Origin: Trichocoleus desertorum NBK24
Lineage (GTDB): Bacteria; Cyanobacteriota; Cyanobacteriia; FACHB-46
DNA length: 64,000 nucleotides
NCBI RefSeq assembly: GCF_030409055.1
Contig: NZ_CP116619.1
Span: 529,628-593,627 of the forward strand
Direction of reading: 5' to 3'
A program made the position numbers and the translations under genes. Shown here in pieces: positions 1 to 64,000 of this stretch. The notes below the pieces were generated by a model, which worked only from the letters and a program-made list of their open reading frames with translations, was not told where the DNA came from and did no database searches. The first letter of the stretch is position 1; each line of letters opens with the position of its first letter.

Positions 1-1983
1 CAGCAACACCGAAACCTGAGCATCTTGCAACATAAACTGGAGGCGATCGCGAGGATACTCCGGATCGAGCGGCACATAAGCACCCCCCGCCTTCCATACG
101 CCCGAGATGGCAATTACAGTATCAAGAGAGCGATCGACACAGATGCCAACGAGGGTTTCTGACCCTACTCCTACTTGCTGTAAATAGTGTGCGAGTTGAT
201 TGGCTCGTTGATCCAATTCTTGATAGGTTAGTTGCTGAGCAGCAAACACAGGCGCATCCGTGAGAGATACGGAAATTGCGTTCCAAGAGGGTGCGGCAAC
301 CGCGATCGCATCAGGTGTTTTTTCAGCTTGGGCAGCAAATAGGTGATGAATACAAACATCCTTGTTGTACTCCACCTGAGTTTGATTCCACTCGACTAGT
401 AGTTGATGCTGTTCAGCAGCATTGAGGATGGGCAGATAGGCAAGTCGTTGGTCTGGATTGGCAACAATTCCCTCTAGCAGCGTTTGAAAATGCCCAATCA
501 TTCGCGTGATGGTAGTTGGCTCAAACAGCTCGGTACTGTATGCCACAAAGCCACTCAACCCCTCCCTTGGGGTATCCCAGAGACCACTCAGCCCTTCCGC
601 TTGCTCCCATATATGGAACTCCAGATCAAACCGAGCAGTGCCAACATCCAGTTTCCAAGGAGATAGCGTCAAGCCAGGGAGGTCTAGCGGTGCCATCGGT
701 GCATTCTGGAGGGCAAAGGCGACCTGAAACAATGGATTGCGGCTCAAGTCTCGCTCTGGATGTAGTTCTTCAACCAGCTTTTCAAACGGCACATCTTGAT
801 GGGCGTAGGCGGCTAATGCAACCTCCCGCGATCGCTCCAGCAACTCCCGAAACGTCGGATTACCAGAGAGATCGGTTCGTAATACTAAGCTATTGACGAA
901 AAAACCAATCAATCCCTCGATCTCACTACGGTTACGGTTGGCAATCGGAGAACCTACGGCAACATCAGTCTGCCCTGTGTAGCGGAAAAGTAGAGTTTGG
1001 AACGCAGCCAAAAGTGTCATGAAGAGGGTCGTTCCCGCCTCTTGGCTCAGTTCTTCTAAGGCTTGAGTGAGTTGGGGGGATAGCGATAAGGGAGCGATCG
1101 CACCTTTATAACTTTGGGTGGTTGGGCGAGGATGGTCGGTTGGGAGATTCAGCGCTGGCAGATTTTGTAGCTGCTGCCGCCAGTAAGATAGTTGCGACTC
1201 CAGCAGCTCTCCCTGTAGACACTGCCGCTGCCAGTGAGCAAAATCTGCATACTGAATTGGCAGCTCTGGTAAAGGAGAAGGCTTCTCCTCCGCAAAAGCT
1301 GTATAGAGCGCTCCTAGCTCTCGCATCAGCACCCCCAGCGACCAGCCATCCGAAATAATGTGATGCAGATTGAGCAGTAGTAGATATTCTGTCGCCTCTA
1401 GCTGCAATAACTTCACGCGCAGCAACGGACTAACCGTGAGATCAAAGGGAGAATGTGCTTCTGCTGTGGCGATTTGCCGAACGGTCACCTCTTGCGCCGA
1501 GGGCTCAAGCGCTTGCAGATCGTTGACTGGAATAGACAGCGGCAAAGTAGGCGAGATGATCTGTGTCGGTTGACCATCTACTTTAACAAAGCGAGTTCGG
1601 AGCGTTTCATGCCGTTGCACCACTGCCGCAAAAGCTTGTTCCAGCGCCCTTAGATGCAAATGCCCACTCAGTCGCACGGCTGAAGGCATGTTGTAGAAAG
1701 GATTTTCTGGCACCAGTTGATCGAGAAACCACAATCGCTGTTGGGCAAAGGAGAGCGGTAGTGGTTGAATGCGGGAAACTGGCTTTAGTTCAGGTGCAGT
1801 TTGATAGGCAGAGGCATGAGCTTGATTTAACCAGTGCAGCAACTCTGGCTTGCGTTGAGCGATCGCGGTTCGCAATTCGGGGGTCAAGACTCCTTCCGGG
1901 GCACTACAGCGTAGATTGGCTCCCTCTAACCACACCTGAATATCTAATTGCCGCAGATAAGCTAAAAACTCAGCCGTTGTCAA
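1..1983 (-). CDS. Non-ribosomal peptide synthetase, N-terminal part (docking-C-A...), cut by window edge
   Basis: Open from a TTG start at 1983 to base 1, 661 codons, so the 3' part is missing. The first ~50 residues (TTAEFLAYLRQLDIQVWLEG...) look like a TubC-type docking domain, which pairs successive NRPS/PKS proteins. A condensation domain follows (PLSFAQQRLWFLDQL; active site HHIISDGWS near residue 207), then the start of an adenylation domain (LTYQELDQRANQLA, then GGAYVPLDPEYP). The start is chosen because TTG overlaps the upstream TGA as TTGA, behind a strong GAGGAGG ribosome site, and because it includes the whole docking segment. The overlap implies translational coupling with the NRPS at 1980-5342. 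Substrate cannot be read because the specificity region lies outside the window. Family certain; start likely. Confidence 0.93.
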   Translation of the reverse strand, partial: MTTAEFLAYLRQLDIQVWLEGANLRCSAPEGVLTPELRTAIAQRKPELLHWLNQAHASAYQTAPELKPVSRIQPLPLSFAQQRLWFLDQLVPENPFYNMPSAVRLSGHLHLRALEQAFAAVVQRHETLRTRFVKVDGQPTQIISPTLPLSIPVNDLQALEPSAQEVTVRQIATAEAHSPFDLTVSPLLRVKLLQLEATEYLLLLNLHHIISDGWSLGVLMRELGALYTAFAEEKPSPLPELPIQYADFAHWQRQCLQGELLESQLSYWRQQLQNLPALNLPTDHPRPTTQSYKGAIAPLSLSPQLTQALEELSQEAGTTLFMTLLAAFQTLLFRYTGQTDVAVGSPIANRNRSEIEGLIGFFVNSLVLRTDLSGNPTFRELLERSREVALAAYAHQDVPFEKLVEELHPERDLSRNPLFQVAFALQNAPMAPLDLPGLTLSPWKLDVGTARFDLEFHIWEQAEGLSGLWDTPREGLSGFVAYSTELFEPTTITRMIGHFQTLLEGIVANPDQRLAYLPILNAAEQHQLLVEWNQTQVEYNKDVCIHHLFAAQAEKTPDAIAVAAPSWNAISVSLTDAPVFAAQQLTYQELDQRANQLAHYLQQVGVGSETLVGICVDRSLDTVIAISGVWKAGGAYVPLDPEYPRDRLQFMLQDAQVSVLL

Positions 1984-4900
1984 AACTCCACCTCCTCACG
2001 TCCCACTGCTACAGCGCTAGAAACTTCCTGTCTCCGCCCAACCCAACTGAGCGTTTCTATCTGTTCAGCTAAGCCCGCGATCGTAGGAGCCTCAAACAAA
2101 CTACGCAACGGCACTTCAACCTGCAAACTATCCCGGAGGCGAGACATGAGTTGAGTTGCTAGCAGCGAGTGCCCTCCCAACTCAAAGAAATTGTCATGAA
2201 TTCCAACCTGCGAAAGCCCTAAAAGCCGCATCCAGATCGCCGCCAGCTTTTGTTCAATCTCCGTTTGTGGGGCTTGAGTCGCACTGATCCCAACGACTGA
2301 CGCTAAACTTACAGGAGGCAACGCCCGTCGATCGACTTTACCGTTAGGAGTGAGCGGCAAAGTCTCCAAAACTGCGATCGCACTTGGAATCATATACTCT
2401 GGCAACTTCGCCTTCAAAAAACTCCGCAGTTCTGAAGTAGTAGGAGCGGGCTTCTGGCTAGGCACAATATAAGCCACCAAAGATCGACCGTCAGTGTCGG
2501 ATGATTGAAGGAGGGCGATCGCTGCTTGCACCTGTGGATGTTGTTGCAAGGCTGTTTCAACTTCTCCCAACTCAATCCGAAAGCCTCGCAACTTCACTTG
2601 ATTGTCAGTACGACCAAGAAATTCAATATTGCCATCTGAATGGTAGCGAGCGAGATCTCCAGTTTTGTATAAAGGAGGAGGAATGAGAGATGAAGGAGGA
2701 AGGATGAGGGAGGAGGGAGGAGGGAGGAGGGATGTATGCCTTTGGCGTTCCCGTAGGGTGGGAGAAATAAAACGTTCAGCAGTCAGTTTTGGTTGATTTA
2801 AATATCCTTGAGCTAATCCATCGCCACCAATGTATAGTTCACCTTTTGCGCCAATTGGTACTGGTTGAAGTTGGGTATCGAGGATATAAAGCTGGGTATT
2901 GCCAACCGGACGACCAATGGGGAGAGTGGCAACTTCTGGCAGTTCCTGGATCTCGTACCAAGAGGCAAACGTGGTGCTTTCTGTCGGCCCGTAAACATGC
3001 AACAAGTGTTTTGGTGCGCCTGATTGAAGTACAGCCCGCACCCATTGCAAATCGGCAACTTCTCCGCCAAACAATAGGTATCGCAATCTACGAAATGCAG
3101 TCGGAACTTCGCTGGCCACTTGGTTAAACAGAGCCGTGGTCAAAAATAGGATATCGATTTGCTGCTGGGCTAGAACTGCTGCAAACTTCAGCGGAGACAA
3201 GGATACTTCTCGCTCAATCCCAACGAGTTGCGCCCCATTTAGCAGGGCACCCCAAATCTCAAACGTAGCGGCATCAAAAGAGACATTAGAGACTTGAGCC
3301 ACGCGATCGCCGGGATAAATCTGGATATAGTTGGTATCACATACCAGCCGATTTACGGCGCGATGGGGCACAGTCACCCCCTTGGGCTGGCCTGTAGAGC
3401 CAGATGTATAAACCACATAAGCCAAATCTTCCGAAGTCACTGGGTTAGGGAGATTCTCTTCAATCTCCTGGGCGATCGCTGCCCACTCCTGACCTAGGCA
3501 AATCACTTGGGCGGAACAATCTCGAAACTGCTCTCGATATTGCGCTTGAGTTAGCAATACAGGGACTTGAGCATCCTCGATCATAAAGCAGAGTCGTTCT
3601 GAAGGATATGTCGGATCTAGCGGTACATAAGCTCCCCCTACTTTGAGGATACCAAGGAGAGCTGCCACCATTTCAGAGGAGCGATCGAGGCAAACACCTA
3701 CCAACGTTGTTGCCCCAACTCCTAGTTTCTGTAAATAGCGGGCTAATTGATTACTGCCTTGGTTTAAGGCTTGATAAGTAAATTGTTTTTCACCAAATTG
3801 AACTGCGTTCACAACGTGTGCGGAAATCGCGATCGCATCAGGTGACTTCTCTACTTGCGCTTCAAATAATTGATGAATACATTGAGATTTGGGATAGGCT
3901 GTATCCGTCTGGTTCCAAGTCTGCAATATCTGTTGTTGCTCAGCCGCAGTTAATACAGGTAAGTCTGCCAAACGCTGATGAGGATTAGCGACAATCGCCT
4001 CCAAAAGAGTTTGTAGCGATCGCATGAAGCGAGCAATTGTCTCCGGTTGAAATAGATCTGTGTTGTAGACTACTACTCCCCGCAAACCTGTGGAGTTTTG
4101 CCAACCTTGCCCCCACAAGCCCCGAAAATTCTCCCCACATTCCCACAGATACAGCTCCAAATCGAAGCGACTGCTGCGGGTGTCGAACTCAATGGCGTCC
4201 AGCGTCAACCCTGGCAACTCTAGCTGTGTCATCGGCGCATTTTGCAGCGCAAACACCACTTGAAACAAGGGGTTATAGCTAGGGTTACGGACAGGGTGCA
4301 ATTCCTCAACCAACTTCTCAAACGGCACATCTTGATGAGCATAGGCGGCCAGAGTCATCTGTCGCGATCGCTCTAGCAGTTCCATAAAAGTAGGATTACC
4401 AGACAGATCTCCCCGCAACACTAAAGTGTTGGCAAAAAACCCAATTAAACTCTCCAGTTCACTGCGATTGCGATTGGCAATGGGTGAGCCGATGGCAATA
4501 TCTGTCTGCCCTGTATAGCGATGAAGCAACGTCTGAAACGCTGCCAACAAGGTCATAAATAGGGTAGTGCCTGTGTCTTGGCTTAGGGCATTGAGCGCTT
4601 CAGCTAAGCTTTGGGGAAGTTCTACCTGATGCAGCGCCCCCCGATAAGTAGGCAGATTAGGACGCGGGCGATCGGTCGGGAGATCCAGCACAGGCACCTC
4701 TCGCAACTGTTGCCGCCAGTAAGCCAATTGTGACGCTAAAATTTCTCCCTGTAACCATTCCCGCTGCCAATGGGCAAAATCTGCATACTGAATCGACAAC
4801 TCTGGCAATGGAGAATCTTGACCTGCACTCAAAGCCGTATACAAAGCCCCTAGTTCTCGAATTAAGATGCCACTAGACCACTCATCAAAAATAATGTGGT

Positions 4901-5342
4901 GTAGATTGATCAAAAGGATATGTTCTGCGGGAGCTAAGCGAAATAGCACCAACCGGATTAGCGGCCCTTGGGACAAACTAAAAGGCCGTTGCATTTCTGT
5001 GCGAATCATTCTCTGCGCTTCTTCATATTGCTCTGCAACCAAGCAATGCTGAAGATCAATCACAGGTAAGGAAATACTGAGGCGAGGAGCGATCGCCTGG
5101 GCGGGTTCTCCGTCAATCACCACAAAAGTTGTTCGCAACGTCTCATGACGACGCACCAGCTCGTTAAAGCTCTGCTCTAAAACCACTACATTGAGCGCCC
5201 CAGTCAGGCGAAAGACAGTCGGCACATTATAGAGGCAGGTATTGGGAGCAAGTTGCTCCAGAAACCATAGCCGTTGTTGGGCAAAGGATGTTGGAAAGAC
5301 AAAAACTTCTTCAGAATTGCCGCTGGGGTTTTCGATCACCAT
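1980..5342 (-). CDS. Non-ribosomal peptide synthetase, single C-A-T module
   Basis: 1120 aa. It activates one amino acid as an adenylate, loads it on a carrier domain and condenses it with an upstream acyl group. Condensation domain ~15-450 with HHIIFDE at 148-154 (the usual Gly after the Asp is Glu). Adenylation domain ~475-990: YTSGSTGQPKG, VYGPTE, YKTGDLARY and NGKVDR. Carrier domain ~1025-1095 with GGHS, phosphopantetheine Ser near 1059. Specificity residues read by alignment to PheA are D-A-F-F-L-G-V-T-F-K, resembling codes for branched aliphatic residues (Ile/Val); this is inference. Residues ~862-886 are a Pro/Ser/Leu low-complexity insertion made by short GA-rich repeats. It is the first gene of the operon and opens directly with a C domain, so its donor is either an acyl starter or a module made elsewhere. 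No thioesterase is visible. Confidence 0.96.
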   Translation of the reverse strand: MVIENPSGNSEEVFVFPTSFAQQRLWFLEQLAPNTCLYNVPTVFRLTGALNVVVLEQSFNELVRRHETLRTTFVVIDGEPAQAIAPRLSISLPVIDLQHCLVAEQYEEAQRMIRTEMQRPFSLSQGPLIRLVLFRLAPAEHILLINLHHIIFDEWSSGILIRELGALYTALSAGQDSPLPELSIQYADFAHWQREWLQGEILASQLAYWRQQLREVPVLDLPTDRPRPNLPTYRGALHQVELPQSLAEALNALSQDTGTTLFMTLLAAFQTLLHRYTGQTDIAIGSPIANRNRSELESLIGFFANTLVLRGDLSGNPTFMELLERSRQMTLAAYAHQDVPFEKLVEELHPVRNPSYNPLFQVVFALQNAPMTQLELPGLTLDAIEFDTRSSRFDLELYLWECGENFRGLWGQGWQNSTGLRGVVVYNTDLFQPETIARFMRSLQTLLEAIVANPHQRLADLPVLTAAEQQQILQTWNQTDTAYPKSQCIHQLFEAQVEKSPDAIAISAHVVNAVQFGEKQFTYQALNQGSNQLARYLQKLGVGATTLVGVCLDRSSEMVAALLGILKVGGAYVPLDPTYPSERLCFMIEDAQVPVLLTQAQYREQFRDCSAQVICLGQEWAAIAQEIEENLPNPVTSEDLAYVVYTSGSTGQPKGVTVPHRAVNRLVCDTNYIQIYPGDRVAQVSNVSFDAATFEIWGALLNGAQLVGIEREVSLSPLKFAAVLAQQQIDILFLTTALFNQVASEVPTAFRRLRYLLFGGEVADLQWVRAVLQSGAPKHLLHVYGPTESTTFASWYEIQELPEVATLPIGRPVGNTQLYILDTQLQPVPIGAKGELYIGGDGLAQGYLNQPKLTAERFISPTLRERQRHTSLLPPPSSLILPPSSLIPPPLYKTGDLARYHSDGNIEFLGRTDNQVKLRGFRIELGEVETALQQHPQVQAAIALLQSSDTDGRSLVAYIVPSQKPAPTTSELRSFLKAKLPEYMIPSAIAVLETLPLTPNGKVDRRALPPVSLASVVGISATQAPQTEIEQKLAAIWMRLLGLSQVGIHDNFFELGGHSLLATQLMSRLRDSLQVEVPLRSLFEAPTIAGLAEQIETLSWVGRRQEVSSAVAVGREEVEF
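2672..2762. repeat. GA-rich short tandem repeat and interspersed repeat inside the NRPS A domain
   Basis: On the plus strand 2672-2732 is a run of GGAGGA/GGGAGGA-type units, followed at 2733-2762 by an interspersed-type sequence (GCCTTTGGCGTTCCCGTAGG). Similar heptamer repeats and this second motif are familiar from cyanobacterial intergenic DNA. Here they are translated in frame as residues between ERFISPTL and LYKTGDLARY of the adenylation domain. Confidence 0.75.
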
Positions 5343-5493
5343 TCCAACTGTGCCGAATTACTTGTGCTGGATACTTGTAATGAATTAGCTGTGCCGAATT
5401 GCTTGTGCCGAACTAGTGGCCTTTCCCTTGTAGTTCGTTAAAACTAACAAGTAAATCTCTCTCTGGGCAGAGCTTAATCTAGATCTAAAAACT
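5343..5493. other. Divergent intergenic region with short imperfect repeats
   Basis: This spacer separates the NRPS operon (leftward) from the acetyltransferase gene (rightward) and must carry both promoters. It contains imperfect copies of GTGCCGAATT(A/G)CTTGTG near 5350-5415. No promoter was identified with confidence. Confidence 0.4.
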
Positions 5494-5964
5494 ATGTTTA
5501 TTCGTCCTTATCAAGCTGCCGACGCTGAGGCGATCGCGGCGATTTACCAAGACTCTGTGCTTGGCATTGGTTCTACGGCCTATAACGCTGAGCAAGTAGC
5601 CGCCTGGTCTGCTTATCCTGACAACATTGAGGAATTCCGGCAGATGCTCCAGCAGGGACTGACACTAGTTACTGAAGCAGAGGGGCAATTAGTCGCTTTT
5701 GGGCAATTAAATCCGCTCAATCATATTGCTTTTCTCTACACAGCCAGCCAAGCGGCGCGTCAAGGGTATGCCACTGAGATCTACTTAAAACTAGAAAACC
5801 ACGCAATGCACAAAAGCGTAGAACATTTGCATACCGAAGCCAGTCGCATCTCCAAGTTCTTTTTCTTAAAAATGGGATATCACATCACAGAAACCGAAGT
5901 CGTAACCCGTAAAGGCATAGAGCTAGAGCGCTTCAAAATGGCAAAGATCATTAGCCCCCAGTAA
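5494..5964 (+). CDS. GNAT-family N-acetyltransferase
   Basis: 156 aa, the usual length for a single GNAT domain, which transfers an acetyl group from acetyl-CoA to an amine. The N-terminus (MFIRPYQAADAEAIAAIYQDSV) is the typical first strand and helix. The acetyl-CoA loop is present as the degenerate AARQGYATEIYLKLENHA, and the C-terminus has the FFLKMGYHITETE strand with KMGY typical of the family. Substrate unknown. It is divergent from the NRPS operon and could tailor or detoxify its product, but nothing in the sequence ties the two. Confidence 0.85.
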   Translation: MFIRPYQAADAEAIAAIYQDSVLGIGSTAYNAEQVAAWSAYPDNIEEFRQMLQQGLTLVTEAEGQLVAFGQLNPLNHIAFLYTASQAARQGYATEIYLKLENHAMHKSVEHLHTEASRISKFFFLKMGYHITETEVVTRKGIELERFKMAKIISPQ

Positions 5965-6054
5965 TACAAAGCACCAAGAGCCAAAGCACCAAGAGTGCAA
6001 AAAATGCCCCCTAGTGGAGGCATAAGATTGAGAGGAGCCGAACTTTAACGCTGG

Positions 6055-7578
6055 TTAACGCTGCGTTTGGGCTTCCTGAGTTTTTACTTCTTCCGGTGCC
6101 ACCGTTCCTGGCTCTTTGCCATCTAGAGGAACTTCGGGCGTGGAAGTCTGGGTAGATTCCTGAGCTACTGGAGTCCAATCAGTGTGGAAGACTCCTGGCT
6201 TGTCTACTCGCAGGTAGGTATGGGCACCAAAGTAATCGCGCTGGGCCTGAGTTAGGTTCTGGGGCAAGCGATCGCGACGGTAGCTGTCAAAGTAGTCAAG
6301 CGAAGCACTAAAAGCGGGCACCGGAATCCCCAATCTAGCCGCTTGAATTACCACTTCACGCCAAGCTTCTTGCCGATCCAAAATGGTTTGCTTAAACTCT
6401 GGAGCTAGTAGCAAATTAGGTAGGCTAGGGTTCTCATCAAAGGCTTGCTTAATCTTATTCAAGAAGCGAGCCCGAATGATGCAACCGCCTTTCCAGATCC
6501 GAGCAATTTCGCCTAAGTTCAGGCCGTAATTAAAGTCTCTGGAGGCAACACTCAACAACTCCATGCCCTGAGCATAGGAGCAGATTTTGGAGCAGTACAA
6601 AGCATCCCGGATTTTACCAATGAAGGCTTTGGTATCGCCTTCATACTTACCCGTCGGCCCTGTCAACACCTTGGAAGCAGCAACCCGTTCTTCCTTTTGA
6701 GAAGAGGTAATTCGGGCATTCACAGCAGCAATCATAGTGGGGATGGAAACCCCTAGCTCTAAAGCACTGGCAACCGTCCAGCGACCCGTCCCTTTCTGGG
6801 CAGCGGCATCTAGAACCACATCAACTAGGGCATTGCCTGTGTCTGGGTCAATTTTTCTGAAGATGTCGGCTGTGATTTCAATTAGATAAGAATCAAGTTC
6901 TTCAGTGGTATTCCACTCAGCAAACACTTCATGCAACTGGGTGTGATTTAAGCCTAAAGTGTTCTTCAGCAAGTCATAGGCTTCGGCAATCAACTGCATA
7001 TCGCCGTACTCAATGCCGTTGTGCACCATCTTGACGTAGTGCCCTGCCCCACCAGGTCCAATGTAGGTCACGCAAGGGCCATCATCCACTTGGGCCGCAA
7101 TCTTGGTCCAAATGGGAGCGAGTTCATCATAGGCCGCTTTAGAGCTACCTGGCATCAAACTGGGGCCATTGAGGGCTCCTTCTTCGCCACCGCTGACTCC
7201 CATACCCACAAAATGAAGTCCAGAAGCTTCTAATTCCTTGGTGCGCCGCTCCGTATCCTCATAGTAAGAGTTGCCCCCATCAATAATGATGTCACCAGCC
7301 TCTAGCAGGGGTCTCAGCTGATTAATCACAGCATCGACCGGAGCCCCTGCTTTCACCATAATTAAAATTTTTCGGGGCCGTTCTAGGGAAGCCACAAAGT
7401 CTTCAATGGAATAGGCAGCTTTGACTTGCTTACCCTGTGCCCGCTGTGCCATGAAGACATCGGTTTTGTCTGGGGTTCGGTTATAAACGGCAATCGGAAA
7501 ACCATTACGTTCAACGTTGAGGGCTAGGTTCTCACCCATAACCGCTAAACCAATGAGACCAAAGCTCTGCTGGGTCAT
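6055..7578 (-). CDS. gnd: 6-phosphogluconate dehydrogenase, decarboxylating
   Basis: Oxidises 6-phosphogluconate to ribulose 5-phosphate and CO2 with NADP+ in the oxidative pentose phosphate pathway, the main dark route to NADPH in cyanobacteria. The NADP-binding motif [12 protein letters not shown] lies at the N-terminus, with [17 protein letters not shown] and [13 protein letters not shown] further on, matching the substrate site. The ATG at 7578 (MTQQSFGL) is preferred over one 15 bases upstream because it starts right before the Rossmann strand. The last ~40 residues are a Thr/Glu/Pro-rich tail beyond the usual end of the enzyme. It is monocistronic and divergent from the Ycf66-like gene. 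Confidence 0.97.
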
Positions 7579-7923
7579 AACACTCTCTACCAACTCTGCA
7601 TGTATAGGGCTTTCGATTCCTTTTCAGGGTAGCCCGATCCCTTTAGGTTGTCTTGGAAGAAGAAATTAAGAGCTTCTTCAAAAGGCAGAGAAATTGACGA
7701 ATTAGGTCTGTCGGGAGAAAGAAATTTGGGTTTTGACCCTAGAAATCCTTTATAAAACTCTGGCGATCGCTAAAAATTGTTACGGTAGCGCGATCGCCCT
7801 GTCACCTTTACAGACAGCCGTTAAGCGCAATTCAGCCTTCCCAACCATTCAATATGTCAGAGACAAGAGACATTAAGGCAGTAGATTGAATGAGTAGTCG
7901 TCAGATGCAGTAGGGAGTGCACG
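7579..7923. other. Divergent intergenic region between gnd and the Ycf66-like gene
   Basis: About 345 bases without a gene. It holds a HIP1-based inverted repeat, GGCGATCGC (7762-7770) facing GCGATCGCC (7790-7798) with a 19-base loop, just beyond a short TATAAA-like stretch. Promoters for both flanking genes must lie here, but no site was assigned. Confidence 0.5.
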
Positions 7924-9249
7924 ATGCTTGCATACATCCTGGCATTGGCTGTCGCACTTGGCAGCTTTGCTCTTTATATGGCCGCTTTCTTCTTTCCAGA
8001 AGTTCATCGCAAAAGTGATTTTATCTGGAGCGGCGTTGCTCTGTTTTATGCCCTAGTGCTATGGGTCTGTGCGGGACGAATCACCGGAGGTGTCCTACTG
8101 GGTCAGACGGCAAGCGTCGCCCTCCTCGGTTGGTTTAGTTGGCAAACCCTAAGAATGCGCTGGGATCTCACCCCACCGGATCAAAAAACTCAACTGCCTA
8201 CCCAGGCAACGCCAGCCGCCCTGCGAGGCACCACTCAGCAAGTTCGAGAAAAGCTGATCGGCTTGTCTTCCTCAGAAAACGTGACGCAACTCAAAGACCA
8301 AGCGACTCGTCTCTTCAATAACGTGAAAGACCGGGCGCAGGGAAGTTCGAGTTCCGGAGCATCTTCGGGATCAGCGATCCCAACAGAAGTCGTAGCGGAA
8401 TCCAAGCCCAGTGGGGGCCAATCGGCTCAAACTTCTAACCCCCTAGCTTCAATATCGGGCATCTTCAACACAGCAAAGGAGGCGATCGCCCAGGTTGGCA
8501 AAAAGAAACCCAGCCGACCCATGATGGAGCTAAATCATCCGCCTAAATCTGGTCCTGGAACGGATACAGATATTAGTGATGAGCTTGCGGACGAAATGGC
8601 TGATCCCACTGCTACAGCCGCAACACCAACGAGTCAAACAACTCCCCAAACAACTTCATTGAGTGATGATGAGCCGACTCTGCTGCTAGAGTCACCAGGC
8701 CCAAGCATGACAGAAAGCTCAGCAACCCCTGAGATTACTAATCCTGAGATCACTAATGCAGAACTGCTAAGTGTTAGCGAGGAAGAGCAACTGCTCAACA
8801 ACGCCGCAGAAGTGACTCCAGAAGCTCTAGATCAGGTAGTGGTACCGACTGCTTTCGCCCCTTCTGGCGACGTAGCCGCATCGATCCCAGAAGATCAAGC
8901 CACTCCTGAAGCAGTGGAACGAGCGACTACAGGCGATCAAGTAGTGGAAAACCCACTCGGCGATCCCTTTGTGCCCACTGAAGCGATCGCAGTAGATGCA
9001 GCCGAAATTGACTTAGCTCCACCTGCCGAACCTATTGGCCTCGGTGACCCCATTGAGCGCCAGCAAGAAGAGGTAGATCTCAATGCGCCTCCGATTGAAC
9101 CTGCAACGTTCACGCTGGTTGAGCCTGAGACGGTAGAGGAAGCGATCGCAGCGTCCGAAGAGGCATCGGAGGACACTCCAGAGTTAAAAGCGCCTAATCC
9201 ATTCTTTGAGGACAAAAATCAGGAGTCATCCGAAAATCCTGATAACTAA
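7924..9249 (+). CDS. Ycf66-family membrane protein with long acidic tail
   Basis: 441 aa. Residues 1-~70 contain three hydrophobic segments (LAYILALAVALGSFALYMAAFFF; FIWSGVALFYALVLWVC; a third around GVLLGQTASVALLGWFSW) ending in QTLRMRWDLTPPDQKT, the pattern of Ycf66 proteins found in cyanobacteria and plastids. The function of the family is not established. The remaining ~350 residues are a low-complexity region rich in Glu, Pro, Ser, Thr and Ala, probably disordered and cytoplasmic. The gene lies just upstream of ileS on the same strand (76-base gap). Confidence 0.8.
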   Translation: MLAYILALAVALGSFALYMAAFFFPEVHRKSDFIWSGVALFYALVLWVCAGRITGGVLLGQTASVALLGWFSWQTLRMRWDLTPPDQKTQLPTQATPAALRGTTQQVREKLIGLSSSENVTQLKDQATRLFNNVKDRAQGSSSSGASSGSAIPTEVVAESKPSGGQSAQTSNPLASISGIFNTAKEAIAQVGKKKPSRPMMELNHPPKSGPGTDTDISDELADEMADPTATAATPTSQTTPQTTSLSDDEPTLLLESPGPSMTESSATPEITNPEITNAELLSVSEEEQLLNNAAEVTPEALDQVVVPTAFAPSGDVAASIPEDQATPEAVERATTGDQVVENPLGDPFVPTEAIAVDAAEIDLAPPAEPIGLGDPIERQQEEVDLNAPPIEPATFTLVEPETVEEAIAASEEASEDTPELKAPNPFFEDKNQESSENPDN

Positions 9250-9269
9250 ACTTGAAGCATCGGGAGCTT

Positions 9270-9310
9270 GTCAAGGATAATGGTCGAAGCAAGACTTGAC
9301 CTTTATCCTT
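9270..9310 (+). promoter_or_regulatory. Overlapping alternative stems upstream of ileS
   Basis: GTCAAG (9270-9275) can pair with CTTGAC (9295-9300), and AAGGATAA (9273-9280) with TTATCCTT (9303-9310). The two stems share bases 9273-9275 and cannot fully coexist. They lie just before the preferred ileS start. A leader switch or a plain spacer hairpin are both possible; there is no T-box signature. Confidence 0.3.
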
Positions 9311-9325
9311 CGTTGGCTTCCGACT

Positions 9326-12211
9326 GTGACAGAATCAGGAACTTATAAAAACACCGTCAATCTGCCCAAAACCAACTTTGACATGCGCGCCAATGCTGTC
9401 AAACGCGAACCAGAGCTGCAACAGTTTTGGGCAGAGCACCAGATTTATGAGCACCTGTCGCAGAACAATCCAGGTGAGCTGTTTATTCTGCATGATGGGC
9501 CTCCTTACGCCAATGGTTCGCTGCACATTGGTCACGCCCTCAACAAGATTCTGAAGGATATTATCAATAAGTTTCACCTGCTCCAAGGGCGCAAAGTTCG
9601 TTATGTTCCTGGTTGGGATTGTCATGGTTTGCCGATTGAACTAAAAGTTCTGCAAACCATGAAACCAGACGAGCGGCAAAAGCTAACGCCCTTGGATCTG
9701 CGCCACAAAGCCAGAGATTTTGCGATCGCCACCGTAGATGACCAGCGCCAATCCTTCAAGCGCTATGGTATCTGGGGCGATTGGGAGCATCCGTATTTGA
9801 CCCTTACACCTGCTTATGAAGCGGCTCAGATTGGTGTGTTTGGGCAAATGGTGTTGAAAGGCCACATCTACCGGGGTCGCAAGCCTGTCTACTGGAGTCC
9901 CAGCTCTAAAACAGCGTTGGCGGAAGCAGAACTGGAGTATCCCGAAGGCCACACCTCTCGCAGCTTGTACGCCGCTTTCCCCATGACTGGGTTGTCTGAC
10001 ACCGCTCAGGAAGCTTTTGGGCCGTATCTGCCAGATTTGAAGGTCGCCATCTGGACCACAACTCCTTGGACGATCCCCGCAAACATGGCCGTCAGCGTCA
10101 ACCCAAAGCTAAACTACGCGGTGGTAGAAGTGGGGACTAGCGATCGCCTCCCCGACACCAAATACCTGATCGTCGCTGCCGAGTTGGTAGAACGTCTCTC
10201 AGAAGTCTTAGGCACCAACCTCACCGTCAAGGCCACCCTCAAAGGCAAAGAACTGGAGCATTCCACCTATCGCCATCCCTTGTTCGATCGCGAAAGCCCG
10301 ATCGTGGTGGGGGGCGATTACGTCACAACCGAATCCGGTACAGGCTTGGTTCACACTGCCCCCGGTCACGGTCAAGATGACTATCAAGTGGGCTTGCGCT
10401 ACGGCTTATCCGTCTTCGCACCTGTAGACGACAATGGCGACTTCACCGAAGAAGCAGGCCCATTTGCAGGCTTAAACGTCCTCGGCCCTGGCAACCAAGC
10501 CGTGATCGATGCCTTGCAAGCCGCAGGTTCCCTTCTCAAAGAAGAACCCTACGTCCACAAGTACCCCTACGACTGGCGAACCAAAAAGCCGACTATCTTC
10601 CGGGCTACTGAACAGTGGTTTGCCTCGGTATCTGGGTTCCGGGAAGCCGCCCTAGAAGCGATCGCCACTGTGAAGTGGATTCCCGCCCAAGGCGAAAACC
10701 GTATCACCTCAATGGTGGCCGAGCGATCGGATTGGTGCATCTCTCGTCAACGGAATTGGGGCGTACCGATCCCCGTGTTCTACGACGAAGCGAATGGCGA
10801 ACCGTTGCTCACCGAAGAAACGATCGCCCATGTCCAAGCCATCTTTGCCGAGAAAGGCTCCGATGCTTGGTGGGAACTCCCAGTTGAGGAATTGCTGCCA
10901 GAAACCTACCGCAACAACGGTCGCAGCTACCGCAAAGGCACCGATACGATGGACGTGTGGTTCGACTCTGGCTCCTCTTGGGCCGCAGTCGCGAAGCAGC
11001 GCGAGGAACTGTGCTACCCCGCCAACATGTACCTGGAAGGCTCCGACCAGCACCGGGGTTGGTTCCAGTCCAGCCTGCTCACCAGTGTTGCTGCTAATGG
11101 CGTTGCTCCCTACAACACCGTCTTAACCCACGGCTTTGTCTTGGATGAGCAAGGCCGCAAGATGAGTAAGTCGATGGGCAACGTCGTAGACCCAATGATC
11201 GTGATCAACGGCGGCAAGAACCAAAAAGAAGAACCTCCCTACGGCTCCGACGTGCTGCGCCTGTGGGTGTCGTCCGTCGATTACTCCTCCGACGTACTAA
11301 TCGGCAAAAACATTCTGAAGCAAATGTCGGATGTGTATCGCAAGATCCGCAACACCGCCCGCTTTTTGATCGGCAACCTGCACGACTTTGATCCTGCCAA
11401 AGATTCGGTTGCCTACGAAGACTTACCAGAACTCGATCGCTACATGCTGCATCGCTCCTGCGAAGTTTTCAACGAAATCACCGAAGCCTTCAAGAGCTTC
11501 CAGTTCTTCCGTTTCTTCCAGACGGTACAAAACTTCTGCGTCGTAGATTTATCCAACTTCTACTTAGACATCGCCAAAGACCGCCTATACATCAGCGCGC
11601 CCGATGCCCTCCGTCGTCGCAGTTGCCAAACGGTGTTGCGGATCATCCTGGAAAACCTCGCCAGAGCGATCGCGCCTGTGCTCTCCCACATGGCCGAGGA
11701 TATCTGGCAATTCCTACCCTACGCCACCCCGTACAAATCAGTATTTGAGGCAGGCTGGGTGCATCTGGAAGGTCGCTGGGAAGTAGAAGCCCTCGCCAAA
11801 TCCTGGCCTGCCCTGCGGCAAATCCGGGCTGAAGTTAACCGAGTGCTGGAGAAAGCCCGTGCCGAAAAAATGGTCGGCTCCTCCCTAGAAGCCAAGCTGC
11901 TGCTCTACGTGCCCGACTTAGAGCTACGCCAACAGCTCCAAACCATGAACCCAGCCACCAGCCTCAACGGTAACGGCGTAGACGAACTGCGCTACCTGTT
12001 CATTGTCTCCCAGGTAGAACTGCTCGACTCCCCCGCCGCCCTAGAAGGCTTGCAGTACAGCTCCCAATCGGATGCGCTGGGCATTGGTGTGGTGAAAGCC
12101 GACGGCGAAAAATGCGATCGCTGCTGGAACTACTCGGTTCATGTTGGTGAATCAGCAGCTCATTCGCTGTTGTGTGAACGGTGTGAGCCTGCGTTAGAAG
12201 GGAAATTCTAG
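9326..12211 (+). CDS. ileS: Isoleucyl-tRNA synthetase
   Basis: Charges tRNA-Ile. Class I signatures are present: PPYANGSLHIGHALNK (HIGH) and GRKMSKSMGN (KMSKS). The editing domain and the anticodon-binding region are both there. A C-terminal zinc-finger segment (CDRCWNYSVH...CERC) is seen as in many bacterial IleRS. The start chosen is GTG 9326 (VTESGTYKNTVNLPKTNFDMRANAVKREPELQ), which begins where cyanobacterial IleRS usually begin; an ATG-type extension of 10 codons to 9296 looks unlike the family and overlaps the leader hairpins. About 962 aa, standard length. Confidence 0.97.
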   Translation: MTESGTYKNTVNLPKTNFDMRANAVKREPELQQFWAEHQIYEHLSQNNPGELFILHDGPPYANGSLHIGHALNKILKDIINKFHLLQGRKVRYVPGWDCHGLPIELKVLQTMKPDERQKLTPLDLRHKARDFAIATVDDQRQSFKRYGIWGDWEHPYLTLTPAYEAAQIGVFGQMVLKGHIYRGRKPVYWSPSSKTALAEAELEYPEGHTSRSLYAAFPMTGLSDTAQEAFGPYLPDLKVAIWTTTPWTIPANMAVSVNPKLNYAVVEVGTSDRLPDTKYLIVAAELVERLSEVLGTNLTVKATLKGKELEHSTYRHPLFDRESPIVVGGDYVTTESGTGLVHTAPGHGQDDYQVGLRYGLSVFAPVDDNGDFTEEAGPFAGLNVLGPGNQAVIDALQAAGSLLKEEPYVHKYPYDWRTKKPTIFRATEQWFASVSGFREAALEAIATVKWIPAQGENRITSMVAERSDWCISRQRNWGVPIPVFYDEANGEPLLTEETIAHVQAIFAEKGSDAWWELPVEELLPETYRNNGRSYRKGTDTMDVWFDSGSSWAAVAKQREELCYPANMYLEGSDQHRGWFQSSLLTSVAANGVAPYNTVLTHGFVLDEQGRKMSKSMGNVVDPMIVINGGKNQKEEPPYGSDVLRLWVSSVDYSSDVLIGKNILKQMSDVYRKIRNTARFLIGNLHDFDPAKDSVAYEDLPELDRYMLHRSCEVFNEITEAFKSFQFFRFFQTVQNFCVVDLSNFYLDIAKDRLYISAPDALRRRSCQTVLRIILENLARAIAPVLSHMAEDIWQFLPYATPYKSVFEAGWVHLEGRWEVEALAKSWPALRQIRAEVNRVLEKARAEKMVGSSLEAKLLLYVPDLELRQQLQTMNPATSLNGNGVDELRYLFIVSQVELLDSPAALEGLQYSSQSDALGIGVVKADGEKCDRCWNYSVHVGESAAHSLLCERCEPALEGKF

Positions 12212-12224
12212 ACCTAACCCCCCA

Positions 12225-12332
12225 GCCCCCTTCCCTGCAAGGGAAGGAGGAGCCTAGCCGTAGATTAAAACTGTAGATGCTTCCTTTCTATTCCCCTCGC
12301 CTCGTAGGAGAGGGGCTGGGGGAGAGGTTCTT
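12225..12332. repeat. Cyanobacterial C-rich/G-rich hairpin repeats downstream of ileS
   Basis: Two self-complementary segments, CCTTCCCTGCAAGGGAAGG (12230-12248) and CCCCTC...GAGGGG (about 12284-12311), belong to the same style of repeat seen at 41787-41850. They lie in the ileS-VOC spacer and could act as transcription stops. A short minus ORF through them is an artefact of the repeat. Confidence 0.6.
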
Positions 12333-12429
12333 CTTTAGCGATCGCCCATAGTTCTATCTCCCAGAAGATAACGGCTAATAGGCTTGCAAGCCATAGTGGT
12401 GAAGTAACGCCTAAAGCTCTGAACTCACT

Positions 12430-12876
12430 ATGACTGATATTGGATTCACCCATGTGGCTCTACCCGTCACCGACCTTGACGCCACGATCGCCTTCTATGC
12501 CAAATACGCCAACATGGAAGCTGTCCATCGGCGCACCGACCCCAAAACTGGGGAAAAAGTGGCTTGGCTCACCGACCACACCCGACCCTTCGTCATTGTG
12601 CTACTGCAAGAACCCGAAGTTGAGCACAAACTCTTACCCCCCGCTCACCTGGGAGTCGCCTGCGAAAGCCGAGAAGAAGTCGATCGCCTGTGTGAGTTAG
12701 CGCGACAAGACGGATGCCTCAACAATGGCCCTGCGGATGCGGGTGCGCCGATTGGTTATTGGGCGTTTGTCGAGAGTCCAGACGGTCACATTTTGGAACT
12801 CACCTACGGGCAAGAAGTAGCGTTGCGAGTGCGCGAAACCGCTCAAGAAAAGCAACCTGCAGAAACATCAGCATAG
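12430..12876 (+). CDS. VOC-superfamily (glyoxalase/dioxygenase-like) protein
   Basis: 148 aa, one vicinal oxygen chelate domain made of two paired beta-alpha-beta-beta-beta units. The first unit starts GFTHVALPVTDLDATIAFYAKYANME; the second ends GYWAFVESPDGHILELTYGQ, with the metal-binding Glu in the usual DGHxLEL context. His in the first strand (THVAL) and Glu near the end are the expected metal ligands. Many relatives are annotated glyoxalase I-like, but the substrate cannot be set from sequence. The last ~15 residues are a polar tail. Confidence 0.88.
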   Translation: MTDIGFTHVALPVTDLDATIAFYAKYANMEAVHRRTDPKTGEKVAWLTDHTRPFVIVLLQEPEVEHKLLPPAHLGVACESREEVDRLCELARQDGCLNNGPADAGAPIGYWAFVESPDGHILELTYGQEVALRVRETAQEKQPAETSA

Positions 12877-12884
12877 CTGCTTCC

Positions 12885-12917
12885 CTCCAAGCCCCCGCAT
12901 TAAGGGGGGAAGTCAGA
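12885..12917. terminator. Hairpin between the convergent VOC and ParA genes
   Basis: A C-rich arm (CTTCCCTCCAAGCCCCC) faces a G-rich arm (GGGGGGAAG), with a short loop, in the spacer between two genes that end towards each other. It probably stops transcription from both sides; there is no long U tract. Confidence 0.55.
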
Positions 12918-12924
12918 CTAAGCC

Positions 12925-13863
12925 TTATTCCATGTCAGCGAGAGCAAACTTGTTGGGCTTTTGGTCAATGCGAGCGGCAACGGTAAGTTTTTGTAGAAAC
13001 TCTTGGGCCAGTCCTGCAAAAGCTTTAGCACCCGATGAGCCAGGATTGCTCAGGACTACAGGTGTAAATGAATCAACAGCCTTGGAAACATTCACATCTA
13101 CAGGAATCCGGGTTTTGAAGATTTTGGCCTCGCTATAGTCTTCATTCACCCGTTTCATGACTTGGCTGTAATAGCGACTCGTGAGTATGTTGCCAGAGAG
13201 CATGAAAGTAATGCCCAGTAGTTGGATTTTGACTGGCGTACCTTCCTTGTGGGTTTCTCGCAGTTTGGCAAGGCGTCGTTCTAGGAGTTGAATCCCGATT
13301 AGGGAGAGGGGTTCGGGCTTGGCAGGCAGGACGTAGAAGTCACTAGCTAAGAGAGCGCTACGAGTCAAAAGATTGTAGCCAGGAGCGCAGTCAAGAATAA
13401 TGAAATCGTAGTCTTTAAGAACAGGTTGCAGAATACTTGAAATTAGTCCTTTTTCAAAGTTATTCCAAACTTGTTCAAAGTTTTTGGTACTGTCTTTTGT
13501 GGCTTTTTCAAACAGCATTTCGGAGACTAAAAATTCATCGTATAAATCGATGTCTCCGGGCAATAAATCCAACCCCTTAACATTACACATGTAGGCTTGG
13601 ATGGCTTCGGGGATGAGATTAGGCAGTTGTTTGTCGCTGTAAATAGCGCGATGCACTAAATGCCGCAGGGTGCGCTTATTGTTGCGGAGTTTGGCGAAGT
13701 CACCAGGGGCCATGAGACTGAGGGTGGCGCTGATTTGGGTATCGAGATCGACAATTAAAACTCGCTTGCCATGATTTTTGGCCAGGGCAGTGGCTAAGTT
13801 GATGGTGAGGGTCGTTTTGCCCACGCCACCTTTCATGTTTGCAGTTGCGATGATAAATCCCAT
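12925..13863 (-). CDS. ParA/MinD-type ATPase (first paralogue)
   Basis: 312 aa, a full-length Walker-type partition ATPase. The deviant Walker A box NMKGGVGKTT (9-18) has the signature Lys at 11; A' is VDLDTQ; Walker B is DFIILDCAPGYNLLTR. Such ATPases form gradients on the nucleoid that position DNA or protein cargo. It ends FALADME, matching LADLD at the end of the paralogue at 15098-16030; the two are clearly homologous along their whole length. No partner gene is adjacent, so it acts alone or with a partner encoded elsewhere. The start has a GAGAGGA ribosome site. The coding sequence lacks HIP1 octamers. Confidence 0.92.
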   Translation of the reverse strand: MGFIIATANMKGGVGKTTLTINLATALAKNHGKRVLIVDLDTQISATLSLMAPGDFAKLRNNKRTLRHLVHRAIYSDKQLPNLIPEAIQAYMCNVKGLDLLPGDIDLYDEFLVSEMLFEKATKDSTKNFEQVWNNFEKGLISSILQPVLKDYDFIILDCAPGYNLLTRSALLASDFYVLPAKPEPLSLIGIQLLERRLAKLRETHKEGTPVKIQLLGITFMLSGNILTSRYYSQVMKRVNEDYSEAKIFKTRIPVDVNVSKAVDSFTPVVLSNPGSSGAKAFAGLAQEFLQKLTVAARIDQKPNKFALADME

Positions 13864-14183
13864 TCGTTGCGTCCTCTCAAGGGTGATGCATGACCCAGCC
13901 AGGGTGGGCTAGGGGGTTAGGCACCTACGACATAACATGCAGTCCAGATCATAAGCGTAGTGGCACCAAATTTTAAACTTTACTCAGGGGGAATCTTTGG
14001 TAGTTGCGATCGCCACTCCGACCCCTAAGAATACTCGATCGCTGGCGATTTACACCTGATTTTACAATCGCTGGAAACTGCATCTTAGCGTAATGGGGAT
14101 CGGGTGGGTATCCGCGCTCTCGCTAGTTCTCTGCTTTCTGAAAATACTGTAAACTTTCCTTAAGAAAGCAAGGAGCGATCGCC
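13864..14183. other. Divergent intergenic region, ParA / HHL1-like
   Basis: About 320 bases. Two TTTACA-containing blocks (TTTACACCTGATTTTACA, about 14049-14066) precede the HHL1-like gene. They resemble an HLR1 direct repeat, but the spacing is 12 rather than the expected 10 bases. AATCGC and GCGATT flank the same blocks as an inverted pair. Otherwise nothing was recognised. Confidence 0.4.
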
Positions 14184-14612
14184 GTGACGACTGGTGGATT
14201 TGGTAAGGCAGAAACCCCAAAAAAGTCTGTTTCTAAGAAGGCAGTCAAGCGGACTGAAGCTTCGAAGCAGTACGACAAAATGAAGACTGATGGGGTGCCT
14301 GAATTCAATATCTATATGCGAATTCAGGGTAAGAAGCAGTGGTATCCGGTCGGCTCGATCGCGGTGAAGCGTAGCAGCCAAATCAATATGGCAATCTACG
14401 ACAGCGAGAAAGATTTGCGCGAAGGTGCATTCCGCCTGTTCCCCATCCTCCGCAAAAATCAAGCAAATCTAGAATACGGCTATCGCTTGAAGGAATTTAG
14501 CGACGAACCCATCCAAGTTGCCGTGAAGCCTGAGCAAGCAGTTGCCAATGCGTTCCAGTCCGCGATCGCCAACGTCAAAGACCGCTTCACCTCTCTCTTC
14601 AAGCGCAGCTAA
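14184..14612 (+). CDS. HHL1-like protein
   Basis: 142 aa with a GTG start 8 bases after AAGGAG. After a basic low-complexity N-terminus (residues 1-30) comes a compact conserved domain: YDKMKTDGVPEFNIYMRIQGKKQWYPVGSIAVKRSSQINMAIYDSEKDL...FPILRKNQANLEYGYRLKEF. This matches the cyanobacterial homologues of plant HHL1, a thylakoid protein needed for photosystem II function under high light; a similar role here is inferred. There is no membrane segment. It is monocistronic and lies between the two ParA loci. Confidence 0.8.
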   Translation: MTTGGFGKAETPKKSVSKKAVKRTEASKQYDKMKTDGVPEFNIYMRIQGKKQWYPVGSIAVKRSSQINMAIYDSEKDLREGAFRLFPILRKNQANLEYGYRLKEFSDEPIQVAVKPEQAVANAFQSAIANVKDRFTSLFKRS

Positions 14613-14671
14613 TTACATTTCTTCAAACCGAATAGCGTCAACGTTTCGGCGAAATCTAGCAATCATTCCAA

Positions 14672-15094
14672 CTAGATTTCGTCAAACATAGTTTTGACTT
14701 GATCGTAAGGATCTTGAGATGGACTAGCAATAGCAGCCTTTGTTTTTTTGTTAGTTGTAGACTTGGTACGGGCCGTAGAAGATTTTTTGGCAGGCTTTGC
14801 CTTACTTTTCTCTTCTAGAGCAGGAAGAACACTGGCATTAACTCCATCAACACCAGGAGCCTTATCAGCAGTAGGAACTAATGTTTCTGACTTTGATGCA
14901 GTGATGGATGGCAGAAATCCTGCATCTTGATTAAGCATTTTCTGTCTTACTAGTTGGTAATAGGCTTGAAAAGCTGCTGACTCTAGAGAATTTAAACCGT
15001 CAAGGTCAAGATGGCTAAGTTTCTCAAGGGATTCATGAATACTAACCAAAGCTTGCATGGCTTCCAGAGGCGTAGTCACAGTTGAATTACTCAT
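14672..15094 (-). CDS. Small lysine-rich protein, putative ParA partner
   Basis: 140 aa, not recognised. Residues 1-65 look helical (LEAMQALVSIHESLEKLSHL), 85-120 are a basic Lys/Ser/Thr/Ala linker, and the end is acidic-hydrophobic (DPYDQVKTMFDEI). It begins 3 bases after the stop of the ParA paralogue, so it is co-transcribed with it. Many ParA-type ATPases are followed by a small adaptor that stimulates ATP hydrolysis and links it to its cargo; the position and the basic linker fit such a role, by inference. It has no HTH, no ParB box and no tryptophan (McdB proteins usually keep one near the end). AT-rich and HIP1-free like its two upstream neighbours. Confidence 0.75.
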   Translation of the reverse strand: MSNSTVTTPLEAMQALVSIHESLEKLSHLDLDGLNSLESAAFQAYYQLVRQKMLNQDAGFLPSITASKSETLVPTADKAPGVDGVNASVLPALEEKSKAKPAKKSSTARTKSTTNKKTKAAIASPSQDPYDQVKTMFDEI

Positions 15095-15097
15095 ATG

Positions 15098-16030
15098 CTA
15101 GTCAAGATCAGCTAGTGTTGATTCAGATTGAGGTTTAGCAATACCAGTAGAGATTGCTATTTTCTGCAAAAATTCTTTTGTAAGGATACTAAATGCCTTA
15201 GCTCCTGATGAGTTTGGAGTAAGCAATACAACAGGCTGAAACCTATCTCCTGCTCTAGAAATATCGACATTCATGGGAATTTCGGTTCTAAATATATTTT
15301 CTGAGCCGAAATCGTTAGTTACTCGTTGAATAACTTGTTGATAGAATTTTCCTGCTGGTCCACCTGACATTGTAAAAACTATTCCCAAAAGATGTAGTTT
15401 CGATAAAATCTCAGGGTGCTCTTTTCTGAATCTTTTAATCCTTCGCTCTAGTAGTTGAATCCCAATCACGGACAATGGTTCCGGCTTTGCAGGAAGCAGA
15501 TAGAAGTTACTTGCAGCAATGCTACTACGAGTTAGGAGATGATAGCCAGGAGCACAATCCAAGAAAATGAAATCATATTCCTCAAGAACAGGACTTAGAA
15601 TTTTACTCACTAATCTATGTTCAAAGATATTCCACATCTTCTCAAAACTATTTTGATATTCACGAACTGATTGATAATGAAGCTTTTCAGAAATCTCGAA
15701 GTCGTTATACAACTCTAAATCACCAGGCAGTAGATCTAATCCATTCACTGCACACACATTATTCCTGATTACATCTCTAATCGAAAAATCATAACTTTTG
15801 TCTGATTTAATTTCTTTTTCTATTAAATTTCTTAGTGTTCTATCTGCCTTTCGAAGGTCAGTAAAATCTGGAGGAGAAATTAGACTTAAAGTTGCATTAA
15901 TTTGAGCATCTAAATCAACCACTAAAACCCGTTTATCAAAATCTCTTGCCAAGCAAGTAGCGAGATTTACTGTGAGAGTAGTTTTACCAACACCTCCCTT
16001 CATGTTGATAGTTGAAATTATGTAACCCAT
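15098..16030 (-). CDS. ParA/MinD-type ATPase (second paralogue)
   Basis: 310 aa with the same architecture as the ParA at 12925-13863: Walker A NMKGGVGKTT at 9-18 with signature Lys 11, A' VDLDAQ, Walker B DFIFLDCAPGYHLLTR, and the shared LLPAKPEPLSVIGIQLLERR segment. About half the residues look identical between the two. It is the middle gene of a three-gene unit (nuclease-like, ParA, small protein; gaps of 18 and 3 bases). Its DNA is visibly more AT-rich than the first paralogue. Likely role: positioning a cargo via the downstream small protein. The cargo is unknown. Confidence 0.92.
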   Translation of the reverse strand: MGYIISTINMKGGVGKTTLTVNLATCLARDFDKRVLVVDLDAQINATLSLISPPDFTDLRKADRTLRNLIEKEIKSDKSYDFSIRDVIRNNVCAVNGLDLLPGDLELYNDFEISEKLHYQSVREYQNSFEKMWNIFEHRLVSKILSPVLEEYDFIFLDCAPGYHLLTRSSIAASNFYLLPAKPEPLSVIGIQLLERRIKRFRKEHPEILSKLHLLGIVFTMSGGPAGKFYQQVIQRVTNDFGSENIFRTEIPMNVDISRAGDRFQPVVLLTPNSSGAKAFSILTKEFLQKIAISTGIAKPQSESTLADLD

Positions 16031-16048
16031 GATTTTAATTTAATCCTG

Positions 16049-16828
16049 CTATAGGTTTTGCATTGCTTCACAGAGGCTATTGAGGTAGTTTAGTGCTTGG
16101 CTCATGTTTGCATCTCTGACAATGACAACTGATATGTCATGATGCAAGCATTCAAGAACTTGAATGTTCGCTGACTCAAAGCATTTACTAACTATCCTTA
16201 GATGCGTAGAAGGTGAGGGCTGAAAAGCTGTTGTCAGCTTACATTTTTCTCCATACGGCTGAATACGAACCAATAGGAGAGCGCCCCATAGTACATCGAT
16301 ATGCTCTTGTTTGTTGTCAAAATTCAGTTCGTAGCAGAGTCTTTTTTGGTCTATCTCCTGAAATATTCTGTAGGCTTGATTTTTTAAAGGCTGTATCTCT
16401 GGCGTATATGAACTAGGTGAACTTAAAATCTTGAGATTTTTAGTAATCATATCTAGCTTGAATACCCAAAGTTCCAGTTGTGATTGATTGAGTGCTTGAA
16501 TTAGATGAGATTGAGGATTGGTGAGGTCTGCGCATATTAAGGCTCCGGCATGAGCATGACCACCCATAACATAAGACACTAGCCGACAAATATGATCGGC
16601 ATCAGCATTACCTAACTGATTTTCAATAGCGACAATAGTGCCACTTTTTGTTTGACACCACAAATCAGCCCTTCCATAAGGCAAACACTTCTCCTGGCTA
16701 ACAAGTTTCAGACCAGGATAGTATGGTTCGAAAATGTTTAAATTCTGAACCAGCCAGCTTGTTAATTCGCTCTCTGTTCTAAAGTAACTACTGGCTGTAC
16801 CTACAGGAAAAAAATAATCTTCAATCAA
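16049..16828 (-). CDS. PD-(D/E)XK nuclease-like protein of unknown function
   Basis: 259 aa. Residues 21-85 carry the fold signature of the PD-(D/E)XK superfamily: a helix (ELTSWLVQNLNIF), then YGRADLW with Asp 55, then TIVAIENQLGNADADHICRLVSYVMG with Glu 69 and Gln 71. The third active-site position is Gln (ExQ) instead of the common Lys, a variant seen in some restriction-like families. The C-terminal half (~140-259) is unassigned. The start is uncertain: TTG 16828 is the furthest plausible codon and no strong ribosome site is visible. First gene of the unit with ParA and the small protein. It may act on DNA; being inactive is also possible. Confidence 0.65.
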   Translation of the reverse strand: MIEDYFFPVGTASSYFRTESELTSWLVQNLNIFEPYYPGLKLVSQEKCLPYGRADLWCQTKSGTIVAIENQLGNADADHICRLVSYVMGGHAHAGALICADLTNPQSHLIQALNQSQLELWVFKLDMITKNLKILSSPSSYTPEIQPLKNQAYRIFQEIDQKRLCYELNFDNKQEHIDVLWGALLLVRIQPYGEKCKLTTAFQPSPSTHLRIVSKCFESANIQVLECLHHDISVVIVRDANMSQALNYLNSLCEAMQNL

Positions 16829-17082
16829 AGAGAATGACCTGATATGAGGTAGTGAAAGTTACGTTAAAAATTTACTTCTCTAGTGAGCATTACCAATTAT
16901 TATCTTCACTTCAACAGGCTAAGTACAGTTTGCAAAATTCTTTAACCATTTTTACGTTGTTTAATCAGAACTTAAGTCATTACGTTTAGCCATGCGTTAC
17001 GGCTACGCCTAACACACGCTACGAGTTTGTTTGGGTTGAGTGGGCGATCGCTCTAACCCCCCAATTTTGTCGTCCCTCAAAT
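16829..17082. other. Intergenic region with an interspersed cyanobacterial repeat
   Basis: AT-rich DNA to about 16985 continues the composition of the nuclease-ParA unit. At 16990-17021 lies ATGCGTTACGGCTACGCC followed by TAACACACGCTACG, a familiar cyanobacterial interspersed repeat motif. HIP1 reappears at 17044, which may mark the edge of an acquired segment. Confidence 0.5.
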
Positions 17083-18078
17083 TCAGCTGGAAGGTTGCAC
17101 CTGACGTACCTGTTCCGCGTAGTCTTTGGTTCGCACTTGGCGGAATAAATTAAACGCGACTTGGCGCAAACTTTCTGGTAGGTACGAGAGCACCAAACCT
17201 GCTTTAGCGCGGTTAGAAGTACCCAAAACTTGATTCGCCTCTTGCAAAAGTTGGCGACCTTCCGCCGTGTCCCCTTTTTCAATTAACCTCAAAGCGAGAT
17301 CTTGCTTCAAGCCTGCTGCTCTTTTGATCCGCTGCCGCTCCAGATCACGCTCATCAAAGTGATAGCTGTTGAGGCAAAACAACTTGGCTCTCAAGAAATG
17401 GATACTCTGCCGCAAGCTATTTTGGCCCCCATGCATACGATATTCCATCAAATACTCTGGCAGAAAGTAGCCCTGCTTCCCGGCGATCGCCAACCGCACC
17501 AACAAATCAAAATCCTCACAGCCATCCGCTTCAAAGCGCATGAAATCCACTTCATCCAAGCAAGCTTTGCGAAACAGCGTCGAACCCACCTGCAAGCTTT
17601 GGCGCAAAAAGGTTTCGTGAACTAAGTTGGGAATGATACCCGTTGGCAACTTGTCCTTGCCCCACTTCGCAGCATTAGCCTGGGTTGCTGCTTCTTCGCG
17701 ATCGCCTGCTGGATTAATGATCCAATGATTCGTGCAGACAAAATCTACATCTGGGTTCGCGTCTAAAACCGCAACCGTTTTGGCCAAAAACTCCGGCGTT
17801 AGCGCATCATCGTCGTCAAACTTGATGAAATAGTTGCCGCAAGCTGCCTCAAATCCGGAGCGCATGTTTTTGCTGCGCTTAATATTGACAGGATGGCGAA
17901 TGTAACGAATTCGCGAATCATCCCACTGGCTCACCACTTCAGGAGTTGCATCGGTGGAGCCATCGTCACAAATCAGCAACTCAAAATCTGTGTAAGTTTG
18001 ATGAAGAACACTATTGACCGCATAGGGGAGCAGATTGGCTCGGTTATAAGTAGGAATGCAAACACTAACTTTAGGCAT
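17083..18078 (-). CDS. Family 2 glycosyltransferase
   Basis: About 331 aa from ATG 18078 (MPKVSVCIPTYNRANLLPYAV). A 25-codon longer reading to 18153 adds residues outside the GT-A fold and is less likely. The GT-A domain shows the nucleotide-binding start, LLICDDGSTDAT, and the metal-binding FDDDDALTPEF. It transfers a sugar from a nucleotide donor, probably to a glycan or lipid acceptor at the membrane. C-terminal residues are helical and probably not transmembrane. It diverges from the GT2 gene at 18293 and probably belongs to the same polysaccharide locus. Specificity unknown. Confidence 0.9.
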   Translation of the reverse strand: MPKVSVCIPTYNRANLLPYAVNSVLHQTYTDFELLICDDGSTDATPEVVSQWDDSRIRYIRHPVNIKRSKNMRSGFEAACGNYFIKFDDDDALTPEFLAKTVAVLDANPDVDFVCTNHWIINPAGDREEAATQANAAKWGKDKLPTGIIPNLVHETFLRQSLQVGSTLFRKACLDEVDFMRFEADGCEDFDLLVRLAIAGKQGYFLPEYLMEYRMHGGQNSLRQSIHFLRAKLFCLNSYHFDERDLERQRIKRAAGLKQDLALRLIEKGDTAEGRQLLQEANQVLGTSNRAKAGLVLSYLPESLRQVAFNLFRQVRTKDYAEQVRQVQPSS

Positions 18079-18292
18079 TGGTTGATTACTAGAAAACGCT
18101 GTAACTGGGAATCGCCCCTCAAAATGTCTTAAATTTGCATCCCTAATTGTCAAAACTTGGGTGAAGATTCAGTCTAAAAACTGCCACTTCGATATTGATG
18201 GTATCGCTCCGATTAAAATCTGGATCGAGCCTGCTATATGAATTTTATAAAGATCAGGGAATCTGTATAAAGATTCTAGAGAAAATCAAGCA

Positions 18293-19255
18293 ATGGATAG
18301 CCCGCAACCAGACACTTTCTTGCCTCAGGTTTCCGTTGTCATTCCAATCTACAACGGCGAAACTGATTTACCCGAACTCTTGGCTTGTCTCCAGGCTCAG
18401 ACCTACCCCAAAGACCGAGTAGAGTATCTCCTGGTTGATAATGCCAGCCAAGACCGCACCGCCGAAATCTTGAAGCAAGCCGCTGAGTCCGCCCAAGCAG
18501 AAGGGTTGAACCTGCACCACCTCACTGAAGCCAAGATTCAAAGCGCCTATGCTGCTCGTAATACGGCAATTCGAGCAGCGATCGGGGAAATTTTTGTCTT
18601 CACCGATGCCGACTGCCGCCCCCAACCTAACTGGTTAGAGTTATTGTTGCCTCCCTTTGCCGACTCAGCCACTGGCCTAGTCGTAGGTGAGATAGTCGCC
18701 CTTCCTGGCACCACCTTGCTAGAGCGCTACGCCGACAGCCGCAACCTACTGAGCCAGAAAGACACCTTAGCTCACCCCTTCTGCCCCTACGGCCAAACCG
18801 CCAACTTAGCAATTAGACGCCAAGCCCTAGAGCAGGTAGGACTCTTTCGGCCTTACATGACTACGGGGGGAGACGCGGATATTTGCTGGCGCATCCAAAA
18901 ACAGACAGAATGGCAGCTTTATTTTGCGGAGCAGGCGATCGTGCAGCATCGTCACCGCGCTACGCTGAAAGACCTCAAAAGCCAGTGGCAACGCTATGGC
19001 CGATCCAATCGCTACTTACACGAACTCTATGGGGTTGGCTTAACCCGGAAACACACCTGGCAGGAATCTGTCTATTTGCTCAGCCGCTGGTTCCTGAAAG
19101 AACTGCCGATCAAAACTGGCAAAACGCTCCTTGGCAAAGCTCCCGCGATCGATCTCATTAGTACTCCCATCGGGGTTTATTGCGCCAGAGCCAGAACAGC
19201 GGGTCAACAAGCAGCTAAGTTATCTGAGCAAGCCACAGAGATTGAATGGTTATAG
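18293..19255 (+). CDS. Family 2 glycosyltransferase
   Basis: 320 aa. VSVVIPIYNGETDLPELLACL opens the GT-A fold. VDNASQDRTAEIL, the DxD-type FTDADCRPQPNWLELL, the acceptor-site GGDADICWRIQ and a QWQRYGRSN segment (variant of QxxRW) follow. The QxxRW-like element is shared with processive glycan synthases, but the protein lacks the multiple membrane segments of those. It is followed at 57 bases by a GT4 gene on the same strand. Likely exopolysaccharide or glycolipid assembly. Confidence 0.9.
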   Translation: MDSPQPDTFLPQVSVVIPIYNGETDLPELLACLQAQTYPKDRVEYLLVDNASQDRTAEILKQAAESAQAEGLNLHHLTEAKIQSAYAARNTAIRAAIGEIFVFTDADCRPQPNWLELLLPPFADSATGLVVGEIVALPGTTLLERYADSRNLLSQKDTLAHPFCPYGQTANLAIRRQALEQVGLFRPYMTTGGDADICWRIQKQTEWQLYFAEQAIVQHRHRATLKDLKSQWQRYGRSNRYLHELYGVGLTRKHTWQESVYLLSRWFLKELPIKTGKTLLGKAPAIDLISTPIGVYCARARTAGQQAAKLSEQATEIEWL

Positions 19256-19312
19256 TAATTTCTTACCTGTAACACACGGTTAGAACTCGTTTCTTAGTTA
19301 TCCTTTGCCTTT

Positions 19313-20530
19313 ATGAATATCTTGATGCTCTCTACGACCTTCCCCTATCCACCTACTCGTGGGGGAACTCAAGTGAGAACCTTTAACCTGCTAAAATACC
19401 TCGCTCAGAACCACGACATTACCTTAGTGACTCAACGTGGCAAAGAAGTCACAGATGCGGAAATTGAAGGGTTGCGACAGTGGGTTTCAGAGTTGGTTGT
19501 GTTTCCACGTCCCTCAGAAGCAAAGTTACAGCCTGGGGCGATCGCGAAACTACAACGGTTTGCAACTTTTGTGAACCAAGGAACACCCCCCAGTGTCTTA
19601 TCGGCCTATTCGCGACCCATGCAAGAGTGGATCGATCAGCATGTGCAGGCTGGTAAGTGCGAAGTCATAACTTGCGAACATAGCGTTAACGAAATTTACG
19701 TCAAACCAGAATTCCAGGAGCAAGTACGGACGGTTGTGAATGTGCACAGTTCGGTGTACGGCACTTGTCTGAACCAGGTACAAACCAAAACAGCAGAGAA
19801 GCTTTGGCGCGATCGCTTGAACTTACCCTTGTTGAAGCGGTATGAACGCCGCTACTGTACTAAGTTCGATCGGATTGTGGTCACAACAGAAGAAGATCGA
19901 CAGCAATTGCAGACATTCAATCCAGGAGCGCAGTTCCAAGTGGTTACCAACGGGGTCGATTTAGTGGCATTTCCGCAGCGTACTGCTGATCCAGGTGGCC
20001 ATCAACTCATCTTTATTGGCGCAATGGATAACCTGGCTAACATTGATGCAGCTCGATTTCTCAGCTTAGAGGTCTTGCCAATCGTTCAGCAGCGTTACCC
20101 AGATACAACCTTGGTTTTAGTTGGAAGCCGTCCTGCGCCAGAAGTAAGAGTCCTCAGCGATCGCCTTGGCGTCACCGTAACTGGACAAGTACCTTCGATG
20201 GCAGATTATCTGCATCAAGCAACGGCTTGTGTCATTTCTATGCGAACAGGGTTTGGGATTAAAAATAAAACGTTGGAGGCCATGGCTGCTGGGGTGCCAA
20301 TTGTTGCCAGCGATCGCGGTTTAGAAGGCTTAACCGTCGATGGCCCTAATGTGCCTCTGCGAGCGTTACGGGCTAATTCCGTGACCGAATACGTCAGTGC
20401 CATTAGCCAGTTGTTTGAGAATTCTGTCTTGCGGGTCGAATTATCGCAAAACGCGCGATCGATGATCGAAACCGACTACACCTGGGAACGAGCGGGCCAG
20501 CTTTACGAACAAGCCTTGCTACAGGCTTAA
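19313..20530 (+). CDS. Family 4 (GT-B) glycosyltransferase
   Basis: 405 aa. The N-terminal domain begins MNILMLSTTFPYPPTRGGTQVRTFNLLKYLA, with the Gly-rich acceptor loop. The C-terminal domain has LIFIGAMDNLANIDAARFL, VLVGSRPAPEV, and the donor-binding GFGIKNKTLEAMAAGVPIVASDRGLEG, where Glu of the EX7E-like motif sits in KTLEAMAAG. It transfers sugar with retention, using a nucleotide-sugar donor. Co-directional with the GT2 gene upstream; probably the same pathway. Confidence 0.92.
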   Translation: MNILMLSTTFPYPPTRGGTQVRTFNLLKYLAQNHDITLVTQRGKEVTDAEIEGLRQWVSELVVFPRPSEAKLQPGAIAKLQRFATFVNQGTPPSVLSAYSRPMQEWIDQHVQAGKCEVITCEHSVNEIYVKPEFQEQVRTVVNVHSSVYGTCLNQVQTKTAEKLWRDRLNLPLLKRYERRYCTKFDRIVVTTEEDRQQLQTFNPGAQFQVVTNGVDLVAFPQRTADPGGHQLIFIGAMDNLANIDAARFLSLEVLPIVQQRYPDTTLVLVGSRPAPEVRVLSDRLGVTVTGQVPSMADYLHQATACVISMRTGFGIKNKTLEAMAAGVPIVASDRGLEGLTVDGPNVPLRALRANSVTEYVSAISQLFENSVLRVELSQNARSMIETDYTWERAGQLYEQALLQA

Positions 20531-20788
20531 GATTCTAAAGATTTTGGCAAAAGCGCTTAAATTCCTGTTGAACTAAAGGGAATTAACGGTACAGTTAGTT
20601 CCAACTTCGCTAGAGTGACGTCGCGATCGCCCCATTAATAGGCTATGACTAATAGGCCCATCCCTAACAAGGCATCGACAGCGTGATTTCACCGGACAAG
20701 GCCAGCGAACCTCGTATGGATCAGTACGCAGGAAGCTAAGCTGTGAACCCTGTGATTAAAGATTTTTGATGGCTGACTCAAGGCTGGA
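20531..20788. other. Intergenic region upstream of the 817-aa protein gene
   Basis: About 258 bases. It contains one HIP1 site (20623) and a GC-rich stretch at 20660-20760 with several short complementary words, but no recognisable riboswitch, tRNA or small RNA. A promoter for the downstream gene is expected here. Confidence 0.35.
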
Positions 20789-23242
20789 ATGGGAACTAAA
20801 CCAGATAAGACTGCGCTCAAAGCCCAGAAGAAATTCTTTCCACCCCGCAAGCTAGCGACCCCCAAACCAATCGCTAGTGCTGACCTACCTAAGGTTCCGC
20901 ACCCCGCTCAACCACCTGCCAAGGCTCAGTCTCATGCTTGGCTCTCGGTGTTGGGAGCATTTCTGCTTTTGTGTGGGGCTGCGGGGCTAACCGTGGGGGG
21001 GGCCTGGGTAGCCATTCTCTTGATCGTTGATCCAGATGCGATCGTCGGTTTAAATCAGTATCTACCCGCTTGGACCCGCATTCCAGTTGCTAGCCAAGAG
21101 TCCTTCCAAACTCTTGCCGAAATCCGTACTAGTATTCGTCAATCGGGTCGCATTGTCGCCGAGCCTGTCTCCCTCGGTAAGGAAGTCAAGGGGGCCAACC
21201 AGACTTCAAGCGCTACCGACCTTTTGATTCCCGTTTTAGCGCGGCGACCCCTCTGCCAAGCCACAAACACCTTAGGCTCCACCCAAAACAATTGTGAGCA
21301 CATTGTAGAACTCAGAGTCTATCGACCCGTGGTAGATGCTTGGCGATACCCTAAGCAAGAGCAGTCCTATTGGCTAGCCAGTCAGATAGCTGTCGCAGGG
21401 CCAGAAGAATCCTTTGCGATCGCTCCGCTAGTGGATGCCAACTCCGAGAACCAAGGATCAGCGCGATCGCTCCCCCTGACAAAAATTCAGCGATTTGAGG
21501 GCAAAGTTCCCACCAAAGGCGTGTGGCTATTGCTGAGCGGCGAGTTAGTGCGGGGAGACGACACCGTTGCTTATGGCCGTGTGGCTCACTACAACCCTGA
21601 GCGAGAATATTTAGGCTGGATGCTGGAATGGACGAGTCCGACAGGACAACCTCCTGCCTGGAAAGCCATTACTAGTGGAGACACCCCAGAATTAGTGGTA
21701 GACCAAACCGTCGGACTAGAACCACAATTTCAGGTCTACCAAGTGCAGCCACGGCAATTCTTGCCTGACCCCATTCAGCTAGAAGCTATTTCGCTCAGTG
21801 AACCCGCCTTCGATACGGCAACCTACAGCAAAATTATGACCCTAGCCCGGAGTGGCTTATGGTCTCCAGCTTTAGCCTGGTTTAAATCCCTTCAACAAGC
21901 CAGTGAGTCTAACCCTGAGCTTTGGTCTAATGCAGCTCAAGCTGAGATGGATTTTGTACGGCTCCATGCGGAAGCAACCCAAGCCCAAGCAGAGAAGTCT
22001 TGGGCTAGCCCTAGCCAACAAGTACTCACAAATTTAATCGATGGTCGGTGGGCCAGAGCCTTATCCGTGTTTCAAGCATCGGTGGATAACAGCCAGGAGG
22101 TCGCCTCTCTTTTAAAGGGAGATGCCGATCGCCTGTGGAATCGAGTCGAAGCAGCGCTTAAAGTTGATCCAGCTCAAACAGACGCTAAAGCTTGGGGTGC
22201 TTTAATTGTAGGGGCGAAAAAAGACAAAGCAGCGGCGATCGCTTGGTTAAAGAAACAACCTCAAACCAACTCAACCGCGATCGCTCGTATCAGCAAACTC
22301 CTCGATCGCCTCGACCCCAACTTCTCGGATACCATTCCTCCTAGCACCCACCCCAGCCAAGTCGTCGGTACAGCGGAGCCACTTAAGCAAATCAATCCGG
22401 CAGATTGGTGGCAACTACAAAACTCAAGTTTGAAGCTAGAGCCTGGGCAAATCTGGTACGAAGTGCAAGTGACTGGTTTTTACGATGGCAAGAGCTGGCG
22501 ACGTTCTGACTTTTCGGACCTCAAATTCTCTAAAACAGACGGCGCAGAGCCATTGTGGAATTTGCTCGGCCTCACCACCGATCCACAAATACAAATCTTG
22601 GTCTGGACTGATACAGCTCAACAAAACACCATCTTCGCCACGGCCAAAGCTGTCCAACTTCAAGACGGCACATTACGTATTCTGGCGGCTGGCGATCCGC
22701 TACCTACCCCCACTTCTGGGCAACCACTACCCAATCCTTTAGCCCTCACGAGCACGGCCTTGCAGTGGGCAGCCCCCACAGTTACCACTTTGGCAGACCT
22801 CAATCAACAGCAACCCAAGCTCGCCATTCCTATCTTGCAAGCGTTAGGAGCTGAGTTAGAGCAAAGCAATCAGTTACCAACCGGGGTTACGGCTACCCCT
22901 ACGAGCTTGCTTCAGCAAAGCGAAATTGGCAGTTGGCAAGTTCAACAAATTGATCTGACTGGCAATCAACAACCTGAAGCGGTGTTTACCCTCGATCCAG
23001 CAACCCTCGCTAGTCTGCAACTTGACCAGCCAACCTCCCAGCAACCTAGTTCTGCGCGATCGCGAACCCTAATTATTTCGGATACGGGCACTATGCTCTA
23101 CAACGAGTTTGATGGGACTGCCCAACAGTCGTTGCTAGCGATCGCAGACTTAGGCGATGGCGGCATCCCCGCCCTTGTGATCGATGGCACTACAGGCTAC
23201 CGTCTCCAACGTTGGTCTACCAAGAAACAGCAATTTGAGTAG
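20789..23242 (+). CDS. Large membrane-anchored protein of unknown function
   Basis: 817 aa, not recognised. A basic Pro/Lys-rich N-terminus (1-50) is followed by one strong membrane segment (~51-82, AWLSVLGAFLLLCGAAGLTVGGAWVAILLIV). The rest (~740 residues) then lies outside the cytoplasm if the positive-inside rule holds. Residues ~350-520 are helical with TPR-like spacing (SGLWSPALAWFKSLQQASESNPELWSNAAQAE). The last ~200 residues read like beta-strand repeats with acidic loops (GNQQPEAVFTLDP, IADLGDGGIPALVID), reminiscent of FG-GAP/VCBS loops. No catalytic motif is visible. Monocistronic; ends 10 bases from a convergent gene. Confidence 0.8.
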   Translation: MGTKPDKTALKAQKKFFPPRKLATPKPIASADLPKVPHPAQPPAKAQSHAWLSVLGAFLLLCGAAGLTVGGAWVAILLIVDPDAIVGLNQYLPAWTRIPVASQESFQTLAEIRTSIRQSGRIVAEPVSLGKEVKGANQTSSATDLLIPVLARRPLCQATNTLGSTQNNCEHIVELRVYRPVVDAWRYPKQEQSYWLASQIAVAGPEESFAIAPLVDANSENQGSARSLPLTKIQRFEGKVPTKGVWLLLSGELVRGDDTVAYGRVAHYNPEREYLGWMLEWTSPTGQPPAWKAITSGDTPELVVDQTVGLEPQFQVYQVQPRQFLPDPIQLEAISLSEPAFDTATYSKIMTLARSGLWSPALAWFKSLQQASESNPELWSNAAQAEMDFVRLHAEATQAQAEKSWASPSQQVLTNLIDGRWARALSVFQASVDNSQEVASLLKGDADRLWNRVEAALKVDPAQTDAKAWGALIVGAKKDKAAAIAWLKKQPQTNSTAIARISKLLDRLDPNFSDTIPPSTHPSQVVGTAEPLKQINPADWWQLQNSSLKLEPGQIWYEVQVTGFYDGKSWRRSDFSDLKFSKTDGAEPLWNLLGLTTDPQIQILVWTDTAQQNTIFATAKAVQLQDGTLRILAAGDPLPTPTSGQPLPNPLALTSTALQWAAPTVTTLADLNQQQPKLAIPILQALGAELEQSNQLPTGVTATPTSLLQQSEIGSWQVQQIDLTGNQQPEAVFTLDPATLASLQLDQPTSQQPSSARSRTLIISDTGTMLYNEFDGTAQQSLLAIADLGDGGIPALVIDGTTGYRLQRWSTKKQQFE

Positions 23243-23252
23243 GGAGAACACC

Positions 23253-23753
23253 CTAGGACCGATGGGTAAGTCCTTGCAGTCGCACCTTGCAAGCTACGTA
23301 TAGGGGAAACTGGTGATGCTCTGCCACCAACCAAGCCACCAAAATAAAGTGCAACGAAAAGGTCAAACCAGCCCACAAGAAAGGCACAGAACTAGAGGGA
23401 CTGTCATCGAGGGGTGGAAACATATAAGAGGCCAACCCTACTAAAGCCGATGGAAAAACTACCAAAATCAGCCCAATCAACCAAATTAAAATAGTTTGGT
23501 CAGCATTCCCTTGATGCACCGCTCGCCAAGTTTGCCCGTTCCAGCGCCAAGCTAAAGGGTGGGAGTTATCGACCACTTGCACCGATTGTTCAGGCAGGTT
23601 AGCCGTGAAGATGTGGCGGCAAAAATTACAAGCAAACGCATCCATCAAGGTCATCCCTGCAATCTCGCCATGACGGCAAATAGGGCAGGTATAAACCTCT
23701 TGATAGTCCAAATTTCGGAAAAGAGTTGACTGAGGCGATCGCTTCATAGCCAT
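23253..23753 (-). CDS. Zinc-ribbon membrane protein, unknown function
   Basis: About 166 aa from ATG 23753, which follows AGGTAGG; a GTG two codons upstream is possible. Two CxxC pairs, CPIC (about residue 27) and CNFC (about 47), form a likely zinc ribbon near the N-terminus. A central WRWNGQTWRAVHQ segment follows, then two membrane segments (ILIWLIGLILVVFPSALVGLASYMF; PFLWAGLTFSLHFILVAWLVAEHH). It resembles small conserved cyanobacterial proteins without known function. Confidence 0.75.
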   Translation of the reverse strand: MAMKRSPQSTLFRNLDYQEVYTCPICRHGEIAGMTLMDAFACNFCRHIFTANLPEQSVQVVDNSHPLAWRWNGQTWRAVHQGNADQTILIWLIGLILVVFPSALVGLASYMFPPLDDSPSSSVPFLWAGLTFSLHFILVAWLVAEHHQFPLYVACKVRLQGLTHRS

Positions 23754-23836
23754 GCACACCTACCTAGAGACTGGGTTCAAGCAAAGCTCCTCCCCATTCT
23801 AGACATCAGAATTGGTTATAGTCTCCGCCTAGGCGC

Positions 23837-24628
23837 TTAGAATGCACGAGCAACTGTATTGCCCGCACTACCCACAGCTTTGACGATCTCAACTCCGTTT
23901 TGCTCTAGCACCACAATCGGTTGCTCACGGGTGCCCAGCTCAATCCGCTTGACTAAAATGCCACCCGCTAAATAGTCACCTTCACTGACATAGCGGCCAC
24001 TAGACTCTTGTGGCACTTTGATAATAGCGCTCACCTTCTGTCCCACTTGCACGACCCCTGTAACTTCTATCGTATCGGTCACGCTGGTAGGCGATACGGG
24101 AGCCACACCAGAGAATGGGGGAGGCGGAGGCAAGGGAATGGTCGAGAAGTCAGAGGAAGTAGGCTGCAATTGGGGTAGAGGAGCCACCGCAATAACTGGA
24201 GCGGGAGCGGGCTGGCTTGGTGCGGGCTGAGGTGCAGCGGTTGTTACCACTCTAGGCACCGGGGCAACTTGGGGCACAGGTCTGCTCGCACTATTGGAAT
24301 TAGCAGCACCTGGTACAACCACTGGAGAAGCGACGACAGCAGCAAAGGGGTCACGACGACCTGAAGCGATTTGCGGCAAACGCGCAGTTGCATTGGTAGG
24401 TTGCACTAAGCCTGGGACAGGTACCGTTCTCGTTACAGGAACGGGGGGCACCACAGGTTTAGAAAAATTCTGTTGGGCGATCGGCTTAGGGCTAGTAGGT
24501 TGAGTAGAGCTAGCAACAGAGGGAGAAGCAGGAGTGGGACTTTGCTGAACTGTGCGATCGCCCCCAGCACAGCCGACTAAGACTAGAGCCGTGGCCGTGA
24601 AACTTACCAGTTGCTGCAATTTGTTCAT
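23837..24628 (-). CDS. Proline-rich lipoprotein with PilP-like C-terminus
   Basis: About 263 aa from ATG 24628, 6 bases after AAGGAG. A signal peptide ends in LVGC, a lipobox, so the mature protein is probably a lipoprotein. A long Pro/Ala/Val/Thr linker contains GRRDPFAAV, like the RDPF motif of the type IV pilus alignment lipoprotein PilP. The C-terminal ~75 residues (EVTGVVQVGQKVSAIIKVP...VSEGDYLAGGILVKRIELG...VVLEQNGVEIVKAV) have the beta-sandwich pattern of PilP's HR domain. No pilM/N/O/Q genes are nearby, so the pilus role is inferred. Confidence 0.65.
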   Translation of the reverse strand: MNKLQQLVSFTATALVLVGCAGGDRTVQQSPTPASPSVASSTQPTSPKPIAQQNFSKPVVPPVPVTRTVPVPGLVQPTNATARLPQIASGRRDPFAAVVASPVVVPGAANSNSASRPVPQVAPVPRVVTTAAPQPAPSQPAPAPVIAVAPLPQLQPTSSDFSTIPLPPPPPFSGVAPVSPTSVTDTIEVTGVVQVGQKVSAIIKVPQESSGRYVSEGDYLAGGILVKRIELGTREQPIVVLEQNGVEIVKAVGSAGNTVARAF

Positions 24629-24749
24629 GCCCACTCCTTCACCAACCTTGCTGAAATCTATGCAATCTGATTACACAGAATAGCCTTAATTCTAACGGCT
24701 GAAACTTCTGTTAGATAAAAAAACGTAAATTTCAGCAGAACAACGATGA

Positions 24750-25799
24750 CTATTGACCTTGGCGATAGTCGGTAAACGAGCGATAGCAAGTCTCAGAGTG
24801 ATACAAGTGGCACCGATTCGTAATCTCTTTCATCAACGCCCAAGAAAAGTTGCACTCTCTGTATAAGCGATCGCCCCAGTTTTCCTGCAAACTTCGATAA
24901 GCCATCCGTAAGTTGTAGGACGGAATCGCGGTGGAAATATGGTGCGGCACATGCACATTAATGTCATGGCAGAGAGACTCTACCCAACCGGGGTAATTGC
25001 AATGCACCGTACCAGAAAGCTGAGAATCAGCCGCATTCCATTGGTCTTCAGGATAAAACGCAATATCTGGCGCAGTATGATGCACGAGCGTGAAAGTGCT
25101 CATCCAGAAATGGTAGACCAACCAAGGCATCAGCCAAAACTTGACAAAGCCCCAAATTCCAGTGGTTACAATTAGGGTCGGAAAGGCGATCGCGGCAAAA
25201 AGCAACACAACCGTCACAGACAACTTAACTTTGCGGTGATCCTTAGGTTGAAACTCTGCCAGAGTGAAGTGGATACCTGCCCAATGCACGATTGACGCCA
25301 TCCACCAAAAACGGCCCCGCAGCCCCTCATAGCCCTTCTGAAGCGAGCGTGGCAAGCTATCGTAGTACTCTGGCTGGAAAGGTTGCCAAGCATTATCGAT
25401 ATCGAGCTTATTGGTATGGGTGTGATGGAAGTTGTGAAGAATGCGCCAGCTATGGAAGGGATAAATCAGCGGCATCATAAATAAATGACCCACCAAATCG
25501 TTGACCCAGCGACGCTTGGCAAAAGAGCGATGTCCGCAGTCATGCCCGATCACGAAAAAGCCAGTTAACCCCGTCCCTGTAAAAATCCAGAGCACAGGCA
25601 GGAGAAACCAAGGGGCAACCGCTAAACCCCAATAACCTAGAGCCACGACAGCAACGCTGAATAAGGCAGCAGACCACGCCTTGCGGCTATTTTTTTGAAA
25701 ACATTCTTTCGGCAAGGTTTTCAAAATATCTTTTAGACGTAGAGCTGAAGCAGGTGCATCAAACTCTAAATTCTCAGGCTTTACGGTCGATACAGTCAT
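24750..25799 (-). CDS. desA: Membrane fatty acid desaturase, DesA (Delta-12) type
   Basis: About 349 aa from ATG 25799 ([13 protein letters not shown]), close to the length of Synechocystis DesA; a 7-codon extension is less likely. Three histidine boxes hold the di-iron centre: HDCGH (86-90), HNFHH (122-126) and HVPHH (near 290). Hydrophobic segments around ~45-80 and ~200-240 give the usual membrane arrangement. The enzyme desaturates acyl chains on membrane glycerolipids with ferredoxin as electron donor, which is important at low temperature. The Delta-12 assignment rests on box sequences; a related acyl-lipid desaturase is possible. Confidence 0.88.
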
Positions 25800-25850
25800 A
25801 AAGAAATGAGCTTTCTCCAATGAGCAGTGATATCTGGGTTCACACTTAAA

Positions 25851-25885
25851 AACCTGCTAGTGAAAGGTAGCAGGTTGTGTTTTTT
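25851..25885. terminator. Strong hairpin with T tract upstream of desA
   Basis: AACCTGCTA (25851-25859), 8-base loop, TAGCAGGTT (25868-25876), then GTGTTTTTT on the plus strand. Read on the minus strand the same hairpin is followed by TTTAAG, so it could act in both directions. It sits about 50 bases upstream of the desA start, in the expected mRNA leader. Confidence 0.6.
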
Positions 25886-26267
25886 AAGCAGTTGGGTCGA
25901 TTGATGTATAGAAAAACTTGGCAGCAGAAATGAGTGCTGTGAACTAGAGTGTTACTCCAGCTACAAGCCTCAGTAACAGTCCTTTGTACCACAAGATTGA
26001 ATTCAAATATTAAGTTTTTTACAGATAGTGGTTCAATTTCTCATAATGAGCCATCGGCAAGCCCGCAGCAGTCCCTAACTTCCTCGCCTCATTCAGCCTC
26101 ACTAAAGTTCGTAGCGATCGCAAGGCCAAGTCAGTTCATCTGTCACCACTGACTTAGCTACTGACTTAACTGAGAAGATCTAAAGTTAGTTAATGTTCCT
26201 ACTAAATGTCCCTGCTCCCAACCTTGAAAGCAGGGACTAAAGGACGAGAGGGCGCTGTAATTACTCT
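25886..26267. other. Intergenic region, desA / small coiled-coil gene
   Basis: About 380 bases, fairly AT-rich, with one HIP1 element near 26115. A 67-codon plus-strand ORF here has no family features and was not accepted. The desA promoter should lie upstream of the hairpin at 25851-25885. Confidence 0.4.
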
Positions 26268-26537
26268 TTAGGAGTGTCGGGTTGAAGCCAATTCTGGTGT
26301 CAAACGTTGTTGTTTCAAAACTTGTAATTGTTGAAGTAAAGCGTCTGCCTCTGCTTGCAAGGTCAGAACTCTAACTTGGTGGTCAACCTGGTAAGCAGAT
26401 TTTTTCATTGATTCCATTAAACGATTTCTGGCTTCCGAGACGGCTGGGTTACTGATAGCAGGTTCACCGGGTTCTAGACGGCTAGGAGCACTTGATGAGT
26501 TGGATGCACTTGTCGAGATCAGTAGTTGACTAGTCAT
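26268..26537 (-). CDS. Small coiled-coil protein, unknown function
   Basis: 89 aa, not recognised. The first ~35 residues are Ser/Ala-rich; residues 35-85 are a single predicted helix with heptad-like spacing (RNRLMESMKKSAYQVDHQVRVLTLQAEADALLQQLQVLKQQR). There is no membrane segment. Gene-like start and isolated position, but only moderate support. Confidence 0.5.
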   Translation of the reverse strand: MTSQLLISTSASNSSSAPSRLEPGEPAISNPAVSEARNRLMESMKKSAYQVDHQVRVLTLQAEADALLQQLQVLKQQRLTPELASTRHS

Positions 26538-26740
26538 TTTTGCTTACTCACACCATTTGATTATTTTACTGGATTAATGAGCTAAGGTGAAGGAATGTAT
26601 CGATATTTGAGTTTGGCCCTTATAAGTTCAGGCCCAAGCTCAGGTGGGCACACTGAAAGTTTAGAGAAGTTTGCCGATCGCGATACACTAAGGTTTACTT
26701 CAATTTTTCAGTTTTTTTGGAACCCACATAGCTGACCACT

Positions 26741-27853
26741 GTGACTCTAAGCCTGTCCTCCGCTAATTCCTCTGCTCTTGGATCTGCACCAAAGGCCGTA
26801 AGTTGGCCAGGTCTGATTGAAGCCTACCGACCCTATCTACCCGTTACCGACCAGACCCCTGTGGTAACGCTACATGAGGGCAATACTCCCCTCATTCCTG
26901 TCCCTGCGATCGCAGAGCAGATTGGTAGACAAGTCCAGGTGTTCGTAAAATATGACGGTCTTAACCCCACCGGAAGTTTCAAAGATCGCGGTATGACTTT
27001 GGCAATTTCCAAAGCCAAAGAAGCGGGGGCGAAAGCTGTCATTTGTGCCAGCACGGGTAACACTTCAGCCGCAGCGGCAGCCTATGCCCGTCGAGGCGGA
27101 ATGCGCGCCTTTGTCTTAATTCCAGATGGCTATGTCGCCTTGGGCAAACTTGCACAGGCTTTACTGTATGGTGCGGAAGTGCTAGCCATTCAGGGCAACT
27201 TTGATCAAGCCTTAGAAATTGTGCGAGAAATGGCCGCAACTCACCCTGTTACTTTGGTGAACTCGGTTAACCCTTATCGCCTAGAAGGGCAGAAAACTGC
27301 TGCCTTCGAAATTGTGGATGTGTTGGGTAACGCCCCCGATTGGCTCTGCATCCCAGTCGGAAATGCGGGTAATATCTCCGCTTACTGGATGGGCTTTTGT
27401 CAGTATCACCAAGAAGGTCGTTGCGATCGCCTGCCCCGCATGATGGGTTTCCAGGCCGCAGGTGCTGCCCCTTTGATCTCCGGCATTCCAATTCAGCATC
27501 CCGAAACCATAGCCACCGCCATCCGGATTGGCAATCCAGCTAACTGGGAAAAAGCGATCGCGGTCAAAGATGCCAGCCAAGGTGCTTTCAACCCAGTTAC
27601 AGATGAGGAAATCTTGGAAGCTTATCGTCTCTTGGCTTCCCAAGAAGGGATTTTCTGTGAACCTGCCAGTGCCGCGTCGGTGGCGGGCATGTTGAAGGTT
27701 AAGGATCAAATTCCTACGGGAGCCACAGTCGTTTGTGTCCTCACAGGCAACGGCTTGAAAGATCCAGACTCAGCGATTAAACACAGCGCCAATCAGTTTA
27801 AACAGGGAATTGCGCCTGATTTAGCGGCGGTAGCTCAAGCGATGGGTTTCTAG
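26741..27853 (+). CDS. thrC: Threonine synthase
   Basis: 370 aa, fold-type II PLP enzyme converting O-phosphohomoserine to threonine. The PLP lysine lies in [15 protein letters not shown]. The phosphate-binding [13 protein letters not shown] and the [12 protein letters not shown] helix follow, and [18 protein letters not shown] is the substrate loop. The start is a GTG. It is a short form with no long N-terminal regulatory extension, as in bacterial class II threonine synthases. A strong hairpin 28 bases after the stop is its probable terminator. Confidence 0.95.
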
Positions 27854-28388
27854 CAACCTCTCCACTTTCAGCAATGGTCGAAGCGCCAGCATTCGTGAGA
27901 CTGCTGGCGCTTTTGTCTATGTGCTGAACAGCTCTCTCTTTAGTGAGCAGGTCAATGGTATCGCCCAAGGCAGTGGTTAAACTCTTACGAGTTTGAGCAT
28001 GATTAGCCTGCTCCAGTTGTAACGCCTGAATTAATTGCTCCACCTCAGCTTGTAGCCGCCCTTGTTCCTGTAGGAGTTGCACCAGTTTTCCACGCAGCTC
28101 AGCGGGAGACTGGATCTGATCAATGACTTGAGCAATTTCTGTGGCCGAGCGAGACGAGTCCACTTCCAGAACAATGCCACCTCGCAGCTGCTGAATTTCA
28201 ATTTGCAAATCTGCGATCGCCTGTTGAGCTAGGTTCGCCTCGGTGCGTCGCTGTTGAGCTTCTGTTTCGTAGAGCCGACGCCAGTTAGTCGCACTGGTGT
28301 AGGCCGCATCTCGTTCTCGTTCTGTTTCAGCTAATTGTTGTTGCAGTGCCTTAATTTCGGATAGCCACTGTCTAACATCTTGAGTCAT
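27798..28388 (-). CDS. Coiled-coil protein, unknown function
   Basis: 196 aa, not recognised. Residues ~5-75 ([64 protein letters not shown]) and ~95-150 are long coiled coils rich in Gln, Glu and Arg. The start has a good GGAAGGAA ribosome site. The 3' end overlaps thrC by 56 bases tail-to-tail and runs through the thrC terminator hairpin, so the last ~35 residues may be a less conserved extension. Adjacent co-oriented gene upstream: the M50 protease, 50 bases away. Confidence 0.7.
27881..27916 (+). terminator. Probable thrC terminator
   Basis: AAGCGCCAGCA (27881-27891), a 10-base loop, then TGCTGGCGCTT (27902-27912) and TTG. An 11-bp GC-rich stem 28 bases after the thrC stop. It lies inside the antisense coiled-coil gene. 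Confidence 0.75.
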
Positions 28389-28438
28389 CGGCCACGTTCC
28401 TTCCTGATTCCATCAAGTCAGACTCCCAGCAGTATGTC

Positions 28439-29956
28439 CTAAAAACCTAGGATTTGAGTCACAATTCTGGGGGCAGGCAAAATAATAATTAACAGCAGGC
28501 CTAAGGTAAACAATCCCAGCAAATCTCGCCGATTGTCGAGTTCACTCACGTCGTTGAGTGCGGGTGCATCTACTACTGGCATAAAAAATAGCAGCACCGC
28601 CCAGAGAAAGAAATCCGGTTGCACGAGAGACAGTCCTAAAACCAAAAGCCGCGTCACTTGCCCAATCAAGGCTCCAGTGCGTTGACCAAACATAGCATGC
28701 ACCACATGACCGCCATCAAGCTGTCCCACAGGCATTAAGTTAAGCGCTGTAACAATTAAACCCAAGCAGCCTGCGATCGCCACAGGATGCAGCTTAATAG
28801 CAGTTTCAGCAGTTAAGGCAGCACCCAAGGCCAATTTACTTAAAAGTGCGAGCAAAAACGAGGTACTGGGATTCAACGCATTAAAGTTGAGGCCAAGTTG
28901 GTCAGTGGCAGGCACAGTTGTAGAGTGCATCAGCCCCCAAATCAAGATAGGCAGAGTGATGATCAAGCCAGTCATCGGGCCTGAAATGCCTAGATCAAAC
29001 AAAGCCTTACGATTAGGAATCGGGGAGCGGATTTGGATAAACGCGCCAAATGTACCCAGGAAGAAAGGGATGGGAATGAAATAAGGCAGCGTCGCCCGCA
29101 CTTTGTAGAAGCGAGCCGTCCAATAGTGACCTGACTCATGAATCCCCAAAATTGTCATTAAAGCCAAGGCATAGGGAAACCCTGCCAAAAATAATTTCGG
29201 CTCAGCAAACAACTGTGAGAGCGAAGTGACAGAGACTCCAGCAATCTCAATTCCCGCTAGGGTAGTGGTAAAAAATGTGGCAACCAATAATCCCAACGCT
29301 AATCCGGGTCGCGTGAGGGGTTCTTGCTTCGATTGATCGGCCTGTTGACTCTGGGAGTTTGGCACCAGGGCAAAAAAAGGCTTGCCATTAGCTCCTTCTT
29401 GCAGCATCACCAAGAAGCGATCGCCAAATTGAGCTTCAATATTGTCCCGAATCGTCTGATAGGCTGCGTCGGGTGTAGTGCGCAACTGACCGCGACAAAT
29501 CACTGCCTGAGGACGGTACTCAATGTTCTGAACATAGTAGACTGACCAAGGAAAGCAGCTTTGTAAACTTGCTTCTTCCTCTTTATTAATCGGCTTGACC
29601 ACCGTTTGGGTTTCAGTAGCTGTTGGGTCAGCCTTCAAGGAATGCTTTGCTGCTTGCACGACGGTTTGGTTAGTAGCCTCAGCGGCATTACTAGATGAAT
29701 TAGGGATGCGCCCTAGGCGAATGAGCAACCAATACAAAAGAGTACAAGTGACAAAAGGTCCGATCACTAAAATAGGCGGTGGCGGATTATTCTCACCGTA
29801 AACCAGTGTCCAGGTGCTCCAAATCAGGGCAGGAGTCATCATCACTAGCCATAAAATCCAGACAGGTGTCCGAGTAATGCTAACGACATTGCGCTGCACA
29901 ACCAAGTAGGTGATGAAGCCAAGCAAGAATACGAGTGAGAGCAACCAAAAAGTCAT
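28439..29956 (-). CDS. M50 site-2-type membrane metalloprotease (EGY-like)
   Basis: 505 aa. The zinc site HESGH (in GIHESGHYWTARFYKV) and the second motif NLMPVGQLDGGHV are both intact, so a proteolytically active enzyme is expected. About eight membrane segments: two near the N-terminus (~1-90), then a soluble domain ~115-215, then the catalytic core. Architecture matches cyanobacterial homologues of the plant chloroplast protease EGY1, which cleaves within the membrane. Its substrate is unknown. A different protein from the RseP homologue at 43305. Confidence 0.9.
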   Translation of the reverse strand: MTFWLLSLVFLLGFITYLVVQRNVVSITRTPVWILWLVMMTPALIWSTWTLVYGENNPPPPILVIGPFVTCTLLYWLLIRLGRIPNSSSNAAEATNQTVVQAAKHSLKADPTATETQTVVKPINKEEEASLQSCFPWSVYYVQNIEYRPQAVICRGQLRTTPDAAYQTIRDNIEAQFGDRFLVMLQEGANGKPFFALVPNSQSQQADQSKQEPLTRPGLALGLLVATFFTTTLAGIEIAGVSVTSLSQLFAEPKLFLAGFPYALALMTILGIHESGHYWTARFYKVRATLPYFIPIPFFLGTFGAFIQIRSPIPNRKALFDLGISGPMTGLIITLPILIWGLMHSTTVPATDQLGLNFNALNPSTSFLLALLSKLALGAALTAETAIKLHPVAIAGCLGLIVTALNLMPVGQLDGGHVVHAMFGQRTGALIGQVTRLLVLGLSLVQPDFFLWAVLLFFMPVVDAPALNDVSELDNRRDLLGLFTLGLLLIIILPAPRIVTQILGF

Positions 29957-30209
29957 GCTATTAATCTCAATTGGTCTTTAGAGATGTCTTGAACAGTTCC
30001 ACGACCAGTAGCAACATTATCACCAGCCTGCTTACCAATTAGACTTTATGAGTAGTTTAGGTAGCTTTGGCCCCCTTCAAACTACTATGCAAGATAGGTA
30101 AGAGGCCCACTAGCCTGTTAGACATGTCTGACGACCTGGTGTCAGCGTATTCTCAATCTACAAGAACTGCGAAATTTACCAGAACTACCATAGAAGCTAA
30201 ACCACGACT

Positions 30210-30902
30210 ATGCCAGAGCCACAAAGCTCCCTATCGAAGCAGCCTCGTGTTGTCTTGGATGGACAGCCTCACACCCTGTATGCCTTCCCCCCCAACCGAG
30301 ATACTTTGGGCGGAACTGCTTATTTCATTGTAGGAAATGATGCCAATATCCTGATCGATTGCCCTGCTTGGAATGAAGCCAACTTGCTATTCTTACAAGC
30401 TCAAGGTAGCGTCCGCTGGCTGTTTATTACGCATCGAGGTGGGATCAGCAAGCATGTGAGCGAAATCCAGGCTGCTTTGGGATGCGAAATTGTAGTTCAA
30501 GAACAAGAAGCCTATTTACTGCCAGGGTTAAATCCAACTCAGTTTCGTGAAACTTTTACGTTTTATTCAGAGGCTCAAGCGCTTTGGACACCGGGCCACT
30601 CTCCAGGCTCTGCTTGCCTTTACCATCCAGCCTATGGGGGGGTGCTGTTCTCTGGGCGGCACTTAATTCCTAGTGCTCAGGGGGAACCTGTACCGTTGCG
30701 GATTGCCAAAACTTTCCATTGGCCCCGCCAATTGCGGAGCATTCGACAACTCCTAGAGCAATTTACGCCTCAAACTCTCAACTTTATCTGTCCGGGAGCC
30801 AACACGGGTTTTTTGCGAGGCGATCGCGCTATTGCCCAAGCTTACGATCGCCTCGCTCAGCTCGATTTGGCTACTTACGCTCAAGCCAAGCCCCTACTTT
30901 AA
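30210..30902 (+). CDS. Metallo-beta-lactamase-fold protein with degenerate metal site
   Basis: 230 aa. The MBL fold is clear (TAYFIVGNDANILIDCPAW; WLFITHRGG; WTPGHSPGSACLYHP; GGVLFSGRHLIPS). But the HxHxDH motif is reduced to THRGGISKH, the bridging Asp is replaced in SGRH (normally GD), and the last His position reads PGANTG. Most metal ligands are therefore missing; it either binds no zinc or uses another role. Relatives of this kind occur in cyanobacteria without known function. Monocistronic. Confidence 0.8.
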   Translation: MPEPQSSLSKQPRVVLDGQPHTLYAFPPNRDTLGGTAYFIVGNDANILIDCPAWNEANLLFLQAQGSVRWLFITHRGGISKHVSEIQAALGCEIVVQEQEAYLLPGLNPTQFRETFTFYSEAQALWTPGHSPGSACLYHPAYGGVLFSGRHLIPSAQGEPVPLRIAKTFHWPRQLRSIRQLLEQFTPQTLNFICPGANTGFLRGDRAIAQAYDRLAQLDLATYAQAKPLL

Positions 30903-30956
30903 GCCAAACTTAAGTTCTAGGGTTTGACCGCTTAGCAATCGCTCCGCAAAAATCCA

Positions 30957-31000
30957 TAAAAAATGCACCCCTCCCTGGAGAAACCAGTGGAAAGGGTGCA
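30957..31000 (-). terminator. Terminator of the UXS-ugd operon
   Basis: Read on the minus strand: TGCACCC, inner stem CTGG/CCAG, GGGTGCA, then a T-run (ATTTTTT). The hairpin covers about 30964-31000 with the T-run at 30958-30963, downstream of ugd. A classical intrinsic terminator. Confidence 0.8.
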
Positions 31001-31067
31001 AATCCTAGAGCATTGTCAATTTCTGAGAATTCGCCAGTCTAAATCAAACCAAGCGTCCCTGGAGAGT

Positions 31068-32450
31068 CTATCTACCCACACCCAGGTAGCGGAAACCAGC
31101 CCGCTCCAAGATTTCTTCTTCCAAGAAGTTACGACCGTCAATCATAACGGGGTTGTTCATCAACTTCGCCATTTTGCCATAGTCAAGGGTGCGGAATTGC
31201 TGCCAGTCAGTCACCAACACCAACGCATCACAACCATCGGCCAAGCGCTCAGGATCAGTCTCCACTAGCACGTTGGATAGACCATGACGCAAACCAGTTT
31301 GGGAAACAATGGGGTCGTAAGCTTTCACTTTGGTACCCAAACGAGTTAGGTGCTCAATCAAGTCTAGAGCAGGCGCATCTCGCATATCGTCTGTATCGGG
31401 CTTGAAGGTCAGACCCAACAAACCAACCGTTTTGCCTTTCAAAATTTTGAGGACTTGCTGGAGTTTTTCCAGAGCAATCAAGCGTTGGCGCTGGTTAACG
31501 CTGACCGCAGCCTTGAGCAAGTGAGCTTCGTAGCCATAGTCATCAGCAGTATGAATCAGTGCTGAGACATCTTTGGGGAAGCAGGAACCACCCCAACCAA
31601 TCCCCGCTTGCAAGAACTTGCTGCCAATCCGGGAGTCCAGACCAATGCCTTTAGCGACTTGCACCACATCCGCACCAACGCGATCGCAGATATTGGCAAC
31701 TTCGTTGATAAAGCTGATCTTAGTGGCTAGGAAAGCGTTAGAGGCATACTTCACCATCTCTGCCGAGCTGATGTCTGTAGCAACCACGGGCACTGGGGGC
31801 AAGGACTTGTCCTCAGCAAATTGGCGCTCTGTAATGGGGGTGTAGAGTTCCTGCATCATCGCGATCGCCTTAGAGCTGTTGCTGCCTAAAACAATCCGGT
31901 CAGGATTAAAGGTGTCGTATACAGCCGAACCTTCGCGCAAGAATTCAGGGTTGCTGACCACATCAAACTGAGCACCGAGGTTTTCCTCAGTCACAGCACC
32001 ACCTGCTCCTACCAAAGCTTGCTGACGCTCAGCAATGCCATCGAGCACAATCATTCTGACCCAGTCACCTGAGCCAATGGGTACAGTGGACTTGTTCACA
32101 ATCACCTTATAGCCGCCGTTCAGATGGCTACCAATACCACGAGCGACCGCTTCTACATAGCGAGTGTCACTTTCACCCGTCGGCAACGGTGGCGTACCCA
32201 CTGCAATGAAAAGAATTTCTCCGTGATTAACGCCTGCACCCAAGTCAGTTGTGAATTGAATCTTTCCACGTTGAATTGAAGACTGCATCAAGTCTGACAG
32301 CCCTGGTTCAAAGATGGGAGATTGACCAGCCTGCATCAGTTTGACTTTCTCTTCGTTGTTGTCAACGCAGATCACATCATGTCCAATGTGAGCCAAGCAG
32401 ACTCCAGTTACTAGGCCAACGTATCCAGTACCAATGACACAAACGCGCAT
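31068..32450 (-). CDS. ugd: UDP-glucose 6-dehydrogenase
   Basis: 460 aa. Oxidises UDP-glucose to UDP-glucuronate with two NAD+. The Rossmann start MRVCVIGTGYVGLVTGVCLAHIGHDVICVDN, the substrate loop with EFLREGSAVYDTFNPDRIVLG, and the catalytic Cys in GIGWGGSCFPKDVSAL are all present. Second gene of a two-gene operon, 63 bases after UXS, which uses its product. UDP-glucuronate and UDP-xylose feed exopolysaccharides. Confidence 0.97.
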   Translation of the reverse strand: MRVCVIGTGYVGLVTGVCLAHIGHDVICVDNNEEKVKLMQAGQSPIFEPGLSDLMQSSIQRGKIQFTTDLGAGVNHGEILFIAVGTPPLPTGESDTRYVEAVARGIGSHLNGGYKVIVNKSTVPIGSGDWVRMIVLDGIAERQQALVGAGGAVTEENLGAQFDVVSNPEFLREGSAVYDTFNPDRIVLGSNSSKAIAMMQELYTPITERQFAEDKSLPPVPVVATDISSAEMVKYASNAFLATKISFINEVANICDRVGADVVQVAKGIGLDSRIGSKFLQAGIGWGGSCFPKDVSALIHTADDYGYEAHLLKAAVSVNQRQRLIALEKLQQVLKILKGKTVGLLGLTFKPDTDDMRDAPALDLIEHLTRLGTKVKAYDPIVSQTGLRHGLSNVLVETDPERLADGCDALVLVTDWQQFRTLDYGKMAKLMNNPVMIDGRNFLEEEILERAGFRYLGVGR

Positions 32451-32513
32451 AGGGTGAGTCCTCGAAAAGGGGCAAATGAAAGGTCAGGAAATCGGAACGA
32501 GGCAGGGAACGCT

Positions 32514-33509
32514 CTAGAACGTCTTCAACATGGCAGGAGAGCCAGTTACATCATCGACGGACGGATTGCTATCCGGGTTTGGACTGGTAATCCGAGCCCG
32601 AAAATCTTCCACAGTTAACCGCAAGCCATCCTGCAAGGGAACGGTAGGCTGCCATCCCAGCCAAGTTTTAGCTTTAGTGATATCAGGCTTACGACGACGA
32701 GGATCGTCCTGAGGTAATGGTTCAAACCGAATTGCAACATCTGGAGCCACCATTTGCTGCACAGCCTGAGCCAACTGCAAGATGGTGTACTCATCAGGGT
32801 TCCCCAAATTAACGGGACCTGTATGCTCACCGTTCATTAAACGAATGAATCCGTCTACTAAATCTGAGACGTAGCAAAAGCTTCGAGTCTGAGAGCCATC
32901 TCCATAGACAGTTAGAGGATTCCCTCGCAAAGCTTGAACGACAAGATTGCTCACAACCCGACCGTCGTTTTCCAGCATTCTGGGGCCGTAGGTATTGAAG
33001 ATTCGAGCCACGCGAATTTCAACATCATTTTGGCGGTGGTAATCAAAAGCTAAGGTTTCTGCAACCCGCTTACCCTCGTCATAGCAGCTACGAATCCCAA
33101 TAGGGTTGACATTCCCTCGGTATTCCTCAGTTTGAGGATGCTGCTCTGGATCACCATAGACCTCAGAAGTAGAAGCGAGGAAGAATCTCGCTTTGACTCG
33201 TTTAGCCAAACCCAGCATATTCAGAGTACCCATCACATTAGTTTTGATGGTTTTGACTGGGTTGTACTGATAGTGCACTGGTGAGGCTGGACAGGCTAGG
33301 TGATAGATCTGGTCTACTTCTAAGGAAATAGGTTCGGTGATGTCATGGCGAATCAACTCGAAATAAGGGTGATTTAACCATTTCAACAGATTCCGTTTAT
33401 GTCCGGTATAGAAGTTGTCGATGCAAAGAACTTCGTGTCCTTCCGTCATCAATCGATCTATCAGATGTGAACCGATAAATCCAGCACCACCTGTGACTAA
33501 AATTCTCAT
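32514..33509 (-). CDS. UDP-glucuronate decarboxylase (UDP-xylose synthase)
   Basis: 331 aa, extended SDR family. NAD-binding [14 protein letters not shown] at the start. Catalytic Tyr and Lys are in [20 protein letters not shown]. The [29 protein letters not shown] and [17 protein letters not shown] segments are typical of UXS. It converts UDP-glucuronate to UDP-xylose, losing CO2. Upstream of, and co-transcribed with, ugd; together UDP-Glc to UDP-GlcA to UDP-Xyl. The last ~25 residues are a variable tail. Glycosyltransferases at 17-20 kb and 57.3 kb could use the product, but there is no direct evidence. Confidence 0.93.
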
Positions 33510-34288
33510 AATCTAGAGCTACAGATATTTGAAAAGGGCTGACCTATATTACAACCCAATGTTGAGTCAACTGGAAAACAGACGATGAAGGAGGATTTAG
33601 GGTTTCTAGAATGTTGAGCCAGTCTTTAGGGTTAAGAGCGGCCTTCTAAAGTGACCTGAGATTTTTGTCTTGTCCAACTCCGTCGTATTTGCGCTGATTT
33701 GTCTAAAAAATTAACAGAAATTCTCGGCAAAGTCAGAACCGAAACTGTAGAATTCACCAAAACTTAATAGCAATGCTGCAATGATGAAAATTAGCCTAGG
33801 CTAAGACTGACTTTCACTAAATGAATTATCCTAGCGCCTTGAAAGTTAGTAGCAGAGAGCGATCGCGGCTGTTTTTGATAGTTCTCGCAGTCAGCTCAAC
33901 CAGGCAAAAATCAACTCAAAAGTTTTGAGCTAAATTTGATACTAAGCCATAAAAACCAACAATACTGAATCAGCAAAGTTACATTCACGCAATTAGGTTT
34001 AAAACCAAATCTAGTCCTCACTGGGGGCTAAACTCAAGATAATTTAACCGCACTGGATCAAATTCACCACTAGCCAGTTTTGATACCAATTAGCACCAAC
34101 TAATACTAATCAAAGTTCGCGATCGCTGGTACTGGCATCCGGAGCTATTGCTAGCCGCACAATAAAAAGAGGCGCTCCAGCTCGCAGTTTTCCCACAGGA
34201 TACTTTTGAGCTAGAGCGCAACAAACCTTAAGTTGGTTTTAAGCTCCTCAACTTAGCAAGAGAGCAGTTAGCTAGATAGTAGGCCGAG
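33510..34288. other. Long intergenic region between lepA and the UXS operon
   Basis: About 780 bases, AT-rich (many AAAACT/TTTTGA words), with HIP1 elements near 33860 and 34121. The UXS promoter is expected at the low end and the lepA 3' region at the high end. A stretch of TTGATACCAATTAGCACCAACTAATACTAATCAA (split: TTGAT at 34079, ATCAA at 34109) forms a loose dyad. No ORF, tRNA or known RNA was recognised. Confidence 0.45.
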
Positions 34289-36100
34289 TTAGGGCTGGTC
34301 GAGGCGCAAAACAGCCATAAACGCTTCTTGGGGTACATCTACAGTACCAATAGCCTTCATGCGCTTTTTACCCTTGGCTTGCTTTTGTAGCAGTTTCTTC
34401 TTCCGGCTAATATCGCCGCCATAGCATTTCGCCAATACGTCCTTACGTAATGCAGGGATGCTTTCACTCGCGATGACTTTTGAACCAATGGCCGCCTGTA
34501 GAGGAATCTTGAACTGATGCCGAGGGATCAGCTCTTTAAGCTTTTCTACTAACACGCGCCCGACTCCGTAAGCTTTGTCACGGTGGACAATCGTAGCCAA
34601 TGAGTCTACTGGATCGCCGTTAATCATGATGTCTAGGCGCACCAGCGGATTTTCTTGATATTCAATTAGGTGGTATTCCATGCTGGCGTAACCACGCGAT
34701 CGCGACTTCATCTGATCAAAGAAGTCAGTCACCACCTCAGCCAAAGGCAACTCATAAATCAGCGTCGTACGGCCTTTAGTGAGGTATTTCATGTCTTTGA
34801 ATACCCCCCGTCGCGTCTGACTCAACTCCATCAGAGTGCCGACGTACTCTTCCGGCGTGATCATATCTACTTGGACGTAAGGCTCCTCAATTTTTTCGCG
34901 CTCTTGTGGCCCTGGTAAACGACTCGGATTATCCACGAGAGTCACTTCACCTTTAATCGTCGTGACCCGGTAGATTACCGAGGGAGCCGTAATAATCAAG
35001 TTCAGGTTGTATTCCCGTTCCAAGCGTTCTTGCACAATTTCCATGTGCAACAAGCCAAGGAAGCCACAACGAAACCCAAACCCCATAGCGCTAGAGGTTT
35101 CCGGCTCATAATAAAGCGCCGCGTCATTGAGCTTGAGTTTTTCTAGCGCTTCCCGCAAATCTTCGTACTGGTCTGCGTCTACCGGGAACATGCCACAAAA
35201 CACCATCGGCTTAGCTTCTGTGTAGCCAGGGAGAGGCTCCGTTGCCGAGGCGTTGGCTTGAGTAATCGTGTCCCCGACCCGCGCATCTTCGACCGCTTTG
35301 ATCGCCGCTGCCAGGTAGCCAACCTCTCCAGCGTGCAACTCATCGACTTGGACTTGGGTGGGAGAGAGTACGCCTAGTTCATCGATTTGGTACTCTTTTT
35401 TTGAAGCCATCAGCCGGATGCGATCGCCTTTTTTCACCGTGCCATCCATGACCCGGAAATAAACGATCACACCCCGATAGCTATCGTAGTAACTATCAAA
35501 AATCAAAGCTCGCAAGCGATCATTAATGGTGTCTTTCGGCGGTGGCACCAAATGTACGATCGACTCCAAAATTTCATCAATGCCCAGACCTTCCTTAGCC
35601 GAGGCCAAAATTGCCCCACTACAGTCAAGCCCTACGACTTCTTCAATTTCCTGCTTGACTCGCTCAGGGTCAGCACCAGGCAAATCGATTTTGTTTAGGA
35701 CTGGAATAATTTCTAGATTATGTTCTAAAGCTAAGTAGACGTTGGCTAGGGTTTGCGCTTCTACGCCCTGCGAGGCATCCACCACTAATAACGCACCTTC
35801 ACAAGCTGCGAGCGATCGCGACACCTCGTAAGAAAAATCTACGTGCCCCGGCGTATCAATCAAGTTAAGGACGTACTGCTCACCATCGCGGGCTTTGTAG
35901 TTCATCCGCGCTGCCTGGAGCTTAATGGTAATTCCACGCTCGCGCTCTAGATCCATACTGTCGAGAAACTGGGCCTTCATATCCCGATCACTAACAGTGC
36001 CAGTTGTTTGTAGCAGGCGATCCGCGAGGGTAGATTTTCCGTGGTCAATATGGGCAATGATCGAAAAATTACGAATGCGAGAAACAGGCACGTCGGTCAT
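34289..36100 (-). CDS. lepA: Elongation factor 4 (LepA)
   Basis: 603 aa. Translational GTPase acting on the ribosome. G1 [10 protein letters not shown] (16-25), G3 DTPGHVDF, and G4 [13 protein letters not shown] are intact. The C-terminal LepA-specific domain ([19 protein letters not shown]) is complete. Standard length. Monocistronic; the gene beyond its end is 780 bases away. Confidence 0.98.
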
Positions 36101-36245
36101 ATAGCTGGCTCAATTAACAGGCAGGATTGAAGATAACAGGCAGGATAAAATAACTCAGAAAACGATTTAACTGCTTCAGTTGGCCTTGGCATAGGGCCAG
36201 GGATAGGGCCAGTCGAGGAGTGAATTTAGCAGAGCTCTTTAATGC

Positions 36246-36293
36246 ATTTTGACATACTCCCCGTCCTGAAAGCGCGAGGATTCTAGGCTCAAT
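36246..36293 (-). mobile_element. Remnant of an IS200/IS605-type right end
   Basis: On the minus strand GAATCCTCGCGC...GGACGGGGAG...TATGTCAA, the pattern left by the 3' end of TnpB-type elements in cyanobacteria, where a short hairpin precedes the element end. No TnpB or TnpA reading frame adjoins it, so this is only a relic. Confidence 0.5.
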
Positions 36294-36377
36294 TACCCAG
36301 CTCAAACAGCAACTACAGGCACAGCCCCTCTTACAGGCTAGATTCGCTCAACCCAACTCCGAGTAGAGCTAGGACAC

Positions 36378-36410
36378 TGGGCTTAGATTGGGCCTAGATT
36401 GGGCCTAGAT
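36378..36410. repeat. Three 11-base tandem units
   Basis: TGGGCTTAGAT followed by two copies of TGGGCCTAGAT, contiguous, in the intergenic spacer. Confidence 0.8.
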
Positions 36411-36610
36411 GCAGATATTCCACGGGATTAGAAGGCAGCATGTACAATGCACGTAGGGAACTCAATCCCTGTCCTAAAACTTTTGATGACTCAGATGGGT
36501 TTTGATCCTTCAAAAAACGTTTTGAGTGTGCTTTGTAGGTGAAATTACTCAGAGTCACCACCTTTTCAGATTTCCTCGCCCTTGATCCACTGAAGATCTC
36601 TGTCATTACT

Positions 36611-36841
36611 ATGAGTGAGCAGGCTAGTCCTTCCCCCCGATCGTCAGATAAGGTTGAGATTGCAATTCATTTAGACCCAGAATTGCTCGATCAAATCCAG
36701 CATCTCACCAATGAACCCAGCAAGGTAATTGAGACAGCAGTGCGTCAATGGTTGAGGGGGGAATCTTCCTCAGACCAAGAGCTGTCTCGAACACTGCCTA
36801 GAAATCCTCCAGTGCCGCCTAGAGGCGAATGGAATGATTAA
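36611..36841 (+). CDS. Small ribbon-helix-helix-like protein
   Basis: 77 aa from ATG 36611 (MSEQASPSPRSSD); a longer 100-aa reading from 36539 begins in unlike sequence. The core DKVEIAIHLDPELLDQIQHLTNEPSKVIETAVRQWLRGE (residues ~13-51) has the strand-helix-helix pattern of RHH (CopG/Arc-type) DNA-binding proteins, often antitoxins or small repressors. The Pro/Arg-rich tail is short. No toxin gene is next to it, so the target is unknown. Confidence 0.7.
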   Translation: MSEQASPSPRSSDKVEIAIHLDPELLDQIQHLTNEPSKVIETAVRQWLRGESSSDQELSRTLPRNPPVPPRGEWND

Positions 36842-37152
36842 TCTATAACAATAAGAAACGTGTTACATCAAAGCTTAAAGCTTAATTGAAGTTAATTGAA
36901 CGGTTGAACTGGGATAACTGCGTATATATCAGTGTATATGTCAGTCATACCAGCAATTTTCTGCCTTTACTCGTAGTAGTTGTTGTTTCTACCACGTAGC
37001 GAACAGTTTTTTGGGGTTCTCGACATCTGCTGGTTGCATCTACCTTGTCCTAAGGACTTCTAGGCGATCGCGAAGCCTCAATAAGCTTAGTCATTAAGCC
37101 TCCAGAAGTGCTTCCCTATCCGCACCCTTCGCAGTTTCGCATCCTATTACTA
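36842..37152. other. Intergenic region upstream of the histidine kinase gene
   Basis: About 310 bases. Short direct repeats GTATATATCAGT / GTATATGTCAGT lie at about 36922-36949. One HIP1-like element near 37064. The kinase promoter is expected here but was not assigned. Confidence 0.4.
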
Positions 37153-39054
37153 ATGACCTCTTCCGCCGACTCTAAATTTTCATTAACGGAACTAACAGAA
37201 TTAGTACCTGCTACTGATAACCCTGAATATTTGCAGGGGCTAGGGTCTGAATTGGTATTTACCCAGACGGTAACAGGGGAATACCTTTCGTTTTATTGGC
37301 AGGAAGCTGAGCACTTTGGGCTTACACCAGAGCAACTGGTAGGTCGTGGTCTAGGAGAAGGATTTGGACCAGCGGCGCTCAATCCTTATTTAGGAAGGGT
37401 ACGACGAGTTTTAGACTATTTAACCCCCGATCGCTTTACCTATCCGTTTCGCTTTGGCGATCAGTATCTATTGTTCGACTTAATTGTAAGTCCTATCCTC
37501 ACTCCCAGCGGCATCGCTACAACCGCTTTGGTGATGGGTAAACGACTCTCTACTTCTGGCCGGGATCAGGCAGTCACTGTCGAAATAGACCCACCCCACT
37601 ACCAGGCCCCTAATTCCGATCGCTATCAAAAATTACTCACCCAAATCGCCTGGAATATCCGGCGTACCCTTGACCTAGAAACGATTTGGCAGCAAACGGT
37701 GAGTGGTCTGGGCAAAGCTTTAGGCGTGAGTCGTTGCATCATCTGTCCTTACGAAGGCGGCAGTTCTGCTGTGCAAGTGGTGGCAGAATTTTGCCAGGAC
37801 TCCGCTCCCGCCATGCTAGGACAAACCCTAAAAATTGCTGAGGAAGTTCACTTTAAGCAGGCGCTGACTCTACTAGAGCCAATTTTGTTAGAGCAAAGCG
37901 CCAATACAATGCATATCTTCAATGGCGCTTATAGCGGTCAAGAGGCAAGTCACGCGGGCAACTGTTCCACAGCGCAAGTTCTAGAGGGGCCAAAGCAATC
38001 CATTTTAATGGTCGCCACCTGCTACCAAGACCAGCCAAACGGTTTAATTTGCTTGTATCAGTGCGATCGCCCTCGGATGTGGAGCGAAGCTGAAATTGAC
38101 CTAGTGCGAGAGCTGGCTGACCAAGTGGGTACCGCGATCGCCCACGCCACACTATTTGCAGCGAGTCAGAATTTAGCCACCCAGCTTCAAAAAGTCAACG
38201 AAGATTTAGTCCAGAAACATCGCGAGCTAGAAGAAGCCAGTCAACAAGCAGCAGAAGCATCGCGTCTCAAAAGTGAGTTCTTAGCCAATACATCCCATGA
38301 ACTCCGGACTCCGCTAAATGGCATGATCGGCTTCCTCAAGCTGGTGATGGATGACATGGTCGATGATCCACAAGAGCAGCACGAATTTATCGAGGAAGCT
38401 TATCACTGTGCCATTCATTTGATGCAAGTGATCAATGACATCCTCGACATTGCCAGAATCGAGGCTGGCAAGATGCAGCTAGAGTTAAGCCCTGTCAACC
38501 TCAACGAACTGCTGGCCGCAGTCGAAAACTTTTCGCAAAGACAAATTCAAGCCCAACAGAAAAACCTAAATTTCGAAATCAGCTTACCTCCTACTTACGA
38601 CCAAATTATTTTGGAAGGTAACTATCAGCGCTTGCTGCAAGTGATGCTGAACTTAGTGGGTAATGCGATCAAATTCACCCATGAAGGCGGCATTACCATC
38701 AGCGCTGAAGTGGTGAAGAAGAAAATTACAGTGCAAAATAATGAACGGCCCGGAATGGTCAAGATTCGGGTGGCCGACACAGGCATTGGGGTTTCTCTCG
38801 ACAAACAAGATAAATTGTTCCAATCCTTTAGTCAGGTAGACGGTTCCCGCACCCGCCAATATGGGGGTACAGGTTTAGGACTCGCCATTTCGCAGCGATT
38901 GGTCGAAGCAATGGGTGGAGTCGTCAACTTCTACAGCTTGGGTGAAGGATTAGGCTCAACGGTCACCTTTGATGTCCCTCTATTTCAAGAACCGATTATG
39001 AGCACGACTCCTTTGAATGAGTCCGTAGACATCTTGGTAGAGCGATTACCCTAA
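37153..39054 (+). CDS. GAF-domain sensor histidine kinase
   Basis: About 633 aa from ATG 37153 ([10 protein letters not shown]); 15 codons of upstream extension are less likely. N-terminal ~1-165 is PAS-like ([31 protein letters not shown]). A GAF domain spans ~180-345, and a coiled coil ~355-390. HisKA has the phospho-accepting His in [13 protein letters not shown]. The ATPase domain is intact: [42 protein letters not shown]. There is no receiver domain, no membrane segment and no adjacent response regulator, so it is an orphan cytoplasmic kinase. No bilin-binding Cys context could be assigned. Confidence 0.93.
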
Positions 39055-39178
39055 TAAACCTACCAAGCAAGAATTTTCTGCTAGAGCTAGGCGCTCCTGT
39101 GCGGTCTTTACCTTTGTAGCGTTAGGATAAACCTAAGATCAATACAGCTGCAATTAGACAGACTGCGAAAGGGAGACT

Positions 39179-39421
39179 ATGGCTGAAACTCTAGCGTTAA
39201 CCTCAGAAAACGTAGAAAAAGTACTGGATGAACTGCGTCCCTACTTGATCTCAGATGGCGGCAACGTCGAACTTGTCGATATTGATGGGCCAGTTGTCAA
39301 GCTACGGCTTCAAGGCGCTTGTGGCTCTTGCCCCAGTTCTACCATGACGCTTCGCATGGGTATTGAGCGGCGCTTGCGGGAGTTTATTCCAGAAATTGCT
39401 GACGTTGAACAAGTCATGTAA
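39179..39421 (+). CDS. nfu: Nfu-type iron-sulfur carrier (NifU C-terminal domain)
   Basis: 80 aa, a single Nfu domain. [28 protein letters not shown] precedes the CxxC motif in [23 protein letters not shown], which holds a bridging [4Fe-4S] or [2Fe-2S] cluster between two subunits. It delivers clusters to apo-proteins such as photosystem I subunits; stand-alone domains of this size are the main cyanobacterial form. Monocistronic, upstream of the GH57 gene. Confidence 0.92.
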
Positions 39422-39536
39422 GGAAACGTTACTGACGTTTACTGTTCTTTTACGCTGTGCATAAAGTGATTAAGCAGGGAAAGTGAATCGATTTTCCCTG
39501 TTTATTTTTTATGGTAAGAGCTTCCTCACAATTCCT

Positions 39537-41768
39537 ATGACTTATCCTCTCTACGTCGCTTTCATCTGGCATCAGCATCAGCCGTTGTACAAGTCGCGAG
39601 TGGCGGGGCAGTACCGTCTACCTTGGGTGCGATTGCATGGTACGAAAGATTATCTCGATCTAGTACTACTGCTGGAGCGCTACCCCAAGCTGCATCAAAC
39701 GGTTAATTTAGTGCCGTCGCTGATTCTGCAAATTGAAGATTATGTGGCAGGACAGGCATTTGATCCTTATCTCTCCGCCGCTTTGTTGCCCACAGAGCAA
39801 CTGACGCGGGAGCAAAAAGAATTTATTGTGGGGCATTTTTTTGATGCCAACCACCATACGTTGATCGATCCCCATCCCCGCTATGCTGAGCTATACGGTC
39901 AGCGGCAGGAGCAAGGGGAGGCATGGTGTCTAGAAAACTGGGGCTTGCAAGACTATAGTGACCTGCTAGCTTGGCACAATTTAGCTTGGATTGACCCCCT
40001 GTTTTGGGATGACCCGGATATTGCTCAATGGCTGAAGCAGGGCCGCAACTTTACCATTGGCGATCGCCAGCGCATTTACTCCAAGCAACGCGAAATTCTC
40101 AGCCGCATTATTCCGCAGCACCGCAAAATGCAGGAAGCAGGGCAGTTAGAAGTAACGACTTCGCCCTACACTCACCCGATTCTGCCTTTGCTAGCCGACA
40201 CCGATGCTGGACGAGTGGCAGTTTCCAATATGAAGTTGCCAGAGCAGCGATTCCAGTGGGCTGAAGATATTCCACGCCATTTACAGAAATCCTGGGATTT
40301 GTATCTCGATCGCTTTGGGCAAGCTCCCCGTGGGTTATGGCCCTCCGAGCAGTCGGTCAGTCCAGAGATTTTGCCTCATGTGGCTAAGCAAGGATTTAAC
40401 TGGTTGTGCTCCGATGAAGCTGTATTGGGTTGGACACTGAAGCACTTCTTCCATCGCGATGGTATGGGCAACGTCCATGAGCCAGAACTCTTGTACCGAC
40501 CATATCGCCTAGAAACTCCAAATGGTGACTTGGCGATCGTATTCAGAGACCACCGTTTGTCTGACTTGATTGGCTTTACTTACAGCGCTATGGAGCCGAA
40601 GCGGGCCGCCGCTGATCTGGTGGGGCACTTGGAGGCGATCGCGCGATCGCTGAAGAAACGCCAATCGAGTGGCAGCACAGCTCTAGAAAAACCTTGGCTG
40701 GTCACGATCGCTTTGGATGGCGAAAACTGCTGGGAGTTCTATCAACAAGATGGCAAGCCATTCTTAGAAGCCTTCTATCAAACCCTGAGTAACGACCAAG
40801 ACATTAAATTGGTCACGGTTTCTGAGTTTGTCGAGAAATTCCCGCCCACGGAGACCATACCAGCGGCTCAGCTCCACAGCGGCTCTTGGGTAGACGGTAG
40901 CTTCACGACTTGGATTGGTGACCCCGCGAAAAACCGGGCTTGGGATCTGCTCACCGAAGCTCGCCAAGTGCTAGCCAACCACCCTGAAGCCACCGAGGAA
41001 AGCAACCCCGCCGCATGGGAAGCGCTTTACGCCGCTGAAGGCTCAGATTGGTTTTGGTGGTTTGGCGAGGGGCATTCATCCAATCAAGACGCCATTTTTG
41101 ACCAACTCTTCCGCGAACACTTGTGTGCCATTTACCAAGCTCTGGATGAGCCAGTGCCGTCCCACTTGTACCGTCCCATTGAGATCCATGAGGCGCAAGG
41201 CGATCACCGTCCTCAGGGCTTTATCCACCCAGTTATTGATGGGCAAGGCGATGAGCAAGATTGGGATAAAGCGGGTCGGATTGAAGTGGGGGGAGCCAGA
41301 GGCACAATGCACCGCAGCAGCGCCATGCAGCGTCTTTGGTATGGGGTTGATCACTTAAATTTCTACTTGCGGCTAGACTTCCAGGTTGGAATGCAGGCTG
41401 GTATTGGGCGATCGCCAGAACTGAATTTGCTGTGGTTTTATGCCAACCAAACCATGCACAACAGCCCAGCACCGATTGCAGACTTACCTGATGAGGCACC
41501 CTTAAATTATTTGTTTCACGACCATCTCAGCATCAATTTAATGACTGAATCCCTCTGGTTTCAGCAAGCTGGAGAGCATTACCAATGGCATCCCCGTCCT
41601 AGCCGTGCCCAAGTTAGGATCGACAAGTGCTTGGAATTGGCAGTGCCTTGGGCCGACTTACCTGCTAAACCAGACTGGTCGCTAAGGGTAGTACTAGTGC
41701 TCTCCGATGGAGGCCGCTACCACAGCTACGTCCCAGAAGAAGCATTGATTCCGTTTGACGTGCCTTAA
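39537..41768 (+). CDS. Glycoside hydrolase family 57 protein
   Basis: About 743 aa from ATG 39537 (MTYPLYVAFIWHQHQPLYKS); an 18-codon extension is unlikely. GH57 signatures: HQHQP near the start, GLWPSEQSV, the nucleophile-region WLCSDEAVLGW, and ALDGENCWEFYQQDG. A C-terminal beta domain (~560-743) follows the barrel. The family includes alpha-amylases, amylopullulanases and branching enzymes acting on alpha-glucans, so storage glycogen turnover is the likeliest role; the exact reaction cannot be assigned. No signal peptide, so cytoplasmic. Confidence 0.9.
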   Translation: MTYPLYVAFIWHQHQPLYKSRVAGQYRLPWVRLHGTKDYLDLVLLLERYPKLHQTVNLVPSLILQIEDYVAGQAFDPYLSAALLPTEQLTREQKEFIVGHFFDANHHTLIDPHPRYAELYGQRQEQGEAWCLENWGLQDYSDLLAWHNLAWIDPLFWDDPDIAQWLKQGRNFTIGDRQRIYSKQREILSRIIPQHRKMQEAGQLEVTTSPYTHPILPLLADTDAGRVAVSNMKLPEQRFQWAEDIPRHLQKSWDLYLDRFGQAPRGLWPSEQSVSPEILPHVAKQGFNWLCSDEAVLGWTLKHFFHRDGMGNVHEPELLYRPYRLETPNGDLAIVFRDHRLSDLIGFTYSAMEPKRAAADLVGHLEAIARSLKKRQSSGSTALEKPWLVTIALDGENCWEFYQQDGKPFLEAFYQTLSNDQDIKLVTVSEFVEKFPPTETIPAAQLHSGSWVDGSFTTWIGDPAKNRAWDLLTEARQVLANHPEATEESNPAAWEALYAAEGSDWFWWFGEGHSSNQDAIFDQLFREHLCAIYQALDEPVPSHLYRPIEIHEAQGDHRPQGFIHPVIDGQGDEQDWDKAGRIEVGGARGTMHRSSAMQRLWYGVDHLNFYLRLDFQVGMQAGIGRSPELNLLWFYANQTMHNSPAPIADLPDEAPLNYLFHDHLSINLMTESLWFQQAGEHYQWHPRPSRAQVRIDKCLELAVPWADLPAKPDWSLRVVLVLSDGGRYHSYVPEEALIPFDVP

Positions 41769-41786
41769 TCTTGAGACCTCTCCCCA

Positions 41787-41850
41787 AACCTCTCTCCGAA
41801 GCAGAGAGGGGCTTTGAATTTGGCTCCCCTTCCCTGTAGGGAAGGGGCTG
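41787..41850. terminator. Double hairpin repeat between GH57 and serS genes
   Basis: CCTCTCT/AGAGAGG (41789-41809, 7-bp stem) and CCCCTTCCC/GGGAAGGGG (41826-41847, 9-bp stem, loop TGTA). Same repeat family as at 12225-12332. Likely to end GH57 transcription. Confidence 0.65.
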
Positions 41851-41946
41851 GGGTTAGGTTAGCTCTACAAGACTTAAAGAGAAGCCCAATAAACGGTATA
41901 TCTTGATCTATTGCCGAAGTATTAATCAAGATTTTGAGGAAGATTT

Positions 41947-43227
41947 GTGCTTGATCTGAAGCAGATCCGGGAAAATCCACAAGCAGTCCAAGAACGCCTG
42001 AATCGCCGATCGGGCAGTTTTGACATTCAGCCGATTCTGCAATTGGATCAACAACAACGGGAAATTGAGAAGGAGCGATCGCAGCTTCAGGCTCGTGGCA
42101 ACGAAATTGGCAAACTCGTCGGACAAAAAATCAAGGCGGGCAGCGACCCCAAAGGTTCAGAAATTCAAGAATTGCGGGAAGAAGGCAACCAAATCAAGAT
42201 CAAGCTCAGCAATTTAGAGCCGCAGGAAAAAGAACTGAAAGCTCAGATTGAATCGTTGCTACTCACCCTGCCCAACTTGCCCAGCGACTCTACCCCCGTG
42301 GGCCAGAGCGAAGAAGAAAACGTCGAAGTGCGGCGTTGGGGTGACGAATACAAGCCTCAGAACCCTGAAATTTTGCCCCACTGGGAGATCGGCGAAAAAC
42401 TGGGCATTCTCAACACCGAGCGATCGACTAAAGTAGCGCAAAGCCGTTTCGTGACATTGATTGGGGCTGGAGCTGCATTGGAGCGGGCTTTGATTCAGTT
42501 CATGCTCGATCGCCAAACTGAAGCGGGTTATCTAGAGGTAATTCCGCCGTTCTTGATCAATAGCGAATCGCTGACCGCTACAGGACAACTGCCCAAGTTT
42601 GCTGAAGAGAGTTTCAAGTGCGAGTCAGATGATCTTTGGCTAGCTCCCACAGCCGAAGTTCCTGTGACCAACCTCTACCGCGATGAAATTCTGGCGGCGG
42701 AGCAATTACCCATCCATCACTGTGCTTACACACCTTGCTTTCGTCGGGAGGCAGGCAGCTATGGGCGGGACACACGCGGCTTAATTCGTCTGCACCAATT
42801 TAACAAAGTGGAATTGGTGAAACTGGTGCATCCCAGCACGTCAGAGCAGGAGCATCAAGCTCTGGTGCAAAATGCCGAGGCGATCTTGCAAGCGCTGAAG
42901 CTACCTTATCGAGTGATTGAGCTTTGCACTGGGGACTTAGGGTTTGGAGCCGCCAAGTGCTACGACCTAGAAGTCTGGTTGCCAGCTTCGGGTAAATATC
43001 GTGAAATCTCTAGCTGCTCTAACTTCCTAGATTTCCAAGCCCGACGCGGCAATATTCGCTTTAAGGAGGCAGGTCAAAAGGGTACCCAACTGGTTCACAC
43101 CCTAAATGGCTCTGGATTAGCGGTCGGACGGACGATGGCCGCAGTCCTAGAAAATTACCAGCAACCAGACGGTACAGTCCGTCTACCCGAAGTGTTACAA
43201 ACCTACCTCCGGCGAGAGGTTCTCTAA
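41947..43227 (+). CDS. serS: Seryl-tRNA synthetase
   Basis: 426 aa from a GTG start ([23 protein letters not shown]). The N-terminal coiled-coil arm (~25-100, [24 protein letters not shown]...) contacts the tRNA variable loop. Class II motifs 2 ([26 protein letters not shown]) and 3 ([18 protein letters not shown]) are complete. First of four co-directional genes, serS-rseP-nth-rpsN, with gaps of 77, 30 and 86 bases. Confidence 0.98.
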
Positions 43228-43304
43228 GATGAAGTCGGCGTCAACGATTCAGGCATCTTAGAATAGTAAAGATATCTAACAGACGTTTTTCGGGTCTTAA
43301 ATCT

Positions 43305-44399
43305 ATGTCAGTTTTGGCGGCGATCGCAGTCTTAGCACTCTTGATTGTGGTCCATGAGTTGGGTCACTTCACCGCAGCGCGGGCTCAAGGCATCCACGTG
43401 AATCGCTTTTCCTTAGGGTTTGGTCCCGTTCTGTGGAAATATCAAGGGCCAGAAACTGAATATGCCATTCGGGCGTTTCCCTTGGGTGGGTTTGTCGGCT
43501 TTCCGGATGATGATCCGGAGAGTGAAATTCCCCCGGAAGACCCGAACTTGCTGCGAAATCGCCCCGTACTCGATCGGGCGATCGTGATTAGTGCGGGCGT
43601 AATTGCCAATCTCATTTTTGCTTACTTCTTGCTGGTCGGTCAGGTCGCCGCAGTGGGTACTCCAGAGTTTAACTACCAACCAGGAGTAGCAGTGCCCAAA
43701 GTTGCCGCAGAAGTGAGTTCAGCAGCAGCAAAAGCAGGCATCAAACCCGGAGATATCATCCTGAGCGTCAACAATCGCGAACTGAATGCTTCTAAGCAAG
43801 CCATCCAGATCTTGATGGAAGAGATCCAAACTCACCCCAATGAAGCGCTCCCCATCACCGTGCAACGCAGCGGTGAAACGTTGTCCTTGAGCGTCAAGCC
43901 TGACCTAAGCCCAGAAGGAAAAGGTCGCATTGGAGTCCAACTCGCGCCCAATGCTGAGTTGAAGCGCCGTCGGGCCACTAATATTTTGGAAGCCTTTAGC
44001 ACGGGTGCGCGTGAATTTCAACGCATCGTAGTTTTGACGGTGCAAGGTTTTGGCCAGTTAATTCGCAACTTTGGTGAGACCGCAGAGCAAGTTTCTGGCC
44101 CAGTGGCGATCGTAGCCCTAGGTGCCAATATTGCTCGTTCAGACGCAGCCAATTTATTTCAATTTGCTGCTCTGATCAGCATCAACCTCGCCATCATCAA
44201 TATCCTGCCCTTACCTGCCCTAGATGGCGGCCAGTTGGCATTTTTGCTGATTGAAGGACTGCGAGGCAAACCCTTACCGACCAGGATTCAAGATGGGGTG
44301 ATGCAAACGGGGCTAATGCTCTTGCTAGGCTTAGGCATCTTCTTGATTATTCGGGATACCGTCAACCTAATCGATGTTCAAAAGCTATTGCAGCCCTAG
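43305..44399 (+). CDS. rseP: RseP-type site-2 membrane protease
   Basis: 364 aa. Zinc motif HELGH near residue 18 (LLIVVHELGHFTAARAQGI) and C-terminal LPALDGGQLAFLL complete the active site. One PDZ domain (~115-200, AAAKAGIKPGDIILSVNNREL) regulates substrate access. About four membrane segments. RseP homologues cleave anti-sigma factors and remnant signal peptides inside the membrane. The 30-base gap to nth suggests one transcript. Confidence 0.94.
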   Translation: MSVLAAIAVLALLIVVHELGHFTAARAQGIHVNRFSLGFGPVLWKYQGPETEYAIRAFPLGGFVGFPDDDPESEIPPEDPNLLRNRPVLDRAIVISAGVIANLIFAYFLLVGQVAAVGTPEFNYQPGVAVPKVAAEVSSAAAKAGIKPGDIILSVNNRELNASKQAIQILMEEIQTHPNEALPITVQRSGETLSLSVKPDLSPEGKGRIGVQLAPNAELKRRRATNILEAFSTGAREFQRIVVLTVQGFGQLIRNFGETAEQVSGPVAIVALGANIARSDAANLFQFAALISINLAIINILPLPALDGGQLAFLLIEGLRGKPLPTRIQDGVMQTGLMLLLGLGIFLIIRDTVNLIDVQKLLQP

Positions 44400-44429
44400 A
44401 GCAGAACAAGTCTGTCACCCTGCGACTTC

Positions 44430-45137
44430 ATGAGTATTACGCGCAAGCTCTCTGCCAAAAAGCAACGGGCTCTGGAAATTTTGATTCGGCTCAAGCGACT
44501 CTACCCAGAAGCCCCTTGCACCCTCAACTACGAAACTCCGGTGCAGCTCTTGGTAGCGACGATTCTTTCGGCTCAATGCACCGATGAGCGAGTCAACCAA
44601 GTCACACCGGAATTATTTCGTCGCTTTCCAGATGCTGAGGCGCTAGCTGCTGCTGACCCACTGGAACTAGAAACTTTAGTGCGATCGACTGGGTTCTACC
44701 GAAACAAAGCCAAAAACATTCGGGCCGCTTGCTATTTAATTCAAACTGAATTTAAAGGTCAAGTGCCCAAGTTAATGGAAGACTTGCTGAAACTTCCTGG
44801 AGTGGCTCGTAAAACCGCCAACGTCGTCTTAGCTCACGCCTATGGGATTCATGTTGGGGTCACGGTCGATACTCATGTCAAGCGGCTCACCCAGCGGTTA
44901 GGACTCACCAAGCACACCGATCCCATTCATATTGAGCGGGACTTGATGAAGCTGCTGCCGCAACCCGATTGGGAAAATTGGTCGATTCGGATCATTTATC
45001 ATGGGCGGGCAGTTTGCAATGCTCGTAACCCTGCTTGCGATCGCTGCCTTCTAGCCGACCTCTGCCCCTCCACTGACCCCAGCAAAGTAGATATCGCGAC
45101 TCTGCAACCGCCCTTACTCACAGCCCCGCAAATTTGA
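44430..45137 (+). CDS. nth: Endonuclease III
   Basis: 235 aa. DNA glycosylase/AP lyase removing oxidised pyrimidines in base excision repair. The helix-hairpin-helix LPGVARKTANVVLAHAYG carries the catalytic Lys and VDTHVKRL the catalytic Asp. Four Cys (CNARNPACDRC...LC; spacing C-X6-C-X2-C-X5-C) hold a [4Fe-4S] cluster. Standard length. Confidence 0.97.
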   Translation: MSITRKLSAKKQRALEILIRLKRLYPEAPCTLNYETPVQLLVATILSAQCTDERVNQVTPELFRRFPDAEALAAADPLELETLVRSTGFYRNKAKNIRAACYLIQTEFKGQVPKLMEDLLKLPGVARKTANVVLAHAYGIHVGVTVDTHVKRLTQRLGLTKHTDPIHIERDLMKLLPQPDWENWSIRIIYHGRAVCNARNPACDRCLLADLCPSTDPSKVDIATLQPPLLTAPQI

Positions 45138-45223
45138 TCGAATCAACATTAGGGTAGATCAGGGTCTGTTGAATCAGATAGAATAGAAAATGCTGTCTTT
45201 ATTTGAGAGAAACTAGGCAATTC

Positions 45224-45526
45224 ATGGCTAAGAAAAGCATGATTGAGCGGGAAAAGCGTCGCCAGAAGTTGGTTGACAAGTACGCTCAAAAACGGGAAGA
45301 GCTACAAGAACAGTTTTCCCAAGCGACTACCCAACAAGCAAAGCTTGAAATTCATCGCAAAATTCAACAGTTACCTCGTAACAGTGCTCCCACTCGCTTG
45401 CGGAATCGCTGCTGGGTGACAGGTCGTCCTAGAGGCTACTATGGCGACTTTGGTTTGTCTCGTCACGTGTTCCGGGAAATGGCCCACGAAGGTCTGCTGC
45501 CCGGAGTGGTCAAGTCTAGCTGGTAA
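45224..45526 (+). CDS. rpsN: 30S ribosomal protein S14
   Basis: 100 aa from ATG 45224 ([20 protein letters not shown]); seven upstream codons belong to no family. This is the long, zinc-free S14 form: it keeps [41 protein letters not shown] and has no CxxC pairs. It stands apart from the main ribosomal operon, as is common in cyanobacteria. Confidence 0.98.
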
Positions 45527-45533
45527 ACAGATT

Positions 45534-45588
45534 TTGGATTTTAGGTTTTGGATTAGTGAGAAATTTCTATCCAAAATCCAAAATCCAA
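45534..45588. terminator. Long inverted repeat after rpsN
   Basis: Arms 45534-45553 and 45569-45588 pair with two mismatches in 20, with a 15-base loop. Made of GGATTTT units facing AAAATCC units, a common cyanobacterial intergenic repeat. It is placed to end the serS-rpsN transcript and the convergent gene. Confidence 0.7.
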
Positions 45589-45611
45589 GATCTACTTAGC
45601 CACAATTAGTT

Positions 45612-45941
45612 CTATTGACCGCAACAGCGATCGATTCCTAAGCTATCTAAGAGCAGGTCGCTAACAGCATTTGCCACGGCAAATTCACTGTAAAAGCTTT
45701 TAGAAAAATCAAATGCTTGCATTTCGGTAACGATGGCAATGACGAGCGACCCTAGGTCATTTTCGCCTTCCATCCGCTGCCGCACAAAAACTTGAGTGGC
45801 TCGTTCAGCAATCTGCTGATTGATGGCTTCAGGGATAAATTCGTGGTCAAGCCACTGACACAAAACATTTTTTAGCCATTCTCCTTCCTGCTGAGGGTTT
45901 TCGGCAGGAGGTAAGGTGATGGGGGGAATTGGTTCAGCCAT
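45612..45941 (-). CDS. Small conserved-looking protein, unknown function
   Basis: 109 aa, not recognised. N-terminal Pro-rich stretch (1-17), then helical segments (EWLKNVLCQWLDHEFIPEAINQQIAERATQVFVRQRM; SEFAVANAVSDLLLDSLGID). A Cys pair sits near the end (RCCGQ). No membrane segment. Convergent with rpsN. Confidence 0.6.
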   Translation of the reverse strand: MAEPIPPITLPPAENPQQEGEWLKNVLCQWLDHEFIPEAINQQIAERATQVFVRQRMEGENDLGSLVIAIVTEMQAFDFSKSFYSEFAVANAVSDLLLDSLGIDRCCGQ

Positions 45942-46129
45942 TGGCCTAGCAAAGTGACAACTGTTTGAAGGCAGTCTGGGGTGAAGCTAGCTCAGCTCGA
46001 CTAGGATGCTTCTAGGAAAACAGACAGTTTCTCTAACCACTATACCGCTACCCCAACACTGGATTAGAGCCTCTGAACAAACTGCAACAACCATTCAGTT
46101 CGGCTAAGACAACAAGGGGATTAAAGACA

Positions 46130-46888
46130 ATGGGGAAAGAACCACTGGTACTACTCTCACATCGTGAGATCGACAAAATGCGTCAGGCTGGACACTTAGG
46201 GGCTGAGTTGCTGAGTCATCTAGAACCGATGGTGCGCCCCGGCGTTAGCACCTTGGAAATTAATGACGAAGCGGAGCGTTGGACTCAAGCGCGTAGAGCT
46301 AAAAGTGCGCCCCTGGGTTACCATGGCTTTCCCAAGTCAATCTGTACCAGTGTCAACCATGTGGTTTGTCACGGTATCCCCAACGCCAAGCAGATTTTGA
46401 AAGAAGGTGACATCATCAACATTGATGTCACCCCCATCTTGGATGGTTTTTATGGAGACACTTCTAGAACCTTCTTTGTCGGTCAGCCATCACCTTTAGC
46501 CAAGAAGCTGGTTGAAGTGACCGAGGAATGCTTAAGAAGAGGCATTGCTGAAGTCAAGCCAGATGCGCGAGTCGGAGATATTGGGGCCGCGATTCAGGAA
46601 TATGCCGAAGCCGAAGGTTTTTCGGTTGTGCAAGACTTTACTGGGCATGGTGTGCATCGAGTCTTTCATGCCGAACCGTTTATTCCTCACTATGGCAAGC
46701 GGGGCACAGGTAAAAAGCTACGAGCAGGCATGGTGTTCACGATTGAACCCATGATCAACGAGGGAACTTGGGAAGTCGAAGTATTGGACGATAACTGGAC
46801 GGCTGTCACTAAAGACCGCAAGCTATCCGCCCAATTTGAACACACTATAGCTGTAACTGAGGATGGCGTCGAAATCCTTACCCTTTGA
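46130..46888 (+). CDS. map: Methionine aminopeptidase
   Basis: 252 aa type I enzyme removing initiator Met. The five metal ligands can be read: Asp in [10 protein letters not shown], Asp in YGDTSRTF, His in GHGVHRVFH, Glu in FTIEPMI, Glu in QFEHTIAV. The last 26 bases overlap the aat gene in another frame. Confidence 0.97.
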
Positions 46889-47453
46889 TGTTCCCACGAT
46901 TGTTCAGGGATATGCTCAGGGCTATTTTTTGATGGCGGATGAGTCAGGCGCGTTGGATTGGTACTCTAGTCGCCAACGCACGATGATTCCGCTAGATGAA
47001 CGATTCCGCTATCCGCGATCGCTGCAACGAGTCTTGAATCAAGAGCGCTTTACCGTAGCTGTGAACCAAGACTTTAGCGCAGTGGTAGAGGGCTGTGCCG
47101 ATCGCGATACCACCTGGATTTCCCCAGAACTCAAAGAAATTTACCAAGCACTACACGCCGCAGGTTGGGCACACAGCTTTGAAACTTGGCAAGGCGATCG
47201 CTTAGCAGGTGGCATTTTAGGCATCGTTATTGGCGGCGCGTTTATTGGCGAGTCGATGTTTTTCCGCATCCCCGATGGCTCTAAGGTAGCAATGGTAAAA
47301 CTGGTAGAACGCTTGCGATCGCGCCAATTCGTCTTCTTCGATGCCCAAATGATGAACCCCCATCTAGAGCGGTTCGGAGCTTACGTCATTAAGCAAAAAG
47401 AATATCGCGTCCTACTAAATCAAGCCCTTCAACGCGAGTGTATCTTGGCTTAG
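46863..47453 (+). CDS. aat: Leucyl/phenylalanyl-tRNA--protein transferase
   Basis: 196 aa. Adds Leu or Phe from tRNA to N-terminal Arg/Lys, marking proteins for ClpS-ClpAP degradation. The core [60 protein letters not shown] and [16 protein letters not shown] is complete. The ATG at 46863 lies inside the end of map, overlapping by 26 bases; no later start gives the family N-terminus. Both genes act at protein N-termini, so the coupling is suggestive. Confidence 0.94.
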
Positions 47454-47519
47454 CTGAGGTTGCGGAGCGTATCATCTACTATGGTAGTAATGGGTAAACC
47501 TCAACCAATACTTAAGTAG

Positions 47520-47774
47520 ATGGGACTACAACTCTCAATTTCTGATTCCATTCTGCAAGCAATACGCTTACCAGAGCAGCGTATTGAACAGGAGTTGCTG
47601 CAAGAATTAGCCATTGCTCTTTACGCTCAGAATGTTTTATCTTTCGGCAAAGCGCGGGAATTGGCTCAACTGGATAAATACGAATTTGGACAATTGCTGG
47701 CTCACCGTGAAATTGCGCGGCACTATGGTTCTGAGGAACTAGATGACGATTTGACCTATGCCCGTAGTGAGTAA
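47520..47774 (+). CDS. UPF0175 family antitoxin-like protein
   Basis: 84 aa. ELLQELAIALYAQNVLSFGKARELAQLDKYEFGQLLAHREIARHYGSEELDDDL is the typical UPF0175 pattern, a small helical DNA-binding fold. The last 17 bases overlap the DUF3368 gene. This pairing is a known toxin-antitoxin layout; UPF0175 is the antitoxin. Confidence 0.85.
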   Translation: MGLQLSISDSILQAIRLPEQRIEQELLQELAIALYAQNVLSFGKARELAQLDKYEFGQLLAHREIARHYGSEELDDDLTYARSE

Positions 47775-48237
47775 CACTTCACCAATTTTGAACTTGGCTA
47801 TTGTCGATCACCTTACACTTTTGCGGCAGCAGTTTGGTGAGATTTTGATTCCAGATGTTGTGCTCGATGAATTGAAGATTCATGAGAAACGGCCTGGTTC
47901 TCAGACTATTCGGAAGGCAATTTCAATCGGATGGATTCAAACTCGAAGTGTAAGTAATCAAGCCCTTGTAAAACTACTAAGGCAGACTTTAGACAAAGGA
48001 GAAGCCGAGGCGATCGCCCTTTCAGTTGAATTGCAGGTAGACTGGTTACTGTTGGATGAACGTGAAGGTAGGAAAGTTGCTAAATCTTTGGGTTTGAAAG
48101 TGACAGGTATTTTGGGAGTTCTGCTACGCGCCAAACAAATAGGTGAACTTGAGTCTTTGCAGCCTGTAGTTGATGATCTGATTAACAAAGCTGGATTCCG
48201 GATAGCACCAGAACTATTGGCGCAAATTCTCACCTAG
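47758..48237 (+). CDS. DUF3368 PIN-like toxin
   Basis: 159 aa. PIN-fold ribonuclease-like protein. VVSNTSPILNLAIVDHLTLL, the acidic DKGEAEAIALSVEL, and LLLDEREGRKVAKSLGLKVTGILGVLLRAKQIG are diagnostic. The first strand has Asn (SNTSP) where PIN enzymes have Asp; this is usual in DUF3368. Translationally coupled to its UPF0175 partner. Likely an mRNA or tRNA nuclease. Confidence 0.85.
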   Translation: MPVVSNTSPILNLAIVDHLTLLRQQFGEILIPDVVLDELKIHEKRPGSQTIRKAISIGWIQTRSVSNQALVKLLRQTLDKGEAEAIALSVELQVDWLLLDEREGRKVAKSLGLKVTGILGVLLRAKQIGELESLQPVVDDLINKAGFRIAPELLAQILT

Positions 48238-48323
48238 CAGGAACAATAAATAGCTCTTGAGTGTTTGAGTTAATGCGTAGTTTTTTGGACACTTAACTGA
48301 ACTACTTCTCGCCCCAAAGCTCT

Positions 48324-48585
48324 CTATTCCTCTTCTACTATTAGCGCATCATCAAGAGCTTGGAGAAAGTTCTCGATAGTTTCACTATCTTCAGCAGGTT
48401 GTTCAGATATTTGAGCCTTCTCGAAATAGATCAAAGTTGTTTCTTCTACAGAATCACTTTCAATGCTGCGGTAATAACCAACTAATCCCGTTGTAGCACT
48501 AATTGAAGCTAGCCATTCTCCTACATCATCCCAGGCGTTGAACAACTCATCTTCATGACTAACCTTGTGAATAGCTAATGTTAGA
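48324..48585 (-). pseudogene. 3' part of a gene broken by the nested insertion
   Basis: Encodes the C-terminal ~85 residues (LTLAIHKVSHEDELFNAWDDVGEWLAS...) of an unrecognised protein. Bases 48578-48585 (ATGTTAGA, plus strand) are the 8-bp target-site duplication. Joining 48577 to 52268 with one copy of the duplication, and removing one of two 38-base tandem copies in the 5' part, restores a single frame of 177 codons including the stop, 52582 to 48324. The residual ORF to 48629 reads partly into the element. Confidence 0.85.
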
Positions 48586-48650
48586 GAGTGCATCCCAGTT
48601 TTGTAAGGCTTATTTTGAGAATTGCCCATTCAGGTAAGCACAGCGCTGCA

Positions 48651-49079
48651 TCAGCACCTGTGGCACATTCCCTTTTCCCACTGTGCCCCCGATATCTTGA
48701 TGCGTCGCCCGACTTGTTTGACCGTCGATTCAATCGCACCAGAACCAATGGAGATGCCTTCAGCTTGATAATAGCCATAGTTGACGATGCGCGGTCGATG
48801 CTTGTTGAGATAGCCAATGAACGGAATCACTCGCTCGGGTTGCCAATCCTCAAACAGGGCAATCGCTCCCTCGACATCGCCTTGCCACAAACAGGCTTCC
48901 ACGGCAGCTAAGCGTTGCTTAGAACCACCCACCTTGCCCAAATTCTCGATGAGGTGATACCAATCCAAAATCTCCCGTCTTTGGGGCGTGGAGCCAATCT
49001 GGGCATAAATATTCCAGATCCCCTCATGCCCATCTCCGAGGCAAGTTAACGGGTAGACAAAGGCTGAGCGTTGACCCAA
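48651..49079 (-). pseudogene. C-terminal fragment of ISKra4 transposase (element A)
   Basis: Homologous to the C-terminal third of the element B transposase: LTCLGDGHEGIWNIYAQIG, REILDWYHLIENLGKVGG, and GSGAIESTVKQVGRRIKISGAQW. Element C interrupts just upstream; a single-base loss near 49050 shifts NAQPLST away from LTCLGDGH; another near 48672 truncates the end to GMCHRC instead of the expected NVPQVL...RCAYLNGQF. Non-functional remnant. Confidence 0.85.
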
Positions 49080-49083
49080 TTGA

Positions 49084-50433
49084 CTAAGGCAGCTTGTAAA
49101 AATAAGTTGAGCTTTTTCCTGACTTCATGACCTACCTCAACAGAGCAACTAAGCTTGAACTGTAGGGTTATTATGAGCAGCATGATCGCAGCGGATGTTG
49201 TTGAACAAATTCGCTTCAAGTACGAGGCATTTGCTCCTTATTTGAATGAGCAAACACGACGCATCTGGGCAGCAATTGAAGCACGAAGTTTGGGGCATGG
49301 TGGTGTGAGTGCACTATCAAAGGCAACAGGACTGAGCCGCAATACGATTACATCGGGACAAAGAACTCTAGAAGCGACTGAGGAAACGATTGTCACAGGT
49401 TCGATTCGTAAACCAGGAGGAGGACGTAAGCGAGTCGAAGAGCGCGATGAGACATTAATCAAGCGTCTCGATGACCTGGTTGAACCGACGACTCGAGGAG
49501 ACCCGACTTCGGCACTGCGATGGACCTGTAAAAGTGTGAACAAATTAGCACAGGAACTTCAAAGACAGGGACATCAAGTCAGCGCTAAGACCGTTTATAC
49601 CCTGCTCAAGTCAATGGACTACAGCTTGCAAAGCAATCGCAAAACTCGCGAAGGCAAAGATCATCCCGACCGTGATGCCCAGTTTGAGCACATCGCAACC
49701 ACGGTTGAGCAGTTTCAACAGTTGCATCGCCCTGTGATTTCAATCGATACCAAGAACAAGGAACTGGTGGGCAATTTCCATCATCCTGGGCGAGAGTGGG
49801 AACCAAAGGGAGAGCCTGTGGAGGTCAATGTCCATGACTTTGCTGACAAGACATTGGGCAAAGCAATTCCCTATGGCATCTATGACTTGGCTTTGAACCA
49901 GGGTTGGGTGAGCGTCGGCATTGACCATGACACGGCTGAATTTGCCGTTGAGTCCATTCGTCACTGGTGGTTAGACATGGGGCAACTGCTTTATCCGCGT
50001 AGTAAGCATTTATTAATCACGGCAGACTGTGGGGGCAGCAATGGCTACCGCAATCGCTTGTGGAAGTTGAAACTCCAAGAGTTCGCTGATGAGATGGGTT
50101 TAACGGTTCACCTGTGCCATTTCCCACCAGGTACGAGCAAATGGAACAAGATTGAGCATCGACTGTTCTGCCATATCACGCAAAACTGGCGAGGTAGACC
50201 TTTAACGAGTTTGCAAGTCATCATCAACCTGATTGGAAGCACTACGACAGAGCAAGGCTTAGAAGTTCATGCTCAACTCGATGAAAAGCGATACAAAACG
50301 GGCATTAAAGTAACGGATGAAGAGTTTAACGCGATTGCGATTCGGCGCAAACGGTTTCATGGAGATTGGAACTATCAAATCAGCCCCAGAAAAGCTGCTT
50401 AATTGCTCAACTTATTTTTACACGCTTCCTAAG
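49084..50433 (+). mobile_element. ISAzo13-type insertion sequence C with target duplication
   Basis: The element proper is 49089-50428 (1340 bases). Inverted repeats of 24 bases with 2 mismatches lie at 49089-49112 and 50405-50428 and share TGTAAAAATAAGTTGAGC. CTAAG is duplicated at 49084-49088 and 50429-50433. Removing it restores the element A frame as CGC TTA GTC AAT TGG (RLVNW). Confidence 0.88.
49173..50402 (+). CDS. ISAzo13-family transposase
   Basis: About 409 aa from ATG 49173 (MSSMIAADVVEQIRFKYEAFAPYLNEQTRRIWAAIEA), which follows TAGGG; a TTG six codons upstream is possible. The N-terminal HTH (GGVSALSKATGLSRNTITSG) precedes a DDE-type catalytic domain: PVISIDTKNKELVGNFHHPG, LLITADCGGSNGYRNRLWK, HFPPGTSKWNKIEHRLFCHI. 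The open frame and intact ends suggest a recently active copy. It is read opposite to elements A and B. Confidence 0.9.
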   Translation: MSSMIAADVVEQIRFKYEAFAPYLNEQTRRIWAAIEARSLGHGGVSALSKATGLSRNTITSGQRTLEATEETIVTGSIRKPGGGRKRVEERDETLIKRLDDLVEPTTRGDPTSALRWTCKSVNKLAQELQRQGHQVSAKTVYTLLKSMDYSLQSNRKTREGKDHPDRDAQFEHIATTVEQFQQLHRPVISIDTKNKELVGNFHHPGREWEPKGEPVEVNVHDFADKTLGKAIPYGIYDLALNQGWVSVGIDHDTAEFAVESIRHWWLDMGQLLYPRSKHLLITADCGGSNGYRNRLWKLKLQEFADEMGLTVHLCHFPPGTSKWNKIEHRLFCHITQNWRGRPLTSLQVIINLIGSTTTEQGLEVHAQLDEKRYKTGIKVTDEEFNAIAIRRKRFHGDWNYQISPRKAA

Positions 50434-50487
50434 CGCTCGTTGTGCTGGAAGAACGCAGCAACACAAAACTCGTGCAGATTCACCCCC

Positions 50488-51652
50488 TTGTAATCGGGAG
50501 CATGTCAGTTTTGCAAACCGATTAGACCATTGAGATAAGCGCAACGATGAGCTAGCACTTGTGGAACATTCTCACGCTTCCACTGCGCGCCTGATATTTG
50601 AACGCGACGGTCAATCTGCTTGATAGTCGATTCAACCGCACCCGAACCCACCGAACACAGCCCTTCCGCTTGGAAGTAGTCGTAATTCACAATGCGGTGG
50701 CGATGTTTGCGCAGATACTCACAGAAGTTCTTTGCCTGTTTTTTCTGAACGTCTTCAAACAAGAGAATGGTTGCATCCACTTTCCCCCGCCATAGTAGCG
50801 CTTCGGCTTGATGGAGACGCTTGAGCGAACCGCCGACCTTGTAGAGATTCTCTTTGAGATGATACCAATCGAGGATCTCCCGACGACACTCTGCGGTGGC
50901 GATTTGAGCAATCAGATTCCAAACTCCATCATGGCCATCGCCTAAACAGGTCAAGGGATGCTCTAAAGCTTGAGCATTAACCCAGCCAATCAGTTGAGCA
51001 TTGTTTTGAAAGTTGGCAACCCTACCTTGTTCAGTGGCAATGGCTTTGTAGTCTCGCCATTGACAGGCCTCCCCCAACGGCGTTCGCACCCGCACCTTGC
51101 CCCCATCCACACCGAGTTCTGCAATGGGCTGCTGGGCCGTTGGCAACTCAAAGCTCTGATGATGCACCAAGCGTTGTTGAGTTTTAGCTGGAATGCGAAT
51201 CCCGGTGAGATAAGCTACATCACGCTCTGCCTGCTCATAGGAGACATTGGCACTTAAGCGCAGACAGCATTTCTCTAAATGGGGACTCAACTGTCGGGAG
51301 GGAGCAACTGCCAGTTTCTCTGCTTGGCCCGTGGTGAGTTCTAGCTCTCCCAGTGTACTTTTTAGCCTTCGCACTCTTCCTGCTTGCGTACCGCTAACCG
51401 CTCGGATAAAAAACACCCTAATTCGGGACTGACATGGGCTTGAATCTGCTCTCGCAGAGTCAACTCAATACCTTCGAGTGTTTTCATCGCTTCCGGGTCA
51501 CTTTCGGCGTACAGAATTTGAGCAATCGCTTCGAGATGAACTTGGAGGGCTTGGGCTTGAGCAGGAGTCATGTCAGGGGTTGCAGCAATGAGTTGCCTCT
51601 ATCCTGACTGATTTCACCGAACCTTGCAAAGGTGACCTGCTCCCTTGTAATC
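50488..51652 (-). mobile_element. ISKra4-type insertion sequence B with target duplication
   Basis: The element proper is 50496-51644 (1149 bases). 21-base inverted repeats with 3 mismatches (GGGAGCATGTCAGTTTTGC at 50496; the other end complements it at 51624-51644). TTGTAATC is duplicated at 50488-50495 and 51645-51652. It is inserted in the transposase of the related element A; removing it restores WRDYKGVNLHEFCVAAFFQ. Both transposase frames are open, so it may be active. Confidence 0.88.
50505..51571 (-). CDS. ISKra4-family transposase made by -1 frameshift (element B)
   Basis: Two frames: 51571 down to 51362 (MTPAQAQALQVHLEAIAQILYAESDPEAMKTLEG...ELGCFL) and 51416 down to 50505 (FFIRAVSG...RCAYLNGLIGLQN). 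Codon 53 ends in the first T of T TTT TTA (51413-51407) in the zero frame, a canonical slippery heptamer; a -1 slip fuses them to about 355 aa, the usual length. The catalytic part contains ELGVDGGKVRVRTP, LTCLGDGHDGVWN, REILDWYHLKENLYKVGG and GSGAVESTIKQIDRR. The same heptamer occurs in element A. Confidence 0.85.
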
Positions 51653-52170
51653 TCGCCATTCACTCGGTTGTCCTGGAGGGGTTCGCAATCGCACTTTGCC
51701 GCCATCGACACTCATCTCCTCAACCGTTCCTTCCACTTGGGGCAACTCGAAGGTTTGACGATGCACTAAGCGTTGTTGAGTGCTGTGAGAAACCTTGATC
51801 CCAGGCAACACTTCGATATCTTCTGCTGCTCGCTCATACGACTCGTTGGCACTCACCCACAAACAGCACTGCTCCAGGTAAGGACTCCAGCGTGTGTAGG
51901 CTTTCACATCCAGAAGTTGAGCTTGTTTCTCACTCACCCGCAGTCGTCCGAGGATACTGTCGAGGGTGCGCTTTCGTCCACTCGTGGTAGCGCTGCTTGT
52001 TGCGATAAAAAATTCCCGATTTCTGGGCTGACATGCTCAAGCAGATGTCCTCGCACTGCCACCTCAATCCCTGCCAACGTCTTCACTTGCTCCGGGTCGC
52101 TTTCCTCATACAGCAGAGCAGCAAGGGCACGGGCGTGGGCTTGGATTTGGGCTTTCTTCTCAGTGTCCAT
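51614..52170 (-). pseudogene. N-terminal part of ISKra4 transposase (element A)
   Basis: First frame from ATG 52170 (MDTEKKAQIQAHARALAALLYEESDPEQVKTLAG...EIGNFL), then, after a -1 shift at T TTT TTA (about 52011-52005), VSEKQAQLLDVKAYTRWSPYLEQCCLWVSANESYERAAEDIE...WRDYKG. Element B truncates the frame here; the following AGHLCKVR belongs to B's end. The rest of the gene continues at 50487-50434 and 49083-48609. Confidence 0.85.
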
Positions 52171-52267
52171 TGGGGTGGTCGGGTCAAGGTTTTACCCTCA
52201 AAGTTTAGCGTTGTCTTCCCAACACACTTCTAAGCACTAATACTCATCGCAAAAGCGGGATGCACTC

Positions 52268-52582
52268 ATGTTAGATTACGAAATGATGTTCCAAAACTTC
52301 CTGGTAAATACTCCTCAAATTCGGAGTGTCCTCCTCGCCTGGTAAATACTCCTCAAATTCGGAGTGTCCTCCTCGAAAGAAGGTGTTCCAGGCTGGCAGT
52401 ACACGCATTGTAATACTTGAGGGATGAACGATACTTCTGGACTGCGAAAGCTCAGGATTATTGAGTGATGGGATAAAGTCGCTACCTGTGTTTCCCATCA
52501 GGAAATAAAGCGTATCAATGGTTTCCTGTGAAACATTGGGTTTGATACTGAACAACAGAGCCAACTCGTAAAAATCGCTCAT
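52268..52582 (-). pseudogene. 5' part of a gene broken by the nested insertion
   Basis: Starts at ATG 52582 (MSDFYELALLFSIKPNVSQETIDTLYFLMGN). After NTFFRGGHSEFEEYLPG the frame is broken by a 38-base tandem duplication (52300-52337 and 52338-52375; 38 is not a multiple of 3). With one copy removed it reads GHSEFEEYLPGSFGTSFRNLTLAIHKVSH and continues into the 3' part at 48324-48577. The restored protein is 176 aa, soluble and acidic, of unknown function. Confidence 0.85.
52300..52375. repeat. 38-base perfect tandem duplication
   Basis: Two exact adjacent copies starting CCTGGTAAATACTCCTC, 52300-52337 and 52338-52375. It causes a frameshift in the disrupted gene; removing one copy restores the frame across the IS insertion site. 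Confidence 0.9.
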
Positions 52583-52766
52583 TTTGGCTTCTCTTGAATA
52601 TCTGTAATAGTGGAGTAATGTCCACAAGATACCCGATACAGGATCAACTTTTTAGAAATCAAATATGTAGATAGTAGAACCGCTTATTCTCTACTGACTG
52701 TAATGTTTTCCTACCTTAGGGACGGAAAACAATAAAAATTAACCTGCCCAAATGTCTAGGTTATTC

Positions 52767-53762
52767 CTATTGATTTGTAGACTTGCTAGCGGATTGGCCT
52801 TGTTTCTTTTTAGCTTCTTGCAAGGCAGCTTCACTAAAGCGTTGGTAGACGGCAGTGCGATCTTGAGCGATGCTGTAGCGCTTGTCTTGAGTAGTTACTT
52901 GGCCCATTAGATCTGAGGCTTGCTGCCATTTTGCGGCTAGAGCTAGCCAATCGGCTGAAGATTGGGCTGCTTTGCCATCACTAGCGGTTTGTTCAGCGAG
53001 TCTGACTGCATCTGCGAAGGGATCGGCAGAGGTTGGGGCAGTAGTAGGAGCGATCGCAGCAGTTTGAGGGCTGGGGCTAGGACTCGCTGAGGCAACTGGA
53101 GAAGGGCTAGGCGCGATCGCGGCAGTAGAGCTGGGAGAAGCAGGTGCAGCCGTAATAGGCTCAGGAGATTCGGCAGAATTAGGAGAGGTTACGGTATTCG
53201 ATTGGCTGTTTGCTTGCAATCTAGGCCCAAACCAACTGTAACCGCCCCAAGCCAGCAACAGCAAAAGTAAACTGGCCGCAGTGCCACCCACCACACCACG
53301 CTTGAATTGGCGTTGCTCCCGGACTTGACGCGGAGATGGAGTCTTTGGCATACCAGACGCTTGTTCTGCTTGCTGGCTCTGCAAATCCTCCATGAACTGT
53401 TTGAACAGGTTAGGCCGAGTTAAGGTGATCTCTTGCGACCAAAGCAATTGATTTTCTGGGTCGCGATTAATTTCCTCTAGCCATAACAATTGTTGCTCAC
53501 GCACAATGCGGCTGTTGATTTTGACGCGGCGAATATTGCGGGGTGAAATCGCCTCCAAAATCTGACGCACCCGCTCCACTAAGGTAGATTGCTCCAGTTG
53601 ATCCACATCGGGGGCTTCGCACAAAAGCTGTAGCACGCCATCCTCAAAAATGGCTCTGGTTCTCACGCCAGAATCCGCCAGCTTGTCATTCAAAACTTGA
53701 ATAATAGCTGCCACGCTGCCTTGGCGGGCTTGCTTGGTAATATTTTCAATCGAATCTACCAT
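52767..53762 (-). CDS. Membrane protein with Pro/Ser-rich linker, unknown function
   Basis: 331 aa, not recognised by name but of a type found in cyanobacteria. A conserved-looking N-terminal domain (1-~125: ITKQARQGSVAAIIQVLNDKLADSGVRTRAIFEDGVLQLLCEAPDVDQLEQSTLVERVRQIL) is followed by a single membrane segment (~160-178, GGTAASLLLLLLAWGGYSWFG), a long Ala/Pro/Ser linker (~185-250), and a helical end (LALAAKWQQASDLMGQVTTQDKRYSIAQDRTAVYQRFSEAALQEAKKK). No catalytic motif is seen. Confidence 0.8.
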   Translation of the reverse strand: MVDSIENITKQARQGSVAAIIQVLNDKLADSGVRTRAIFEDGVLQLLCEAPDVDQLEQSTLVERVRQILEAISPRNIRRVKINSRIVREQQLLWLEEINRDPENQLLWSQEITLTRPNLFKQFMEDLQSQQAEQASGMPKTPSPRQVREQRQFKRGVVGGTAASLLLLLLAWGGYSWFGPRLQANSQSNTVTSPNSAESPEPITAAPASPSSTAAIAPSPSPVASASPSPSPQTAAIAPTTAPTSADPFADAVRLAEQTASDGKAAQSSADWLALAAKWQQASDLMGQVTTQDKRYSIAQDRTAVYQRFSEAALQEAKKKQGQSASKSTNQ

Positions 53763-53919
53763 TGTGCGCTCAGCGGTCGAAATAAAAATCCTGAACTTTA
53801 GCCGCAGTCATCCAGGTTCCCTGCTCACAATACTGTACTCTAAGGCGGATTGAAACTGTTCAAAAACCCCAAGTAAAAACCTGTCTTGACAGAGACTTTA
53901 GCGCCTCGTTGTCCAGGTT

Positions 53920-54660
53920 TCAAGAGGCTAAATGACGGCAATCATTAAAGCGGCGCACTTGCCAGAGATCGGTATTAAAACGGTTTTGGTCTTGTAGGTG
54001 CCAACGCGATCGATCGAGCCAAAATTCAAATAAAGCAGTATTGCGGGCATGTAAGCGCCAAGAGCGATCGCAACCCATCAACTCCGCAATCAAATGCTGC
54101 AAAATCCAACTATGTGTGACAATCCAAATCTGATCAGAGTCCTGATGTTGCGCCAGTAACTTTTGAATGAACTGGTGGGCGCGATCGCGAGCTTCTTGCA
54201 ACGATTCAGCTTCGGGAATTTGAATCCAATCGGGCGAGGTTTCTAGGGAGCGGCAAAACTCTGGGTATCGCGTCTTGGCTTCCATCCAAGTTAAGCCTTG
54301 AAAAATTCCATTCTGAAACTCTGTCAGCTCATCGGCATAATGCACTGGAAAAGCTGGGGGTTTCTGAGCTGCTGTAGAAACGCTTACGGGAGAAGTGTCT
54401 TCACTATCAATCAAGTCACTGACGGCAGCAGGCAAAGGAGCCGTGACAAAGTGATTCACCAAGATTTCTGTCGTTTGTATGGCCCGCTTCAGGGGACTGC
54501 TATACACAGCGGAAGGCCACCAGGACTCTTCGAGTAAGCGCTGGGCTAGCTTTCCTGCCTGAATCTTGCCATTGGCCGAAAGCTCAAACTCACCATGCCC
54601 CTGCATGCGCCGTTCTATGTTTCCCACAGACTGAGCATGGCGAATAAACAGGAGTTTCAT
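53920..54660 (-). CDS. Histidine phosphatase superfamily protein
   Basis: 246 aa. LLFIRHAQSVGNIERRMQGHGEFELSANGKIQAGKLAQRL carries the RHG-type motif (RHAQS) with the phospho-accepting His; the second His is in IWIVTHSWILQHLIAEL. A ~35-residue insertion (SDLIDSEDTSPVSVSTAAQKPPAFP) lies between strands. Phosphoglycerate mutase-like or a broad phosphatase; substrate unknown. Divergent from ndhM by 50 bases. Confidence 0.88.
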   Translation of the reverse strand: MKLLFIRHAQSVGNIERRMQGHGEFELSANGKIQAGKLAQRLLEESWWPSAVYSSPLKRAIQTTEILVNHFVTAPLPAAVSDLIDSEDTSPVSVSTAAQKPPAFPVHYADELTEFQNGIFQGLTWMEAKTRYPEFCRSLETSPDWIQIPEAESLQEARDRAHQFIQKLLAQHQDSDQIWIVTHSWILQHLIAELMGCDRSWRLHARNTALFEFWLDRSRWHLQDQNRFNTDLWQVRRFNDCRHLAS

Positions 54661-54710
54661 GGCTGTGGTTTAAGATGAGTTAATACACTCAATAGACCGT
54701 AACATTTCCT

Positions 54711-55055
54711 ATGCTACTCAAGTCTACAACTCGCCACATCCACATCTTCACTGCGGAAGTAAAAGGCACCGAACTGAACCCTGCTGATGGCGTTTTGACG
54801 CTGGATGTTGACCCAGACAACGAGTTCGTATGGAACGATGCTGCCCTGCAACAGGTATACCGCAAGTTTGATGAGCTAGTTGCAGCCAACGAAGGAGCAG
54901 ATTTAACGGACTATAACCTGCGCCGCATTGGTTCAGACTTGGAACACTTTGTGCGATCGCTGATCCAAAAAGGCGAAATTAGCTACAACCTAGAGAGCCG
55001 AGTGCTCAACTACAGTATGGGCTTGCCTCAAGTAACCGCTAAAGATGGCGAGTAA
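54711..55055 (+). CDS. ndhM: NAD(P)H-quinone oxidoreductase subunit M
   Basis: 114 aa. [19 protein letters not shown]...[80 protein letters not shown] is the full NdhM sequence pattern. NdhM is an oxygenic-photosynthesis-specific subunit of the NDH-1 peripheral arm, used in cyclic electron flow, respiration and CO2 uptake. Its presence supports the cyanobacterial assignment. Confidence 0.96.
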
Positions 55056-55066
55056 AGCGATCGCAG

Positions 55067-55104
55067 GTCAGGTGTCGGAAAAATAGCCTTTTCTGACACC
55101 TGAC
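55067..55104. terminator. Strong hairpin after ndhM
   Basis: Arms 55067-55082 and 55089-55104 pair as GTCAGGTGTC...GACACCTGAC extended by GAAAA/TTTTC with a single mismatch; loop about 6 bases. No U tract follows, so it may protect the mRNA end rather than terminate by itself. Confidence 0.55.
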
Positions 55105-55117
55105 AGAGCTAAGAATT

Positions 55118-55756
55118 TTAATCAACGTATCCAGTCAATAAAAGTACCACTGTTATTAACGACTCTAGGGGCACCACCAAAACTGGAATACTGACACCCA
55201 CGAGTAGCGATCGCCAAACTGGTTTGAGCTTCACGTTTAACCAGATACCTATTCCCAGAAGGACTGCTAAAACTGAAGCAAACTTTCTACTTAAGGTGAG
55301 CCAGTCACTCTCAGGCACACTGATCAGCGGGTTTTCTAACCACAGCATCCGACGATCAAAGTTAGTTAATCCCAGATCTTCTTGAATATAAACAAAGGGT
55401 TGACCGAATCTAGCTCGGTAGTCGTATCCACCAGAGCACTTTAGTACTCGCTGGCCGTATGTGACGTTGCACTGGGTTAGAATTGCGTTGCCTTGACCAC
55501 CGTAAGTAAACTCAAGTTCAAGTTGCTGATCTTTTAACTGGGTGATGCACCTAGCAAAAGTTTCTATCGGATCTTGTCCAAGGCAATGGAAACGGTGCCC
55601 TGACAATACAGCACGTTGGGTATCTGAACCAATTGTCAGAGCAGCGATCGGTGCTGAGACAAATAGTGGCCCAGATAAAACAAGCCAGACGATGACTAAG
55701 CCAATGAAGCTGGCAAGAATACAGTTGTATCGCCGCTCAAAATCCAGTCTGTGCAC
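55118..55756 (-). CDS. Small membrane protein, unknown function
   Basis: 212 aa, not recognised. One N-terminal membrane segment (CILASFIGLVIVWLVLSGPLFVSAPIAALTIG) is followed by a ~110-residue soluble part with four Cys (FHCLGQ, FARCIT, TQCNVT, LKCSGG), perhaps disulfide-bonded in the periplasm, and two C-terminal membrane segments (SVLAVLLGIGIWLNV; LLVGVSIPVLVVPLESLITVVLLLTGYV). Monocistronic. Confidence 0.72.
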   Translation of the reverse strand: MHRLDFERRYNCILASFIGLVIVWLVLSGPLFVSAPIAALTIGSDTQRAVLSGHRFHCLGQDPIETFARCITQLKDQQLELEFTYGGQGNAILTQCNVTYGQRVLKCSGGYDYRARFGQPFVYIQEDLGLTNFDRRMLWLENPLISVPESDWLTLSRKFASVLAVLLGIGIWLNVKLKPVWRSLLVGVSIPVLVVPLESLITVVLLLTGYVD

Positions 55757-55866
55757 TCATAAGCTGTTGCAATTTGTCCTAGCCTTTATGGACAGCCTAA
55801 AATCTTTGCTGTTCCCAGAGGTATGGCTATTGGTGCTTGCTCTTTAGCGATCGCTCTAATCTTTTA

Positions 55867-56553
55867 CTAATCTGAGGTTTGTAGGGAATTGTATTCTTTA
55901 CCATCCCAATAAATCATGCGGCTCGCTGATGCTGCTTTTGCCATCGAGATTCCTTCTCCCAAAGCTGAGATTGACTGATATTTAGTCATATTTTCCTTGG
56001 GGATCACTTCCCAAATATCATCAGCACCCAGCTTTTCTGGATCGTCGATAATAATTACTTCCTGAGTACCGCCATGAAAAATTGCCATCACAGAAGGAGA
56101 AGGTGATTCATTCTGAGCTGCTTTCTTCTTCAACATTAAAGCAATATCAGTTTTGTTATCACCGTTAAAATCCCCTCGGAGATATAGCGGTCTGATATCT
56201 CTAAACACCATGACATAGCGTTCATTCAGATTTTGCTTAAAAAAGGATTCCCTCACCCAACGGGGCACGTTGGCATATCTAATTTGAGCAATAAAAGCTG
56301 CTTGATCTGAAACGTCACCATAGCCTTCAACCGTTTGAGGATCGTAAGTGATGTCATAGCTTGCAGTTTGAGGAGAGCGTCCAGATGACTCGGTAGCACT
56401 GCTCTCTACTGTAGGGGTTGAGGTTTCAACCGGATTCTGAGAATTCTGTGTCCCTTCTACGGAAGTATTTACAGAAGGATTTGAGGAACAAGCGCTCGTC
56501 ATCCAGAACAGAAAACAAAGAACTATCCAGTGGCAAATTTGAGTTTTCTTCAC
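55867..56553 (-). CDS. Lipoprotein, unknown function
   Basis: 228 aa from a GTG start. Signal peptide with lipobox TSAC (MKKTQICHWIVLCFLFWMTSACSSNP), so membrane-anchored outside the cytoplasm. A Ser/Thr-rich linker (~25-65) leads to a domain with RDIRPLYLRGDFNGDNKTDIALMLKKKAAQN, an EF-hand-like/FG-GAP-like DxNxDxxxD calcium loop. Family not recognised. Confidence 0.75.
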   Translation of the reverse strand: MKKTQICHWIVLCFLFWMTSACSSNPSVNTSVEGTQNSQNPVETSTPTVESSATESSGRSPQTASYDITYDPQTVEGYGDVSDQAAFIAQIRYANVPRWVRESFFKQNLNERYVMVFRDIRPLYLRGDFNGDNKTDIALMLKKKAAQNESPSPSVMAIFHGGTQEVIIIDDPEKLGADDIWEVIPKENMTKYQSISALGEGISMAKAASASRMIYWDGKEYNSLQTSD

Positions 56554-56745
56554 AGTGTTTTTTCTTCTTCTAGCAAGATACTAGATGGCTTTAATTTCTT
56601 TGAGGAAATGTGAGCGATCGCCCCACTAAAAACTACTAGCGATCGCAATTCCTACAACACATTGATCCTGGAATTTATAGATACAGGGTGAAGGGCAGAC
56701 TCTTCGCAATTTAGTTGAAGAAATTTAGCTTTACCTAATAATTCT

Positions 56746-57216
56746 TTAAGCCAGGTTTTCTCGGTATTGAGTAGTGACCTGATCAATAAATGCCTGCCAT
56801 TGCTGGTCTGGAATCCAGATTCGGTACAGATCTTGAAGCGCTTCTTCAGGAGCCATTTTTTGGCATAGAGTACGATACAAAAACATAAAAGCGGATACTC
56901 GCATGTTGGCAGCACAGTGAACAAATACTTTTTTGTCCTGATTCGCTTTCATGACTGCAAAAAAATGTAGAGCATCTTCAACTTGAGGGTTTTCCCAGCT
57001 CACCGGAATGTGAACATACTGCATCCCTTGTTGCGTCACGATTTCCGCCTCGTTTGGCAAAGCATTGGTTGAGGTAGACAGAGCTAAATTCACCACCGTT
57101 TCATAACCTGCGGCTTGAAGAGCTGGGAATTGCTCGGCAGTCGGTTGTCCGGCGGTGCCAATCTGGTCAGCTAGATTCAGGAAGGCCCGAATTGATTCAA
57201 GTGGAGGGGTAGTCAT
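56746..57216 (-). CDS. Protein tyrosine phosphatase-like protein
   Basis: 156 aa from ATG 57216 (MTTPPLESIRAFLNLADQIGTAGQPTAEQFPALQAAGYETVVNL); an extension to 57399 would overlap the divergent gene. VFVHCAANMRVSAFMFLYR is the phosphate-binding loop, with Cys and Arg separated by four residues, as in DUF442/Blh-like relatives rather than the classical five. A dual-specificity-like fold; substrate unknown. Confidence 0.8.
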   Translation of the reverse strand: MTTPPLESIRAFLNLADQIGTAGQPTAEQFPALQAAGYETVVNLALSTSTNALPNEAEIVTQQGMQYVHIPVSWENPQVEDALHFFAVMKANQDKKVFVHCAANMRVSAFMFLYRTLCQKMAPEEALQDLYRIWIPDQQWQAFIDQVTTQYRENLA

Positions 57217-57330
57217 CTCGGTCTCCGGTATGGGTTGATTAGCGCAGGGCGATCGCTCGGAGATATAGCAACTAGGGGTATATTCAATCAACAGGTCAGC
57301 GTGCCAATACCCGCAAGCTAGAGACAAATC

Positions 57331-58320
57331 ATGCGCCCTCAGTATTCTTTTGTTGTTCCTATTTATAACGAAGAAGCCACGATTCCAGAGCTGTATCACC
57401 GCATCAGCAGCATCATGGATCGGATGGATGGGCCAGTAGAGTTGATATTAATCAATGATGGCAGTCGCGATCGCTCTCTAGAACTGCTCCGAGATCTGCA
57501 CCAACGCGATACGCGAGTGTGCTACTTGAGCTTGGCACGTAACTTTGGTCATCAAATTGCGGTAACGGCGGGGCTAAACTTTAGCCGTGGGCAAGTGGTA
57601 GTAATCCTGGATGCAGATTTGCAAGATCCACCAGAACTGATTCCTGACATGGTGGAAAAATGGCGGCAAGGCTATCAAGTGGTTTACGCACAACGCACCC
57701 AGCGCCACCGGGAAAGTTGGTTTAAGCGTTTCACGGCTTATGCTTTTTACCGCATCCTCAAGCAGCTAGCCGATGTCGAAATTCCTACTGATACCGGAGA
57801 TTTTTGTTTGCTCGATCGCCAAGTAGTTGATGTGTTGAATGCCATGCCAGAGCGCAATCGCTATATTCGGGGGTTGCGATCGTGGGTTGGCTTTCGACAA
57901 ACAGCAATTTTGTTCGAGCGAAACCCTCGCTTTGCGGGCGATGTGAAATATACCTTCCAGAAGTCCTTGGGGCTAGCCGTAAATGGGTTGGTCTCTTTCT
58001 CCAAAGTGCCGCTACGGATCTCAACTTACATTGGGTTGTTTTCGGCGGCGATCGCGCTGTGCATGGCCATTTTGGTGCTTTATTGGCGCTTTTTCGCCCC
58101 TGGTTCACCCTTGACGGGCTACGCAGCAATTATTGTGGCAATCTTCTTTCTCGGCGCAGTGCAATTGGTCAGCATTGGCATTTTGGGCGAATACATTGGC
58201 CGCATCTACGAAGAAATTAAAGGCAGACCACTCTATACCCTGGCCGAAGTGCAAGGCTTCCAAAAACCTGAGGCTCCTAGCCCTAAAGCAATCTCTAATG
58301 GTCATACCGAACGACGGTAG
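57331..58320 (+). CDS. DPM-like membrane glycosyltransferase (GT2)
   Basis: 329 aa. [44 protein letters not shown], and the DxD-type [22 protein letters not shown] form the GT-A domain of the dolichyl-phosphate mannose synthase/GtrB class. Two C-terminal membrane segments (~225-245 and ~262-290: [49 protein letters not shown]). It makes a polyprenyl-phosphate-linked sugar at the inner membrane. The sugar is not determined. Confidence 0.92.
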
Positions 58321-58340
58321 AACATTGGGTAGGGCGATCG

Positions 58341-59360
58341 CTAACTGCTAACTGCCACCACCTGGCATGTTTCTGCCGATCGCCGAGCTGCGTCTGCCAC
58401 CTTCAAGGCGTACAAGCTGGCTTCTGGTGACACATATAAAGGAGTGCCTTTATAGAGATGGTCTAAGACATTGGCTGTATCTTTCGCAAATAGTCCCCGG
58501 CGTCCGCCTACCTCCACGACATGCTCACCATCGGCTTGGATGAGAGTGCCGCGATCGCCATCAAAGACTAAAGCTCCTTCAGTTCCTTGCACTTCAAAGG
58601 TACGAGCCGATTGCCATAGCGTTTCGCCTTTGCCATAGGTGACTTCGGCTAACACACCACTGGCAAAATTCAAATGGGCTGTACACAAGCACGCTTGATA
58701 GAATCTAGGCTCTTGAGCGGTTTCAGGGTGGCTCCAATACCGCGCCTGACAACTCACACTTGCAACTTCCCCAAACAAATCGGTCAAGCGATGAATGCGA
58801 GACGTGGCCCCCGAAAAGGGAAAGCCAAACAATTCTGACTGATAAGTCCATTTCTGCGGAGCAGGATGTTGGGGATTGAGCGTGGTGTAGCGGGCGTAAA
58901 AGACCGAGCCGACTTGCGGCAAAGACTTGACTAGAGCCTGATGCAAGCCACCCAGTAGCTCAATATGCTCGACGTGTAGCAATTTGTTCTGAGTCTTGGC
59001 TAGGTCAATTAGTGCTTCTGCTTCAGCGACATCCAAAGCCAGCGGATACTCCACCACAACATGCTTGCCTGCTTCCAGCGCCGCCCGTGCGATCGCCCCG
59101 TGATCCCGATTCACCGTACAGATCACCACCAAATCAATCTCAGAGCGATCGAGTAAAGCTTGCCAGTTGTCTAGTGCCTCAGCTTGGTAAGTTTGGCTGA
59201 AAGCCCTTGTTCTTTCTAGGTCGTGGCCTGCAACGGATACTAGTTGCGATCGCGAATCTGCCTGGAGTGCCTCCGCTCGTAGCTTCGCCGCATAACCAGT
59301 GCCAACCAAGCCCACTTTTAGGGGGAATGGGGCCGTTTCCTTAGAGAAATAAGTTGTCAC
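58341..59360 (-). CDS. Gfo/Idh/MocA-family oxidoreductase
   Basis: 339 aa from a GTG start. The Rossmann motif GLVGTGYAAKLRAEALQ near the N-terminus, then GKHVVVEYPLALDVAEAEALIDLA (EKP-like motif as EYPL), and a C-terminal beta-sheet domain. NAD(P)-dependent oxidation/reduction of a sugar or related polyol. EYP in place of EKP loses the catalytic Lys, so the reaction may differ. Divergent from petF, with a perfect palindrome between. Confidence 0.85.
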   Translation of the reverse strand: MTTYFSKETAPFPLKVGLVGTGYAAKLRAEALQADSRSQLVSVAGHDLERTRAFSQTYQAEALDNWQALLDRSEIDLVVICTVNRDHGAIARAALEAGKHVVVEYPLALDVAEAEALIDLAKTQNKLLHVEHIELLGGLHQALVKSLPQVGSVFYARYTTLNPQHPAPQKWTYQSELFGFPFSGATSRIHRLTDLFGEVASVSCQARYWSHPETAQEPRFYQACLCTAHLNFASGVLAEVTYGKGETLWQSARTFEVQGTEGALVFDGDRGTLIQADGEHVVEVGGRRGLFAKDTANVLDHLYKGTPLYVSPEASLYALKVADAARRSAETCQVVAVSS

Positions 59361-59521
59361 AGATACAAGCCCGAATCAGTTTTATGAAAAAGATTGCGAA
59401 CCTATAGATTACCGAATTATTTTTATCTGGTAAGCAGATTTTTTCAGAACCCAATTAACTAGACTTATTGATGAATTCTAATAAGACAGATAATCCTTAC
59501 TAATTTATCACTCGATTTTGG

Positions 59522-59543
59522 GACAAATAGAATTCTATTTGTC
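59522..59543. promoter_or_regulatory. Perfect 22-base palindrome, putative operator
   Basis: GACAAATAGAA facing its exact complement TTCTATTTGTC without spacer. It is placed between two divergent genes, about 160 bases from the oxidoreductase start and 300 from petF. Perfect symmetry suggests a dimeric regulator site; the protein is unknown. Confidence 0.5.
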
Positions 59544-59566
59544 AACCACCAAACCCTCATAGCACC

Positions 59567-59589
59567 TCAGTTTTGGGTCGCAAAACTGA
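59567..59589. promoter_or_regulatory. Second dyad upstream of petF
   Basis: TCAGTTTT (59567-59574), 7-base spacer, AAAACTGA (59582-59589). Either a hairpin or an operator. Confidence 0.35.
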
Positions 59590-59844
59590 TAAATAGACCC
59601 AGAAGCGACTAGCAAAAGTCCATTTAGTCAAGCTTTTGACCGTCCCATAAGTATAAGTAGATCAAATAGCCAAATTTCATTACGAATCCCATTCAACCCA
59701 ACACCTGATTTGGTGTTACAAGTTTTAAGTTTTCCCGTAGTATCTAGAAGTGAAGCTGATTCAGGAAGCGATTACTCAGGAAATTATCTGACGCTAGCTT
59801 TCTATGCACTTCACATGCCGATTATTGAACAGAGAGGACTACTG

Positions 59845-60144
59845 ATGCCAACTTTTAAGGTCACCTTGATCAACGAGGCTGAAGGGCTTAACACCACTAT
59901 TGAAGTTCCTGATGACGAGTACATTCTCGACGCTGCCGAAGAGCAAGGAATCGACCTTCCTTACTCCTGTCGTGCTGGTGCTTGCTCTACCTGCGCTGGC
60001 AAAATCACTAGCGGCAGCATTGATCAAAGCGATCAGTCCTTCTTGGATGACGACCAAATTGAAGCTGGTTTTGTGCTAACTTGCGTGGCTTACCCCACCT
60101 CCGATTGCACCATCATGACCCACCAAGAAGAAGAACTGTACTAA
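59845..60144 (+). CDS. petF: Plant-type [2Fe-2S] ferredoxin
   Basis: 99 aa from ATG 59845 ([34 protein letters not shown]), which follows GAGAGG. Cluster ligands are Cys in [15 protein letters not shown] (C-X4-C-X2-C) and Cys in VLTCVAYP. Carries electrons from photosystem I to FNR, nitrogen assimilation, desaturases and thioredoxin reductase. The EEELY end is typical. A longer reading from 59710 adds 45 residues absent from the family. Confidence 0.97.
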
Positions 60145-60160
60145 AAATTTTCTTTCCAAT

Positions 60161-60197
60161 AGGCAGGAGTGCAAATTGTGCTACCTGCCTTATTTTT
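60161..60197. terminator. petF terminator
   Basis: AGGCAGG (60161-60167) pairs with CCTGCCT (60184-60190), with an inner GCA/TGC stem, followed by TATTTTTT. An intrinsic terminator ending at the convergent SpoIID-like gene. Confidence 0.8.
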
Positions 60198-61930
60198 TAG
60201 CTTTTAGGTGCTGACTCAGGAGAGGGAGCCCGCCAAAAGGTCAAGGCTTGGCTAATCGGCTGAATCTGAGTACCGGGGTAATAGAAGTTCAGAATTTGTC
60301 CACTGGTCCACCCTAGGCGACCGAGCCGATAAGACCCAGTTTGGCTCATGCCAACACCATGACCTAGCCCACCACCTACAAAGGCATAACCCTTAAGAAC
60401 TTTATTCGCTGCATAGATAGGGTCTAAGTAAAAGAGGGTGCTGTTGGGGGCATAGAAAGCATTGAGAATGTCATCTTTTTCTAACTCGATCGCACCCACA
60501 TCCGTCTGGGCCACCATTTTTTGTACTCGTCCGGCGGGCGATCGCTGGGTAACCTGAAGCTGCTGAATCGCTGTGAAGTTAGCCAAGGGATGTTTATTGC
60601 CCTGCAAGTACTTCTTCAAGTCTTGGGTGAGCTGAGCTAAGCTACTTTCCTCTCGCCAGCGGAACATATCCCACCCTTCTTCATTGAAGCCTTTACGTTG
60701 CGTAATAAAGGTGCGGAGATTTTGCTCATCAGCCAAGCTACGGCGCGACAAATCCCAAATACTAGCGGCTGAATCGACTACCGCCCGCAAATAAGGCCGA
60801 GGTGGGCCATTCCAGACGTCATTAAAGGGTGCGGTCACACCCCCTGTAGTGGAGGAGTATAAAGCATCGACCAACTCATTTTGATAAGTCAGCACCAAGC
60901 CACGAGTGGCAGCGATCGCGCGATCGGCTTCAGGGGTCGTTCCCGTTAGTCCCCAATAGACTTGGCATTGAGTATCGGCACAAAGCTCATAACCATCGAT
61001 CGCAAAGCGGCGTAAGTTACGCAAAACATAGGTACGAGCCAAAATTGCTTGAGCCTCAACCGCAGGCTGGGGTGCGCCTCCACCAATTTCATGCGGCACA
61101 ACTCCCCGCAGATAAGTTTCGATCGGGACTTGGTTGACAAGTGTATAAGTGCCGTAAGTGTTAGGTTGCAGACGCAGTGTACCCGCATACAGACGACTGG
61201 CTTGGTTCTCTTTGGCAATTTGTTCGGCGGTCTTATCTTTCGCTTTGGTGCCTTGAGTCACCTGGACTAGATTGCTACTACTAACGACTTGCAACTGATC
61301 CCTGGTGTAGCGATAGCCATCCACCACAAACGAAGCTTTCGGTACCTGAGCCAGCACTTGCGAATCAACGTAGGCAGTGTTATTGCCTTGGTCTTGTAAG
61401 CTTTGCAGGAGTAAGCGCCGCAGCAACGGCGAGCTATACACATCCCGCTTGGCCCAAACTTGCCAACGATCTGGTTGCGCTACCTCAACCTCAATGCCTT
61501 GCGATCGCCACTTTTCAGCACTGTCTTCCGCACTCTCAAAGCTGCGATGAGTACTCAAAACCACTCGTTCGCTGACTTGTGGCTCTGGCAGAGGTTGCAT
61601 CACCACATCAACTTTCATCTTGCTAGTGCTGAGACTTTGGCGCTTCCCTCCGGTTTCAAACGTTAGCGTGAGGCGATCGCCCGCTGGAGCTTGGAGCGTT
61701 AGCTCATCAGCAGGTTTGGTGCCAAATCGTTGCACTACGCCAATTTGTAGCTGTGGTTCGGCGGGCGCTGCCGAGACCCTACCAGAGGTGCCTAGACTAG
61801 CCAAGCAAGCGGCGATCGCCAGACCCGATAACCGCATTAGCCAAGGGAGAGGCAATTGGTTGGTTTGAATCTTCAAGTTTTTAGATTTAGGGTAATCAAT
61901 CGGCTGAAGCGTTTGGCTCACAGGTCGCTG
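60197..61930 (-). CDS. SpoIID/LytB-domain protein
   Basis: About 577 aa from ATG 61930 (MQRPVSQTLQP); a 37-codon extension is unlikely. A hydrophobic segment near residues 30-50 (LPWLMRLSGLAIAACLASLGTSGRVSAA) is a signal peptide or anchor. Residues ~130-180 look SPOR-like (HRSFESAEDSAEKWRSQGIEVEVAQPDRWQVWAKRDVY). The SpoIID domain includes VPHEIGGGAPQPAVEAQAILARTY, YWGLTGTTPEADRAIAATRGLVL and GHGVGMSQTGSYRLGRLGWTSGQILNFYYPG. Family members are lytic transglycosylases or amidase enhancers acting on peptidoglycan. Confidence 0.92.
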   Translation of the reverse strand, partial: QRPVSQTLQPIDYPKSKNLKIQTNQLPLPWLMRLSGLAIAACLASLGTSGRVSAAPAEPQLQIGVVQRFGTKPADELTLQAPAGDRLTLTFETGGKRQSLSTSKMKVDVVMQPLPEPQVSERVVLSTHRSFESAEDSAEKWRSQGIEVEVAQPDRWQVWAKRDVYSSPLLRRLLLQSLQDQGNNTAYVDSQVLAQVPKASFVVDGYRYTRDQLQVVSSSNLVQVTQGTKAKDKTAEQIAKENQASRLYAGTLRLQPNTYGTYTLVNQVPIETYLRGVVPHEIGGGAPQPAVEAQAILARTYVLRNLRRFAIDGYELCADTQCQVYWGLTGTTPEADRAIAATRGLVLTYQNELVDALYSSTTGGVTAPFNDVWNGPPRPYLRAVVDSAASIWDLSRRSLADEQNLRTFITQRKGFNEEGWDMFRWREESSLAQLTQDLKKYLQGNKHPLANFTAIQQLQVTQRSPAGRVQKMVAQTDVGAIELEKDDILNAFYAPNSTLFYLDPIYAANKVLKGYAFVGGGLGHGVGMSQTGSYRLGRLGWTSGQILNFYYPGTQIQPISQALTFWRAPSPESAPKS

Positions 61931-62089
61931 CATTGCAAGAAGACTTCTTTGACAGAATACGCCACTTCGACGAAAAAAACCGGGGAAAAGAGCCGTAAAA
62001 ACCATTGATGAACCATAAAAAATATTGCAACTCATAGTCATAACGAGTATGATTTAGAATATAAGCAACACATCGCTCAGCAACATCCG

Positions 62090-62353
62090 ATGTCAAGAGT
62101 TGAAGATATCCCCATCCAAAAAATTCGTCGTCCTTTATTCCGCCAAAACGACCAAGCCAAAGTTGCAGCTCTAATGACCTCCATTCAAGCAGAGGGCTTA
62201 AGAGAACCCATTGATGTCTTGGAAGTTGAGGGCGAGTACTACGGTTTCTCTGGTTGCCACCGCTTTGAGGCTTGTAGTCGATTAGGTCATGAAACGATCC
62301 GCTGCAATGTACGTCGGGCTCCGCGATCGGTTTTGCGGATGCACCTGGCCTAG
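62090..62353 (+). CDS. srx: Sulfiredoxin
   Basis: 87 aa. VEDIPIQKIRRPLFRQND...KVAALMTSIQAEGLREPIDVLEVEGEYYGFSGCHRFEACSRLGHETIRCNVRRA is the whole sulfiredoxin domain, with the catalytic Cys in FSGCHR. It repairs over-oxidised peroxiredoxin using ATP. The fold is ParB-like, so a ParB/RepB-type label is possible from fold alone, but the Cys in GCHR decides. Divergent from the SpoIID-like gene and followed by dps. Confidence 0.93.
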   Translation: MSRVEDIPIQKIRRPLFRQNDQAKVAALMTSIQAEGLREPIDVLEVEGEYYGFSGCHRFEACSRLGHETIRCNVRRAPRSVLRMHLA

Positions 62354-62484
62354 GTTGGCGGCACCAACTTGGTAAACTGCCCTTTAGGTTTACCCGTTAC
62401 GTTTAGCTATCTACTACCTGCCATAATCTAGTTGCAGGCTGAGCAGTAAGCTAACAAAATTTTTTAGTTACCAACGGAGATACT

Positions 62485-62976
62485 ATGCAAGCTCAATCTA
62501 AAGGTATCGCCATTAATATTGGCATTGACGAAGCAGACCGCAAGGAAATTGTAGACGGGCTCTCGCGTCTGCTCGCAGACACCTACACGCTTTACCTCAA
62601 AACTCATAACTTCCACTGGAACGTAACGGGTCCAATGTTCCAGACTCTCCACCTCATGTTCGAGACTCAGTACAACGAGTTAGCTTTGGCCGTAGATCTG
62701 ATTGCAGAGCGGATTCGGGCCTTAGGATTTCCTGCTCCCGGCACCTACAGCGATTTTGCTCGCCTCAGTTCCATTGAGGAAACCCCTGGCGTTCCCTCGG
62801 CTGACGAAATGATTCGTCTTCTAGTAGCAGGTCAAGAAGCTGTGGTTCGCACTGCTCGTTCTGTGTTTCCTGCCACAGAGCGCGTCAACGATGAGCCTAC
62901 CGCTGACCTACTAACCCAGCGGATGCAAATTCACGAAAAAACTGCTTGGATGCTAAGAAGCTTGCTCGATCAGTAA
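62485..62976 (+). CDS. dps: Dps-family ferritin-like protein
   Basis: 163 aa. [61 protein letters not shown] carries the inter-subunit ferroxidase ligands (His, His/Trp context, Asp, Glu). The dodecamer stores iron using hydrogen peroxide and protects DNA. First of two Dps-type genes around the GrpE-like gene. Confidence 0.95.
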
Positions 62977-63021
62977 CTTTTTGAACCAGAGGTTCTGCTT
63001 AATTAGTGCAGGGTTTATTTG

Positions 63022-63060
63022 CGGGTAGATCATGAGATGGTATTACTTCAGAGCTACCCG
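63022..63060 (+). promoter_or_regulatory. Inverted repeat upstream of the HTH-GrpE-like gene
   Basis: CGGGTAG (63022-63028) faces CTACCCG (63054-63060), 15 bases before the start at 63075. Possibly an operator or leader hairpin; the loop is long. Confidence 0.35.
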
Positions 63061-63074
63061 TTGATGCAATTAGG

Positions 63075-63764
63075 ATGACCCAATCGAACTCTCCAGACTA
63101 CACCCATCAGTTGCGACAGCTTATGCAACAGGTGGGTGTTTCTAGCTTTAAATCCCTCAGCGAAACAGCTAGCGTGTCAGAGTGGCAAGTGAGGCAACTG
63201 CGGCAAGGCCAAGCGGCTCAGATGCGAGCAGAAGCTTTGATCAAGCTGAGCCAAGTACTGCAAATTTCCTTACCTGAACTAATCACTACTTTTTCCCAGG
63301 TGACACTCAAGACCGATGTAGCAGATGTTCAGACAACTTTAGACCAAACAACTGCAAATGCTGAGATAGCAGCCCTGAAATTGGAATATGAGCGATCGCA
63401 AGCACAGCTAGCTCAACAACGCGAGGTACTTTGGCAAGAGTTTCAGCAAACTACCTTACAGACGATCGAGTCTTGGTTGTTGCAATGGCCCACAGCGGCT
63501 TATGCCGCCCAACAAAACCCTCAAGCTCCAGCAGTCAGGCTGTTGCCACTATTGCGACCGATTGAAGCCCTGTTGCAGCAATGGGGTATAGAAGCGATCG
63601 CTGAAGTTGGCACAGAACTACCCTACGACCCAACTCAACATCAACTAATGGAAGGAATCGCTCAACCTGGCGATCGCATGCGAGTGCGTTACACAGGCTA
63701 TCGTCAGGGCGAAAAACTCCTCTATCGCGCCAAAGTTAGCCCCCTAGTTTCCAGCAAAACCTAA
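63075..63764 (+). CDS. HTH protein with GrpE-like C-terminal domain
   Basis: 229 aa. Residues 1-~70 look like a Cro/C1-type helix-turn-helix (SFKSLSETASVSEWQVRQLRQGQAAQMRAEALIKLSQVLQISLPELI). Residues ~90-130 are a coiled coil. The end (LLPLLRPIEALLQQWGIEAIAEVGTELPYDPTQHQLMEGIAQPGDRMRVRYTGYRQGEKLLYRAKVSPL) matches the GrpE beta domain, which opens the DnaK nucleotide-binding site. The order HTH, helix, GrpE-head is unusual. It may couple DnaK exchange to DNA binding; that is inference. Confidence 0.75.
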   Translation: MTQSNSPDYTHQLRQLMQQVGVSSFKSLSETASVSEWQVRQLRQGQAAQMRAEALIKLSQVLQISLPELITTFSQVTLKTDVADVQTTLDQTTANAEIAALKLEYERSQAQLAQQREVLWQEFQQTTLQTIESWLLQWPTAAYAAQQNPQAPAVRLLPLLRPIEALLQQWGIEAIAEVGTELPYDPTQHQLMEGIAQPGDRMRVRYTGYRQGEKLLYRAKVSPLVSSKT

Positions 63765-63893
63765 AGACTCGCGCTTTAGCATCCGCCAAGATTCAGAACT
63801 CGTATCTCTTACATAATCTCTCATTCGGCTGATGCTGCAATTGTGTGGATTTGTTGCAGTAGTAAGAGAGCCGAAGCGTGGAGAAAAATAAAA

Positions 63894-64000
63894 ATGCGTA
63901 AGTTAAACATTGGTTTGACCGAAGAACAGCGTCAAGGCGTGGTTGGTTTGCTCAATCGCGACTTGTCTGATGCTTATTTACTTTTGATCAAAACTAAGAA
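63894..64000 (+). CDS. Second Dps-family protein, cut by the window end
   Basis: The first 35 codons (MRKLNIGLTEEQRQGVVGLLNRDLSDAYLLLIKTKK) read as the N-terminal helix of a Dps protein. ATG 63894 lies after GTGGAG. It is not a copy of the first dps (different N-terminus), so a second, diverged Dps. Confidence 0.85.
   Translation, partial: MRKLNIGLTEEQRQGVVGLLNRDLSDAYLLLIKTK

Follow-up and report, generated by a model that had tools for sequence, protein, structure and literature searches.

A nuclease-like gene, a ParA gene and a small putative partner gene form a candidate exchangeable cassette beside a core ParA gene in Trichocoleus desertorum

We compared a window of 64,000 nucleotides from Trichocoleus desertorum NBK24 (the whole stretch of DNA analysed; genome G000) with the corresponding loci L137 and L138 of two congeneric genomes, G001 and G002. 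This comparison shows that the site between hhl1 and a glycosyltransferase gene, beside a core cyanobacterial ParA gene (ParA2), is a hotspot that holds three alternative cassettes with predicted nucleases in these three sister species. The occupant in the window is a unit of three genes, nuc, ParA and small (below, the trio). The best reading of the trio is an exchangeable anti-foreign-DNA or DNA-maintenance module beside the core ParA, acting by a mechanism that we infer. More specifically, we tentatively favour an exchangeable cassette that would work as a ParA-organised nuclease module.

ATPases of the ParA family are known to position DNA as well as protein cargos. PD-(D/E)XK nucleases are repeatedly coupled to ParA, by fusion in many cyanobacterial genomes and as cassettes swapped at one chromosomal site, and this coupling suggests that ParA may serve to recognise or clear foreign DNA. 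The window contains a compact version of the coupling, and its site offers a natural comparison of three sister species. All domain families in the trio are known except that of small. In the open-access papers searched we found no description of a ParA-nuclease module, of the small family, of the split nuclease-ParA-small arrangement or of the ParA2-linked hotspot.

The insertion site

The preliminary description of this DNA reported three tightly packed genes on one strand and a second ParA gene nearby. Their coordinates (Table 1), the common minus strand and the gaps of 18 nt (nuc-ParA) and 3 nt (ParA-small) are all correct.

Table 1. Features of the hotspot and its flanks in the window
Feature	Start	End	Strand	Description
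ParA2, core cyanobacterial ParA	12925	13863	-	Lies next to the hotspot; both congeners have it at 98-99% identity
HHL1-like protein	14184	14612	+	Left border of the hotspot, conserved at 96-99% identity in congeners
Lineage-specific AT-rich insert with the trio	14618	16974		blastn against congener loci L137/L138; GC
Inverted repeat	14645	14686		15-nt arms, 87% complementary, 12-nt loop; overlaps the stop codon of small
small	14672	15094	-	140 aa; putative ParA partner
ParA (trio)	15098	16030	-	310 aa; ParA-family Walker ATPase
nuc	16049	16828	-	259 aa; TTG start; first gene of the unit
Family 2 glycosyltransferase	17083	18153	-	Right border of the hotspot, conserved at ~95% identity in congeners

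The flanking genes have the same order, ileS, glyoxalase, ParA2, hhl1, glycosyltransferase, in G001 and G002. By blastn, the DNA shared with the congeners ends on the left at 14617 in G001, 5 nt past the hhl1 stop codon, and at 14612 in G002, at the stop codon itself. It resumes on the right at 16975 in G001 and at 17060 in G002. The flanks are 91/90% identical to the window in G001 and 87/88% in G002 at the DNA level. Neither nuc nor small has a homologue in the two congeners, where the core ParA is the only ParA of this family. As the insert is missing from both congeners and other genes stand in its place, the earlier proposal of horizontal acquisition is supported, and the event was probably recent. 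No integrase gene was evident within the three inserts. At the right insert edge (window positions 16975-17035), the window and G001 have in common a sequence like GCGTTACGGCTACGCCTAACACACGCTACG. It was not seen at the corresponding edge in G002 and resembles a dispersed repeat.

The inverted repeat at the end of small forms a strong hairpin (z -3.1) between convergent genes. No array of parS-like repeats was found, and the core of this one repeat occurs only once in the genome. Thus, rather than a dispersed parS, it is more probably a bidirectional terminator.

In G001 the site is occupied by a gene encoding a 490-aa fusion of an HSDR_N-type PD-(D/E)XK domain with ParA (nuclease::ParA), followed by a gene encoding a 293-aa ParB_N-like protein (L137:3987-6286). 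In an alignment of 14 fusions of this type the positions D46, E70-x-K72 and the Walker A residues are invariant, which indicates that both predicted active sites are kept. Further fusions followed by a ParB_N-like gene were observed at L029:2481-4633 and L024:3492-5633. In G002 the site contains genes for three proteins: one of 290 aa, an AAA ATPase of 671 aa and a DnaQ-like exonuclease/PDDEXK/FtsK protein of 866 aa (L138:1844-7433). The FtsK part of the latter matches SspH in PADLOC (4e-65), and its exonuclease part matches BrxHI (3e-8). Homologues of this three-gene module (L062, L055, L058, L026) repeatedly adjoin core ParA genes. Such differing cassettes suggest a swappable system against foreign DNA.

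Composition of the insert

The AT-richness of the unit was described correctly. The GC content of the insert is 37.7% over 2357 bp, as compared to 48.9% (sd 2.8) in the window, and lies below that of all other non-overlapping stretches of this length, of which the lowest has 43.9%. GC3 is 0.25-0.35 in the three trio genes and 0.49-0.64 in the neighbouring genes tested. This shift in composition is strong. The G001 insert is similar, with 37% GC and no HIP1 between flanks of ~51% GC.

The preliminary description also stressed the absence of HIP1 (GCGATCGC). The gap is real and extends from 14569 to 17044; however, it is not remarkable. At a density of 101 sites per 64 kb, or one per 636 bp, about two gaps of this length are expected by chance in the window, and the longest HIP1-free stretch (5.0 kb, 48010-53050) is twice that of the trio. 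Thus the absence of HIP1 is weak evidence by itself, and we rejected it as the main evidence for transfer.

The nuclease-like protein

In nuc, a PD-(D/E)XK domain at residues ~11-142 is followed by a C-terminal part of ~115 residues. The residues from which a nuclease had been predicted, D55 and E69-N-Q71, are present, and D55 and I68-E69-N70-Q71 are invariant in the family alignment (11 members). In both family alignments all of these positions are invariant, together with W25-L26 and H79. The motif of the family is ExQ, not ExK. In an AlphaFold2 model built with 14 sequences, residues 11-140 have block-mean pLDDT of at least 88, whereas the confidence at residues 145-240 is too low to read the fold. 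The top Foldseek matches of the model are NucS/EndoMS structures (E 3.4e-6 and 1.2e-5), and VIA-align gives Z scores of 13.4 (110 residues superimposed at 4.0 A) and 13.3 (102 residues at 2.0 A) with them. The next-ranked structures are restriction endonucleases and SfsA. The model thus supports the PD-(D/E)XK nuclease fold that had been predicted for the 259-aa protein, with NucS/EndoMS as the closest match, and nuc may cleave DNA.

The similarity is to the C-terminal domain of NucS/EndoMS, with Z ~13 and 24-26% identity over ~100-110 residues. However, nuc has no NucS N-terminal domain, and the catalytic Lys is replaced by Gln (ENQ). At the profile level, the match to Pfam NucS_C is sub-threshold (19.6 bits, cut-off 24), and at 25.9 bits NCBIfam NucS stays below its cut-off of 216, with only positions 126-225 matched.

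The PADLOC profile PDC-S11 matches nuc at 4e-14 (hmmscan) and covers residues 16-125 only. The PDC families of PADLOC are candidate defence families. Proteins of the PDC-S11/DUF4268-associated family share with nuc the N-terminal pattern D...IENQL...H and the WL pair, at ~23% identity. However, nuc is ~50 aa shorter, adjoins a ParA gene and has no C-terminal DUF4268 domain detectable by Pfam, whereas the relative L090 has this domain at 9e-36. As the profile match is partial and the DUF4268 domain is missing, nuc is classified from its sequence as a divergent relative of this IENQ family and not as a full member. Relatives of nuc, of ~305-390 aa, were found in 19 other genomes among the 388 cyanobacterial genomes sampled in our survey.

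ParA and its putative partner

The trio ParA contains all the Walker motifs, the deviant Walker A KGGVGKTT at position 11, Walker A' DLDAQ at 39 and Walker B DCAP at 158, and matches Pfam AAA_31 at 1.5e-33. It is 54-55% identical to the core ParA2 family. Two trees, one of the 125-member family and a careful one of 41 rows, contain three clades: core ParA2, tandem ParA, and a clade formed by the window ParA and the ParA of genome G022 only. The latter has support of 97/93. Both its branches are long, and the partner gene common to the two loci provides independent support. The trio ParA thus falls in the same family as ParA2, a chromosomal cyanobacterial one, but in a separate clade. Its origin by local tandem duplication of ParA2 was rejected, as the tree groups it with the G022 ParA outside the core clade. 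Tandem ParA pairs occur at L005:4839-6936, L007, L011, L012, L018, L022, L029, L033 and L069, and their extra copies form a separate clade with support 100/100.

A homologue of small was found in only one other genome of the 388, G022 (E 3.6e-7). It has 164 aa, is 42% identical to small and is encoded 54 nt behind the sister ParA, in a locus between ubiD and a PEP-CTERM gene. The two proteins share the N-terminal domain and a C-terminal YxxVKTMF. The idea of a ParA with a dedicated small partner is therefore borne out by a second, homologous pair, and small probably represents a new family of ParA partners. Contrary to the preliminary description, small is not basic: its net charge is 0, and only a linker at 101-120 is Lys-rich. 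A single-sequence model, whose overall confidence is low (61), has helices at 9-26, 31-57 and 129-139 and a disordered middle. The predicted architecture is a helical hairpin at 9-57, a disordered Lys/Ser/Thr-rich linker and a C-terminal helix with the conserved Y(D/E)xVKTMF. Searches of Pfam and NCBIfam gave nothing beyond one chance-level match, and nothing significant was found among solved structures. With hhalign, small shows no detectable relationship to the ParB-like partners of the fusions (probability 0.4%), and such homology was rejected.

The canonical ParA motifs and the adjacent downstream gene resemble ParABS. One possibility, which we consider quite unlikely, is that the insert is a remnant plasmid partition system, with ParA and small as a ParA/ParB-type pair, captured together with a passenger nuclease. 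The partners of ParA ATPases are typically encoded immediately downstream of parA (PMC8262871), exactly where small is found, and the AT-rich insert looks foreign. However, the trio ParA reaches no more than 28-33% identity in its best plasmid matches, and the 23 records listed include no cyanobacterial one; its own family is chromosomal and cyanobacterial. No homologue of small was found on the plasmids searched, and small contains no ParB_N, HTH or CTPase domain by Pfam and NCBIfam. The insert is a chromosomal accessory island without ParB or replication genes; no repeated parS-like sites were found, its inverted repeat being unique in the genome. For want of a close plasmid ParA and of a homologue of small on the plasmids searched, a plasmid origin was rejected. 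A viral origin was rejected as well, as no homologue of small was found in the viral contigs searched and the ParA matches there have at most 36% identity.

Positioning of carboxysomes or another protein cargo, in the manner of McdAB, is very improbable. A ParA-type ATPase with the signature lysine, followed by a small, partly disordered partner, is indeed reminiscent of beta-McdAB type 2. The core feature of McdB is an invariant C-terminal Trp, and in beta type 2 also a Gln-rich centre (PMC8262871). However, small and its G022 homologue contain no tryptophan at all and have no Gln-rich centre, and thus small was rejected as an McdB. Moreover, the trio genes are accessory, not core, and are missing from both congeners, although carboxysomes are general in cyanobacteria.

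No homologue of nuc was found in the G022 genome, and there is no nuclease of the nuc type in the 18 kb around the G022 pair. By sequence comparison, ParA and small form a conserved pair (n=2), and nuc does not always accompany it. The preliminary description expected the three genes to recur together and named rare co-occurrence as a refutation. However, the exact triplet occurs in one of the 388 genomes, that of the window, so by this measure the trio as a conserved unit is refuted in its exact form. The combination was also described as unfamiliar, and indeed the exact trio is in no other sampled genome, but a nuclease, a ParA and a partner recur together in other forms, including fusions.

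The main rival explanation is that ParA and small are a self-contained positioning or partition pair, serving an element, a protein complex or the island, and that nuc is an independent defence-type gene sharing the insert and the transcript. We consider this possible, though somewhat doubtful. It agrees with the solitary pair in G022 and with the observation that relatives of the PDC-S11 type seem to stand alone elsewhere, none of the viral-contig members examined being adjoined by a ParA. On the other hand, the trio is a tight directional unit with uniformly low GC and GC3, and nucleases have also become linked to ParA independently, through fusions present in many cyanobacteria and, in G001, at this very site.

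Linkage of nuclease modules to ParA2

Across cyanobacteria the core ParA2 keeps its place next to ileS, hhl1 or both, and no partner gene is evident. The earlier remark that the nearby ParA stands without these partners holds for small, no such partner being found for the core clade within the 125-gene set. However, the neighbourhood of ParA2 repeatedly hosts nuclease modules, which are statistically linked to it. At E <= 1e-30 the L029 fusion has matches in 108 of the 388 genomes, and some of the matching genes are ParA-only, without the nuclease domain. Fusion-type modules lie within 11 kb of a core-family ParA in 16 of the 58 genomes that have both (0.26 expected); in the other 42 they are more distant from ParA2 or on a different contig. 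The FtsK/nuclease modules of the G002 type lie within 11 kb in 13 of 25 genomes (0.11 expected). These expectations assume independence among genomes, and close relatives are found among the linked ones, so the figures serve as a guide only; the linked genomes span the family labels f1, f16, f24, f27, f32, f38 and f41. Among the 80 nearest ParA loci, 25 have one or both nuclease modules in the flanks examined.

In two genomes (G106:C87:24279-28360 and G128:C1:5780667-5784418) a fragment of an FtsK/nuclease gene separates the core ParA from a nuclease::ParA fusion. It suggests that one module replaced another at the site, such leftovers being expected if modules replace one another.

Possible function

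Our preferred reading, a ParA-organised nuclease module, may operate as follows. ParA would bind ATP, dimerise and bind the nucleoid non-specifically. The product of small, encoded just downstream, would be its ATPase-activating partner, with the helical N-terminal domain and the C-terminal YxxVKTMF helix touching ParA and cargo via the flexible basic linker. The effector would be nuc, cutting DNA that ParA and its partner have marked or spatially sorted as non-chromosomal, such as an invading plasmid or phage. We infer that nuc may act in a common complex with ParA and small and that foreign DNA may be the target. Some contact of the trio with ParA2 is also conceivable.

Several observations back this reading: one site with three occupants in three congeners and matching flanks; the likeness of nuc to PDC-S11 and, structurally, to NucS/EndoMS; and the conserved ParA-small pair together with the linkage of both fusion and FtsK/nuclease modules to ParA2. 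On the other hand, the exact trio was found once and the G022 pair has no nuclease, and thus nuc may be only a passenger.

The cassette could also be addictive, with nuc a DNA-damaging toxin held in check by ParA or small, as in toxin-antitoxin systems. The compactness of this mobile nuclease cassette and its lack of a dedicated recombinase would fit. However, no antitoxin family was detected by Pfam or NCBIfam, ParA is not known to act as an antitoxin, and small accompanies ParA without nuc in G022. We give this explanation very little credence. A broader possibility is that the core ParA marks a locus recruiting interchangeable nuclease modules, with nucleoid ParA gradients telling the chromosome from foreign DNA; the modules would then constitute a cyanobacterial family of ParA-guided nucleases. 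This generalisation is unlikely as it stands.

Under the preferred reading, the trio would be the three-gene counterpart of the G001 nuclease::ParA fusion and its ParB-like partner at the same site. Both have the order PD-(D/E)XK, ParA, downstream partner, and the fusions, too, are often near ParA2. However, the fusion is one protein, its nuclease is of an ExK and not an ExQ family, and its ParA belongs to a different family. As small has no detectable relation to the ParB-like partners and the nucleases are only remotely similar (10%), the parallel is architectural only. The window genome has a fusion and a ParB-like gene of its own elsewhere (L003:446-2502, on C1 near 5.34 Mb).
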